Source: Acidobacteriaceae bacterium (lineage in GTDB: Bacteria > Acidobacteriota > Terriglobia > Bryobacterales > Bryobacteraceae). Taken from it: a DNA stretch of 47,726 bases. The translations under genes and the position numbers were made by a program. Positions within the stretch are counted from its first letter, which is position 1. The number at the start of each line of letters is the position of its first letter. The stretch is from positions 1 through 47,726 of the forward strand of contig JAFAMM010000187.1 in assembly GCA_019233375.1 (NCBI GenBank), given 5' to 3'. Shown here piece after piece: positions 1 through 47,726 of the stretch. Below the pieces are notes generated by a model. The model was not told the DNA's origin, ran no database searches, and worked only from the letters and a program-made list of their open reading frames with translations.

Positions 1-8
1 GAATGGCC

Positions 9-36
9 AAAAGCGGGACTACTCGGGTCCCGCCTT
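9..36 (-). terminator. Rho-independent terminator after hfq
   Basis: On the minus strand a perfect 7-bp stem (GCGGGAC, paired bases 13-19 with 27-33, 7-nt loop) is followed by TTTT at 12-9. The stem can be lengthened by a G-T and two A-T pairs against the T tract. The hfq stop codon (19-21) lies inside the hairpin, so the terminator overlaps the gene end. It closes the leftward housekeeping run. Confidence 0.8.
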
Positions 37-336
37 GTACATGTACTTGATCGAACGCTTGTACAGCAGAAGATTGGGTGCGTCCGTACGGTTAAGTTTC
101 AGACAATCCCGGTCGTACCACTCGATGACGCCTTCCAGTTGCTCGCCATCGTTCAGCACGACAACCATGTGTGTCTTACCCTGCATTTGCTTTGAATAGT
201 AGAACTGCTCCGCGTTGGTCTGGTCCGGCGGCGTGCTTTTTTTGGCCGTGGGCGGGCGCCGGCTTGGTTCTTTCACGTCCGGCAAATTGGTGCGGGCCGG
301 TTTTCGAATGAGCGAATCCACGCTCCTGTCCTCCAT
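19..336 (-). CDS. hfq: Hfq-like RNA chaperone with long N-terminal extension
   Basis: RNA-binding Sm-like protein, expected to form hexamers that help small RNAs pair with mRNAs. The Sm core covers about residues 42-103 of 105: a helix (AEQFYYSKQ), the Sm1-like strand run MVVVLNDGEQLEGVIEWYD and the Sm2-like YKRSIKYMYK. Two features are unusual. About 40 Lys/Pro-rich residues precede the core, and the usual Tyr-Lys-His of Sm2 is Tyr-Lys-Arg (residues 92-94). I chose the ATG at 336 because GGGAGAA sits just upstream; a longer frame to 447 would overlap holB. It follows holB by 70 bp and ends in its own terminator. I am confident of the fold and less so that every RNA-binding face is conserved. 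Confidence 0.8.
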   Translation of the reverse strand: MEDRSVDSLIRKPARTNLPDVKEPSRRPPTAKKSTPPDQTNAEQFYYSKQMQGKTHMVVVLNDGEQLEGVIEWYDRDCLKLNRTDAPNLLLYKRSIKYMYKAGPE

Positions 337-406
337 TATTTCTCCCTCAGTGGTTAACCCGATCGTATCGAAATTGCCGCACGGTTGTAAGCCTGCCCCA
401 GCCCAT

Positions 407-1453
407 TCAGGCGCCGGTTCCCGCAGCATGGTTACGCAAATTAACAATCATAGCGTCGAGAGCGGGCGTTTTTTGTATATTTCGCCTCACCATCTCAACC
501 AGCGCATCCAGCATGTGCACGGCTTGTTCAATCCACTTGAAAGTAACACGCGCTGCCAGCGCGGCAATCTGCGCTTCAATGTCGCGGTTGCGAACCGGCG
601 GCCTCCGCAGCTGCGCTGAAAGCACGTCTTCAAGCAGGCCGTAGCCCACTCTCAAATAGCCGTCCAGCTTTTCGGATTTTCGATTTGCGAACGCCTCGGA
701 ATGCTGAACCCAATGGGAGAACGGCTTCATGCCGGCGCCGCATTCGAACGCGGCCATCAGCAGAGCACGCCGATCCCGGAACTGCTCCAGATCCAGGGTC
801 GCTGCAACCCCAGGGCTGCCCTCCGCCAGCGCAATGCGCGTTTCGCTGTCGGGCAGTGCGCGGCGGCGCGCAAATTCGCGCATCTCTACATCGGACAAGC
901 GGCTCATATGCAGCACGACGGCGCGCGACCGGATGGTGGGGAGCAGATCGTACAGATTCTCCACCGTGGCCATCATGATCAGATGTTCGGGCGGCTCTTC
1001 GAGAACCTTCAGCAGGGAATTAGCTGCTTGCTCGTTCGCTCGTTCCAGATGATCGATCAGGAACACTCGGTACCGTCCGCGAAGTGGTTTGAACTGGGCG
1101 CGCTCGCGCAGGAGTCGCATCTGCTGCATGGTGATCTGTCGCAGCGGCCCGTCCCCCGCGAAGGTCACAAAATCCGGGTGAGTCGAAAACAGCAGGGGGT
1201 CCTCTGCTCGCTTCTCCGCGGTCCACTTCTCGCGCTGTTCCACCGCTTCCATGTTTTCGGGAAGACTCAGGTCATCCCGCTCGATTTTTTCCCGCTGTCC
1301 GAGTAGAGCTGCTCCAAAACGCCGCGCCAGTGTGGATTTGCCGACACCCTCCGGACCGCTCAGAATAATCGTTTGCGGAATGCGGTCCAGTTCGATCATG
1401 GACACCAGCGTCTGCGCGGCAGGCGCGTTGCCGTAGAAGTCCGGAAAATTCAT
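407..1453 (-). CDS. holB: DNA polymerase III delta-prime subunit
   Basis: Clamp-loader subunit of the replicative polymerase, an AAA+ protein that works with DnaX and delta to load the sliding clamp. At 348 residues it has the family length. Visible motifs are Walker A GPEGVGKST (33-41), the DHLERANEQAANSLLKVLEE segment typical of delta-prime and DnaX around the Walker B region, and TIRSRA matching the SRC/SRA sensor motif. The zinc-module cysteines of some delta-prime and DnaX proteins are absent here. It lies between tmk and hfq; tmk-holB is a very common gene pair, which supports the assignment over a second DnaX. Confidence 0.93.
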   Translation of the reverse strand: MNFPDFYGNAPAAQTLVSMIELDRIPQTIILSGPEGVGKSTLARRFGAALLGQREKIERDDLSLPENMEAVEQREKWTAEKRAEDPLLFSTHPDFVTFAGDGPLRQITMQQMRLLRERAQFKPLRGRYRVFLIDHLERANEQAANSLLKVLEEPPEHLIMMATVENLYDLLPTIRSRAVVLHMSRLSDVEMREFARRRALPDSETRIALAEGSPGVAATLDLEQFRDRRALLMAAFECGAGMKPFSHWVQHSEAFANRKSEKLDGYLRVGYGLLEDVLSAQLRRPPVRNRDIEAQIAALAARVTFKWIEQAVHMLDALVEMVRRNIQKTPALDAMIVNLRNHAAGTGA

Positions 1454-1525
1454 CTGTAGCCGCTATTGTCGCAGTATGTACGCACCCGCGATGCGAGGAC
1501 ACGGAGCGCCTGCTCTCAAACAGCG

Positions 1526-2218
1526 CTACAGTAATCGGTCAGCTGTCTGCATAATGGCAGCAATGTCGCTCCACACGCGGGCTGAAACTTCCGCCGGATC
1601 GCCGCTGCCGTCAATTACGCGGAAGCGCTGCGGCTCGAGTAGCGCGATTTCGCGATAGCCTTCCGCCACGCGGCTATGAAATGCGACAGATTGCGTATCG
1701 ATGCGAGCTTCGCGCCCGCCTTCCAGAGTCGCATCGTTCCGCCTCCGCGCGCGCGCGAGCCCGGTCTCGAGATCCACGTCGATGTAGAGCGTCAGGTCGG
1801 GATAAAGGGACCCCAGCGCCAGTTCATGCGCTCGCCTGACCAGATCGAAGCCGAGCCCCCGCGCGTAACCCTGGTAGGCGAGGGTGGAGTCAGTAAAACG
1901 ATCGCTGATGACGATGTCTCCGCGATCGAGCGCCGGCCGTATGATCTCCGCTGCCGTTTGAGCGCGGGCCGCGAACATCAGCAGCAGTTCTGCCATTCCG
2001 GTCATCTCCTGGTTCACGGGGTCCAGCAGAATGCTGCGAATCTGCCTGCCGATGCTGGTAGTGCCCGGCTCCTGAGTTTCTGTTACCGGATATCCGATGG
2101 CGCGCAGGCGTTCCGCCAGAATCGCTAACTGGGTCGATTTGCCGCTTCCCTCTGTGCCTTCGAAGCTGATGAAGAAGGCGCGTGTGGAGCTGTGACGTGT
2201 GCTGTGACGTGTCGGCAT
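1526..2218 (-). CDS. tmk: Thymidylate kinase
   Basis: Phosphorylates dTMP to dTDP with ATP, a cytosolic step of dTTP synthesis. The P-loop is FEGTEGSGKSTQ (about 19-30), the dTMP-binding DRFTDSTLAYQG segment follows mid-protein, and an arginine-rich LID (RARRRND) is present. At 230 residues it is slightly longer than most because of a 15-residue Ser/Thr/Arg-rich leader before the first strand. No internal start codon is obvious, so I kept the ATG at 2218. It is followed by holB. Confidence 0.95.
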   Translation of the reverse strand: MPTRHSTRHSSTRAFFISFEGTEGSGKSTQLAILAERLRAIGYPVTETQEPGTTSIGRQIRSILLDPVNQEMTGMAELLLMFAARAQTAAEIIRPALDRGDIVISDRFTDSTLAYQGYARGLGFDLVRRAHELALGSLYPDLTLYIDVDLETGLARARRRNDATLEGGREARIDTQSVAFHSRVAEGYREIALLEPQRFRVIDGSGDPAEVSARVWSDIAAIMQTADRLL

Positions 2219-2292
2219 GCGGAGATATCATTGTCCGACATGCCGGCACTCTGCTTTCAATCAGCGGCTAACTGAGGTGACATGCTCAGTAC

Positions 2293-3153
2293 TTACATGC
2301 CATCCGTTACGAACTGCCGTTCGGGGCTGATCTTCTTAGCGGGCGGGGCGGCCGGCGCCTCTGGCGGTTGGTGAGGACGTGCGACGGGCCGCCCCAGCAT
2401 AGGAACATCCTTGCGTCTCACAATAGTGCTGGGAGCGTTTTTCGGCGGCTTCTGCACTTTCTTGCCATTAAGCTGTAGCCTGTAAATGGCGTCTGCAAGC
2501 GGATTGGGGTTACTCTTGATTGCCTTTCCCGCCTTTGCACGCGCCTTCTGTACCTTCGCGCCGTCGCATATCAACCCGGAGAGCGTGACGTCCTGGTAGC
2601 ACACATATCCTCCGGACGCTAACTGCCAAGGCGCGCCAATTTGCCCGAGGAAGTCGTACGGACCAGGATCGCCGGGTACAAACCACGCCGGCGTGATGAA
2701 GTCAGAAACAAGGTTTCCGTTTGGAGCCTCGTAATAGAGGCTCATCTCACAGGGATCACATACCTCCTGATCGACGATGTAACCTGTCCCGTCGCCGTTG
2801 TCGTAGAGGTCCACCTCGTCGCCCAATGGATCCGCCATCATTTCCAGGGTTTCGTGCGACACAACGCCCGTAATGGGCACGCCGTATTGCACGCACTGGT
2901 CTGCCCACACGATCGCGTAAGGAGATCCCTGGTCGTTCGTGTGAAAGCCAAGAACGCCACCCTGATCGGATCCGGCGTCCGTGATGAAGACCGGAGTGCC
3001 AGCTCCGCTATCATCCATAAACGCGTACAGGCCCCAGTAATAGTTAAACTCATTTGCTACCTGGGATTGAAAATCGGGTATCGCATATTGCAAATCCGCA
3101 TCACTGAAATAAGCTGAGTTAGTGAAATAACTAATGTAACCCAACGAACTCAT
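2293..3153 (-). CDS. Unknown protein with SHETLE metallopeptidase-like motif
   Basis: I cannot name this 286-residue protein. Visible are SHETLEMMADP (99-109), resembling a zinc-binding HExxE helix, then DNGDGTG, VDQEVCDPCE (128-137) with a Cys-x2-Cys pair, and VSDFITPAWF (149-158). These blocks in this order match a scattered, uncharacterised bacterial family I recall only by motif. There is no signal peptide. The last 85 residues are basic and Pro/Ala/Lys-rich, likely disordered. A strong RBS (GGAGG, 7 nt before the ATG) supports the start. The G+C content looks lower than the neighbours, and the gene sits after a 440-bp non-coding gap, so it may be a later insertion into the housekeeping run. 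Peptidase activity is a guess. Confidence 0.8.
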   Translation of the reverse strand: MSSLGYISYFTNSAYFSDADLQYAIPDFQSQVANEFNYYWGLYAFMDDSGAGTPVFITDAGSDQGGVLGFHTNDQGSPYAIVWADQCVQYGVPITGVVSHETLEMMADPLGDEVDLYDNGDGTGYIVDQEVCDPCEMSLYYEAPNGNLVSDFITPAWFVPGDPGPYDFLGQIGAPWQLASGGYVCYQDVTLSGLICDGAKVQKARAKAGKAIKSNPNPLADAIYRLQLNGKKVQKPPKNAPSTIVRRKDVPMLGRPVARPHQPPEAPAAPPAKKISPERQFVTDGM

Positions 3154-3593
3154 TGTTTTACCTCCGTTTACTAATTACATTTGTGATAGGCAACCCAAAT
3201 ATGAGCTGCCCGTTCGCTCCCCGTAAGAGGAAACTTACGTCATAGTGCGAACATCCCCGTTCAAGAATGGAGAGCTTGATCGCTCACGCCCGTCCGGCGA
3301 GTCTTCTGGTTCTTGCAAGCGTTGTTCCGATCTCTTCGAGCGAGCCCGGTTATTGAAGTGAGCTCATGACTCTTGCGCTTATATAAGCACTGTGATTCTT
3401 GCTGCGAGAGCGTTACGCTCGAGTGAAAACAACAGCGCATCGGCCGGTTGTTCCTGGACCGGCGCATTCAGCCAGGCGAAGGATTAGAAACCGATTCAGG
3501 TTCGCGCGCCTCGAGCCAGTGCGGAGCCCGCATGCTCGATTGCATTTCCGGAGGAAACTGTTATATCTGCTTCTTCCGCGAGCGCGAGGGCCC
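3154..3593. other. 440-bp non-coding gap
   Basis: No credible gene on either strand; short open frames here are Arg/Ser-rich and lack an RBS. It should carry the promoter of the leftward gene at 3153, but I see no convincing -35/-10 pair. Small perfect inverted repeats are CGTAAG/CTTACG (3222-3239, 6-nt loop) and GAGCG/CGCTC around 3410-3425. A T-tract terminator for the UDG gene is not evident. Confidence 0.6.
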
Positions 3594-4343
3594 TTAATCG
3601 AACACGAAGTGCAGCAGCGCTTTCAGGTCTTCCCACGCTTCACGCTTCGCCTGCTGGTTGTATTGGCGCAGCAGATAAGACGGATGATAGGTGATCATGA
3701 CAGGGATATCGCGCCATTTATGCCATTTCCCGCGCAGCCGGGTGATGCCTTCCTTTGAATTCAAAAGCGCTTTCATGGCGGTGGATCCGAGGGCGCAAAT
3801 GGCCTTCGGTTTGATCGCCATGAGCTGGCGAAATAGGAACTGTCCGCAGATCTCCATTTCATCCGGCAAGGGAGTGCGGTTCTCCGGTGGCCGGCATTTC
3901 ACAACATTGCAGATATAGACATCGGAGCGCCGAATGGGGATGCCTTCCTTGGCGGCCGTGTTCTCGATCATCTGAGTCAGCAACTGCCCGGCCCGTCCAA
4001 CGAACGGCAGACCTTGCTCATCTTCGTCCGCACCCGGTCCTTCTCCTACGAACACCAACGGTGACCGCGGGTTGCCTGATCCGAACACGACCGTCTGCCG
4101 TCCTTCGCACAGCCGGCAGCGCTTGCAATCCCCGATGTCTAGACGAATCTGCTCGAGCGTGTCGTCTTCGGGAGCGAGTCCCGGCAGAGCCGGAGCCGGT
4201 GCGGGCGCCACGGCCGTCGCGGGTTGGGCAACGATCACTTCCGATAATGCGACGGGCCGAACAGGTGATTTGCGAATGTAGACGGAATCGAAACCGAGAT
4301 CTCGATACAGTTCGAGGTAGCTGCGAAGCTCGTCTGCGCTCAT
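3594..4343 (-). CDS. Family-4 uracil-DNA glycosylase (Fe-S)
   Basis: Base-excision repair enzyme that removes uracil from DNA. Family-4 hallmarks are the catalytic [20 protein letters not shown] segment (100-119), HPSYLLR (220-226), and four cysteines placed for the 4Fe-4S cluster (C73, C76, C150, C166). The first about 60 residues form an Ala/Pro-rich extension; part of this, [14 protein letters not shown], resembles the N-terminal region often seen on this family in Acidobacteria and Myxococcota. The gene follows coaBC by 8 bp, so the two are probably co-transcribed. Confidence 0.92.
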
Positions 4344-4351
4344 ATTCGCGG

Positions 4352-5575
4352 TCAGGCCGGCTTCTCGACGGCGCGCAGATGCAGCCGCAAGGTTGCTACC
4401 TGATCGAGGATGCGCTCGGCAATATCTTTCTTGTCCGCCGGACCGGCGTGTACCGCCTGGCCTGACGGGAGAATGATGTCAACCTCGTTTTGGTCCGCAT
4501 CAAAGCCGAGGCCGTCACGATTCACCAGGTTCGCCACCAGCATGTCGCAGTGTTTGGAGATCATTTTTCTGCGCGCTTCTTCGACCAGATTTTCGGTCTC
4601 GGCGGCGAATCCGATAAGCAGGCGATCGCCCTTGCGCTGCCCGGCCTCAGCCAGGATGTCAGGTGTCGGATCCAGTTCGAGCGACAGGCGGGTTGCTGTT
4701 TTCTTAAGTTTCTGCTGCGGAACATTCGCCATGTAGTAGTCGGCGACCGCGGCGCTCTTGATGATAATGCTGGTTTCTTCAAGGTGATCGAAAACAGCCT
4801 TCCTCATCTCTTGCGCGGTTCGCACATGAATCACTTCCACATTGTGTGGCGCCGGAATGCTGACCGGCCCGGAGACCAGCACGACGCGGGCGCCGCGTTC
4901 GGCAGCTGCATGCGCAATGGCATACCCCATTTTTCCGCTCGACCGGTTGCTGATGTAGCGCACCGGGTCAAGCGCCTCTTGCGTCGGGCCTGCGGTGATC
5001 AGAATGGATTCGCCCGTCAAATCCCGTTTCCGGCGAGTAATCGAGTCCACCTGCTCCGCAATTCGAACGGGGTCCGGCAGACGCCCTGCTCCCAGCGTTC
5101 CGCAGGCAAGCCAACCTTCCTCGGGCTCAATGATCACGTGCCCGCGCTGCTGCAGAATTCCCAGATTGGTCTTGGTCGCCGCATGCTCCCACATGGCTGA
5201 ATTCATCGCGGGGGCGAGCACGACCTTCCCCTCGAAGGCAAGGTAAAGCGTCGTCAGGAAATCATCTGCGAGGCCGTGCGAGAACCGGGCCAGCAGATCG
5301 GCGGTCGCCGGTGCCACTACCAGTACCTCGTTTTCGTGTGCCACGGCGATGTGCTCGACCGCGCTTGAAAGCGTGTCTTCCCCGCCTGACTGCGAGAAAA
5401 GATCTGTGATGACCTTGCGGCCGGTGAGCGCCGCAAACGTCAGCGGCTGAATGAACTCCCTCGCCGCGCGCGTCATCACGACCTGCACGTCATGGCCGCG
5501 CTGCTGGAGCGCGCGCACCAGCTCCGCTGACTTATATGCAGCGATGCCGCCACCCACCCCCAATACGACGCGCAT
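4352..5575 (-). CDS. coaBC: Bifunctional CoaBC (PPC synthetase/decarboxylase)
   Basis: Catalyses two steps of coenzyme A synthesis: CTP-dependent ligation of cysteine to 4'-phosphopantothenate, then FMN-dependent decarboxylation. The N-terminal CoaC flavoprotein has the active-site His (EHIAVAH, H75), PAMNSAMW (122-129) and the catalytic Cys in LACGTLGAGR (C158). The C-terminal CoaB domain starts at about 188 with ITAGPTQEALDPVRYISN and contains KSAAVADY. The 407-residue length is typical. It sits between rpoZ and the UDG gene; gmk-rpoZ-coaBC is a widely conserved order. Confidence 0.96.
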   Translation of the reverse strand: MRVVLGVGGGIAAYKSAELVRALQQRGHDVQVVMTRAAREFIQPLTFAALTGRKVITDLFSQSGGEDTLSSAVEHIAVAHENEVLVVAPATADLLARFSHGLADDFLTTLYLAFEGKVVLAPAMNSAMWEHAATKTNLGILQQRGHVIIEPEEGWLACGTLGAGRLPDPVRIAEQVDSITRRKRDLTGESILITAGPTQEALDPVRYISNRSSGKMGYAIAHAAAERGARVVLVSGPVSIPAPHNVEVIHVRTAQEMRKAVFDHLEETSIIIKSAAVADYYMANVPQQKLKKTATRLSLELDPTPDILAEAGQRKGDRLLIGFAAETENLVEEARRKMISKHCDMLVANLVNRDGLGFDADQNEVDIILPSGQAVHAGPADKKDIAERILDQVATLRLHLRAVEKPA

Positions 5576-5584
5576 GGTCCGCTA

Positions 5585-5818
5585 CTATTCGATGATTGCT
5601 GGTTGCTCTATGTCCAGATCCGTGTACGGCACCAGACCCCGGCGCACTTCTTCCATGGCCAGGACGGTCGGTTTCTTGTTCGCCGCCGGCAACACGCTGC
5701 GCTGCCCGTTTTGGAGTTGCCGGGCCCGCTTGGCGGCCACAATGATGAAGCGGTAGGTACTCGCGGCAACATCTTCCGGAATACTGTACATTGCGTTCGT
5801 TCTTGGTTTATCTGCCAT
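5585..5818 (-). CDS. rpoZ: RNA polymerase omega subunit
   Basis: Small RNA polymerase subunit that wraps the beta-prime C-terminus and helps core assembly. The 77-residue protein contains the omega signature YRFIIVAAKRARQLQNG and the later KPTVLAMEEVRRG. A GGAAGGAAG element lies about 9-15 nt before the ATG. The position between gmk and coaBC is the usual one and supports the call despite the short length. Confidence 0.93.
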   Translation of the reverse strand: MADKPRTNAMYSIPEDVAASTYRFIIVAAKRARQLQNGQRSVLPAANKKPTVLAMEEVRRGLVPYTDLDIEQPAIIE

Positions 5819-5865
5819 GTTTCTCTCTTCCTTCCAGATCCTCGCCTATTTGGCGCTCTGAACGG

Positions 5866-6501
5866 TCACTTGTTCGAAAACAGTGACGGGTGCCGGTTCT
5901 CAAAACTCTTGAGAATCGGCCGAATTCTATCTTCCATTCGCAACCGGCGCACCCGCTCGGCCTTGATGATTGCCGCCAGCGTTGTGCTCGATTCCTCCAC
6001 CCGATGATTCACAATCACGTAATCGTACTGCCGGTAATTACGAATCTCTTCGGCAGCTTCTTTTAGCCGGCGTTGGATCACTTCTTCCGCATCCTCTGAC
6101 CGCGATCGCAACCGCTGCTCCAAGATGTCTCGGGAAGGAGGCAGAATGAAGATCGTCACCGCTTCGGGGATACGCTCCTTTAATTGTCTCGCACCCTGCA
6201 CGTCAATGTCGAGTATCAGGTCCTTCCCTTCGCTTTGGGCCTGTTCCAGAACCTCCCGGTTCGTGCCGTAGAAGTTACCGAAAACTTCAGCATGCTCCAG
6301 GAACTCGTTCCCGTCGATGCGCCGCAGGAACTCCTCACGCGAGATATACACATAGCTTTCGCCCGGCTTTTCGTTGCCGCGCGGACGCCGCGTGGTGTAG
6401 GAAACCGAGAAACGCAGTCCCGCATCGCCCGCGAGTAGACGCGCCACAAGCGTCGATTTGCCAGAGCCGGACGGCGCCGAAATAATGAAAACGGTTGTCA
6501 T
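5866..6501 (-). CDS. gmk: Guanylate kinase
   Basis: Phosphorylates GMP to GDP. The protein opens directly with VFIISAPSGSGKST (P-loop), then has SYTTRRPRGNEKPGESY (GMP binding), DIDVQGARQLK and ILPPSRDILEQRLRSR. Family members begin a few residues before the P-loop, so I chose the ATG at 6501 (211 residues). An in-frame TTG at 6561 overlaps the end of yicC and would add 20 residues; it allows translational coupling and cannot be excluded, because the ATG lacks a clear RBS. The C-terminus has a short extra tail. Confidence 0.94.
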   Translation of the reverse strand: MTTVFIISAPSGSGKSTLVARLLAGDAGLRFSVSYTTRRPRGNEKPGESYVYISREEFLRRIDGNEFLEHAEVFGNFYGTNREVLEQAQSEGKDLILDIDVQGARQLKERIPEAVTIFILPPSRDILEQRLRSRSEDAEEVIQRRLKEAAEEIRNYRQYDYVIVNHRVEESSTTLAAIIKAERVRRLRMEDRIRPILKSFENRHPSLFSNK

Positions 6502-6553
6502 GTAGAGGCCGCGTCGAGGGGCATCGACCGCGCACGTGTCTTGGACTAACTCT

Positions 6554-7495
6554 CTACTCAAAATTCAGAGCTTGTTCCCGCATTCTTTCGATATTAGCTT
6601 TGATGCTTAGCGCGAGGTTCGTTATCTCCAGGCCAGGCTCACCTGCTCCCGAACTCTTGGCCAGCGTCGTGTTCGTTTCCCGGCTGATCTCCTGAAGAAG
6701 AAAATCCAGGCGCTTTCCCAGTTCGCCTCCGGCTTCGAGCATCCGTTTCAGCTCCTGCGCATGTACAGTGAGGCGCGTCAGCTCTTCCTGAATATCCGAT
6801 TTATCGGCGAGTAGCGCCGCCTCCTCCACCACTCGGGCTTCCGGCAGGCCCGCGCCTTCGAGCAACTCCTGCAGACGTTCGCGCAACCGAGTCTGGAAAT
6901 ACGAAAGCGCGCGCCCGCGCGCCGCTCCGATTGATGTGACCGCTACTTCTACATCTTTCAGAATGCACTCGAGATCCTTGGCTAACGCGGCGCCCTCGCG
7001 CTCGCGTGAAGCATTCAGCTCGGTTAGACACTCGGCCAGCGCCGATAGCACTTCCGCTTCAAAGACGTCATCCAGTGGCTCCGCCGGCATCTGGTTCGTG
7101 AAAACCCCAGGCAGAGTGAGGAAAACGTTCAGGTCCGGCTGGCCGCTCAATCCGAACTCGTTGCTGGCCTCTCGGAACGCGGCAAGATAGCGGCCGAGCG
7201 CTTTGGAATCATATCCGGCCACCTCGCCCGTGCTCTGGCGCGATAGCCCGGCCCGCAGTTCGACGTGCCCGCGGCTGACCTCTTGCTTGATCGCGCTTCT
7301 CATCGAGTTTTCGAAGGGCGCCAGATCGCCTGACATATAAAAATGCAGGTCAAGTCCGCGATGATTCACTGTGCGCAGGCTTAGCGTCAGTTCTCCGGCC
7401 GCCGTCGCACGGCGAACCTGCGCGTATCCCGTCATGCTCCGAATGGGTCGATTCAGAGCCGGCCGCGCATCCACCGAAACCCCTCGCGCACTCAC
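6554..7495 (-). CDS. yicC: YicC-family endoribonuclease
   Basis: Family linked to RNA turnover and, in E. coli, small-RNA decay. N-terminal signature IRSMTGYAQVRR (residues 18-29), and near the C-terminus FLLQEISRETNTTLAKS, the family's other conserved block. The start is a GTG whose GTGA overlaps the msbA-like stop, indicating coupling; an internal ATG at residue 21 would give the shorter form common elsewhere. The yicC-gmk-rpoZ-coaBC order is conserved in many phyla. Confidence 0.9.
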   Translation of the reverse strand: MSARGVSVDARPALNRPIRSMTGYAQVRRATAAGELTLSLRTVNHRGLDLHFYMSGDLAPFENSMRSAIKQEVSRGHVELRAGLSRQSTGEVAGYDSKALGRYLAAFREASNEFGLSGQPDLNVFLTLPGVFTNQMPAEPLDDVFEAEVLSALAECLTELNASREREGAALAKDLECILKDVEVAVTSIGAARGRALSYFQTRLRERLQELLEGAGLPEARVVEEAALLADKSDIQEELTRLTVHAQELKRMLEAGGELGKRLDFLLQEISRETNTTLAKSSGAGEPGLEITNLALSIKANIERMREQALNFE

Positions 7496-9318
7496 CCGGC
7501 AATTGCACCCGCACTGGTGTGCTGCAGATCGTGCAGCCGGTAATACACACCGCGAGCCGAAAGGAGCTGCTCGTGAGTGCCGGCCTCCACGATCTTCCCG
7601 TTTTCGAGCACAATGATTTTGCTCGCTTGGCGGATGGTCGACAGCCGGTGCGCAATCACGATTACCGTGCGCTTGTTCATCAGCGCGGTCAACGCCTGCT
7701 GGACCAGCCTTTCCGATTCTGTATCGAGGTGTGACGTGGCCTCGTCGAGAATCAGTATCGGCGCGTCTTTCAACAGCGCGCGCGCGATCGCCAGCCGCTG
7801 TCTCTGTCCGCCGCTGAGTTTGTGGCCTCGCTCTCCAATGAGCGTGTGATAGCCGTTGGGCAGCTTCTCGATAAACTCGTCAGCCAGCGCGGTACGGGCG
7901 GCGGCGATCACCTCCTCCTCGCTTGCGTCGGGGCGTCCATACGCGATGTTGTCGAACACCGTATCGTTGAACAGGAACGTGTCCTGAGCCACGATGCTGA
8001 TGTTCTCGCGCAGGCTGCTGAGGTGGATCTCGCGAATGTCACGGCCATCGATCTGAACCGAGCCAGAGACGACATCGTAAAAGCGAGGAACAAGGTTCGC
8101 CAGCGTGGTTTTTCCCGCGCCGCTATGTCCCACCAGCGCGACCACCTCCCCAACCTTCACGTCGAGATTGATGCCGTCAAGCACGGTGCGATCGGGCGTT
8201 GCCGGATAACTGAAGCTGACATTGTGCAGCCGGATGCCCTTCTCAAAGCGCGTCAGCTTGACGGCATGAGGAGCGTCCATAACATCCGGTTGAGTATCGA
8301 GATACCCGAACACTCGAAGCGCCGCGCCGATGCCCTGCTGAAACACATTATGTATGTTCGTCAGGCGCTTGATCGGCTCATACAGCATGACCAGCGCCAA
8401 CACGAAACCGGTAAACGTGCCCGCGGTCATAATGCCGCTCTTCACCTGCTCGCGCCCGAGGTACAGCAGAAAGATGATCGTCAGGGCGCCGAAGATTTCG
8501 ATGATCGGCGAAGCGATCGCCTGATGCGCCACGTATTTCAAATTCCCGCTCTTCAGCCGTTGAGCCGCGAGCCGGAAGCGCTTTGACTCGAAATCTTCCG
8601 CCCCGAAGCTTTTCACCACCTCATGCCCGGTGATCGTCTCTTGCAGAATTTGTGTCAGTCCCGCCGCCATGTCCTGCGCATAGCGAGTGGTATGTCGGAT
8701 GCGGTACCCCAGGCGGCCGGTGAGAACCGCGACGACAGGAAAAACTAACAGGCTGATAAGCGACAGCCGCCAGTCAATTGAGATCATCGCCAGCAGCAGA
8801 AATAGTGCCGTGAAGATCTGCCGCAGCCAATCGGCAAGCATCGTGGAAACGGAAATCTGGATACGGTCAATGTCGTTCATGATCGACGACATGATGCGGC
8901 CGGTAGTCTCGTCTTCGAAAAACTGCGCATCCTGCCGGAGAATGCGGTCAAATACTTCCTGCCGCAGATCCATAATGGCGCTGATGCCGACCCAGTTGAT
9001 CAGATAATTGCCGAAATAGTCGCACACCCCTTTGGCCAGGAAACACGCCATGATGCCGAAGGCGACCATGGTCCAGATGTTGTGTACCGAGGCGGGAAAC
9101 ACCTGATGCAGGTAGATCCGGATACTAGTGTGCGGGATTGAGAACAGCACCGCGGGCGCGTCGGGCGAACTGGGATCGAGCACTCGCTCGAACACCAGCG
9201 GAATCAGTCGCACAAGCAGTCCTTGCGACAGGCCAACAACGGCCATGAAGAATACGGAAGCGAGCAGGCCCGCCGTATAAGGACGCGCATAACGCAGCAG
9301 GCGCCGCAGTTGGCTCAA
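7492..9318 (-). CDS. msbA: MsbA-like lipid A / lipid flippase ABC exporter
   Basis: Half-size ABC exporter, a homodimer in the inner membrane, probably flipping lipid A core. Residues 1-340 carry six membrane segments; the ATPase has Walker A GHSGAGKT (397-404), LSGGQ (501-505), ILILDE (521-526) and the H-loop His557. The 608 residues and a long periplasmic loop (about 45-80) fit MsbA and related exporters. It starts with TTG inside the GT9 gene (TTGA overlap) and ends overlapping yicC. Next to a GT9 heptosyltransferase-type gene, an LPS role is more likely than drug efflux, though the family alone does not prove it. Confidence 0.88.
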   Translation of the reverse strand: MSQLRRLLRYARPYTAGLLASVFFMAVVGLSQGLLVRLIPLVFERVLDPSSPDAPAVLFSIPHTSIRIYLHQVFPASVHNIWTMVAFGIMACFLAKGVCDYFGNYLINWVGISAIMDLRQEVFDRILRQDAQFFEDETTGRIMSSIMNDIDRIQISVSTMLADWLRQIFTALFLLLAMISIDWRLSLISLLVFPVVAVLTGRLGYRIRHTTRYAQDMAAGLTQILQETITGHEVVKSFGAEDFESKRFRLAAQRLKSGNLKYVAHQAIASPIIEIFGALTIIFLLYLGREQVKSGIMTAGTFTGFVLALVMLYEPIKRLTNIHNVFQQGIGAALRVFGYLDTQPDVMDAPHAVKLTRFEKGIRLHNVSFSYPATPDRTVLDGINLDVKVGEVVALVGHSGAGKTTLANLVPRFYDVVSGSVQIDGRDIREIHLSSLRENISIVAQDTFLFNDTVFDNIAYGRPDASEEEVIAAARTALADEFIEKLPNGYHTLIGERGHKLSGGQRQRLAIARALLKDAPILILDEATSHLDTESERLVQQALTALMNKRTVIVIAHRLSTIRQASKIIVLENGKIVEAGTHEQLLSARGVYYRLHDLQHTSAGAIAG

Positions 9319-10229
9319 GCGTGCGCCTCTTCGAACGTGCGCAGCCGTTCAAGCGCGGCGATCACACGGGAAACGCTGACCTTCTGCATACCTTCAGACG
9401 CCACCACTACCTCTGATTCGGTCTGCCACGGGCCCCAGATGGCCGGGTTCGATGTGCTGAACAGCACAACGCTGGGAACGCCAAACGCGGCAGCTATATG
9501 CGCCGGACCGCTGTCGTTTCCAATGAACGCGACGGCTTTCGACAGCACGTTTCGCGCTTCGGCCAGCGGCCCTTGGAACACCGCATGTTCCTTGAATGGC
9601 CCGGCATCGTCACCAGGACCTGCAAGAAAGACAGGCGTGATGTTCCAGAGTTGCAGGTAGCGTGCTACTTCGCAGAACCTTTCAGCCGGCCATTGCTTCT
9701 CGACACCGGATGCAAACGGATGCAATACGGCGTATTTGCCGGGTATCGGCGTTTCGCCCGCGCATAGTTGCGCGCGCGGCACCCGGTCGATAGGCACGCC
9801 TAAGGCGAAAAAAGCCGATGCCAGATGCTCGGCCGTGTGCACGGTGCGGTTCACTCCCAGAATTTTTTGCGCCCGCGGAATCTTCAAATTGTAGGCAAGC
9901 GTCGTGCTGTGATGAGAAAATCCGGCGCGCCAGCGTGCAAGCGAGAGTGCCGTCATCCACTGGCTCCGCGTGCCTCCGTGCAGATTGACGCACAGGAGCG
10001 GATGCCAGGCGCGCACCGCCTGCCACGTCGGCGCAAGAGTTCCGTCTACGGCGGGATGATTTTCGAACACTGCAGTAAAGCGCTCTTCCACGGAAACGCC
10101 GATCTTCAGGTCCGGTCGCGCACGCCGGAGCAGCGTCAGGCCTGGGGTCGTAAGAACGCAATCACCTAAGGACCGGAGGCGAATGACCGCGACCGCGGCG
10201 CCGTGTGGGAGTTGCTCCAGAATGCTCAT
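9315..10229 (-). CDS. GT9 glycosyltransferase (heptosyltransferase-like)
   Basis: ADP-heptose:LPS heptosyltransferase family, adding sugars to the LPS inner core on the cytoplasmic face. It has the N-terminal VIRLRSLGDCVLTTPGL block (17-33), CVNLHGG, and the C-terminal nucleotide-sugar block FIGNDSGPAHIAAAFGVPSV. At 304 residues it is short for WaaF/WaaC (about 340), but both GT-B halves are recognisable. It overlaps msbA by 4 bp. The exact acceptor sugar cannot be told from sequence. Confidence 0.88.
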   Translation of the reverse strand: MSILEQLPHGAAVAVIRLRSLGDCVLTTPGLTLLRRARPDLKIGVSVEERFTAVFENHPAVDGTLAPTWQAVRAWHPLLCVNLHGGTRSQWMTALSLARWRAGFSHHSTTLAYNLKIPRAQKILGVNRTVHTAEHLASAFFALGVPIDRVPRAQLCAGETPIPGKYAVLHPFASGVEKQWPAERFCEVARYLQLWNITPVFLAGPGDDAGPFKEHAVFQGPLAEARNVLSKAVAFIGNDSGPAHIAAAFGVPSVVLFSTSNPAIWGPWQTESEVVVASEGMQKVSVSRVIAALERLRTFEEAHA

Positions 10230-10235
10230 GCGGAA

Positions 10236-10415
10236 CTACGGCTCGATCGTGGCCTGATCCTTCAGCATGATCGGAATGTTGTCACGGATTGGATAGACCC
10301 TTCGGCACTCGACGCATTTCAGCGCAGTTTCGTCTTCCTTCAGGACAACTTTGCCCTTGCAGACGGGGCACACGAGGATCTCCAGCAGGTCCTGGAGTTC
10401 TTTGCTAACAGCCAT
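10236..10415 (-). CDS. Trm112-family small zinc protein
   Basis: A 59-residue protein with a zinc-binding pattern: CPVCKG (C16, C19) and CVEC (C34, C37), followed by YPIRDNIPIML, the hallmark ending of the Trm112/YcaR family. In bacteria these are often short accessory proteins beside lipid A or tetraacyldisaccharide kinase genes, and here the next genes are GT9 and msbA. The start is set by GGAGG (10424-10428) 8 nt before the ATG. It probably heads the leftward run. Function in bacteria is not firmly known. Confidence 0.88.
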   Translation of the reverse strand: MAVSKELQDLLEILVCPVCKGKVVLKEDETALKCVECRRVYPIRDNIPIMLKDQATIEP

Positions 10416-10479
10416 CGCGGGAACCTCCAAAATTATAACGTTTGTGGCGCGCATCCCAACCGGGCTGCAGACTCATGTG

Positions 10480-10895
10480 AACCTGCGCGATCTGTAAGCC
10501 GGTTTCTGTACCTGTAACCACGAAGCTACGCTGTTACAGGCGGCAACCATTCCTCTAGGCCATCCATTACTGAACGGCTCAAGCGACCTACCCGGAAGTG
10601 GTAACGGAGCGGGCCACTCCTCCTCCCCTATTTGGTCTTGCTTCGCATGGGGTTTTCCCTGCCGGGCGCGATTACTCCCGCCGCGGTGCGCTCTTACCGC
10701 ACCTTTTCACCCTTACCCCGCCGTTCCTTGCAGAACCGCGTGGCGGTATATTTTCTGTGGCACTTTCCGTAACGTGCGCTTTGAGCGCACATCCCCGGCC
10801 GTTAGCCGGCATGCTGCCCTGGGAAGACCGGACTTTCCTCTCGACGCTCTCGCAAAAACGAGCACATCCAGCGGTTGCCCGACCGCGCAGGCAAC
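10480..10895 (-). ncRNA. rnpB: RNase P RNA (type A)
   Basis: Catalytic RNA of ribonuclease P, which trims tRNA 5' ends. The P4 5' strand GAGGAAAGTCCGG is at 10840-10828 and the P4 3' strand ACAGAAACCGGCTTAC at 10509-10494, both on the minus strand. The ends close with an 11-bp P1: CCTGCGCGGTC (10891-10881) pairs with GATCGCGCAGG (10492-10482), including one G-T pair. The length of about 415 nt fits a bacterial type A RNA. Several long open frames run through it and should not be annotated. Termini are approximate to a few bases. Confidence 0.95.
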
Positions 10896-11019
10896 TTCCA
10901 GTATCTCGCACCTTCGGTTCGATTTTCCGGCCCATATCTGGCAAGCTCCTTGCCGCGCTTCTTGTTGGACGCTCGGTTCCCACCTGCCATGATTCCCAAT
11001 TTCTACACTGAAGTTTAGA

Positions 11020-12318
11020 GTGAAGCGTGTATTAGTTCAGAGCATGGGGTGCCGGGCGTCGCAGGCCGAGGGCGCGGCCATCGAAGCGTCTCTGCAGGAC
11101 CTGGGCTTTCTGCCCGTTTGCGATGCCCAATCGGCCGATCTTGTCGTGCTGAACACCTGCACCGTGACCCGTTCGGCGGATGTCGATGCACGCCGGTTGA
11201 TCCGCAATTTTCATCGGGAGCGGCCGCAGGCCGAGATCCTGGTTACCGGCTGCTACGCACAGCGCGCCCCCGAGGAACTGTCGCATCTCGAAGGCGTGCG
11301 CTGGGTGGTGGGCAACGGCCGCAAGAGCGAGATCGCGAACATCGTGAATTCCGCTGCTGAGGAATATCACGGTCAGATTCTCGTCAGCGATATAGCCGTG
11401 CAAAACGCATTTGGGCCAACCCTCATCCGCGGCACGAGCCAGGATCGCACGCGGCCCAATCTGAAAGTACAGGATGGCTGCAGCAACAGATGCTCGTTCT
11501 GCATCATCCCGAGCGTTCGGGGCCGCAGCCGCAGCGCGTCACTCGAAAACGTTCTGCAGCAGATGCGCGATTTGAGCGGCCGCTACGCCGAGATTGTCCT
11601 GACGGGCATCAATCTCGGACGCTGGGGACGAGATCTGTTCGGCAGTCCGCGCTTTGTCGATCTGTTGCGCGCCATTCTGGCCGAAACGGCCGTGCGCCGC
11701 TTGCGCATCAGCTCGGTCGAGCCAATGGATTGGAGCAGAGAACTGCTGGAATTCGTTGCCACCGAACCGCGCATCGCACGACATGTGCATCTGCCGCTGC
11801 AATCAGGCTCTGACGCGGTGCTGAAACGCATGTTTCGTAAATATCGGACTCGCCACTACGCGACCCGCCTCGAACTCGCTCGCGAGCTGATGCCGGATGC
11901 CGCCATCGGCGCAGATGTAATGACCGGTTTTCCGGGAGAGACCGATGCCGAGTTCGCCGAGACGGTACGCTTCATCGAGCAGCAACCGTTCACTTACCTT
12001 CACGTCTTCTCTTATTCAGAGCGCCCCGGAACCCCGGCATCTGAATACATGCCTCCGGTGCCTGTTCCGGTGCGTCATCAACGAACGCGTGTGCTGCGCG
12101 AATTAGCAGAACGCAAGAACCTCCTGTTCAGAAGGCAAATGATCGGCCGCGCACTTTCGGCTGTTACCCTTCAGCAGCCCGGGTTGGCACTCACAACAAA
12201 CTTCTTACAGGTGGAACTCGCACTCCCGCGAGACCCGAACCAGACGCTGGAACTGGAAATCGGCGGCGTAAGCCATACCGGGCTCAGAGAACGATCCTGC
12301 TTGCCGGTATTGCCCTAA
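11020..12318 (+). CDS. mtaB: tRNA t6A37 methylthiotransferase MtaB
   Basis: Radical-SAM enzyme that adds a methylthio group to t6A37 of tRNA. The UPF0004 domain has the three cluster cysteines C11 (SMGCRASQAEG), C47 (LNTCTVT) and C78 (VTGCYAQR). The radical-SAM site is CSNRCSFC (C154, C158, C161), followed by IPSVRGRSRS. GCRxxQxE and TGxNLGRWG are MtaB-type rather than MiaB-type. A TRAM-like tail of about 60 residues is weakly conserved. The start is a GTG. It is divergent from rnpB and separated by 125 bp. Confidence 0.93.
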   Translation: MKRVLVQSMGCRASQAEGAAIEASLQDLGFLPVCDAQSADLVVLNTCTVTRSADVDARRLIRNFHRERPQAEILVTGCYAQRAPEELSHLEGVRWVVGNGRKSEIANIVNSAAEEYHGQILVSDIAVQNAFGPTLIRGTSQDRTRPNLKVQDGCSNRCSFCIIPSVRGRSRSASLENVLQQMRDLSGRYAEIVLTGINLGRWGRDLFGSPRFVDLLRAILAETAVRRLRISSVEPMDWSRELLEFVATEPRIARHVHLPLQSGSDAVLKRMFRKYRTRHYATRLELARELMPDAAIGADVMTGFPGETDAEFAETVRFIEQQPFTYLHVFSYSERPGTPASEYMPPVPVPVRHQRTRVLRELAERKNLLFRRQMIGRALSAVTLQQPGLALTTNFLQVELALPRDPNQTLELEIGGVSHTGLRERSCLPVLP

Positions 12319-12449
12319 CGGAAGCGCATCGCTAAGCCGCATATACGACCATTCAGATCCGATATAATCAAATCCACACCCGCTTTGTAGCGGTCTGCTG
12401 AACATCTATATCTAGGACCTGATCGGTCTTGTATCCTGCCCTCAAGCCT
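12319..12449 (+). promoter_or_regulatory. Possible promoter upstream of outer-membrane protein gene
   Basis: A perfect TATAAT (12363-12368) lies 82 bp before the ATG at 12450, but the matching -35 position is CATATA, a poor match. A small perfect inverted repeat CCGCT/AGCGG (12380-12393, loop TTGT) lies just downstream of the expected transcription start and could be an operator. Weak evidence. Confidence 0.35.
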
Positions 12450-13310
12450 ATGAAGCTGATTTTGCGAGGAGTTGTCATTTATTCCCTGCTTGGCGCAGCC
12501 ACTCAGCTACTTCCGGCCTCGGAAGGACCGTACTTCGTCACGTACACGCATCAGATGGAGGAGCAGGGCAATCTCGACCTGGAGAATCGAAGTGTTCTCG
12601 GCCAACCGCAGCGCGGCGATTTGTTTGGCGCGACAGCGATGGAACTCGAGTATGGGCTGCTTGGGTGGTGGACCACCGAGTTGTACCTTGACGGACAGGC
12701 CACCGCTCAGCAAAGTGCCATCTTTACGGGATTCCGTTGGGAGAATCGGTTCCGGCTCGCCCGGCGCGAGCACTGGATCAACCCGGTCCTGTACGTCGAG
12801 TTTGAGGACATAAATGGCGCCGATAAGACGCTGCTCGAAGTAGTCGGTCATGACAGCCAGCAGGATTTCCTAATACCGAACAGCGTTCTGCGCACAGTGA
12901 AACAGCGCGAGATCGAGACCAAACTATTGCTCGGCAGCAACTGGCGCGGATGGAACTTCTCTGAGAATTTCATTGTGGAAAAAAACGTTGCGCATTTTCC
13001 GTGGGAGTTCGGCTACGCGGTCGGAGTGTATCGGCCGCTGGCGCTCGAGGCTCGACCGGATCGCTGTAATCTCTGCCGCGAAAATTTCCGAACGGGCGTA
13101 GAATTCTACGGAGGTCTCGGCGACACACAGTCTTTGACGCTGCGTGACACGTCGCACTACGTCGCTCCGATTCTTGAGTGGACGCTTTCGAGCGGGCTGG
13201 CGCTAAAGGTCTCTCCTTCGTTCGGGACCACTGATACGAGCTTTCCCGTTCTGCTGCGCGTTGGTCTCTCGTACGAATTTACGCAATTCGCGCGCAGGTA
13301 TCATCGGTGA
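12450..13310 (+). CDS. Predicted outer-membrane beta-barrel protein, unknown function
   Basis: A 286-residue protein with a signal peptide (MKLILRGVVIYSLLGAATQL, cleavage near SEG). It then alternates short hydrophobic and polar stretches rich in aromatic residues (TTELYLDGQ, PVLYVEFEDI, LRVGLSYEF), the look of a beta barrel. A Cys-x2-Cys pair (RCNLCREN) sits in a predicted loop; it is not a haem motif because no His follows. I set the start at the ATG because the upstream in-frame TTG (12429) only adds residues before the signal. The stop overlaps the cytochrome c start (GTGA), so the two are probably made together and may function together. Confidence 0.75.
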   Translation: MKLILRGVVIYSLLGAATQLLPASEGPYFVTYTHQMEEQGNLDLENRSVLGQPQRGDLFGATAMELEYGLLGWWTTELYLDGQATAQQSAIFTGFRWENRFRLARREHWINPVLYVEFEDINGADKTLLEVVGHDSQQDFLIPNSVLRTVKQREIETKLLLGSNWRGWNFSENFIVEKNVAHFPWEFGYAVGVYRPLALEARPDRCNLCRENFRTGVEFYGGLGDTQSLTLRDTSHYVAPILEWTLSSGLALKVSPSFGTTDTSFPVLLRVGLSYEFTQFARRYHR

Positions 13311-13684
13311 TTCGGCGTTTTACAGTGCAGGCGATTCTCGCAGCGGGATTGCTTTCGCAATTCGCTCGCGCGCAATCGCTGCTGCAGAAGGCGAGCGCCG
13401 TGGCGGGGCCTCGCGCGAATCCGTACGCGGATAACGAGTGCTCTGTTGCCGCGGGCGCTAAGCTCTTTCGCCGTGAATGTGTCGGCTGCCATGGGGAGGC
13501 GGGCCGGGGTGTCGGCCGGCCGCATACGCCGCCACTAGCCACTCCGTTCGTCCGCAAGGCGAACCCGGGAACGCTTTTCTGGATCCTGCAAAATGGCTCC
13601 GCAAGCCATCGCATGCCTTCCTTCTCCCAGTTGCCGGAACAGCAGCGATGGCAGATCATCACCTACCTTCAGAGCTTGAAGTGA
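13307..13684 (+). CDS. Periplasmic monohaem cytochrome c
   Basis: Small electron carrier, 125 residues, with a signal peptide (IRRFTVQAILAAGLLSQFARA) and one haem site CVGCH (C58, C61, H62). Met103 in SHRMPSF is the likely sixth ligand, giving a class I fold of about 95 residues. GTG start overlapping the preceding outer-membrane protein gene. Its maturation would need the ccm genes at 39.5-46.3 kb. The partner is unknown; the coupling suggests an outer-membrane-linked redox role, which is inference. Confidence 0.88.
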   Translation: MIRRFTVQAILAAGLLSQFARAQSLLQKASAVAGPRANPYADNECSVAAGAKLFRRECVGCHGEAGRGVGRPHTPPLATPFVRKANPGTLFWILQNGSASHRMPSFSQLPEQQRWQIITYLQSLK

Positions 13685-13726
13685 GGGTGCGCTCAAACTT
13701 CCCGGTCCACGCTATCCTCGAAGCGT

Positions 13727-14677
13727 ATGCTCGCTCCATCCGGCCTCTCTGCCGGAAACACCTTAGAGCGCGTCGGCCGCCGGATCGCTCTTTTGAGCAT
13801 CACCATCGGAGTCGGCCTGGCGATCGCGAAAGTGCTGGTCGGCATACGGGCGGGCTCGGTATCGCTCGTGTCCGACGGGCTCGAGGCCGCCGGAGATGCG
13901 TTGTCATCCGCGATTGTGTACGCCGGTCTCTGGCTCGCAAGCAAGCCGCCTGATTTTGAACATCCGTATGGACACGGCCGCTACGAAACGTTGGCTGGGC
14001 TGGCCGTCGGCGGAATGCTGCTCCTCACAGGCGCCGGCATTCTTTGGCACGGCCTCACATCATTATCAGAGCCGAGTGTGGTTGCTCGCTATGCGCTGTA
14101 CCCGCTGTTCGCTGCAATCGTACTGAAAGTTTTTTTGGCCGTATCCAAGCTTCGTGTCGGGAAGCGCCTACAGAGCACGTCGCTGCAAGCCGATGCCTGG
14201 CACGACATCACGGACCTTTTGTCGACGACAGTAGCGCTCATTGCCGTGGCGCTGACCATCGCCAACCCGCACCGGTTTGCGAACGCCGACCGGGCCGGCG
14301 GTATCGTCATCGGCGGCATCATCCTTTTCCTCGCTATTCGGGTCGTGCGGCGCACCGTCGGGCAATTGCTCGATACCATGCCCGAGCCTGACAGAATGCA
14401 CGAAATTCGCGAGGTGGCGCTGAGTGTTCCCGGAGCGCTTGGAATAGAGAAATGTTTTGCGCGGCGTACGGGCTTGAAGTATCACGTCGACCTGCATCTC
14501 GAAGTCGACCCGGATCTGACCGTGCGAACCTCCCATGAGATTGCAGCCAGAGTCCGCACCGCGATTCGCGACACTCTGTCGTGGGTTGCCGATGTACTCG
14601 TGCATGTCGAACCTTCCCCATCTGCGCCCCTGAGCACGGCGCCCAGGGGATTGCTGAAACGTCGGCATGGAAAATAA
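13727..14677 (+). CDS. Cation diffusion facilitator (CDF) metal transporter
   Basis: Proton-driven divalent metal exporter of the inner membrane. It has six predicted membrane segments in residues 20-215 and a C-terminal cytosolic domain with CHVDLHLEVDP-like spacing (residues about 250-295). The putative site A is E53 and D57 in TM2 (DGLEAAGD) with H159 and D163 in TM5 (WHDITD). A Glu at the first position replaces the more familiar His or Asp; this variant may change metal choice. HPYGHGRYE (79-87) is the family loop. It overlaps polX by 11 bp. Confidence 0.93.
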   Translation: MLAPSGLSAGNTLERVGRRIALLSITIGVGLAIAKVLVGIRAGSVSLVSDGLEAAGDALSSAIVYAGLWLASKPPDFEHPYGHGRYETLAGLAVGGMLLLTGAGILWHGLTSLSEPSVVARYALYPLFAAIVLKVFLAVSKLRVGKRLQSTSLQADAWHDITDLLSTTVALIAVALTIANPHRFANADRAGGIVIGGIILFLAIRVVRRTVGQLLDTMPEPDRMHEIREVALSVPGALGIEKCFARRTGLKYHVDLHLEVDPDLTVRTSHEIAARVRTAIRDTLSWVADVLVHVEPSPSAPLSTAPRGLLKRRHGK

Positions 14678-16415
14678 AGACATCGCCGGTCTGCTCCACG
14701 AGACAGCGGATCTGATGGAAGTGGCAGGCGAGGACGGATTCCGCATCCGCAGCTATCGCAACGCTGCCGCCGTTATCGTCAGTTACCCCGAGCGCGTCGC
14801 CGATATCGTCTGTAATCCCGAGCGAAAAGTGACTGAGATCTCGGGAATCGGCAAGGGCCTCGCCGCCGTCCTCGCCGAGATCTGCCAGCGCGGTTCTTTC
14901 GAACGCCGCGACGAGATGCTCGCGCGTTATCCAGCCTCTGCGCTCGAACTGCTGAAGATACAGGGCCTCGGTCCGAAGAGCATCGCGCTTCTCTACGAGC
15001 ATCACGGCGTCAAGACAGTCGATGACCTCGAACGCATTTGCCGCGAACACAAGCTGCGCGATCTCCCGCGCATGGGAGCCAAGCTCGAAGAGAAAGTTCT
15101 ACGCGGCATTGAAGCGTACCGTAAGAGCGCCGGCCGATTCCTGCTCAGCTTTGGCCGCCGCGTCGCGGATGAGCTTGTTGCCGAATTTCTTGCTCTTCCC
15201 GGCATCGAAGAAGCAGAGCCGGCCGGCAGCCTTCGCCGCGGGCGGGAAACGATCGGCGATCTGGATATTCTTGTTACCGGACCTTCGGCCGCCGGCGCGC
15301 TGGCCCATATCGTTCAACATCCGAAAACGCAGGAGGTACTGGGCCAGGGCTCGAATAAAGCCAGCGTAAGCTTCGGACTGGAACGGCTCCAGGTGGATGT
15401 GCGCGCTCTCCCGCCTGAGAGTTTCGGCGCCGCCATGCAGTACTTCACCGGCAGCAAGGAGCACAACGTCGCTCTACGCACAAACGCCATTAAACAAGGG
15501 CTGACCCTCAATGAATACGGCCTTTTCACGATCGACTCCAACGAGCGTGTTGCCGGCAAGAATGAAGTGCAGATCTATAACCGGCTTGGATACGCCTGGA
15601 TTCCGCCTGAACTGAGAGAAAACAGCGGGGAACTCGAAGCCGCACAGGCGGGCACGCTGCCGACGCTGGTCGAGCTATCGGACATGCGCGGCGATCTGCA
15701 CATGCATACCACCGCCACGGATGGCCGCGCAACTCTGCAGGAAATGGCCGAGGCCGCCGCGGCGCTTGGTTACAGCTACATCGCAATTACCGATCACTCG
15801 AAGGCGCTTGCAATGTCGAACGGGCTGGATGAGCATCGCGTTGTTGCTTTCGCCCGCGAAGTACGCGAGCTGAAACGGCAAGGTCTTCCGCTGCGTGTCT
15901 TTTCCGGTCTCGAGTGCGACATCCTGCGGGACGGGTCAATGGATATCGCCGAAGATGCGCTTGCTGAATTGGACCTTGTGATCGGAAGCGTTCATAGCTA
16001 TTTCAATCTCGAGCCTCAGGAGATGACGGACCGGCTTCTACGGGCGCTTGAATCTCCAACACTGCGCGTGCTGGGCCATGGAACGGGTAGGATGCTGCTG
16101 CAGCGCGAATCGTACCCCTTCGATTTCGATCGCGTTGCGGAACTGGCCGCACGCCGCAACATCTTTCTCGAGATCAACGCCAGCCCGGAGCGGCTCGACC
16201 TTCCCAGCCATCTCGTGCACACCGCAAAGCGAAAGGGTTGCCAATTCACCATCTCGACAGACGCGCACCGGCCGTCTCATTTCCGGAACATGCGCTTTGG
16301 CGTCGTTACCGCCCGGCGCGGCTGGTTATCCGCTTCTGATGTCCTGAATACGCTTCCGCTGGCCGAATTTGAGGACCGGCTGAGGAACAGAAGATCCCTG
16401 GTAGGAAACTGCTGA
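14667..16415 (+). CDS. polX: DNA polymerase X with PHP domain
   Basis: Repair polymerase of the bacterial PolX type (582 residues, full length). In order: helix-hairpin-helix motifs (ISGIGKGLAAVL, about 58-70; IQGLGPKSIALL, 98-109), the pol X palm with GSLRRGRETIGDLDILV (187-203; D198 and D200) and the third acidic residue D244 in QVDVRAL, then a C-terminal PHP domain beginning DLHMHTTATDG (343-353) with AITDHSK (374-380). The PHP domain gives 3'-5' exonuclease and AP-endonuclease activities in studied homologues. Start overlaps the CDF gene. Confidence 0.96.
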   Translation: MENKDIAGLLHETADLMEVAGEDGFRIRSYRNAAAVIVSYPERVADIVCNPERKVTEISGIGKGLAAVLAEICQRGSFERRDEMLARYPASALELLKIQGLGPKSIALLYEHHGVKTVDDLERICREHKLRDLPRMGAKLEEKVLRGIEAYRKSAGRFLLSFGRRVADELVAEFLALPGIEEAEPAGSLRRGRETIGDLDILVTGPSAAGALAHIVQHPKTQEVLGQGSNKASVSFGLERLQVDVRALPPESFGAAMQYFTGSKEHNVALRTNAIKQGLTLNEYGLFTIDSNERVAGKNEVQIYNRLGYAWIPPELRENSGELEAAQAGTLPTLVELSDMRGDLHMHTTATDGRATLQEMAEAAAALGYSYIAITDHSKALAMSNGLDEHRVVAFAREVRELKRQGLPLRVFSGLECDILRDGSMDIAEDALAELDLVIGSVHSYFNLEPQEMTDRLLRALESPTLRVLGHGTGRMLLQRESYPFDFDRVAELAARRNIFLEINASPERLDLPSHLVHTAKRKGCQFTISTDAHRPSHFRNMRFGVVTARRGWLSASDVLNTLPLAEFEDRLRNRRSLVGNC

Positions 16416-16427
16416 GCGATACTGCGG

Positions 16428-18458
16428 CTACCGGCCTACCGCCTGCTCGATATGCCCTTGGGCGTCTTCTGCCGCACTCTTAGCTGCGCGGCATACCCGC
16501 TCGATCGTTTCAAAAAGCTGGGTTGGAATGACGGGCTTGGGAACATAACCGTCCATGCCGGCAGCGAGGCATCGATCCTCATCGCCCTTCATCGCATGCG
16601 CCGTCATCGCTATGATCGGCAGGTGCGTGCCCCTAGCCGCTTCGACCCGCCGGATGGCAGCCTTCGCCTCTAACCCGTCCATCTCGGGCATTTGCACGTC
16701 CATGAGCGCCAGATCGAAGCGCGTACTTTCGAGCGCCTGCAGTGCCTCCAGTCCATTCTTGACCACGGTGATGCGGTACCCGCGTTTTTCGAGCAGCTTC
16801 ACCGCCAGCAGCTGGTTCACGGCATTGTCCTCGGCAAGTAAAACGTGCACTGCATCGCGGGCTTCCGGGGTTGTTTGTGTGCCGGAGCCGGTGCCATGCG
16901 AGGAAGGCGCTGGAACCTCATCGGAAGCGCCGCACGTGCTCACTCCGAAGCGCGCATTAAAGTGAAACACGCTTCCAGGCCCGGAAGGTGCAGCTTTCAC
17001 TGCCAGCGTTCCACCCATCAACGCCACCAAACGTGCAGAGATGGCGAGTCCTAATCCCGTCCCTCCAAAGCGGCGTGCAGTAGAATCATCGGCCTGGGTA
17101 AATGGCTCAAAGATCAATTGCCGCTTTTCAGGCGGAATGCCGATGCCCGTATCGGCGACTTCAAAGTACAGTTCGCAAGTATGATCCTGCCGCCCCTTGC
17201 TCTCCACCCGGACCAAGACCAGGCCTTCCTCGGTGAACTTAATCGCGTTTCCGATGAGGTTGACCATCACTTGCCGCAGACGGCCCGCATCCCCCGTAAT
17301 CCAACGGGGCACATCGGGAGCGCTTTTGAACACCACCTCCAGCCCTTTCTCATGAGCACGAAACCTCATGCTCCGGATCGTTTCGTTCAGTGATTGCTCC
17401 AGGTTGAACGGGATGTTCTCGAATTCCAGCTTCCCGGCCTCGATCTTCGAAAAATCGAGTACGTCATTGATAACCATCAGCAGGGATTCCGCCGAAGTCT
17501 TGACCATTTTCAGATCGTCCCGCTGTTCGGGGTTCAATTTGGTTTCGAGCAGCAGGTCCGCGAGACCCAGGATGCCGTTCATCGGGGTTCTCACTTCGTG
17601 ACTCATGATGGCCAGGAACACGCCTTTGGCGCGGTTCGCAGCCTGAGCGGAGTCTTCTGCCCGTTTCCTTTCGGCTATCTCGAGGCGCAAGACCTCGCGT
17701 TCATTCTCGAATAGGGTTACCATCATGCCGAAAGCGACAAAATATTTCGGCAGATCCCAGAGAATGCTGTCATCCGGGACGGCTACGTGAAGCGTCAGCA
17801 GCGATTCGGCTACCGGCCAGACCATGCCCCAGCAAACAAACGATACGGAAGTAAAAACGACGCCCGGGCTGAAACGGCGGTATCGTCGCCAATAATTTAG
17901 GCCCGTAAGCACAAAGCCGGAAGAGAGGAAGAACTCCATCCCATATTGGGGATTTTGGCCAATAAGCCATGAGACCACGCCCGCAAGCGCCGCCGTAACA
18001 GCAATGCTCCACAGCCGTTCTCCGCGCGACATCTGCTCGTGCCAGCAAAGTGTGAGCCCTAGAGCCGCACCCAGAATGAAAACGAGTCCCGTCCGGTACA
18101 CCAGGGCGTTTTGCACTCCGGCCACCAAACACGTCCAATACAGTAGAACGGGTCCGACGATCAGGCAAAAAAGCGCGATTCTCCTTTGAGCCGGGTGCAG
18201 CGACTCGCCGCAAACCGACAGGAAAAAGCAGGCGGCCGCCAAAACCAATGTCGTGTATGCCGTCCAATCGAACATCGCCTCCGGAATCAGCTTGAAGCTG
18301 AAGAGCGCAGCGGAGGCGAAGTGCACCAGAATGGAGGCCCATCCGAATAGCCACAGACGCACTCTTGGCTGCCGGTCTCGCACATGGATCCACATGAACA
18401 TCGCGACCAGGATCGCCATGACGACCAGCGTTATTACCCGTCCGAATTGCGGAAACAT
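16428..18458 (-). CDS. Hybrid sensor histidine kinase with receiver domain
   Basis: Membrane kinase of 676 residues. Residues 5-250 form about eight membrane segments without a recognised ligand domain. A short coiled coil leads to the DHp helix with the phospho-His in MSHEVRTPMNGILG (H287), an HATPase domain with NLIGNAIKFT, DTGIGIP and GGTGLGLAI, and a receiver with D544, D587 (LMDVQMPEMDG) and K641. No separate response regulator or output domain lies beside it. It is convergent with polX with a 12-bp gap. Confidence 0.93.
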   Translation of the reverse strand: MFPQFGRVITLVVMAILVAMFMWIHVRDRQPRVRLWLFGWASILVHFASAALFSFKLIPEAMFDWTAYTTLVLAAACFFLSVCGESLHPAQRRIALFCLIVGPVLLYWTCLVAGVQNALVYRTGLVFILGAALGLTLCWHEQMSRGERLWSIAVTAALAGVVSWLIGQNPQYGMEFFLSSGFVLTGLNYWRRYRRFSPGVVFTSVSFVCWGMVWPVAESLLTLHVAVPDDSILWDLPKYFVAFGMMVTLFENEREVLRLEIAERKRAEDSAQAANRAKGVFLAIMSHEVRTPMNGILGLADLLLETKLNPEQRDDLKMVKTSAESLLMVINDVLDFSKIEAGKLEFENIPFNLEQSLNETIRSMRFRAHEKGLEVVFKSAPDVPRWITGDAGRLRQVMVNLIGNAIKFTEEGLVLVRVESKGRQDHTCELYFEVADTGIGIPPEKRQLIFEPFTQADDSTARRFGGTGLGLAISARLVALMGGTLAVKAAPSGPGSVFHFNARFGVSTCGASDEVPAPSSHGTGSGTQTTPEARDAVHVLLAEDNAVNQLLAVKLLEKRGYRITVVKNGLEALQALESTRFDLALMDVQMPEMDGLEAKAAIRRVEAARGTHLPIIAMTAHAMKGDEDRCLAAGMDGYVPKPVIPTQLFETIERVCRAAKSAAEDAQGHIEQAVGR

Positions 18459-18929
18459 CTCAGAGACCTGACGTAACTGAATCGAATTCAGGAGCTACAC
18501 TCCTGGATTCGTGCCTAATTTTACAACTTTTTTTATAAGCACCTTCTCCTCCTATCGGCCGAAATGAGGATGCTTTTACAAAAGAATGAGAGTCTATGTG
18601 ATGAGCAAACATCTCGGGGTCCAGCGGCGCATCTAATTGATCGTTCGTGATAATCAAACGTTTGTAACAATCAGAAAAGTCCGCCGCGATAACAGGGGCT
18701 CACGGCACGACAGCAGGGTGGCGCCACAGAACTGGCGATTCCCCAACTGCCGGCCGGTGAGGAAACCACAGTTTACCCTCCGCGCGAAGACGTCCGGTCC
18801 ACCGCCCCGTAGCGCACGAACGAGTCCCAGTACCGAACACCCGAACACTCGACGCCACGCAAAATAGAGTCTTGCAATCAGATACTTACGGTGCGTCGCA
18901 CGCATGGCCGCCGGCATGCACCTCACAGG
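18459..18929. other. 471-bp divergent intergenic region
   Basis: Lies between the leftward hybrid kinase and the rightward adaptor gene and should hold both promoters; no gene is supported. The clearest structure is a 10-bp inverted repeat with one G-T pair, AATTCAGGAG/CTCCTGGATT (18485-18494 with 18500-18509, loop CTACA), 27 bp before the kinase start, a plausible operator or leader hairpin. The stretch 18510-18670 is markedly A+T-rich. I found no sigma-54 (-24/-12) element. Confidence 0.55.
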
Positions 18930-20207
18930 ATGGAACAGACTCGATCGATGGATGTACCTCGTGGAAAAGAAGTAGCCAGGAAGCGCCTGATTCGCCGCAT
19001 CCTCTGGATCACGCTTGCTGTGCTTGTGGTGGGCGGCGCGACGGTCGCCTTGGCAAGACTAAAACCGGCCGCTCCCTCCGTGGATGCGAGTGGTTTATGG
19101 CCTGGAACGGTTCGACGCGGACCGATGGAGCGCCAGGTCCGTGGGTTGGGATCTCTGAAGCCTGAAGAGATTCACTGGATTGCTGCGGCGCAGGATTCGC
19201 GCGTAGCGCAGATTGTACGGCGCGCCGGTATCGATGAAATTAAAGCGAACGACGTCATTCTGATCCTCAGCGACCCCGACCTGGAACTCGAAGCCGAGAA
19301 GGCCGAGTGGCAGATGAAGCAGGATCAGGCGAACCTCGCAAACCTGAAGGTGAAGCTTGAGAGCGACAAGCTTGATCAGCAGGCGCAGCTCGCCGAGCTG
19401 CAGTCCCAGGAGACTCAAGCGAAGCTGACCGCTGATCGCGACCTTGAATTGACGCGGCTCAACCTGAAGAGCGATCTGGAATCCCGTCTGTCCGTGGACC
19501 AGGCCAACCAGCTCCGAAACCGGGAGGGATTACAGAAGCAGCGGCTCGCCATTCAGGACGAGGCCATCAAGGCGCAGATAGAGGCCCAGAGAGTGGTCGT
19601 TGAAAGCTCGCGCGCAGCATATGAGTTAAAGAAGCGCCAGGTGGACCAACTCACCATTCGTGCCGGCATTGATGGCGTACTGCAGGAAGTCGATGTTGAA
19701 GTGGGCCAGCGCGTCGCGGCCGGAACGATTCTCGCGAAGGTAGCCGACCCGAAGAAGCTGAAGGCTGTTCTGCAGATACCGGAAACTCAGATGAAGGACG
19801 TGCGGATTGGCTTGGACGCCAGCATTGACACGCGCAACGGCATTGTTCCGGGAAGAGTGATTCGAATCGATCCGGCTGCTCAAAACGGCACCGTTTTGGT
19901 GGACGTAGCCCTGCTCGGGCCGCTTCCGCAGGGCGCGCGTTCGGAGCTGAGTGTGGACGGCACCATCGAGATCGAACGGTTGCCCGATGTGCTTTATGTC
20001 GACCGGCCGGTCTCCGGCGAGCCCAACACAACCGTGGGCTTATTCAAAATCGATCCGGACGGCAAGGCAGCAACGCGCGTGAATGTGAAGTTTGGCCGGG
20101 CTTCCGTTAACACGATAGAGGTAGTCGAGGGTCTGAAGGTCGGTGACCGCGTCATCCTCTCCGACATGGCGCAATACGACTCTTATCCGCGAATCCGTTT
20201 GAACTAA
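18930..20207 (+). CDS. HlyD/MacA-type periplasmic adaptor (membrane fusion protein)
   Basis: Adaptor that links an inner-membrane ABC transporter to the outer envelope. One N-terminal membrane anchor (LIRRILWITLAVLVVGGATV) is followed by a half-motif (GLGSLKPEEI), a long alpha-helical coiled hairpin (about residues 95-235, Gln/Glu/Lys-rich), the second lipoyl half (GVLQEVDVEVGQRVAAGT), a beta-barrel and a membrane-proximal domain ending DRVILSDMAQYDSYPRIRLN. 425 residues from the ATG at 18930; an upstream GTG (18891) and an ATG at 18948 are alternatives, none with a strong RBS. It heads a putative six-gene cluster with two ATPases and a two-component pair. Confidence 0.9.
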   Translation: MEQTRSMDVPRGKEVARKRLIRRILWITLAVLVVGGATVALARLKPAAPSVDASGLWPGTVRRGPMERQVRGLGSLKPEEIHWIAAAQDSRVAQIVRRAGIDEIKANDVILILSDPDLELEAEKAEWQMKQDQANLANLKVKLESDKLDQQAQLAELQSQETQAKLTADRDLELTRLNLKSDLESRLSVDQANQLRNREGLQKQRLAIQDEAIKAQIEAQRVVVESSRAAYELKKRQVDQLTIRAGIDGVLQEVDVEVGQRVAAGTILAKVADPKKLKAVLQIPETQMKDVRIGLDASIDTRNGIVPGRVIRIDPAAQNGTVLVDVALLGPLPQGARSELSVDGTIEIERLPDVLYVDRPVSGEPNTTVGLFKIDPDGKAATRVNVKFGRASVNTIEVVEGLKVGDRVILSDMAQYDSYPRIRLN

Positions 20208-20270
20208 ATGGGCATGGCGTGCGTATTCGGTAGTTAGTCACAACACTTTTAGGAAGGACTCGAGCAGAAA

Positions 20271-20972
20271 ATGGCCCAATCCGATCCGTTGATCCATCTG
20301 GAAGGCGTTACCAAAGTATTCGTCACGGACGAAGTCGAAACACACGCCCTTTCGGGCATTCACATCGACATACAGCGAGGTGAGTACGTTTCTATCTCCG
20401 GCCCGTCGGGCTGCGGGAAATCGACGCTGCTGGCGATCCTGGGGCTTCTCGATTCGCCGTCATCGGGAACCTACGTGCTGAACGGCAAGCCGGTGCAGAG
20501 CCTGAAGCTCTCTGAGCGCGCCCGAATCCGCAACCGCGAGATTGGCTTCATATTTCAGGCGTTTAATCTGATCGGCGATTTGAATGTGTACGAGAACGTC
20601 GAACTTCCGCTGACCTATCGCGGCATGCCGTCAAGCGAGCGCAAGAGGAAAGTGCACGAGGCGCTGGAGCGGGTAGGCATGTCACACCGCATCAAGCATT
20701 ATCCCTCGCAATTGTCCGGCGGCCAGCAACAGCGCGTGGCTGTGGCCAGAGCGCTGGCGGGCGATCCTTCGATTCTGCTCGCGGACGAGCCGACCGGAAA
20801 CCTTGATTCTCAAAATGGCGAGCAGGTCATGGATCTGCTGCGCGAACTGCATCGCGGCGGAGCGACCATCTGCATGGTCACGCACGACCCGCGCTATGCC
20901 CGTTATGCCGACCGCTCGATTCATCTATTCGACGGCCGCGTTGTCGAAGAAAGTATGGAGGTTCCTGTATGA
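20271..20972 (+). CDS. ABC transporter ATPase (MacB/LolD type), first copy
   Basis: ATPase of the family that drives MacB, LolCDE and FtsX-like mechanotransmission transporters. 233 residues with Walker A GPSGCGKST (44-52), Q-loop IFQAFNL, LSGGQQQRVAVARAL (148-162), Walker [14 protein letters not shown] with a normal D-loop Asp (D179), and H-loop VTHD. All catalytic residues are present. AGGAAGG lies about 13 nt before the ATG. The stop overlaps the next small gene by 4 bp (ATGA). It has no transmembrane domain and needs a permease that is not in this window. Confidence 0.94.
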   Translation: MAQSDPLIHLEGVTKVFVTDEVETHALSGIHIDIQRGEYVSISGPSGCGKSTLLAILGLLDSPSSGTYVLNGKPVQSLKLSERARIRNREIGFIFQAFNLIGDLNVYENVELPLTYRGMPSSERKRKVHEALERVGMSHRIKHYPSQLSGGQQQRVAVARALAGDPSILLADEPTGNLDSQNGEQVMDLLRELHRGGATICMVTHDPRYARYADRSIHLFDGRVVEESMEVPV

Positions 20973-21163
20973 TCAGCAGGCACGTCGACCTGATCGCAAT
21001 TGGGGTGCTTTTGTTCGCCATGGCATTCTATTGCCAAGTTCGACGGGTCGCGGCGCTCCACTATCAATCGCTGCACCGCCCCGGCTTCACCACCTACCGG
21101 AACTCGATCATTGTGGTTCCTCCGGTCCCGCCGCGACCCCAGCTTCCTTTCACCAATGAATAG
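20969..21163 (+). CDS. Small single-span membrane protein, unknown
   Basis: A 64-residue protein with one membrane segment (about residues 6-23, LIAIGVLLFAMAFYC) and a Pro-rich end (VVPPVPPRPQLP). It starts inside the preceding ATPase stop codon (ATGA), a strong sign that it is translated. I do not recognise it. Its place between two ATPases, where a permease would be expected, suggests a role in that transporter or its signalling, which is inference. Confidence 0.65.
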   Translation: MISRHVDLIAIGVLLFAMAFYCQVRRVAALHYQSLHRPGFTTYRNSIIVVPPVPPRPQLPFTNE

Positions 21164-21185
21164 GGGGGCTCGCGAGGCGCTCTAA

Positions 21186-21210
21186 GCCCGGCAATCGCTC
21201 TTGACCGGGC
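21186..21210. promoter_or_regulatory. Inverted repeat and possible promoter before second ATPase
   Basis: GCCCGG (21186-21191) and CCGGGC (21205-21210) form a perfect 6-bp repeat with a 13-nt loop. A TTGACC (21201-21206) overlaps its right arm and a TATAGT lies 20 nt further on, a loose sigma-70-like pair with too long a spacer. It may give the downstream genes their own regulated promoter. Confidence 0.3.
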
Positions 21211-21248
21211 GGTCTCTGCCGTACTCTATAGTAAGGCCCGGAACCGTT

Positions 21249-21923
21249 ATGGTCCCCATGATCTCTCTCAGAAATATAGAAAAGTACTTCGAGCACGGCC
21301 CTACAAAGACCTATGTGCTGCGCCGCGTCAACATTGACATCAAGGAAGGCGAGTTCATTTCCATCATGGGCCCGTCGGGGGCCGGGAAATCGACACTGCT
21401 TCACCTGTTGGGCATGCATGACAGCGCCTGGACTGGCGAGTATCATTTCGTGGATCATCCCGTCCACAAAATGAATAAGAAGGATCGCTCTGAGCTGTAC
21501 AAGAAGTACATCGGCTTTGTGTTCCAGAGCTATCACCTGCTTGATTCGCTGACCGTGTATGAGAACCTCGATATTCCGCTTTCCTACCGCAACATCAAAA
21601 AGTCAGAGCGGCAGAGCATTGTCTGCGACACGCTTGACCGGTTCAACATGGTAGCGAAGAAGGATCTCTACCCGAACCAGCTTTCAGGCGGGCAGCAGCA
21701 GTTGGTTGCGATCGCGCGCGCTATGATCGCGAACCCCAAGCTGATCCTCGCCGACGAGCCGACCGGTAATCTACATTCAAGCCAGGGCAAAGAGATCATG
21801 GAGCTTTTCAAAAAGCTCAATAACGAAGGAACAACCATCGTTCAGGTGACGCACAACGAAAAGAACGCCGAGTACGGTCACCGCATCATTCACATAGAGG
21901 ATGGCTGGATTACACAGAACTGA
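21249..21923 (+). CDS. ABC transporter ATPase (MacB/LolD type), second copy
   Basis: Second ATPase of the cluster, 224 residues from the ATG at 21249 (another ATG at 21258). Walker [10 protein letters not shown] (41-49), Q93, LSGGQQQ (145-151), Walker B LILADE (165-170) and H202 are intact. Two differences from the first copy stand out: the D-loop Asp is His (NLHS, H176), and Leu replaces Arg after the signature ([10 protein letters not shown]). It is also more Lys-rich. The pair could form a heterodimer with one altered site, or serve two different permeases. No permease gene is nearby. Confidence 0.92.
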
Positions 21924-21948
21924 GGTTCTGTGACCCGGCCGGGTCACA
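21913..21948. promoter_or_regulatory. Two overlapping perfect inverted repeats before response-regulator gene
   Basis: Repeat 1 is CACAGAAC/GTTCTGTG (21913-21920 with 21925-21932, 4-nt loop) at the end of the ATPase gene. Repeat 2 is a 20-bp perfect palindrome, TGTGACCCGGCCGGGTCACA (21929-21948). They share TGTG (21929-21932), so as RNA the two hairpins exclude each other; as DNA the palindrome looks like a dimer operator. It ends 6 nt before the regulator's ATG at 21955, where no normal RBS is visible. Confidence 0.6.
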
Positions 21949-21954
21949 CCATTT

Positions 21955-23322
21955 ATGAAAATAACGCCGTCGCAAATGCGCATCCTGATCGCCGATGATC
22001 AGCCGGATGTGCTCGAAGCGCTGCGGCTTCTGTTGAAGCGTGAAGGATACAAGATTGAGGCGGTCGAATCGCCGCAGAGGGTTTTGCAGGCGATCGAAAA
22101 CCGCGACTATGATGCCGCGATTATTGACCTGAATTACACGCGGGACACGACATCGGGTCAGGAAGGGCTGGATCTGCTCGCCAAGATCCAGGCTCGGGAT
22201 TCAATGCTGCCGGTCATTGTGATGACGGCGTGGGGAAGCGTAGATCTTGCCGTCGAGGCCATGCGGCGCGGCGCGCGCGACTTCATCCAGAAGCCCTGGG
22301 AAAATGAGCGGCTGTCAGCTATCGTCAGAACGCAGCTCGAATTGAGTCACGCGATCCGCCGCGGACAACAACTCGAGTTGGAGAATCAGCTGCTGCGGGC
22401 GGAGAATGTGCCCGCCATGATAGCGCAGTCGCAGGCGATGCAGCCGGTACTGGATTTGATCGCGCGTGTCGGGCCGTCGGACGCGAACGTACTTATCACC
22501 GGCGAGCCAGGCACGGGTAAAGAGGTGGTGGCGCGTACCTTGCACGCGATCTCCAGCCGGGCGAATAAGCCGATGGTCACGGTCAATGCGGGCGGCCTCG
22601 CCGAGGGCGTTTTCGAAAGCGAGCTGTTCGGACACGTCAAAGGCGCGTTTACCGATGCAAAGATGGATCGCGTCGGCCGCTTTGAGCTGGCCGATACCGG
22701 CACACTTTTCCTCGACGAAATCGCAAACGTACCGCTCAACCTCCAGGCCAAGCTGTTACGCGTGCTCGAGGTCGGCGAGATGGAGCGGGTAGGCTCATCG
22801 AAAACCAAAAACGTGGATGTGCGCGTCATTTCAGCCACCAACGCAAACCTCGCCGACGAGGTGCAGAGCGGCCGGTTCCGGCAGGATTTGGTGTTCCGCT
22901 TGAACACCATCGAAATTCATTTGCCTCCGCTGCGCGAACGGCGTGAAGATCTGGCCCCGCTCGCCAGCCACTTTCTCGGCGTGCATGCCAGGCGTTATCG
23001 CAAGAACATCGGAGGCTTCGACCACAACGCAGTGCAAGCAATGCAGGAGCATCCCTGGCATGGCAACGTCCGCGAGCTGAATCATGTCGTGGAACGAGCC
23101 GTTCTTATGGCGCAAGGCAACTGCATCAAGGCGCAGGATCTTGCTTTGAGAGCAGGCGGCTCGGCCTCTCCCAAGCTCGAGGATATGAGCCTGGAAGACG
23201 TGGAAGAATTCCTGATAAAAAAGGCTCTTGCGCGTTACGGAGGAAACGTCAGTCATGCAGCGAGCGCGCTGGGGCTGAGCCGCAGCGCCCTGTACCGGCG
23301 TTTGCAACGTTTTGGGCTCTAG
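21955..23322 (+). CDS. Sigma-54-dependent response regulator (NtrC family)
   Basis: Transcription activator of 455 residues with three domains. The receiver has D14/D15, the likely phospho-acceptor D58 in IIDLNYTRDTTSGQEG, and K113. The AAA+ domain has Walker A GEPGTGKE (183-190), Walker B LFLDEI (251-256) and a sigma-54 contact loop reading GAFTDA (230-235) instead of GAFTGA. A Fis-type helix-turn-helix closes the protein (HAASALGLSRSALYRRLQRFGL region). Next to an NtrY-like kinase and a transporter cluster, it probably controls envelope transport. The G-to-D change in the loop may lower or alter sigma-54 activation. Confidence 0.95.
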   Translation: MKITPSQMRILIADDQPDVLEALRLLLKREGYKIEAVESPQRVLQAIENRDYDAAIIDLNYTRDTTSGQEGLDLLAKIQARDSMLPVIVMTAWGSVDLAVEAMRRGARDFIQKPWENERLSAIVRTQLELSHAIRRGQQLELENQLLRAENVPAMIAQSQAMQPVLDLIARVGPSDANVLITGEPGTGKEVVARTLHAISSRANKPMVTVNAGGLAEGVFESELFGHVKGAFTDAKMDRVGRFELADTGTLFLDEIANVPLNLQAKLLRVLEVGEMERVGSSKTKNVDVRVISATNANLADEVQSGRFRQDLVFRLNTIEIHLPPLRERREDLAPLASHFLGVHARRYRKNIGGFDHNAVQAMQEHPWHGNVRELNHVVERAVLMAQGNCIKAQDLALRAGGSASPKLEDMSLEDVEEFLIKKALARYGGNVSHAASALGLSRSALYRRLQRFGL

Positions 23323-23344
23323 CGTTCACGCCACCGGCTCTTCC

Positions 23345-24676
23345 ATGAGCTTCGCGCGAAAGTTCAGGATAGGGCACGATGCCCGCGTGTTCCTGTTCGC
23401 TCTGGCGGCGGGCTTTCCGGCGGTGCTGGCCTGCGCGCTTTTGATGGCAGCCGGCAACTACTCGGCGCGAGCGCAGATCACTCTCGACGTTTTTCTCGTA
23501 ATTTGCTGGCTCGCGTTCGCATTTGCCGCGCGCGGCCGCGTGGCGGGGCCGCTGCGCACGCTGGCAAATCTGCTCGAAGCCATGCGCGAGGGGGATTACT
23601 CGATCCGCGCACGAGTGGAAAACCCGCGCGAGCCGCTGGGCGAAGTGATGCAGCAAGTGAACGCCATGGCCGCCACGCTGCGCGATCAGCGCCTGGGAGC
23701 GGTGGAAGCGACAGCACTGCTGCGAAAAGTCATGGAAGAGATCGAGGTGGCCGCCTTTGCCTTTGATCCTCAGCAGCAGCTTCGGCTGGTGAATCGCGCG
23801 GGTGAGCGGCTGCTCGCCCAACCGGCGGAACGGCTGCTGGCGCGCGACGCTACCTCGCTCGGGCTGGCCCAGTATCTGGTCGGAGAATCAGAGCAAACTC
23901 TGCAGCGTTCGTTTCCCGGCGGGACTGGACGCTGGGGAATTCGCCGCAGCCAGTTCCGTGAGGGCGGATTGCCGCATCAATTACTGGTCGTCACCGATTT
24001 GACGCGTCCTTTGCGGGAAGAGGAACTTCAGGCGTGGCAGCGGCTTGTGCGGGTGCTGGGGCATGAACTGAACAATTCGCTGACGCCGATCAAATCGATC
24101 GCCCAAAGCCTAGAAAATCTGGTAAAGACCGATCCGCGCCCCGAGGATTGGACCGAAGACATGGCGCGCGGTTTGAATGTCATCGCAAGCCGCTCGGAGG
24201 CGCTGAGCCGGTTCATGAGCGCATACGCCCGGCTAGCGAAATTGCCGCCTCCGAAGTTCGGACCGGTCGAAATCAATGCACTGCTGCGGCGCGTAACGAG
24301 TCTCGAGACGCGAATGCCCGTGTTTTTTGAAGAGTGCCCGCCGTTGACGGTTGAAGGCGACGCCGATCAGCTCGAGCAGGTTCTGATTAACCTCGTGAGG
24401 AACGCGGTGGATGCAGCGCAGGAGACATCCGGGCGCGTGTTCGTACGTCACCAGCGGACTTCCACAAGCGTCCAGATTGTGGTGCGGGATGAGGGGCCGG
24501 GGCTTTCGAATACATCGAACTTATTCGTTCCGTTCTTTACCACCAAGCGAGGCGGATCCGGCATTGGGCTGGTGCTAAGCCGGCAGATCGCCGAGGCGCA
24601 CAACGGATCGGTCACACTGCGCAATGCGCCTGATGGGCCCGGATGCGAAGCGTGCTTGACCTTACCGCTTCATTGA
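23345..24676 (+). CDS. NtrY-like sensor histidine kinase
   Basis: Partner kinase of the preceding regulator. Two membrane segments near the N-terminus are separated by only about eight residues, so there is no periplasmic sensor. A HAMP-like linker and a PAS-like domain (about 130-220) follow, then the DHp helix VLGHELNNSLTPIKSIAQSL (phospho-His at residue 240 from this start), NLVRNAVDAA, DEGPGL and GGSGIGLVLSRQIAEAH. HELNNSLTPI is typical of NtrY/NtrB-type kinases. A TTG at 23312 inside the regulator gene is a possible alternative start giving coupling. The end overlaps lipA on the other strand by 7 bp. Confidence 0.92.
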   Translation: MSFARKFRIGHDARVFLFALAAGFPAVLACALLMAAGNYSARAQITLDVFLVICWLAFAFAARGRVAGPLRTLANLLEAMREGDYSIRARVENPREPLGEVMQQVNAMAATLRDQRLGAVEATALLRKVMEEIEVAAFAFDPQQQLRLVNRAGERLLAQPAERLLARDATSLGLAQYLVGESEQTLQRSFPGGTGRWGIRRSQFREGGLPHQLLVVTDLTRPLREEELQAWQRLVRVLGHELNNSLTPIKSIAQSLENLVKTDPRPEDWTEDMARGLNVIASRSEALSRFMSAYARLAKLPPPKFGPVEINALLRRVTSLETRMPVFFEECPPLTVEGDADQLEQVLINLVRNAVDAAQETSGRVFVRHQRTSTSVQIVVRDEGPGLSNTSNLFVPFFTTKRGGSGIGLVLSRQIAEAHNGSVTLRNAPDGPGCEACLTLPLH

Positions 24677-25575
24677 GCGCATGTGTGGAGCGAAGCCGCG
24701 CTCTCGTGTGAGCTGTCGGCGTGATACGAGCTGCGAACCAGCGGGCCGGCTTCTACATGCGCGAAACCCATGGCTTGGCCAGCATGCTTCAGTTCGTCAA
24801 ACTCCTCCTGCGGAACGTACCGCAAAATCGGCAGATGCTTCTGCGAAGGCCGAAGGTACTGACCGAGCGTGAGGATATCCACATGGTGATCGTGCAGGTC
24901 ACGCATAACTTGTAATACCTCGGCTTGGGTTTCCCCGAGACCTAGCATCAATCCCGACTTAGTCGGAATGTAGGGTCGAATCTGCTTGGCATAGCGGAGC
25001 ATGTCGAGGGAACGTTCATAGCGAGCACCTAAACGCACCTGCCGGTAAAGGCGTGGAACCGTCTCCGTGTTGTGATTCAGCACATCCGGATGCGCGTTCA
25101 TGACAACATCCATAGCGGCGTGCGAACCCTGGAAATCCGGAACGAGAACCTCGACCTTACACCCGGGTATGTGATGGCGAATCGCTTCGATTGTCAGCGC
25201 GAAGAGTTCAGCTCCACCATCTTTGCGATCGTCGCGATTGACGCTCGTAACAACCGCATAGCGCAAACTCAGCGCCGCGCAAGCTTCCGCCACACGTCGC
25301 GGTTCGTCGTAATCGACCGGGAGAGGCGCGCCCTTTTGAACGGCGCAAAATCCGCATCGCCGCGTACAAACGTTTCCAAGAATCATAAACGTGGCCGTCC
25401 GCCGGTTCCAACATTCACCGACGTTCGGGCACGCGGCGCTTTCGCAAACTGTGTGCAACTGAAGACGTGTAACGAGTTCTTTCAGCTCGTTATAGTTTTT
25501 GCCAACGGGAGCGGGCGCGCGCAGCCATTTCGGGCGGTCCGGCTGAGAAGCAATTGTTACCAACACTACGCCCAT
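24670..25575 (-). CDS. lipA: Lipoyl synthase
   Basis: Radical-SAM enzyme that inserts two sulfurs into octanoyl groups on lipoyl domains. It has both 4Fe-4S sites: auxiliary C44-x4-C49-x5-C55 (CESAACPNVGEC) and radical-SAM C70-x3-C74-x2-C77 (CTRRCGFC). The C-terminal RSSY motif (VRSSYHAD) supplies the serine ligand. 301 residues, full length. No lipB gene is beside it. Its 3' end overlaps the convergent kinase gene. Confidence 0.97.
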   Translation of the reverse strand: MGVVLVTIASQPDRPKWLRAPAPVGKNYNELKELVTRLQLHTVCESAACPNVGECWNRRTATFMILGNVCTRRCGFCAVQKGAPLPVDYDEPRRVAEACAALSLRYAVVTSVNRDDRKDGGAELFALTIEAIRHHIPGCKVEVLVPDFQGSHAAMDVVMNAHPDVLNHNTETVPRLYRQVRLGARYERSLDMLRYAKQIRPYIPTKSGLMLGLGETQAEVLQVMRDLHDHHVDILTLGQYLRPSQKHLPILRYVPQEEFDELKHAGQAMGFAHVEAGPLVRSSYHADSSHESAASLHTCAQ

Positions 25576-25709
25576 TTTATCGTTACGTTTTTACATATTC
25601 TTGATTTGCGTTTCTAAGAACATTACATGAAACATTTGTTCAGATTAAGATTGCCTTCATTTAGCGGAGAAACTGCAACCTGGGGCGATTCCGGCGTGTC
25701 AAAAGATTT

Positions 25710-25768
25710 GTAGGTCCACTACTCACACAAGAATTGTTGCGAATTAGTAGGTCATCTACTCGCACCAA
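25710..25768. repeat. Two direct copies of a GTAG-N5-CTAC dyad
   Basis: The unit GTAGGTC-NN-CTACTC-R-CAC occurs at 25710-25728 and 25747-25765, 37 bp apart start to start, in the leader of the outer-membrane protein gene. Each copy is itself a dyad (GTAG-N5-CTAC). The layout is that of paired operator sites for a dimeric regulator; 37 bp is close to 3.5 helical turns, placing the sites on opposite faces. No -35/-10 pair is convincing. Confidence 0.6.
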
Positions 25769-25794
25769 TTTAGAACGTCTTGGAGGTCTTTCAA

Positions 25795-26430
25795 ATGAAG
25801 TACACATTAATTGCAGGTTTAGTGTCTCTCAGTTTTCTAGTAAGTTCCGCTCATGCCCAGGAAGGGTCACGGAACGACGTCAGTCTCTCGGTGGTCGCCG
25901 CATTCCAGCAGAACACTAGTGGAAACGGCGTAAATCAATCGGCGGAGAATCAGCCCGGAATCTTGGTGACCTATCGCCATTACCTTACCGATCATCAGGG
26001 GCTTGAGTTTGACTACGGGTTAGCCCAGTTCACGCAGCAATACACGGGCATTGGCGGTTTGAATCTGACTCCTTTAGGGTTGTCGCAGACTAATGCGAAC
26101 ATACTCGCAAACACGCATGAAGGAACGATGTCGTATGTTTATCGATTAGCTGCACGGCATCGATTGTCGCCGTTTGTGACTGCCGGCGGCGGCGTACTTG
26201 TCTTTGCTCCCCTGACGGGGTCGCTGGGCACGGGTGTGTTGGATACCTACATCACTCCGGATTTCGTATACGGCGGCGGCGCAGACTTCGCGGCTACAAA
26301 GCACTTGAACCTTCGGCTCGGATATCGGGGCCACGTATTTGAGGCTCCCGGATTTGGAATTGCGCAGATCAAGACCGGATCCGTCACACACATGGCAGAA
26401 CCCTTTGCCGGCATTTCATTCCACTGGTAA
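25795..26430 (+). CDS. Small outer-membrane beta-barrel protein
   Basis: A 211-residue protein with a clear signal peptide (MKYTLIAGLVSLSFLVSSAHA, cleaved before QEG) and an eight-strand barrel look: YRHYLTDHQGLEFDYGLA, SYVYRLAARH, PFVTAGGGVLVF, GADFAATKHLNLRLGYRGHV, and the C-terminal strand AEPFAGISFHW ending in an aromatic residue. GGAGG lies 8 nt before the ATG. It is monocistronic, with its own leader repeats and a strong terminator. Its G+C content looks lower than neighbouring genes. Function (porin, anchor or adhesin) is unknown. Confidence 0.8.
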   Translation: MKYTLIAGLVSLSFLVSSAHAQEGSRNDVSLSVVAAFQQNTSGNGVNQSAENQPGILVTYRHYLTDHQGLEFDYGLAQFTQQYTGIGGLNLTPLGLSQTNANILANTHEGTMSYVYRLAARHRLSPFVTAGGGVLVFAPLTGSLGTGVLDTYITPDFVYGGGADFAATKHLNLRLGYRGHVFEAPGFGIAQIKTGSVTHMAEPFAGISFHW

Positions 26431-26443
26431 TTAGCAAGTGGAC

Positions 26444-26476
26444 AGAGGGCCCTAACATAAGGGCTCTCTGCTTTTT
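26444..26476 (+). terminator. Rho-independent terminator
   Basis: AGAGGGCCCT pairs with AGGGCTCTCT (10 bp with one G-U pair, short A-rich loop) and is followed by GCTTTTTG on the plus strand, 13 bp after the stop of the outer-membrane protein gene. Confidence 0.88.
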
Positions 26477-26477
26477 G

Positions 26478-26801
26478 TCAGATCCAATTACCTGGCGGCA
26501 CTACTTCCACCCACTCTCCGTTGATCGCGTCAGAATGCAGGCTGATCCGGCGAAGATACTTCTTCAAAAGTGCAAACTGGCCCGTGATGGGCGTCTCGAA
26601 ACCATCGTGAGAGCGGAGATCCTTGTCCGGCGGCCGCTGTGAATTTACAAAAGCTACAAGCTCTTCACGCAGAGCGGAGGCGTCTTCGGCGTTGACAGCG
26701 GCATCGTAATCGGGCTCGACGACCACGCGCCCGATCTGACCCGATACTTGCTTCAGAGAGGCAAATGCCTCTTCGAGGAAAAGTTCGAGTTCAGGATTCA
26801 T
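26478..26801 (-). CDS. Small hypothetical protein
   Basis: A 107-residue soluble, acidic protein (ELELFLEEAFASLKQ; NAEDASALREELVAFVN) with no recognised domain, signal or membrane segment. It follows recR by 6 bp, so it is probably expressed with the dnaX-ebfC-recR group. It ends at the terminator of the convergent gene. I see no catalytic motif. Confidence 0.65.
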   Translation of the reverse strand: MNPELELFLEEAFASLKQVSGQIGRVVVEPDYDAAVNAEDASALREELVAFVNSQRPPDKDLRSHDGFETPITGQFALLKKYLRRISLHSDAINGEWVEVVPPGNWI

Positions 26802-26807
26802 AGATGT

Positions 26808-27407
26808 TTAGATGTCCCTCCGGTTCTCAAGCGACCGCGACATGGTCACCTCATCTGCAAATTCCAGATCGCTGCCTACCGGGATGCCCATGGCAATGCG
26901 AGTAACTCTGGGGCCGAGCGGTTTCAATAGACGCGAGAGATAGACCGCAGTGGCTTCTCCCTCAACGGTCGGGTTTGTGGCGACAATAATTTCCTGTACT
27001 TCGTTCTGGTGAACACGGTCAACCAGACTTTTGATCTTTAGCTGCTCGGGGCCGATGCCGCGTAGAGGCGAGATGGCGCCGTGCAAAACGTGGTAGAGCC
27101 CGCGAAACGCCCGCGTACTTTCGATGGGAAGAACGTTGTGGGGTTCTTCGACCACGCAGATCTGCGAGTGATCGCGGTGCGGATCGCGGCAGTAGAGACA
27201 CAGGCCGCCATCGCTGATATTGTTGCATTCGGAGCAGATGCCGAGCTTGTCTTTAATATCCAGGATGGCTTGCGCCAGATTCTCAGCGTCCTCTCGAGGC
27301 GTGCGGAGAAGGTGGAAAGCGATCCGCTGCGCGGACTTTTGACCAATACCCGGCAGCCGCTTGCATTCCTGGATGAGGCGGGCTAACGGTTCGGCGAACT
27401 CTGGCAT
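26808..27407 (-). CDS. recR: Recombination protein RecR
   Basis: Helps load RecA at gaps in the RecFOR pathway. 199 residues: helix-hairpin-helix region ([18 protein letters not shown]), a zinc finger with C58, C61, C70, C73 ([16 protein letters not shown]), and a Toprim domain with [14 protein letters not shown] and [14 protein letters not shown]. The dnaX-ebfC-recR order is conserved widely in bacteria. Confidence 0.97.
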
Positions 27408-27428
27408 TTACTGGCCTGTCCAGCGCCA

Positions 27429-27737
27429 TTAGAACAGGCCAGGGGGCAGGCCAAGGCCGCCGAGCATCCCACCCATTTTGGCCTGCGATTCTTCGTCTAC
27501 TTTTTTGGCAGCATCGTTGAAGGCTGCAAGCACCATGTCCTGCAACATCTCGACATCACCTGCGACTTCGGAATCGATCTTCACGCTAAGGACATTTTTG
27601 TGGCCGTCCATTTTGACGACGACCATGCCGCCGCCAGCCGAGCCCTCCACGCGAATGGCCGCGATCTGCTCCTGCAGCTTCTGCTGCATCTGCTGGGCCT
27701 GCTTCATCATGGACTGCATGTTGCCGGGCATCTTCAT
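27429..27737 (-). CDS. ebfC: YbaB/EbfC nucleoid-associated protein
   Basis: Small dimeric DNA-binding protein, 102 residues. Met/Gln-rich N-terminal helix ([19 protein letters not shown]), then [24 protein letters not shown], the family core. Located between dnaX and recR as in most genomes. Its exact function is not settled; it binds DNA and affects nucleoid organisation in studied species. Confidence 0.95.
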
Positions 27738-27749
27738 GCGGTAACCTTT

Positions 27750-29390
27750 CTACTCACTCAAATTTCTCACGGTACGCACCTGCGCATCGGGGAACAGCTC
27801 CTGGAAGCGCTTGACGCCGGGGTGCGAGAGCGCGCGTTGCCGTATTTCGGAATCGTCAGCAGGAGCCGGGTCGGAGCTGCGTACGGGAGCCGCCGAAAGA
27901 TTGTCACCCACCTCCAAACGCAAGCGGACTGACTTGCCCGCAACCTCGGACGCGATGGCCTGAAGCTTCGCTTCGGTTTTGAGAGCGAGCATCATCGATT
28001 TCGGTGCTCGTATGACGAGATCCTGCTCGTTCAGCGAAACTTCGGAGCTGTTCACGGCATCGGCGGTGAATTTCAACCCCGCCGCTTGCAAGGCATCATG
28101 CAGCTGCTGTTGAAGACCGCCGCCGGGAGGCCGGACCGGGATTGCCGCTTGCGGTTTTTCGACCGCCTTCGCGGGGGCCTGAAAAGCAGGAGGCCTGGGA
28201 GGCTCGGCGACGGCCGAGGCGGTAAGCGGCGCAGGCTTCGGCGCGGCGCTGCGCGGAGATTCCCGCTCCTCGAAGCCGGCCAACACCTCCTCGATGGGCC
28301 GCAGCTTACCGGCCTGGACCAGCTTGAGGAGGCCGAGCTCCAGATGCAGACGGGGCTGCAGGGAAGTTTGCAAGGTCTTGTACAGCTCGAGCGTGAGATT
28401 CAGATAACGCGTGAGGTCTTCTTCAGAGAAGCGGCCGGAGGTCTCAAGCAAGTTCCGCTGTTCGTGTTCGGTGGCGGCGACCAAGCGGGTCGGCTTGCCG
28501 GAGATCTTTACGACCAGAAGATTACGCCAGTAGCGGGCCAGTTCCCGTGCAAAATGCTGCAGACTACGCCCGTTTGCCTCCAATTCCTGCACAATCGCGA
28601 GCATGCGGCCGCTGTCCTGCTGCTCGACTGCTTCGGCCACGGCGCGCAGAGACTCTGTGCCGAACATGCCGAGAAGGGCGCGGACCTGTTCGACGTTCAA
28701 GGTTCTTCCACAACACGCGATGGCCTGGTCGAGAGCGGAAAGGGAATCCCGGACGCTGCCTTCGCCCGCCTGGGCGACAACGGACAGCACCTCTTCGCTC
28801 GCTTCGATATTTTCCTGCTCCGCGATGTACTTCATTCGATCGATGATTTCGGAGAAGTCAACCGACCGGAAGTTGAAGTGCTGGCATCGCGAGGCAATGG
28901 TGTTGGGAATTTCGTATGCCTCAGTCGTACACAGAATGAATACGACCCATTCGGGAGGCTCCTCGAGAGTCTTGAGAAGCGCGTTGAAGGCTTCCTTGGT
29001 GATCTGATGCGCTTCGTCAACGATGAAGACCTTGTAGCGATCGCGCGCGGGACGGTAGCGTACATTGTCGCGGATCTCACGGATTTCGTTGATGCCGCGG
29101 TTGGAGGCAGCATCGATTTCGATGACGTCGACGCAGTTGCCGGCGCCGATCTCGACGCAAGTCGAGCAGACGCCGCACGGCTGCGCGGTGGGGCCGTGAA
29201 CGCAATTAAGGCAGCGCGCCAGGATGCGAGCGACGGTCGTCTTTCCCGTTCCGCGCTGGCCCGAAAAGATATAACCATGAGCGATGCGATCGCTCTCAAT
29301 AGCGTTTGTCAGAGTTCGCTGAACGTGCTCTTGTCCGATGAGCTCTGAGAAATTCTGCGGCCTGTACTTCCTCGCAATGACTTGATACAT
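27750..29390 (-). CDS. dnaX: DNA polymerase III tau/gamma subunit
   Basis: AAA+ clamp-loader ATPase that also ties the polymerase together. 546 residues: Walker A GQRGTGKTT (44-52), zinc module C63, C72, C75, C78 (CVHGPTAQPCGVCSTC), Walker B DEAHQI, SRC motif ASRCQHFNF. A Pro/Ala-rich linker (about 375-435) leads to a C-terminal tau-like domain. I saw no A-AAA-AAG slippery run, so a gamma form by frameshift is not supported. It lies just downstream of the SRP RNA gene. Confidence 0.96.
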   Translation of the reverse strand: MYQVIARKYRPQNFSELIGQEHVQRTLTNAIESDRIAHGYIFSGQRGTGKTTVARILARCLNCVHGPTAQPCGVCSTCVEIGAGNCVDVIEIDAASNRGINEIREIRDNVRYRPARDRYKVFIVDEAHQITKEAFNALLKTLEEPPEWVVFILCTTEAYEIPNTIASRCQHFNFRSVDFSEIIDRMKYIAEQENIEASEEVLSVVAQAGEGSVRDSLSALDQAIACCGRTLNVEQVRALLGMFGTESLRAVAEAVEQQDSGRMLAIVQELEANGRSLQHFARELARYWRNLLVVKISGKPTRLVAATEHEQRNLLETSGRFSEEDLTRYLNLTLELYKTLQTSLQPRLHLELGLLKLVQAGKLRPIEEVLAGFEERESPRSAAPKPAPLTASAVAEPPRPPAFQAPAKAVEKPQAAIPVRPPGGGLQQQLHDALQAAGLKFTADAVNSSEVSLNEQDLVIRAPKSMMLALKTEAKLQAIASEVAGKSVRLRLEVGDNLSAAPVRSSDPAPADDSEIRQRALSHPGVKRFQELFPDAQVRTVRNLSE

Positions 29391-29505
29391 GAGCTAGTTA
29401 AGCGGCGCTGAGGCGCGCCGCGGGCCAAAGCCCATCCTTGGGATTCGATATCGATATGAGGGGACCATGTTGCAGGAGCTGATCGAGGGAGGGCATTTGC
29501 CAGAC

Positions 29506-29598
29506 CCCGGGTGATCCGCGGCACACGAGCTAAATCGCTACCGTTGCTTCCTTCCGGACCTGGCGGGGTTCACAACCGCCCATTGCACGAAGCCCGGA
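29506..29598 (-). ncRNA. ffs: Signal recognition particle RNA (4.5S type)
   Basis: Scaffold of the signal recognition particle for co-translational membrane targeting. The conserved Ffh-binding helix 8 (CCAGGTCCGGAAGGAAGCAACGG is the longer context, with the GGAA tetraloop) lies near 29542-29566 on the minus strand. The ends can pair (CCGGG at about 29597-29593 with CCCGG near 29510-29506). The size of about 93 nt is the short bacterial form without an Alu domain. The ffs-dnaX neighbourhood is common. Confidence 0.92.
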
Positions 29599-29629
29599 GC
29601 CTGACAACTTTCAATGTTAGCATTCGGAC

Positions 29630-30871
29630 TCACTTTAGCGACTCCAGAACGGCTTGTAATTTCTCACCGAACAGCGTAGGCGCAGGTTTTTGTTCGCCCT
29701 TGCGCTCTGGCAGCGCAGCGCGCGCTTCAGGCCGGATTTCCTGCTTTGGCGGGGCCTGCTGAGGCGGCGGAACAGGCAGGCCAGGCGCAGGCGCGGCGGA
29801 GGGAGCAGCAGGTGCGGGAGCAGCCGGTGTTTGCGGAGCAGGAGGCGCGGCAGCGGTTGTTAGAGAAGCAGCAGGCGCGCCGCCGGGCTTGACGGGAGAG
29901 GTTGGTTCGTGCGCAGCAAGAAACCGATCTTTCTTAAGCAGCACTCGTTCGAGAGAGGGGATATAGCCAGTGAAATCGCCGGTTGCGAGCCGGTCCCTTT
30001 TCAGGGCGTTCCGCATGGCGTTCATCTTGGAATCGAGATTGTCCAGATGATGGAGAAGCAGCGCCTCGGGGAAGGCGGGTACCTTGGGCGACCCGAATTC
30101 CAGCTCGCCGTGATGGCTGATGATCATGTGCTCGACAAGCACGCGCAGCTTTGCGGGGAAATCAGGCACCTGGTCGAACTTGGACGATATCAGGCGCAAG
30201 CCAAGAACGATGTGACCGAGCAGTTGACCATCCGCGCTGTAATTGAAGCTGCGGGCATACGTAAGTTCCTCGACCTTGCCGATGTCGTGCAGAATGACAC
30301 CAGTGAGAAGAAGAGAAAGATCGACCTCGGGATAGTGGGGCGCGGTGAGCTTGGCGAGCGTACATAACGAGAGCACGTGATCAATCAGTCCGCCGCGGCA
30401 GGCATGATGGATGGTCTTCGCGGCGGGCGCGATCTTATATGTTGCCGCGAGGTTTGGGTCGCTGAACACTGCCTCGAGCAGGCGCCGGAGAAAAGGGTTG
30501 GGGAGACCGGCGATGATGGCCCTCAGGTCGGCAAGCATTTCCTCCGAATCGCGGTCCGCACAGGGAAAGTAGTCTGCGAAGTCAACCTCGTGATCTTCCA
30601 GGCGGCGAAGGCGATGAATCGTGAATTGCGAGCGGCTCTGATAAAGCTGCAACAGACCTTTGACTTTGATAAAGTCGTCGCGGTCAAACGTCTCCATGAT
30701 CTCGGCGACGTTGTCCCACATCTTGGCTTCAATCTCGCCGGTGCGATCGGCCAAGTGAAGAGTCAGGTATGCTTCGCCTGTTTTCTTCTGCCTGATTTCT
30801 TTCGACAGAACGAGGAACTGGGCCGTGACAACCTCGTTTGGCACCAGGCTGTCTACATAATGCGATTTCAT
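29630..30871 (-). CDS. YhaM-like HD-domain 3'-5' exoribonuclease
   Basis: 413 residues. An N-terminal OB-fold (about 14-95; YLTLHLADRTGEIEAKMWD) precedes an HD phosphohydrolase domain with GGLIDHVLSL (160-169), LHDIGK (194-199) and SHHGELEFGSP (252-262), plus LHHLDNLDSKM (273-283). This matches YhaM/CBF1, a Mn-dependent 3'-5' nuclease. Residues about 325-395 form an Ala/Pro-rich, low-complexity linker followed by a short charged end, an addition not seen in B. subtilis YhaM. It lies between the SurA-like gene and the SRP RNA. Confidence 0.88.
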   Translation of the reverse strand: MKSHYVDSLVPNEVVTAQFLVLSKEIRQKKTGEAYLTLHLADRTGEIEAKMWDNVAEIMETFDRDDFIKVKGLLQLYQSRSQFTIHRLRRLEDHEVDFADYFPCADRDSEEMLADLRAIIAGLPNPFLRRLLEAVFSDPNLAATYKIAPAAKTIHHACRGGLIDHVLSLCTLAKLTAPHYPEVDLSLLLTGVILHDIGKVEELTYARSFNYSADGQLLGHIVLGLRLISSKFDQVPDFPAKLRVLVEHMIISHHGELEFGSPKVPAFPEALLLHHLDNLDSKMNAMRNALKRDRLATGDFTGYIPSLERVLLKKDRFLAAHEPTSPVKPGGAPAASLTTAAAPPAPQTPAAPAPAAPSAAPAPGLPVPPPQQAPPKQEIRPEARAALPERKGEQKPAPTLFGEKLQAVLESLK

Positions 30872-30922
30872 AAAAAGTTGATAAGAGCGGGGCGCAAGCT
30901 CCGCGGGTCAAAGCGCACTTTC

Positions 30923-32089
30923 CTAACGGGAACTGCTCTTGCCAGTGACAGTGGTCTCCGTTCCGGGCACGGGAATGACGCCGAATATGCGTTTGTGGCG
31001 CGTTTTTTGTTCCACCTCAGCCTTGGTGACGGTCTCGGGCTTTAGCATGGCCACATCCTGCCATTTTGTATCCTGGCCCGGGGCTGCTCCGGTGTCAACG
31101 AAGCCGGGCTTGATTTGCAGGAATGCCTGTTTCCGAAGAGTGGTGAGATACTGGCGGACCTGGGGCTGCATTTTCGGGCCGTAGAGAATGTTCTGGATTT
31201 CGGGCTTGACGTCATCGAGCGGGGCCAACCCGGCTTTGGTGTGGTCATCTACTTTAAAGACTTCCCAGCCGGTGGGGACCTTAATTGGCTTGGTCACGCC
31301 GCCGCGCGGGAGGGTCCATACGGCCTGCTCGATAGCCGGAGCGAGATCCCCTTTCTTGTAGCCTCCGAGCGCGCCGCCGTCCTTGGCGGTGATGGCGTCC
31401 GAGTTGTCACGTGCAAGATCACCGAAGCGCTCGCCCTTGGATGCTTCATCGGATAACTGCTGCGCCTTCTTTTCGGCTGCTGCCGCGGCGGCTGCATCTT
31501 TCCCTTCAGTCGAGATAAGGATTTCGCTCAGATACACCTTTTCTTCTCGAATGAAGTCATTTTTGTGGGTGTTGTAGTAATCCTGGATTTCCTTGTCGGT
31601 GATGGTAATACGCCGGCCAACTTCCTCCCCGATAACCTGGCGGGTGAGGAACTGGTTCTTCGTCTCGCTAAGGAAATCCTCATACGCCATGCCGGATTGC
31701 TGCCGCACGTACTCATGGAACTTGTCGGGGTCGGTGATGCCGGATTGGCGTTGCAGGTTCGCCATGTATTTACTTACGTCGGAATCGACGTTGATGTTGA
31801 GCTCCTTCCCCTTCTGGATCAGCAACAGCTCATCGATACGATCGCGCAGAACGTTTTTGGAACGCTCGTCGAGTTCCTTTTGATACTGAGGGCCGGACGC
31901 TCCCTGGGCCTTCAACTCCTGGCTGAGTTCTTTGGTGAGGCGCTGAATCTCATCCTGGCTAACGATATCGCCGTTCACCTTGGCCACGATCTGGTCGACG
32001 ACGGTAAGCTTTTCGGTGTCGGCGGCAAACACGCGAGGCGACACGGCCGCGATGCTGAGAGTTATGGCAAGCACGGATACAGCTCTCAT
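30923..32089 (-). CDS. SurA-like periplasmic peptidyl-prolyl isomerase
   Basis: Periplasmic foldase for outer-membrane proteins. Signal peptide MRAVSVLAITLSIAAVSPRVFA, a SurA-type N-terminal chaperone region (VNGDIVSQDEIQRL; LRDRIDELLLIQKG), then one parvulin domain (VYLSEILIST through GGALGGYKKGDL to GWEVFKVDDH). 388 residues; SurA of E. coli has two parvulin domains, here only one is seen. The ATG at 32089 is supported by GAAGGA 6 nt upstream; a longer frame to 32356 would run into the next gene and lacks a start signal. Confidence 0.9.
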   Translation of the reverse strand: MRAVSVLAITLSIAAVSPRVFAADTEKLTVVDQIVAKVNGDIVSQDEIQRLTKELSQELKAQGASGPQYQKELDERSKNVLRDRIDELLLIQKGKELNINVDSDVSKYMANLQRQSGITDPDKFHEYVRQQSGMAYEDFLSETKNQFLTRQVIGEEVGRRITITDKEIQDYYNTHKNDFIREEKVYLSEILISTEGKDAAAAAAAEKKAQQLSDEASKGERFGDLARDNSDAITAKDGGALGGYKKGDLAPAIEQAVWTLPRGGVTKPIKVPTGWEVFKVDDHTKAGLAPLDDVKPEIQNILYGPKMQPQVRQYLTTLRKQAFLQIKPGFVDTGAAPGQDTKWQDVAMLKPETVTKAEVEQKTRHKRIFGVIPVPGTETTVTGKSSSR

Positions 32090-32219
32090 TGGATTCCTTC
32101 TCATTATGGCAACAACCAGCAAGCCTGGCGATTGAAAGCAGACAGCAATGCTAAACGGGCGCACGGTGCGCACATTGGCATGCAGGTACGTTGTGCCGGG
32201 CGCTTGATGGGGTGACGTT

Positions 32220-32930
32220 TCAGGCGGCCTTGAAATAGCCTTTCTTCTTGTACTCGTAATAACGGCCGGACCGGATGGACGCGTCCAAATGCTGCTGACG
32301 GGCGCGAGCGGCGACTTGTTCGGCAGAAAATTCAAAGCCAATTTCGGCGGGGTCAAACGCTAATCCATGCTCCTCGGCGTCCTTATAGTTCCGAATGGCG
32401 ATACGCCAGCGCTCCGCCTCTTCGGCCTGACGATCTTTCCCGGCTTGCTTGCGTTCGGAGATCAGACGCTGCAACGCCGCCTCATCCTTTTCATACATGC
32501 GCCGCAGGCGGCCTTCCTGGATGGAGAGGTTGTTCAGTTCACGGCGGTATGAAAGAAAGATCTGGGCGTCGATCATGGCTTTGCGGACGGCTTCGTCCTG
32601 TTCGCCGGCAAACTGGTCGGCTAATTCGCGCCGGGCGATGGCGTAGATGCCGGTTTCGAGAGTGGGGATGCGTTCGAGACGCCACAGGGTATCGGCCACA
32701 GCGTGCGTGAGACGCTTCTCTTCGTCTGTTTCGGGAGCGAATTGCGCGAAGGTGCGCTCGACATGCGCGTGGTAAGCGGCAACGTCATCCGATGGCAGGA
32801 GAACCGTGCGGCCGGTGAGACCTGTTTTTACGGCGTTATGGGACACCTTGAGCTTGCCTTCAGACGAAGTAGGGCCGGTGGAGAGGCGGGCATTCGCTCG
32901 ATTCGCGGCGATTTGTTGGGACGATGCCAT
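32220..32930 (-). CDS. STGP-family protein of unknown function
   Basis: A 236-residue protein opening with ANRANARLSTGPTSSEGK and NAVKTGLTG, a signature I associate with a multi-copy family in Acidobacteria and some other soil bacteria. The rest is helical and highly charged (EEKRLTHAVADTLWRLERI; LQRLISERKQAGKDRQAEEAERW). No signal, membrane segment or transposase catalytic triad is visible. It stands alone, with a non-coding stretch on each side. I do not know its role. Confidence 0.75.
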   Translation of the reverse strand: MASSQQIAANRANARLSTGPTSSEGKLKVSHNAVKTGLTGRTVLLPSDDVAAYHAHVERTFAQFAPETDEEKRLTHAVADTLWRLERIPTLETGIYAIARRELADQFAGEQDEAVRKAMIDAQIFLSYRRELNNLSIQEGRLRRMYEKDEAALQRLISERKQAGKDRQAEEAERWRIAIRNYKDAEEHGLAFDPAEIGFEFSAEQVAARARQQHLDASIRSGRYYEYKKKGYFKAA

Positions 32931-33090
32931 GAGAAATGGTTCCGGTTACAGCATACGGGGCCGTGTCAAGTGTTTTGCGAGTGTAAGGGCCGAAAACATT
33001 GTGTTTTTGGCCTGTGACGGCGAATTCGGAGCGCCGGCAAATGTCTGAGCAAATCAGCGGCAACTGCTGCCAGGCGGCCCTCACTAGAAT

Positions 33091-33122
33091 GCGGCCGGCA
33101 TTTCAGCGGGGATGCCGGCCGC
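33091..33122. terminator. Strong inverted repeat after AHSA1 gene, possible terminator
   Basis: GCGGCCGGCAT and ATGCCGGCCGC form a perfect 11-bp stem with a 10-nt loop, 16 bp after the stop of the leftward AHSA1 gene. The T tract is weak on both strands, so it may be a terminator helped by other factors or a protein site. Confidence 0.5.
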
Positions 33123-33137
33123 GTTGTCTTGCGGGTG

Positions 33138-33641
33138 TCAGGATCGCTGTAGCTCGGCGAGCAGATCTTCAAGCCGGTCATAGCTGATGCCCGCCCCCTT
33201 TGCCATTCCGGACGCGATAACCATGTCACGAACCTCGATCGAGGGATAGCTGACGGTGGCGGTGAGGCGCGTATTTCCACCCTCGTCCGTCAGTTCGGCG
33301 GTGACCACCGAGACGGTGTCAGGAAAGTCCTCGAAGATCTCGGTGAATACGACACGGCTTGGCGGCGTGACCTCGCGATACTCGCCATGGAAGGCCGCCT
33401 CTCCTTTCAGATGACGATTGACGAAGCGCCACCGGCCGCCGGGACGGAGGTCAATTTCGCACACCGGAACCGAGTAGCCTTCGCCGAGACGGCCCCACCA
33501 CTGCTTGACATGCTCGGGTTTAGTCATTGCCTCAAAGACTAAGTGCCGCGGCGCCCGGAAGAGGCGCGTCAGGCGGATCTCGTTACCGGAAGGCGTTGTT
33601 ACCGTGAAGCTTTGGCTATTTACTGTGCTGCTTCCTACCAT
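33138..33641 (-). CDS. AHSA1/SRPBCC domain protein
   Basis: 167 residues of the START-like AHSA1 fold: RLFRAPRHLVFEAMTKPEHVKQWWG, then the beta strands DLRPGGRWRFVNRH and VTAELTDEGGNTRLTATVSY, and a C-terminal helix YDRLEDLLAELQ. The ligand-binding cavity of this family has unknown cargo. ATG at 33641 follows an AGGAGAAGAAG element; it overlaps the ArsR gene end by 26 bp. ArsR-AHSA1 pairs are widespread, with the repressor controlling both. Confidence 0.9.
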   Translation of the reverse strand: MVGSSTVNSQSFTVTTPSGNEIRLTRLFRAPRHLVFEAMTKPEHVKQWWGRLGEGYSVPVCEIDLRPGGRWRFVNRHLKGEAAFHGEYREVTPPSRVVFTEIFEDFPDTVSVVTAELTDEGGNTRLTATVSYPSIEVRDMVIASGMAKGAGISYDRLEDLLAELQRS

Positions 33642-33990
33642 GACTCTTCTTCTCCTTTTTCTGTGTTGCGTGCAGTTGTTGTACGTACTCATCCAAGCGG
33701 TCAAGCCGCTCTTCCCAGATTTGGCGGTAACGTTCGGTCCACTCGGAAACTTCTTTCAGCGGTGCGGCCTGGATCCGGCACTGCCGCCACTGTGCCTGCC
33801 GCGTTTGTGCGATGAGACCTGCGCGTTCGAGCACACGGAGGTGTTTTGAGACCGCGGGCATGCTCATTGGAAACGGCTTTGCAAGCTCGCCCACAGAGCA
33901 CTCGCCGGCCGCCAGACGGCTGAGGATAGCTCTACGGGTGGGGTCGGCGAGCGCCGCAAAGGTTGTGGTTAATCGATCGGCCGGCGGCAT
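33616..33990 (-). CDS. ArsR-family transcriptional regulator
   Basis: Winged-helix repressor, 124 residues: FAALADPTRRAILSRLAAGE, then the recognition region CSVGELAKPFPMSMPAVSKHLRVLERAGLI. The metal-binding ELCVC-type box is absent, so it is not an arsenic or metal sensor of the classic kind; this fits the AHSA1-linked subgroup (SdpR-like). It probably represses its own operon through the A+T-rich dyad just upstream. Confidence 0.93.
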   Translation of the reverse strand: MPPADRLTTTFAALADPTRRAILSRLAAGECSVGELAKPFPMSMPAVSKHLRVLERAGLIAQTRQAQWRQCRIQAAPLKEVSEWTERYRQIWEERLDRLDEYVQQLHATQKKEKKSHGRKQHSK

Positions 33991-33995
33991 TATAT

Positions 33996-34054
33996 TTAAC
34001 TTATTAGTTAATTAACCTATCAGTTATATACATCGGCGTAAGGGCGCGTGTCAA
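33996..34054 (-). promoter_or_regulatory. Promoter and operator of the arsR-AHSA1 operon
   Basis: On the minus strand: -35 TTGACA (34054-34049, perfect), 18-nt spacer, -10 TATATA (34030-34025). Immediately downstream is a perfect dyad TTAACT-TATT-AGTTAA (33996-34011), ending 5 bp before the ATG. AGTTA-type half-sites recur at about 34022 and 34067. The layout fits autorepression by the ArsR protein. Confidence 0.72.
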
Positions 34055-34099
34055 GGAAAAAATCACTAGTTAATAAGGGGCGAGCGAGGCGTCGCGATG

Positions 34100-34996
34100 T
34101 TAGGCCTTCACCGCAGGTCTCAGTTCGACGGCAAGGATACCCGCCAGGATGAGGGCGCCGCCGATGGCAGAGGCCCAGGTAAGGCGCTCGCCGCCGATGG
34201 CGATGGCGGTGGCGAGAGCGAATACGGGTTCGAGCGCGAAGATGAGGGCGGTGCGGGTGGGCGTGGTGTATTGCTGGCCCCAGGTCTGGAGGGCGAAGGC
34301 TATCGCGGTGGCAAAGATGGAAGTGATGCCGAGGGCCAGGATGACTGCGCGCGTCCAGTGAACGTGCGGCGGCTCCAACACGAGAGAAGAAGCCGACAAA
34401 ACAGCCGCACACGCGATCTGCCCCAAAGCCACTGCTTCAAAGCGTTCGCGCTGCGAATAATAACCCAACACCAACAGGTGAAACGCGAACGCGACGGCAC
34501 AGCCGATGGTGAGCAGGTCTCCTTTGTTCATGTGAAAGCGACCGCCGAGAGAAGGGAACGTGAGGACGATCATGCCGGAGGTTGCGATCAAAATGCCGCC
34601 GAATTCTCGCGCATGGGGCCAGCGGCGGTACACACAGGCGGCGATGAGGGGCACGAGGACGATATAGAAGCCGGTCAGGAACCCCGAGTTGCCGGCGGTT
34701 GTGTATTTGAGGCCGAAGGTTTGAAGGATGTAGCCGAGCCAGAGGAACAGGCCGGCGAATGCGCCTCCCCACAATCCGCGCCGCAGCAATAGTGGCTTGG
34801 TGTGCCGCAGCGGGCGCGCGAACATGGCGATCATGCAGGCGGTGGCAAGACTAAAGCGAATGGCCAGGAAACAGACGGTGGAGATGTCGGCCAGCGCGCG
34901 TTTGACGAACACAAAAGTGGCGCCCCAGACGAGAGCCACGAAGGCCAGGACACAATCTGCGAGCCACCGCGGGGGCGGCTTATGGAGGCGGTTCAT
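34100..34996 (-). CDS. DMT-family (EamA) transporter
   Basis: Inner-membrane permease of 298 residues with ten predicted spans in two EamA repeats (LAFVALVWGATFVFVKRAL at the start; ITSIFATAIAFALQTWGQQ and ALIFALEPVFALATAI in the second half, the typical EamA block). The ATG at 34996 overlaps the preceding peptidase stop (ATGA), which sets the start; a longer frame to 35200 would run inside the peptidase gene. Substrate unknown; coupling to a peptidase suggests export of an amino acid or dipeptide product, which is inference. Confidence 0.92.
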   Translation of the reverse strand: MNRLHKPPPRWLADCVLAFVALVWGATFVFVKRALADISTVCFLAIRFSLATACMIAMFARPLRHTKPLLLRRGLWGGAFAGLFLWLGYILQTFGLKYTTAGNSGFLTGFYIVLVPLIAACVYRRWPHAREFGGILIATSGMIVLTFPSLGGRFHMNKGDLLTIGCAVAFAFHLLVLGYYSQRERFEAVALGQIACAAVLSASSLVLEPPHVHWTRAVILALGITSIFATAIAFALQTWGQQYTTPTRTALIFALEPVFALATAIAIGGERLTWASAIGGALILAGILAVELRPAVKA

Positions 34997-36285
34997 TCCG
35001 CGGGATGGACGTGAATCCCGCTGGAGTGCCGTTGGACAAGGGCCGCAAGCACAAGAAGAATACGCCGAAGGCCAAGATCGCGGCCATCGGGGTGGTACCA
35101 TTCCTGGCCGGTGTGCGCGCCGCCGCCGCTGCCGCCGACTCCAATGGAGATAGCGGGCAATCCGAGCGAGAGCGGTACGTTGGCATCGGTGGACGCGCAA
35201 TCGAGGCGAGAGCGGATGGTTAGGTGCGCGTCGACAGCCTGCACAGCGCGGAGGAGCGGCGCAGCGGGATCCAGCTTCCCGCCGGGGCGCGAGCCGAGTT
35301 CCTTCAGCTTCGCGGTGAGGCGGCCGACGCGCGCGCTGCGATTCTCGCGTTCGAGGCCGCGCTCCATCGCAGGTGCAAGCAGCGAGGTCATCTCCTCGAG
35401 CAGTTCGGGGTCTTCAGAGCGGAGGTCGAGCTTGGCGCGGGCGGCGGCGGGGATGGAGTTAATGCTGGTGCCGCCTTCCACAAGGCCGAAGTTATAGGAA
35501 CAGCGCGTAGGCCGTCTGGCATCGGCCTTCGCTTCGGCGGTGTCGACAAAATCGCTGATGAGCTGGCTTAAGGCATGGACCGGGTTAGGCGTGCCGTGAT
35601 CATTCCAGCTATGGCCGCCGGGTCCGGAAAAACTGAGCTCGAACCGGCGGCTGGCCAAAGCCTGGGACGTGACGTGATCGGTTGAAGGGCCATCCAAGAT
35701 GATGAAAGCTTCGATTCCTGAGATCTGCGCCGTCTGCTCGCAGAGGTAGCGCATGCCGCTCAGGTTGCCCTCGCCCTCCTCGCCGACATTTGCGACCAGC
35801 AGGACGGCACCCGCGAGCGGATGTAATTCGGGAATTTCGGCGAGCAGCCGCGCGAGTGCAAGGAGGGCGGACAGCCCGGAACCGTTATCGGAGACACCGG
35901 GCCCGATGAGCCGGCCATCGGGTGCGAGTTGTATATCTTCCGGCCGGCTTGGGGCAAGAACGGTGTCCAGGTGAGCGGAAAGGACGACGACAGGCAAGCG
36001 GGCGGCATCGAAGGTAGCGAGAACGTTGCCGGCGCGATCGAGGCGGGAATTCCACCCTAAATCGCCCAGCCGGTCTCGAAACCACTCGGCGCGCTGCTGT
36101 TCGAAGAAAGTGGGAGCGGGAATCCGGCATAACTGCAGATGCTGGTCGTTGATCCAGACACGTTCACTGGCGAGCCAGCGCTGCGCCTGGGCGATGGCGG
36201 GCTGGCCCGCAAGGTCCGCGACGGCGCGCATTTCCGCGGAGAGGCGCGCCGGGTGCGGCAGCAGAGTCTTGGTTTGTGTCGCCAA
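34993..36285 (-). CDS. M20-family metallopeptidase
   Basis: Two-metal amidohydrolase/exopeptidase, 430 residues, cytosolic. Metal ligands and base: H105 and D107 (SAHLDTV), D133 (VSDNGSG), E169/E170 (NVGEEGEG), D198 (ILDGPS), and a C-terminal His in HTGQEWYHP. A lid domain with GGHSWNDHGTPNPVHAL is present. Nearest types are tripeptidase T-like or carboxypeptidase-like M20 enzymes; the substrate is not evident. It overlaps the DMT transporter gene by 4 bp. Confidence 0.92.
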   Translation of the reverse strand: MATQTKTLLPHPARLSAEMRAVADLAGQPAIAQAQRWLASERVWINDQHLQLCRIPAPTFFEQQRAEWFRDRLGDLGWNSRLDRAGNVLATFDAARLPVVVLSAHLDTVLAPSRPEDIQLAPDGRLIGPGVSDNGSGLSALLALARLLAEIPELHPLAGAVLLVANVGEEGEGNLSGMRYLCEQTAQISGIEAFIILDGPSTDHVTSQALASRRFELSFSGPGGHSWNDHGTPNPVHALSQLISDFVDTAEAKADARRPTRCSYNFGLVEGGTSINSIPAAARAKLDLRSEDPELLEEMTSLLAPAMERGLERENRSARVGRLTAKLKELGSRPGGKLDPAAPLLRAVQAVDAHLTIRSRLDCASTDANVPLSLGLPAISIGVGGSGGGAHTGQEWYHPDGRDLGLRRILLVLAALVQRHSSGIHVHPAE

Positions 36286-36307
36286 AGCAGTCCCGATCCC
36301 GAAGTGT

Positions 36308-36329
36308 AGGGCAGGTAAGTGACTGCCCT
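36308..36329. terminator. Inverted repeat between esterase and M20 gene
   Basis: AGGGCAG/CTGCCCT, a perfect 7-bp stem with an 8-nt loop, begins 6 bp after the stop of the leftward esterase gene. The minus-strand tail (ACACTTC) has few T residues, so termination is uncertain. Confidence 0.4.
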
Positions 36330-36334
36330 GTCTT

Positions 36335-36970
36335 TCAGGCTAACGTGCGAAGCCAGGCAGCCGCTACTGCTATATCGCGCTGGGTGAGCGCGTGGCCGGC
36401 GGGCTGCCACTCGAGGGTGACCTGCGCACCGCCGGTGCGGAAGAGAGCGGCCAGTTGCTGTGGCTGAGTACGCGGCACGATGGGATCATGATCGCCGTTC
36501 AAGAGCAAAATATGCCGGCCGTGCAAATCGGGAAGCTGCGCGGGCTGAAACGGCAGCATGCCGCGGATCAGGATGCCGCCCGCGAGCGCATGCGGGGAGC
36601 GTAACAACAGACTGGCGGCTATATTCGCGCCATTCGAAAAGCCGAGGGCCAGGAGCCGGAGTTTATCGATGTTATAGGCAGCGGCGGCACGCTCAATGAA
36701 CCGCTCCAACTCCGCGGTGCGAAATTCGAGATCGGCCTGATCAAAGACGCCCTCGGAGAGGCGGCGAAAAAAACGCGCCATGCCCTCTTCGAGCACCTTG
36801 CCGCGCGGGCTGAGAAGGGCGGATTCCGGAGCGATCATGCGGCCGATGGGGATCAAATCGCTTTCATCTCCGCCTGTGCCATGAAGCAGGAGGATGGGCG
36901 GCGCGGCGGGATTGGCCGCGGGTTCGAAGCGGTGTATGAACCCGAGGTCCGCAGCGGCTGGGGCGCTCAT
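36335..36970 (-). CDS. Alpha/beta-hydrolase, carboxylesterase (MhqD/YtpA-like)
   Basis: 211-residue serine hydrolase of the phospholipase/carboxylesterase group. Oxyanion region LLHGTGGDESDL (28-39), nucleophile S112 in GFSNGA, acid D162 in GDHDPIVP, base H193 in AGHAL. It overlaps the dioxygenase gene by 4 bp. In B. subtilis the mhqED operon pairs an MhqD hydrolase with a ring-cleaving dioxygenase for quinone resistance, and this pair has the same two families. Confidence 0.9.
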   Translation of the reverse strand: MSAPAAADLGFIHRFEPAANPAAPPILLLHGTGGDESDLIPIGRMIAPESALLSPRGKVLEEGMARFFRRLSEGVFDQADLEFRTAELERFIERAAAAYNIDKLRLLALGFSNGANIAASLLLRSPHALAGGILIRGMLPFQPAQLPDLHGRHILLLNGDHDPIVPRTQPQQLAALFRTGGAQVTLEWQPAGHALTQRDIAVAAAWLRTLA

Positions 36971-37911
36971 GCGGTCGCCGGCTCCACGCGCGGCAGAGTC
37001 AATTGCGGAAGCATTTGTTCGAGCCTCGGGCGCTGTATTTCGTACCCGGCCGGGAGCATGAGGCTTTCGCCAAGATGTTCGAGCGGCTCATCGACAGCGA
37101 AACCGGGGCCATCTGTCGCGATCTCAAACAACACTCGATTGGGCTCACGGAAGTAGATGGAGTGGAAATATTTTCGATCCATGACGGGCGAAACACCGAC
37201 CGCGTGCTGAGTCAATTTGGATCGCCACTCGCTTTGCGAAGCATCATCGGGGGCGCGGAACGCAACGTGGTGAATTGTTCCCGAGCCCATTTGTCCACGG
37301 GCACTCGCGTTCGAAACGACATCGACAAAGCTCGTTCCGACCGTGAAACGCGCGCGTTCCGGCTGTTCTATTGCGTTCGTGAAGCCGAGCGTTTGAGTGT
37401 ACAGCGGTACGGAGGTATCTACGCTAACGACGCTGAGTGTCACCCCATGAATGCGCGAAATGGCGTGATCTTTCGCGATTCCCGAATGAGGCCAGTGCCG
37501 GAAATCGTGCGGCCCGGCAGTGCCTACGAGTTCAAGACGCATTCCATCCGGATCCGCAAAGGAGAGTAGGCGGGAGCCAAATCGATGCTCTTCCGTAACA
37601 GCAACACGGAAGGAGTGCAGGCGTTCGCGCCACCAATCGAGAGATCGCTCGGAGATTTCGAAGGTTAGCGCAACCGCCTCACCTGTACCGGCGCGCCCGG
37701 GCTTCGCTCCCGGCCATGCGAAGAACGTGACGAGCGAGCCGGGGCTGCCCGCCAGATCTCCGTAGTACAGGTGGTAACTGCTGGGGTCATCGAAGTTTAC
37801 GGTTCGCTTAACGAGCCGGAGACCGAGCACTCCGGAGTAGAAATCGAGGTTGCGCTGCGCATCACCGGTGATCGCGGTGACGTGATGAATTCCAAGAAGT
37901 TGGTTTTGCAT
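36967..37911 (-). CDS. Ring-cleaving dioxygenase, VOC superfamily (MhqE/MhqO-like)
   Basis: Extradiol-type Fe or Mn dioxygenase with two tandem VOC modules. First: GIHHVTAITGDAQRNLDFY (8-26). Second: the HGVTLSV and GTIHHVAFRA blocks and the metal-ligand Glu in RVLFEIATDGPGF. About 314 residues matches MhqO/CatE-like proteins. I chose the ATG at 37911 because homologues begin here; an upstream ATG at 38007 is in frame, but neither has a good RBS. It overlaps the esterase gene, giving a two-gene aromatic/quinone detoxification unit by analogy. Confidence 0.88.
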   Translation of the reverse strand: MQNQLLGIHHVTAITGDAQRNLDFYSGVLGLRLVKRTVNFDDPSSYHLYYGDLAGSPGSLVTFFAWPGAKPGRAGTGEAVALTFEISERSLDWWRERLHSFRVAVTEEHRFGSRLLSFADPDGMRLELVGTAGPHDFRHWPHSGIAKDHAISRIHGVTLSVVSVDTSVPLYTQTLGFTNAIEQPERARFTVGTSFVDVVSNASARGQMGSGTIHHVAFRAPDDASQSEWRSKLTQHAVGVSPVMDRKYFHSIYFREPNRVLFEIATDGPGFAVDEPLEHLGESLMLPAGYEIQRPRLEQMLPQLTLPRVEPATA

Positions 37912-38105
37912 GCGGGCAAAGGAGGGACTACTTTGGTTGGATGTAGAGCCGATGAAAAAGGTGCGGACGCGCGAGAGCAGGGCCAATAAGTGTTCGATCG
38001 GATACATGACGGTAATGAGAGCCGGGGAAGAGGCAATAGTGATAGGTCGCGTTCGATACCTTCCAACATGTGTGCGGCGAAGGTATGCTAACTGGCGAGA
38101 GGATC

Positions 38106-39488
38106 ATGCCACGCTCCCTGCTGGTTCTGTCGTTGATGCTTGCGTTGCGGGCGGTTGCCACATCGCAGATCGCGAGCGCTCCCTGCAGGCCCGTGCATTT
38201 GACCGCGGAGCAGGATCATCAGCGCATGATGGACCTCCTCCACATCCAATCCCTTCGTCCGGGTGCGGATCCTAAGCATCCGGACTCGCCGAATGCCGTC
38301 AACTATGACGAAGCCAAAGCGAATCCATACCCCGATGTTCCCGACCCGCTTCGGCTAGAGAACGGACGCGAAGTGACCACCGCAAATATGTGGTGGCAGA
38401 AGCGCCGTCCCGAACTAATCAAAGATTTCGATCGCGACGTCTATGGGCGCGTTCCGTCCGACGTGCCGGCGGTTCATTGGGAAGTGAGCAGCTCCGGTGA
38501 AGGGCAGGAGGGCGACATCCCTGTTATTAAGAAGAGTCTCGTGGGCCAGGTAGACAACTCCGGTTGCCCGGCGATCTCCGTGAACATCGAACTGACGCTG
38601 ACCACACCGGCGAAGGCAGCCGGCGCAGTCCCGGTCATTCTCGAACTTAGTTGGAAGCGCGTTTTCACGAACGCTCCGGCTCCGCGACATCCGACATGGC
38701 AGGAGCAAGTGCTTGCTAAAGGCTGGGGCTACGCTGAGATTGTTCCCACCTCAATCCAGCCTGATAACGGGGCAGGTCTCACGGAAGGAATCATTGGCCT
38801 GGCAAACAAGGGACAGCCACGGAAGTTGGATGATTGGGGCGCGCTGCGTGCCTGGGCGTGGGGCGCGAGCCGGGCGCTGGATTATTTCGAAACAGATAAG
38901 TCAGTCGATGCGCATCGAGTGGGAGTGACGGGGCACTCGCGTTATGGCAAAGCAGCGCTGGTTGCGATGGCGTATGACCAGCGCTTCGCAATCGCATACA
39001 TCAGCTCCTCGGGCGAGGGCGGGGCACGGCTGCATAGACGAAATTATGGCGAGATTCTCGAAAACGTAGCGGGCACTGGCGAGTACCACTGGATGGCCGG
39101 GAATTTTTTGAAGTATGCGGGCCCGTTGACGCCTAACGATCTTCCGGTTGATTCTCATGAGCTGATCGCACTGTGCGCGCCGCGTCCGGTCTTCATCGGG
39201 GTGGGTTCGCCGGTGGCCGGAGATGGCTGGGCAGACGGGAAGGGGATGTTCCTGGCGGCTGTTGCCGCGGGGCCGGTATACCGGCTGCTTAGCAAGCAAG
39301 GGTTGGAAACGAAAGAATTTCCGCCGGCGGGCACCGCGCTGATGACGGGCAGCGTGGCGTTCCGCGAGCATTTGGAAGGGCATACGCCGGCTCCTAACTG
39401 GCCGTACTTCCTCAACTTCGCTGGCCGGTTTCTCGGCACGCCGGATTCCCCGGCGCCACGCCGCGACGGCGATCCGCGTCTATACTGA
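38106..39488 (+). CDS. Secreted CE15-like glucuronoyl esterase
   Basis: 460 residues with a signal peptide (MPRSLLVLSLMLALRAVATS). The catalytic serine is S278 in VTGHSRYGKAAL, the CE15 form of the nucleophile elbow, with SSSGEGGARLHRR after it and the base H426 in EGHTPAPNWPYFL. CE15 enzymes cleave ester links between lignin and glucuronoxylan. In CE15 bacteria the acid residue varies. A GAGAGG element lies 4-9 nt before the ATG; an upstream in-frame codon at 38070 is less likely. Soil-polysaccharide degradation fits the presumed lifestyle. Confidence 0.88.
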   Translation: MPRSLLVLSLMLALRAVATSQIASAPCRPVHLTAEQDHQRMMDLLHIQSLRPGADPKHPDSPNAVNYDEAKANPYPDVPDPLRLENGREVTTANMWWQKRRPELIKDFDRDVYGRVPSDVPAVHWEVSSSGEGQEGDIPVIKKSLVGQVDNSGCPAISVNIELTLTTPAKAAGAVPVILELSWKRVFTNAPAPRHPTWQEQVLAKGWGYAEIVPTSIQPDNGAGLTEGIIGLANKGQPRKLDDWGALRAWAWGASRALDYFETDKSVDAHRVGVTGHSRYGKAALVAMAYDQRFAIAYISSSGEGGARLHRRNYGEILENVAGTGEYHWMAGNFLKYAGPLTPNDLPVDSHELIALCAPRPVFIGVGSPVAGDGWADGKGMFLAAVAAGPVYRLLSKQGLETKEFPPAGTALMTGSVAFREHLEGHTPAPNWPYFLNFAGRFLGTPDSPAPRRDGDPRLY

Positions 39489-39504
39489 AAGTTAACCCCG
39501 AAGT

Positions 39505-39975
39505 ATGAACACCTACCTGAAATTCGGCATTCTCATGGCCGTGATTGTGGGATCGCTGGTCTGGCTTGCAGTCGGGGGGGTCAAAGATACGAAGACGTAT
39601 TACAAGACGATTGCCGAGCTGCAGCAGATGGGCGCGAGCGCGCAGGGCGAGAGGCTCCGCGTGGGCGGCGATATTCAGCCGGGCTCGATTGTCAAAAACG
39701 GTACGCAGGTTTCGTTCACGCTTCATCAGGGCAGTCAGAAGCTGAATGTCATCTACACGGGCGCGGACCCGTTGCCGGATACCTTTCGTGATAACGCGCA
39801 GGCCCTGGCGGACGGCCGCTTAGGTCCGGACGGGGTGTTTGTAGCCAGCAAAATTCAGGCTAAGTGCGCATCCAAATATGAAGCGAAGCCTTCGCAGAAA
39901 GGCCTGTCGCACAGCGCCCCGGATTCGCGGGCGAGCGATGGCGCGCTTACTGGCCGGGCTCTCTCGCACGCGTAG
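39505..39975 (+). CDS. ccmE: CcmE haem chaperone, Cys-type variant
   Basis: Periplasmic haem carrier anchored by one N-terminal span (LKFGILMAVIVGSLVWLAVGG), then an OB-fold (RLRVGGDIQPGSIVKNG; VSFTLHQGSQKLNVIYTG; PDTFRDNAQALADG). The haem-binding motif reads CASKY (C121-Y125), so Cys replaces the usual His of HxxxY. The 30-residue C-terminal tail is Ser/Arg/Ala-rich. 156 residues. It is the first gene of the ccm operon, 24 bp before ccmF. The variant motif is known from Desulfovibrio and archaeal CcmE. Confidence 0.92.
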   Translation: MNTYLKFGILMAVIVGSLVWLAVGGVKDTKTYYKTIAELQQMGASAQGERLRVGGDIQPGSIVKNGTQVSFTLHQGSQKLNVIYTGADPLPDTFRDNAQALADGRLGPDGVFVASKIQAKCASKYEAKPSQKGLSHSAPDSRASDGALTGRALSHA

Positions 39976-39999
39976 ATAACTAAGTTCGTTTCCGAGGCT

Positions 40000-42015
40000 A
40001 TGGAAAATATCGGCGCCCTTTCGATCCTGCTCGCCTTTTGTCTGGCGGTGTTCTCCGTTGCAGCCGCGGTTACAGGCAAGTACGCCCGGCGCCCCTTTCT
40101 GGTAGTCAGCGCGGAGCGGGCCGTTTACGCGACGTGGGCGCTCTTGACCGCGGCATCCGCAATTCTTATCACCGCACTGATTCAAGGCGATTACCGGCTT
40201 GCTTATGTCGAGAGCCACAGCAATCGCGCGATGTCCGGCGTGTATAAGTTCACTGCGTGGTGGGGCGGGCAGGAAGGCTCGCTGCTGTTCTGGAGCTGGA
40301 TTCTGGCGACCTATTCCGCAATTGTTGTTTACACGAACCGGCGCAAGTTCCGCGAAATGATGCCGCTGGTGGTCGCCATTATGATGGCCACGCTGGCCTT
40401 CTTTATCGGCATGATCACCTTTGTGGCCAGCCCATTTCAGGTGCTGACGATCGGCGGCCGCGGCATCATCGATGTCGGCGACGGAAATGGCTTGAGCCCG
40501 CTGCTGCAGTGGTGGACGATGGCGATTCATCCGCCGATGCTGTATCTCGGGTATGTCGGTTTTACCGTGCCGTTCGCCTTTGCCATGGCGTCGTTGCTCA
40601 CCAAACAACGAGGCGAAGCGTGGATTCACACAACGCGGCGTTGGGCGATCGTGACCTGGCTGTTCCAAAGTACCGGGATCCTGCTTGGCATGGGCTGGGC
40701 GTATACGGTGCTTGGCTGGGGCGGCTATTGGGGTTGGGACCCGGTCGAGAATGCGTCTCTGATGCCGTGGATCACGGCTACCGCTTTCCTGCACTCCGTG
40801 ATGATGCAGGAGAAGAAGGGAATGATGAAGGTCTGGAACATGGTTCTGGTATCAGCCACGTTCCTGCTGAGCATTCTCGGGACTACCTTGACCCGCACCG
40901 GACTGGTGTCGTCCGTGCATGCGTTTGCGCAGTCGCCAGTAAAGCCCTATTTCACGAGCTTCATACTGACGGCTACCGCGCTTACCACAATGGCGATCGT
41001 TTCGAACCTGAAGTACCTGCGCAGCGAGGTTAAGCTTGAAAGCGTCGTTTCGCGCGAATCGAGTTTCCTGTTCAATAACCTGATCCTGCTGGCAAGCTGC
41101 TTCGCGGTGTTATGGGGCACGCTTTTCCCTGTAATTATGGAGGCGATTACCGGAGAAAAGGAAACGATCGATGCACCGTACTACAACCGCGTCAACGTGC
41201 CGATTGCGCTGTTCCTGATCTTTCTGACGGGCGTCGGTCCGCTAATTGCGTGGCGGAAGAGTTCGCTGAGCAGTCTGCGGCGCGCGTTCCTGATCCCCGC
41301 CGTTAGCGGGCTGGTTGTCGTAGTTGGGCTTTTAGCCGGGGGTATCCATGACATCGCCCCGCTGATTTCCTTCGGGCTGTGCGCTTTCGTGCTCGCGACC
41401 ATCTTGAGCGAATTCTGGAAGGGTTCGTACGCGATTCATCTGAAAGAAAAACTCTCGCTGCCGCGTGCAGCCTTTGAGTTGACCTGGCGGAACACACGCC
41501 GTTACGGCGGGTACCTCGTGCACATGGGCGTCGTCATCATGTTTATCGGCTTCACAGGAAGCGCCTTCAATTTGCACGAGACGCGCAGCATCGGTTTGAA
41601 CCAGAGGGTTCGTTTCGGGCGGTACGAGGTGCGTTTGCTGAACGTGAATGAGGGTGAAAACTCCAATTACGCCTTCAATCATGCGACGCTTTCGGTTTTC
41701 GAGGATGGCCGTGAGATCGACCAACTGGAGCCGGAGATCCGGCTTTATAAGTCGAGCCAGCAGCAGGCTTCTATGGTCGGCATCCGGCGGCGCCTGAACG
41801 AAGACCTATACGTAAACTTCTCGGGCATTTCGCCCGACAACACCAAAGCGATCTTCCAGATGTATGTCTTCCCGCTGGTCAGCTGGATCTGGATCGGCTA
41901 TTGGGTGCTGTTATCCGGCACCATCATCTGTTTAATTCCTGGAAAAGTGCGCCTGCAGTATGCGCGCACGGAGGTAGTAGGCATTGCCACAGCGCCGGCG
42001 ACGGTTGAATCTTAA
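40000..42015 (+). CDS. ccmF: CcmF haem lyase subunit
   Basis: Core of the cytochrome c haem ligase, 671 residues with about 15 spans. WWD-type domain WGGYWGWDPVENASLMPW (240-257), flanked by conserved His residues (IHPPM, H177; FLHSVMM, H265). A large periplasmic loop before the last span (GSAFNLHETRSIGLNQ through NEDLYVNFSG) is typical. ccmH begins inside its end (32-bp overlap). Confidence 0.97.
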   Translation: MENIGALSILLAFCLAVFSVAAAVTGKYARRPFLVVSAERAVYATWALLTAASAILITALIQGDYRLAYVESHSNRAMSGVYKFTAWWGGQEGSLLFWSWILATYSAIVVYTNRRKFREMMPLVVAIMMATLAFFIGMITFVASPFQVLTIGGRGIIDVGDGNGLSPLLQWWTMAIHPPMLYLGYVGFTVPFAFAMASLLTKQRGEAWIHTTRRWAIVTWLFQSTGILLGMGWAYTVLGWGGYWGWDPVENASLMPWITATAFLHSVMMQEKKGMMKVWNMVLVSATFLLSILGTTLTRTGLVSSVHAFAQSPVKPYFTSFILTATALTTMAIVSNLKYLRSEVKLESVVSRESSFLFNNLILLASCFAVLWGTLFPVIMEAITGEKETIDAPYYNRVNVPIALFLIFLTGVGPLIAWRKSSLSSLRRAFLIPAVSGLVVVVGLLAGGIHDIAPLISFGLCAFVLATILSEFWKGSYAIHLKEKLSLPRAAFELTWRNTRRYGGYLVHMGVVIMFIGFTGSAFNLHETRSIGLNQRVRFGRYEVRLLNVNEGENSNYAFNHATLSVFEDGREIDQLEPEIRLYKSSQQQASMVGIRRRLNEDLYVNFSGISPDNTKAIFQMYVFPLVSWIWIGYWVLLSGTIICLIPGKVRLQYARTEVVGIATAPATVES

Positions 42016-42514
42016 GCTTCTCGCCGCCTTTGTCATCCCAATTGCCGCGATCGTCGCGCAGGATCCGACTTCGTATCTGACACCGAATGTGCTGCGTGTG
42101 AGCGGGAAGCTGGCCTGCCGCTGCGGCGGCTGCCGGAACACGGTGGGAAACTGCCCGATGCTGCACTGCGAGTTTGCGGACCCGATGCGCCAGCGGATCT
42201 ATGGCATGCAGGGAAAAGGCATGAGCGACAGTGCGATCGTGAGCGCGATTGTCCGCGAACAAGGGATCGTCGCGCTCGCCGCGCCGCCTACCGAGGGGTT
42301 CGGTCCGGTGCTCACTTGGGTGATGCCGGGGATCGCGCTGCTGATCGGCCTATGGATTTATTCGGTCTACGTGCGGCGCAACAGAAAAGATCCGGAACCG
42401 CTGACGGAAGTGGACCGGGCGGTGATTGACCGGTTTCATGTGCAGATCGAGCGGGAACTGGGGGAAGCTGAGGGGGACCCGCCCGCCCCGCGCGCGCCGG
42501 ATAAGCGGACATGA
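41984..42514 (+). CDS. ccmH: CcmH/CycL-type thiol-reductase subunit
   Basis: Reduces the apocytochrome CxxCH cysteines for haem attachment. 176 residues: signal/anchor (LKLLAAFVIPIAAIVAQ), a redox segment KLACRCGGCRNTVGNC (C45, C47, C50, C57; C62 follows), and a membrane span near 110-128 (LTWVMPGIALLIGLWIY). The usual motif is LRCxxC; here it is CRCGGC with extra cysteines. The start is a TTG with GGAGG 9 nt upstream inside ccmF, which is why I chose it. Confidence 0.9.
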   Translation: MPQRRRRLNLKLLAAFVIPIAAIVAQDPTSYLTPNVLRVSGKLACRCGGCRNTVGNCPMLHCEFADPMRQRIYGMQGKGMSDSAIVSAIVREQGIVALAAPPTEGFGPVLTWVMPGIALLIGLWIYSVYVRRNRKDPEPLTEVDRAVIDRFHVQIERELGEAEGDPPAPRAPDKRT

Positions 42515-42936
42515 TGACGGCGATCGCTATTCTGCTGGCGTTGGGCGCACTCTGCTTCACTCTGTTCATTCGGGCGCGTGATATTCCGGAACCGATTCCG
42601 GTGTCGCCTGTTCAACATCTCGAAGACCGTAAGCAAGCGATATACGATAATCTGCGCGATCTTCAATTCGAGTACCGGCTCGGCAAATTGTCCGATGGCG
42701 ATTATCAGCAAACGAAGCAAGCTCTGCAGAAAGAGCTGGCGGTTGTGCTGGCCGAGATGGAAGAGACGATGAAGCGGCTCGGGCTGACGCCGGTGCGCGT
42801 CGGAGCCAAAACTTCAGCAGCGAAGGCGCAAGCGAAGCCAGCGGCGAAACGGACGGTGACGGTATGCCCGCATTGCGGCGCACAATTTCCGCAGGCATTG
42901 AAGTATTGCGGCGAATGCGGGCGTGCGATCGCATGA
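42511..42936 (+). CDS. CcmI-like membrane protein with zinc ribbon
   Basis: 141 residues: an N-terminal span (AIAILLALGALCFTLFI), a CcmI-like helical region (LEDRKQAIYDNLRDLQFEYR; GKLSDGDYQQTKQALQKEL, about 37-78), then an Ala/Lys linker and a C-terminal zinc ribbon CPHCG...YCGECG (C119, C122, C133, C136). Full CcmI has a large TPR domain after the helices; here the zinc ribbon stands in its place. Coupled to ccmH by an ATGA overlap. The role in apocytochrome binding is inference. Confidence 0.8.
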   Translation: MMTAIAILLALGALCFTLFIRARDIPEPIPVSPVQHLEDRKQAIYDNLRDLQFEYRLGKLSDGDYQQTKQALQKELAVVLAEMEETMKRLGLTPVRVGAKTSAAKAQAKPAAKRTVTVCPHCGAQFPQALKYCGECGRAIA

Positions 42937-43946
42937 GAGGCTTTTGGGGGCTGCTGTTGCTGGTTGCGGCGGGCGCGGGGCCGCTGCCGGCGTCGATCGA
43001 CGGAACTGTCGTCAACAGCACAACGGGTAAGCCGCAGGCGGGTGTTACGGTCACGCTAGTGAAGCCGGGGCAGGGCGGGATGCGAACGCTCGGGTCGGCG
43101 ACAACGGATGCGGCGGGGCGCTTCGTGTTCGAGAAAGATGAACCAGGCGGCGGCCCACAACTGCTGCAGGCCAACTACAAGGGCGTCAATTACAACAAGC
43201 TGATGACGCCGAACATACCGACCTCGAACGTCGAGCTGGATGTTTACGAGGCGACAAAATCTCCAGCCGTTGCGCAGATCGCGCAGCACATGATGCTGTT
43301 CGAACCGAGCAGCGGGCGCGTCGCGGTGAGCGAAACGGTTGTCGTGCAGAACAAATCGAACACGACTTACAGCAACGCGGCGCTCGGGAGCCTGCAATTT
43401 TATTTGCCGCCGGCGGCGAACGGACAGGTTCGCGTGAACGCGCAGGGGCCGCAAGGAATGCCGCTGCCGCAGGCCGCGCAGAAAGCGCCGGAGGCCGACA
43501 TGTATAAGGTCGATTTTCCGATCAAGCCGGGCGAGACTGAATTCGAGGTTAATTACTTGATACCGGCGGGCACACCGCAGACCTTCCGCGGGCGCGTCGC
43601 GGGTGTGAAGGGCATGCCGGCCGGTCCACTTCGGCTGATTGCGCCTCCAGGCGTTACGATCACCGGAAAAGATATACAGAACGTCGGTACCGAGCCGAAA
43701 ACGCAAGCGACGGTTTACACGGTAACGGCCGCGGATGCATTCACTGTCGATCTGGCGGGGACGGGATCGCTGCATAGCGAACAAGCAGAGGCGCCCGATA
43801 CGAGTGACGAGCCGCCCGTGCTTGCGGGCAAGCCGCGGATCTATACGCATCTTGGCTGGCTTATCGGTTTGGCGTTCGGCGTTCTCGGCATCGGATTGGC
43901 GGTGCTGTACCGAAGCTCGCCGGTGCGCTCGCCTTACGGCAAATAA
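42933..43946 (+). CDS. Periplasmic anchored protein with carboxypeptidase-regulatory-like domain, unknown
   Basis: 337 residues with a signal peptide (MRGFWGLLLLVAAGAGPLPA). An N-terminal beta-sandwich resembling the carboxypeptidase regulatory (CarboxypepD_reg) domain covers about residues 20-105 (IDGTVVNSTTGKPQAGVTVT; TTDAAGRFVFEKD). A further beta-rich region follows (about 110-300), and a membrane span near the C-terminus (LGWLIGLAFGVLGIGLAVLY) leaves a short cytosolic tail. No cysteines or haem motifs are evident. It overlaps the CcmI-like gene (ATGA) and precedes ccmA by 11 bp, so it is inside the ccm operon. I cannot assign a function. Confidence 0.82.
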   Translation: MRGFWGLLLLVAAGAGPLPASIDGTVVNSTTGKPQAGVTVTLVKPGQGGMRTLGSATTDAAGRFVFEKDEPGGGPQLLQANYKGVNYNKLMTPNIPTSNVELDVYEATKSPAVAQIAQHMMLFEPSSGRVAVSETVVVQNKSNTTYSNAALGSLQFYLPPAANGQVRVNAQGPQGMPLPQAAQKAPEADMYKVDFPIKPGETEFEVNYLIPAGTPQTFRGRVAGVKGMPAGPLRLIAPPGVTITGKDIQNVGTEPKTQATVYTVTAADAFTVDLAGTGSLHSEQAEAPDTSDEPPVLAGKPRIYTHLGWLIGLAFGVLGIGLAVLYRSSPVRSPYGK

Positions 43947-43957
43947 CGCTTATTTTG

Positions 43958-44668
43958 ATGCCGGACGCCATCATTCTGGAGCACGTGTGGAAATTCTATG
44001 GCGATTACGCTGCGTTACGTGATTACACGCTGCCGGTGAGCGCGGGCTCATGCTGCGCGCTGCTAGGCCGAAACGGAGCCGGCAAGACCACACTTCTGCG
44101 CATCCTGGCCGGGCTGTCGCCGTTTCAGCGCGGGAGCGTTCGCGTATTTGGCGAGCAGCCGCGAAGCGACAAGGCGCGGCGGCAACTCGGTTTTCTGGGC
44201 CACGGCATCGGGGTGTATGAAGACCTTTCGGCGCGTGAAAATCTGCGGTTTTTTGCGCAGGTAGCGAGCCTGCGCGATACGGGCGCGACGGTGGAATCGT
44301 GGCTGGAACGTGTGGGGCTCGCGCGCGTGGCTGAAATGCCGGTGCGGCAGTTCTCGCGCGGCATGCGGCAGCGTCTGGCACTGGCGCGAACCTTTCTGCA
44401 CAACCCGGGACTGCTGATTCTGGACGAGCCTTTCACATCGCTGGACGACCGGGCGATTGCGATGCTGAGCGAACTTCTCACCGAGGCACGCGCGCGGGGG
44501 GCGACTATTGTTCTGTCGACCCATCAGCTGCGCGAAGCGCTCGCGATCGCAACGCACGTTGCACTCATTGAAAACGGACGTCTCCGGTACGCCGGCGAAC
44601 GCACGGAAGAGATGCTGAATGACCCCGGGCTGCTGTACCGGCTGCACACCGAACTGGGTGGCGCGTGA
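43958..44668 (+). CDS. ccmA: CcmA haem exporter ATPase
   Basis: ATPase of the CcmABCD complex that releases holo-CcmE. 236 residues: Walker A GRNGAGKTT (37-45), signature FSRGMRQRLALART, Walker B LLILDEPFTSLDD, H-loop STHQ. The start is the ATG after an in-frame TTG at 43955. It follows the unknown 337-residue protein gene and precedes ccmB. Confidence 0.93.
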   Translation: MPDAIILEHVWKFYGDYAALRDYTLPVSAGSCCALLGRNGAGKTTLLRILAGLSPFQRGSVRVFGEQPRSDKARRQLGFLGHGIGVYEDLSARENLRFFAQVASLRDTGATVESWLERVGLARVAEMPVRQFSRGMRQRLALARTFLHNPGLLILDEPFTSLDDRAIAMLSELLTEARARGATIVLSTHQLREALAIATHVALIENGRLRYAGERTEEMLNDPGLLYRLHTELGGA

Positions 44669-44684
44669 GCACCGGCTCTTCGCA

Positions 44685-45365
44685 ATGAGGACGCTTCGGC
44701 AGGCGATCTCAGTTGCGCGCAAAGACCTTGCGATCGAATTTCGGACAAAGGAGTCGCTGAATGCCGCGGGCGCATTTGCGATCGTGATCCTGCTGCTTTT
44801 CAGCTTCGCCTTCGACCCGGCGGCGGAAGCAGTGCGCGAGATCGGCGGCGGTCTCCTGTGGCTTGTTTTTGCGTTCGCGGGCGCGCTGGTGTTCAACCGC
44901 GGTTTTGCGCGCGAACTGCCGAACGAGTGCCTGGACGCGCTGCTCTCCTCACCGCTGTCTGCGTCAAGCCTGCTGATCGGCAAAGCGATGGCGAGCTTCG
45001 TTCTGCTACTGGGGGTGGAGGCGGTCTCACTGGCGGTGTTCGGAATCTTCTATGACATGCGGTGGTGGATACAGCCCTGGCAGCTTGCGGCGGTGTTCGT
45101 GCTGGCGACCTGGGGCATCGCGACGCTCGGCGCAGTTTTTGGCGCGCTGACCGTCAATCTGCGATTGCGCGAGCTGATGCTCCCCATCATCATCTATCCG
45201 CTGCTGATCCCGCTGCTGATAGCGGCGATCGAGCTGACCAACGGGCTGTTCAGCGCGGAGCCGCTCAAGCCGGATCAACTGTTATGGGGCCGTGTGCTGA
45301 TTGTGTTCGATATCGTGTTCACCGCTTTGGCGCTAGCGCTGGCAGAAACGATTCTGGTGAATTAG
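44685..45365 (+). CDS. ccmB: CcmB haem exporter permease
   Basis: Membrane component of CcmABCD, 226 residues with about six spans (AFAIVILLLFSFAF; IGGGLLWLVFAFAGALVFN; the Pro/Leu-rich LPIIIYPLLIPLLIAAIEL). N-terminal FRTKES and ELPNECLDALLSSPLSAS loops match the family. The ATG at 44685 starts 17 bp after ccmA; no strong RBS, so the exact start is uncertain. Confidence 0.92.
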   Translation: MRTLRQAISVARKDLAIEFRTKESLNAAGAFAIVILLLFSFAFDPAAEAVREIGGGLLWLVFAFAGALVFNRGFARELPNECLDALLSSPLSASSLLIGKAMASFVLLLGVEAVSLAVFGIFYDMRWWIQPWQLAAVFVLATWGIATLGAVFGALTVNLRLRELMLPIIIYPLLIPLLIAAIELTNGLFSAEPLKPDQLLWGRVLIVFDIVFTALALALAETILVN

Positions 45366-45386
45366 TCGAAAATGGGAGGAAGCCTT

Positions 45387-46073
45387 ATGCGTGAAAAAGT
45401 CGTTTTCGGCCTGGCCGCGGTCTCCGCTGTGCTCCTCGCCTATGACCTATATCAAATCTTTCTCGTCCTGCCCGACGAAGCCGCGCAAGGAGCGATTTAC
45501 CGGATCATGTTTTTCCACATCCCAGCCGCGATCACCGGGATGATCGGATATTTTGTGGCTCTGACACTGAGTATTCTGTATCTCTCGACGGGGCGGTTGC
45601 GGTACGATTCGCTGGCGGCATCAATCGTCGAGGTTTCTGTCGTTTTCTCGATCGTTAATATCGTGACGGGAAGTATATGGGCACGAGTCATCTGGGGAAT
45701 CTGGTGGACGTGGGATTACCGTCTCACCTCGGCCCTGGTGTGCGTGCTGATTTTTTGCGCGTACCTCATCATGCGGCGTGCGATTGAGGAGCCAACTCAA
45801 CGCGCGCGCCTCTCCGCTGCGCTGTGTATTTTCGGATGTGTAGATGTCGTAATCGTGTGGAAGTCGATTGAGTGGTTTCGGACGCAGCATCCCGGGCCCG
45901 TGCTGAGCATCCGCACAGGAGGCGGCAACATCGATCCCGCGATGGAGCGCATGATTTACCTCAACCTGCTTGCCATTCTGATGATGGCGGCTGCTATGGT
46001 TCTGGTGCGCACGCGGCAGGAGCAGACGGCTCGAGAAATCGACTCTCTTCGCAGGCTTGCGAACGCAGCTTAG
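45387..46073 (+). CDS. ccmC: CcmC haem handling protein
   Basis: Attaches haem to CcmE. 228 residues, six spans, tryptophan-rich WGIWWTWDYRLTS (103-115) and two conserved periplasmic His: H44 (FFHIPAA) and H168 (TQHPGPVLS). GGAGG lies 7 nt before the ATG at 45387, so an upstream in-frame ATG (45372) is unlikely. Followed by ccmD after 15 bp. Confidence 0.96.
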   Translation: MREKVVFGLAAVSAVLLAYDLYQIFLVLPDEAAQGAIYRIMFFHIPAAITGMIGYFVALTLSILYLSTGRLRYDSLAASIVEVSVVFSIVNIVTGSIWARVIWGIWWTWDYRLTSALVCVLIFCAYLIMRRAIEEPTQRARLSAALCIFGCVDVVIVWKSIEWFRTQHPGPVLSIRTGGGNIDPAMERMIYLNLLAILMMAAAMVLVRTRQEQTAREIDSLRRLANAA

Positions 46074-46088
46074 TCAGGAGAAGAAAGT

Positions 46089-46271
46089 ATGGACCCGCGC
46101 AATTTCAGCTTCATGTTTTACGGCTTTCTGGCCGCATGGTTGATCGTGCTGCTGTACGTCATAAGCCTCGCCCGCCGCGGCGCCCGGTTGAAAAAAGAAC
46201 TGGAGGATGTCAAGCAGTTGATCGGTTCCCAGGCTGGTGAGGCTCCGCGCCTCAATGATCGGGTGCGTTGA
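46089..46271 (+). CDS. ccmD: CcmD-like small membrane protein
   Basis: 60 residues with one span (FYGFLAAWLIVLLYVISLA) and a basic cytosolic tail (RRGARLKKELEDVKQ). CcmD holds CcmC and CcmE in the exporter complex. A GGAG element lies 9-12 nt before the ATG. Position after ccmC supports the call, since sequence identity in this family is low. Confidence 0.85.
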   Translation: MDPRNFSFMFYGFLAAWLIVLLYVISLARRGARLKKELEDVKQLIGSQAGEAPRLNDRVR

Positions 46272-46288
46272 CGGGCCGGAAGCACAGC

Positions 46289-46522
46289 ATGCCCGACTAC
46301 CTGGATCCCGACTACGCCGAAAAACTTCTGATTGAAGCGCTGTCAGCGTCAGACTATGGGGACGAGGACGAGGCACCAGGATCTGTTCCGGAACCGGCGC
46401 CGAAGCTGCCGGATGGTTCGCGCGGCAACGCTGCGGAGCCGGCGAATTTTTCCTGGCGAAAAAGCCTGTTTGCCCTAGCGCAAACTAGTCGGAACGCGCT
46501 AGACTGTGGTCACCCGCAGTGA
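46289..46522 (+). CDS. Small acidic hypothetical protein
   Basis: 77 residues, acidic at the N-terminus (SASDYGDEDEAPGSVPEP) and Pro-rich, no domain or membrane span. GGAAG lies 6 nt before the ATG at 46289; a TTG start at 46268 overlapping ccmD is an alternative. Its place suggests co-transcription with ccmD, but coding status is uncertain. Confidence 0.45.
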   Translation: MPDYLDPDYAEKLLIEALSASDYGDEDEAPGSVPEPAPKLPDGSRGNAAEPANFSWRKSLFALAQTSRNALDCGHPQ

Positions 46523-46552
46523 AATTATCTTAATGCGGGGGGAGGTTCACGC

Positions 46553-47017
46553 GTGTCAGCCGTAGCTCCCGCCCCTGTACTCGCCCCGATGCGTGAAGAA
46601 GGGATGCGGTTTTGGGAAAGCCTGGTCGCAGAGTGCAAGAAACAAACGGACGCAATTAACCGCGTACTGTTGGAGCATGGCCGCAGCGCAGCCGACTTCA
46701 TCGAATGTCATGCCGGGCACCATCTTCACCTGATCCGCTCGCGTTTTCCGTCAACCATAAGTAAGGTCACGCTGTCATTCGAACGCTGGGGTCCTGTGCT
46801 GGGCGTTTCAGTTACAGGCTTTCAGCGGCCTGAATTCGAATTTCGCCCGGAGGAGTTCGAGATGCCGCTGGCGACCGATGGCGACGGCAGCGTGGTAGCG
46901 GTGTTCGATGAAGGGCGCAGCCTGAGTCCGTGCGAGGTGGCCTGCCTACTCATGCAACACTTCAGGCGCTGTTTCCCGCGCATCACCCTGCCGTGCCCTG
47001 ACGCGGTCGCCAGGTAG
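46553..47017 (+). CDS. Hypothetical protein
   Basis: 154 residues, no signal or span. An N-terminal helical region (MRFWESLVAECKKQTDAINRV) precedes a mixed sandwich (FRPEEFEMPLATDGDGSVVAVFDEG) and a helical end (SPCEVACLLMQHFRRCFP). GTG start with GGAGG 8 nt upstream. I do not recognise the family. Confidence 0.7.
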   Translation: MSAVAPAPVLAPMREEGMRFWESLVAECKKQTDAINRVLLEHGRSAADFIECHAGHHLHLIRSRFPSTISKVTLSFERWGPVLGVSVTGFQRPEFEFRPEEFEMPLATDGDGSVVAVFDEGRSLSPCEVACLLMQHFRRCFPRITLPCPDAVAR

Positions 47018-47024
47018 GATTACC

Positions 47025-47040
47025 GCGGCTTCTCAGCCGC
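47025..47040. terminator. Short inverted repeat, possible terminator
   Basis: GCGGCT/AGCCGC with a 4-nt loop (TCTC) begins 7 bp after the stop of the preceding gene; the following sequence (ACTCTCTTC) has few T residues. Weak terminator candidate before the next gene's leader. Confidence 0.35.
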
Positions 47041-47132
47041 ACTCTCTTCAGTTCCAGCTGAATCTCACGGGGCGGCGAGCTTGCCACCCAGCCCGGCAGA
47101 CCTGACGCGATTCCTGCGACAATGTGGAACCA

Positions 47133-47726
47133 GTGCGAGCCCTTACTATTTTCCTGCTGCTTACGCTCTCTGCCAGCGCAGCTCCGGCGGCCGCGGAAAA
47201 ATCGCTGACCTTTGCCGAGCGCACCACGGGTCTCCGCAAGATTGAAGGTTTCATTCCGCTGTACTGGGATGAACACGCGGGCAAGATGTATATGGAAATC
47301 GAGCGTTTCAATGAAGAATTCCTATACATCACGGCACTCTCCGCGGGGGTGGGATCGAATGACCTCGGCCTCGACCGCGGCCGCATGCATGAGCCCAAGG
47401 TGGTTCAATTCGAGCGCATCGGACCGAAGATACTGCTGATTGAATCAAATTACAAATTTCGCGCCACTGCGCCCGATGCGGCCGAGCAGCGGTCGGCACG
47501 TGACTCTTTCGCGCGTTCCACTCTGTGGGGTTTCGAGATCATCGCGGAGCAAGGCTCGCAGGCGCTGGTGGATGCTACGGCTTTTTTTCTGCGCGATGCG
47601 GCGGGCGTCGCGCGTGCTCTGCAAGAGCAAAAACAGGGGAACTATCGCGTGGATGAATCGCGCTCGGCCTTTTACCTGCCGCTGACGAAGGCGTTCCCGA
47701 AGAACACCGAAGTGGAAACGACAATT
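47133..47726 (+). CDS. Secreted zinc-dependent metalloprotease, DUF5117 type (5' part)
   Basis: The frame stays open to the window edge (198 codons). Signal peptide VRALTIFLLLTLSASAAPAAA, then IEGFIPLYWDEHAGKMYMEI, EEFLYITALSAGVGSNDLG, and GLDRGR (79-84), the N-terminal block of the DUF5117/DUF5118 metalloproteases. The zinc motif HExxH would lie beyond the window. Start taken as the GTG at 47133; no strong RBS. These proteins are abundant in Acidobacteria and Bacteroidota. Confidence 0.85.
   Translation, partial: MRALTIFLLLTLSASAAPAAAEKSLTFAERTTGLRKIEGFIPLYWDEHAGKMYMEIERFNEEFLYITALSAGVGSNDLGLDRGRMHEPKVVQFERIGPKILLIESNYKFRATAPDAAEQRSARDSFARSTLWGFEIIAEQGSQALVDATAFFLRDAAGVARALQEQKQGNYRVDESRSAFYLPLTKAFPKNTEVETTI

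Follow-up and report, generated by a model that had tools for sequence, protein, structure and literature searches.

A ccm operon with a Cys-type CcmE and CcmH, an arrangement that is common in Acidobacteriota

The absence of CcmH was reportedly first proposed in 2006 as a trait of the cytochrome c maturation (Ccm) systems that use a Cys-type CcmE. This Cys variant, which occurs in Desulfovibrio, archaea, and others, is called System I* in a 2011 review of System I (PMC3601427). In the part of that review that covers System I*, the majority motif is CPSKY, Acidobacteriota are not named, and about one-third of the bacteria with a Cys-type CcmE are stated to contain CcmH, so the absence of CcmH does not define System I*. 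A CcmH homolog is also reported for the archaeon Ferroglobus placidus (PMC4429474). In Methanosarcina acetivorans, whose Ccm system is streamlined, the Cys of CcmE is required for haem attachment (PMC9084895). Our literature search for acidobacterial CcmE found no paper and no biochemistry.

Here we describe a ccm operon from an acidobacterium, which lies in a stretch of 47,726 nucleotides (the window). The nearest relatives in a scan of named sequences, at 81% identity, are Bryobacterales (phylum Acidobacteriota).

The operon and its host genome

The genes are in the order E-F-H-I-x-A-B-C-D, with CcmH included and CcmG absent (Table 1). As originally predicted, CcmH with a modified redox motif and a CcmI-like protein accompany CcmE, and there is no ccmG among the genes of the window. 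The operon is rounded off by ccmA, ccmB, ccmC, and ccmD, the last of which was missing from the initial list of open reading frames.

Table 1. Features of the ccm operon (positions in the window).
Feature	Position	Strand	Evidence
ccmE, Cys-type haem chaperone, 156 aa	39505..39975	+	PF03100 E=1.5e-25; sole copy found in the genome
Haem-binding motif C121-A-S-K-Y125 of CcmE	39865..39879	+	Sequence; aligned with H130...Y134 of E. coli CcmE
ccmF, cytochrome c synthase	40000..42015	+	PF16327/PF01578; four haem-ligand His
ccmH, with C45-x-C47-xx-C50-x6-C57-x4-C62 replacing LRCxxC	41984..42514	+	PF03918, 47 bits; motif comparison
ccmI-like, with a membrane segment, a short coil, and a zinc ribbon at the C-terminus	42511..42936	+	Position and family profile; zinc-ribbon matches below cut-off
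Gene x: two beta domains, the first of them transthyretin-like, and a membrane helix at the C-terminus	42933..43946	+	Operon conservation, fold comparison
ccmA, ABC ATPase	43955..44668	+	TIGR01189, 152 bits (cut-off 131.6)
ccmB, start set at an internal Met	44685..45365	+	PF03379 E=6e-29
ccmC, both haem-ligand His kept	45372..46073	+	TIGR01191, 135 bits, under the cut-off of 186
ccmD (inferred), 60 aa, one TM helix then a basic coil	46089..46271	+	Translation; position and shape

Codon 121 of ccmE is TGC (39865-39867) and the residues around it are AKCASKYEA. In a phmmer alignment with chain 8ce8_E, C121 corresponds to the haem-binding H130 of E. coli CcmE, and Y125 to Y134. Translation, the Pfam match, and this alignment bear out both the predicted CASKY motif and the assignment of the protein to the Cys type. 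The redox region of CcmH reads LACRCGGCRNTVGNCPMLHC where LRCxxC is expected (pattern LACRCGGC...C...C). The CcmI-like protein has a zinc-ribbon-like segment, CxxC...CxxC, at its C-terminal end. The haem-ligand histidines of CcmF are at positions 185, 273, 315, and 516 (H185, H273, H315, and H516, numbered from stop to stop in the open reading frame). These four (equivalent to H173, H261, H303, and H491) and the two of CcmC (equivalent to H60 and H184) are kept in the window proteins and in every relative tested, which places the operon in System I in the wide sense.

With System I*, the operon shares a CxxxY CcmE, a full CcmABCF set, a CcmI-like protein, and the lack of CcmG; it retains CcmH, as PMC3601427 reports for about one-third of Cys-type bacteria. 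With canonical System I (ccmABCDEFGH of E. coli), it shares the CcmA-F and CcmH families and the histidines of CcmF and CcmC, but its CcmE has CASKY rather than HxxxY (Cys in place of His130), its CcmH lacks LRCxxC, CcmG is absent, and the gene order is different. M. acetivorans likewise has a CxxxY CcmE, but its archaeal set is without CcmD, CcmH, and CcmI, all three of which are in the window operon.

For the rest of the host genome (4.79 Mb in 492 contigs, 93.6% complete), our statements rest on profile searches across that genome. No gene exceeded the cut-off of 123 bits for the CcmG/DsbE equivalog (the best score was 63.5) within this 93.6% complete assembly. There are seven thioredoxin-like matches, all of them under that cut-off, and one DsbD. 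We found no match to PF05140 (ResB), so System II (ResB/CcsBA) was not detected in this genome, and there are 28 matches to Cytochrome_CBB3. Without a ResB match, no maturation system besides the ccm operon was found in the genome; the 28 cytochrome c domain matches point to many likely c-type cytochrome substrates for it.

CxxxY and HxxxY operons across the phylum

We searched 297 genomes of Acidobacteriota for CcmE with Pfam, regardless of motif, and found it in 186 of them. The motif was read in 91 loci from 79 genomes. CxxxY (as CPSKY, CASKY, CPTKY, or CPSRY) was present in 66 of the 79 genomes, and HxxxY in the other 13; these proportions are indicative, because the sample combines best-scoring loci with at least one locus per family. 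The original prediction had treated CxxxY as a feature of Desulfovibrio and archaea, which these counts do not support. Its premise that a Ccm system with CxxxY lacks CcmH is not supported either: PMC3601427 gives CcmH to about one-third of such bacteria, and PMC4429474 reports an archaeal CcmH homolog. In our survey, a match to PF03918 (CcmH) was found somewhere in the genome for 55 of the 66 CxxxY genomes and for all 13 HxxxY genomes, while 11 of the 66 had none. A Cys-type CcmE does not, then, mean that CcmH has been lost, as had been supposed: most CxxxY genomes of one phylum have a match. The share with CcmH in the operon is below 55 of 66, because some of these genomes (for example, G054) have only a distal homolog with an APCC motif.

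This distal homolog, which has APCC instead of LRCxxC or CxCG and lies outside the main operon, was seen in several genomes (L115-L121). In several acidobacterial families, CcmF and CcmH are fused in a single open reading frame of about 825-975 aa (L047, L064, L069, L076, and L077), and many more PF03918 matches fall in open reading frames of that size. In another family of the same class, the ccm genes are split between a ccmE-A-B-C locus and a separate locus with ccmF and ccmH together (L034, L036-L046, and L048-L051 against L135-L149).

Within Bryobacterales, CcmH is present in 50 of the 56 loci that extend at least 6.5 kb 3' of ccmE, and the gene order is nearly always the same. These loci were found with the pattern AKC[AP]SKYE and are used for layout and names, not for motif frequency; as the pattern presupposes the Cys, the 80 of 80 CxxxY motifs in that scan are circular. 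Overall, the common arrangement in Acidobacteriota is a CxxxY CcmE accompanied by CcmH but not by CcmG, and most of the near relatives (Bryobacterales) share this layout. Two of the database titles look wrong. CALQCC020000001.1 (L248), from a MAG under the title Bordetella parapertussis, agrees in length and position with a contig from the window's family (G187:C1) and seems to be identical to it, and VFZE01000024.1 (L230), titled Acidimicrobiia, carries an acidobacterial-type ccm operon.

The two types of operon differ in more than CcmE. HxxxY operons in the phylum mostly have the order A-B-C-(D)-E-F-G-H, as against E-F-H-I-(x)-A-B-C for CxxxY operons. The CcmH beside an HxxxY CcmE is of the LRCxxC type, with RCxxCQ in seven of seven cases; in the operon beside a CxxxY CcmE, it has CxCG...C in all 21 that were typed, a count that takes in one locus (L033) whose CcmH also has a later RCPVCQ stretch. 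A CcmG lies between F and H in the HxxxY operons of six of six genomes (93-195 bits). The original prediction had proposed scoring CcmE type against CcmH and CcmG in related genomes. For CcmG, the 14 CxxxY genomes tested have no CcmG-grade match (the best match to the CcmG profile was 71.5 bits). In a CcmF tree of 41 rows, the two types are parted by one change (support 81/82), and the window CcmF falls within the CxxxY set, among those of its family.

Thus, the CcmE ligand, the CcmH motif, and the presence of CcmG travel together in the phylum. Because there is essentially one split, this co-variation reflects co-inheritance and is no proof of functional coupling. The modified CcmH motif is likewise a lineage feature, and in our best explanation, Acidobacteriota inherit E-F-H-I-x-A-B-C-D with CxxxY as a package.

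Interpretation of the operon and of haem attachment

Nothing speaks for a sequencing error at codon 121, and its chance is negligible: the same Cys is present in all 18 of the same-class relatives that we read, without selection on the motif, and this refutes the error. Nor is an HxxxY copy likely to be hidden elsewhere, because PF03100 has no match in the host genome (93.6% complete) beyond the open reading frame at 39505-39975; we rejected this alternative. The original prediction was that the operon combines parts of two system types, as would be the case if a Cys-type CcmE had moved into a canonical HxxxY system with CcmH. The presence of CcmH in an operon with a CxxxY CcmE speaks for such a mosaic. 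However, the window CcmF groups with the CcmF of CxxxY operons and not with those of HxxxY operons, the window CcmH has the CxCG motif, which in our data is confined to CxxxY operons, and the genes follow the order seen in CxxxY operons. The CcmF tree and the CcmH motif already contradict a mosaic, which we consider highly improbable. Instead, we are confident that this is a normal System I* operon that retains CcmH, in which haem would pass from CcmABCD to Cys121 of CcmE and on through CcmF, CcmH, and CcmI. The combination of CxxxY with CcmH was already described in 2011 (PMC3601427) and is ordinary for this lineage, so the operon is no hybrid oddity.

In such a normal System I* operon, a soil acidobacterium would load haem onto its cytochromes with a Cys-type CcmE plus CcmH. 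CcmABCD would hand haem to CcmE in the periplasm. By analogy with D. desulfuricans, M. acetivorans, and E. coli, CcmE would hold the haem via Cys121, probably by a covalent thioether bond, with Tyr125 as a likely axial ligand. The suggestion that haem is held through the Cys was a reasonable one, given what is reported for D. desulfuricans (PMC3601427) and M. acetivorans (PMC9084895). A covalent bond is not assured, because the CcmE of D. vulgaris bound haem non-covalently (as described in PMC3884852). If Cys121 likewise served as a thiolate ligand, CcmE would be a loose chaperone. We think that this is unlikely, as the Cys-type CcmE of D. desulfuricans carries covalent haem (PMC3601427) and the CcmE of M. 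acetivorans shows Cys-dependent haem staining (PMC9084895).

From CcmE with haem bound at Cys121, CcmF together with CcmH and CcmI would then move the haem to CXXCH motifs. DsbD, along with generic thioredoxin-like proteins and CcmH with its many cysteines, probably takes the place of a dedicated CcmG in reducing the thiols. More speculatively, the CcmH of Cys-type systems might be a distinct form rather than a leftover, whose CxCGxC...C co-evolved with the Cys of CcmE and the loss of CcmG. It might have a different redox or metal-dependent job, either releasing thioether-bound haem or reducing the apocytochrome, perhaps with the help of gene x; this is a tentative idea that we consider unlikely. 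The co-variation of CcmE, CcmH, and CcmG offers a tractable comparison for studying the release of Cys-bound haem. This co-variation, the distinct cysteine cluster of CcmH, the CcmF-CcmH fusions, and the conserved gene x are the remaining leads.

Gene x

Among the ccm loci of Bryobacterales, 53 of 56 contain gene x, which has a signal peptide and sits between ccmI and ccmA. In fold comparisons, residues 20-108 are transthyretin-like (Z about 10 to 12), and residues 110-277 resemble, at Z about 10, both the aminopeptidase N-domain and a subunit of an oligosaccharyltransferase; these are generic beta-domain matches that do not indicate a function. Divergent homologs of gene x occur in other families of Acidobacteriota; in some of these homologs, the membrane helix is followed by a coil that resembles CcmI.
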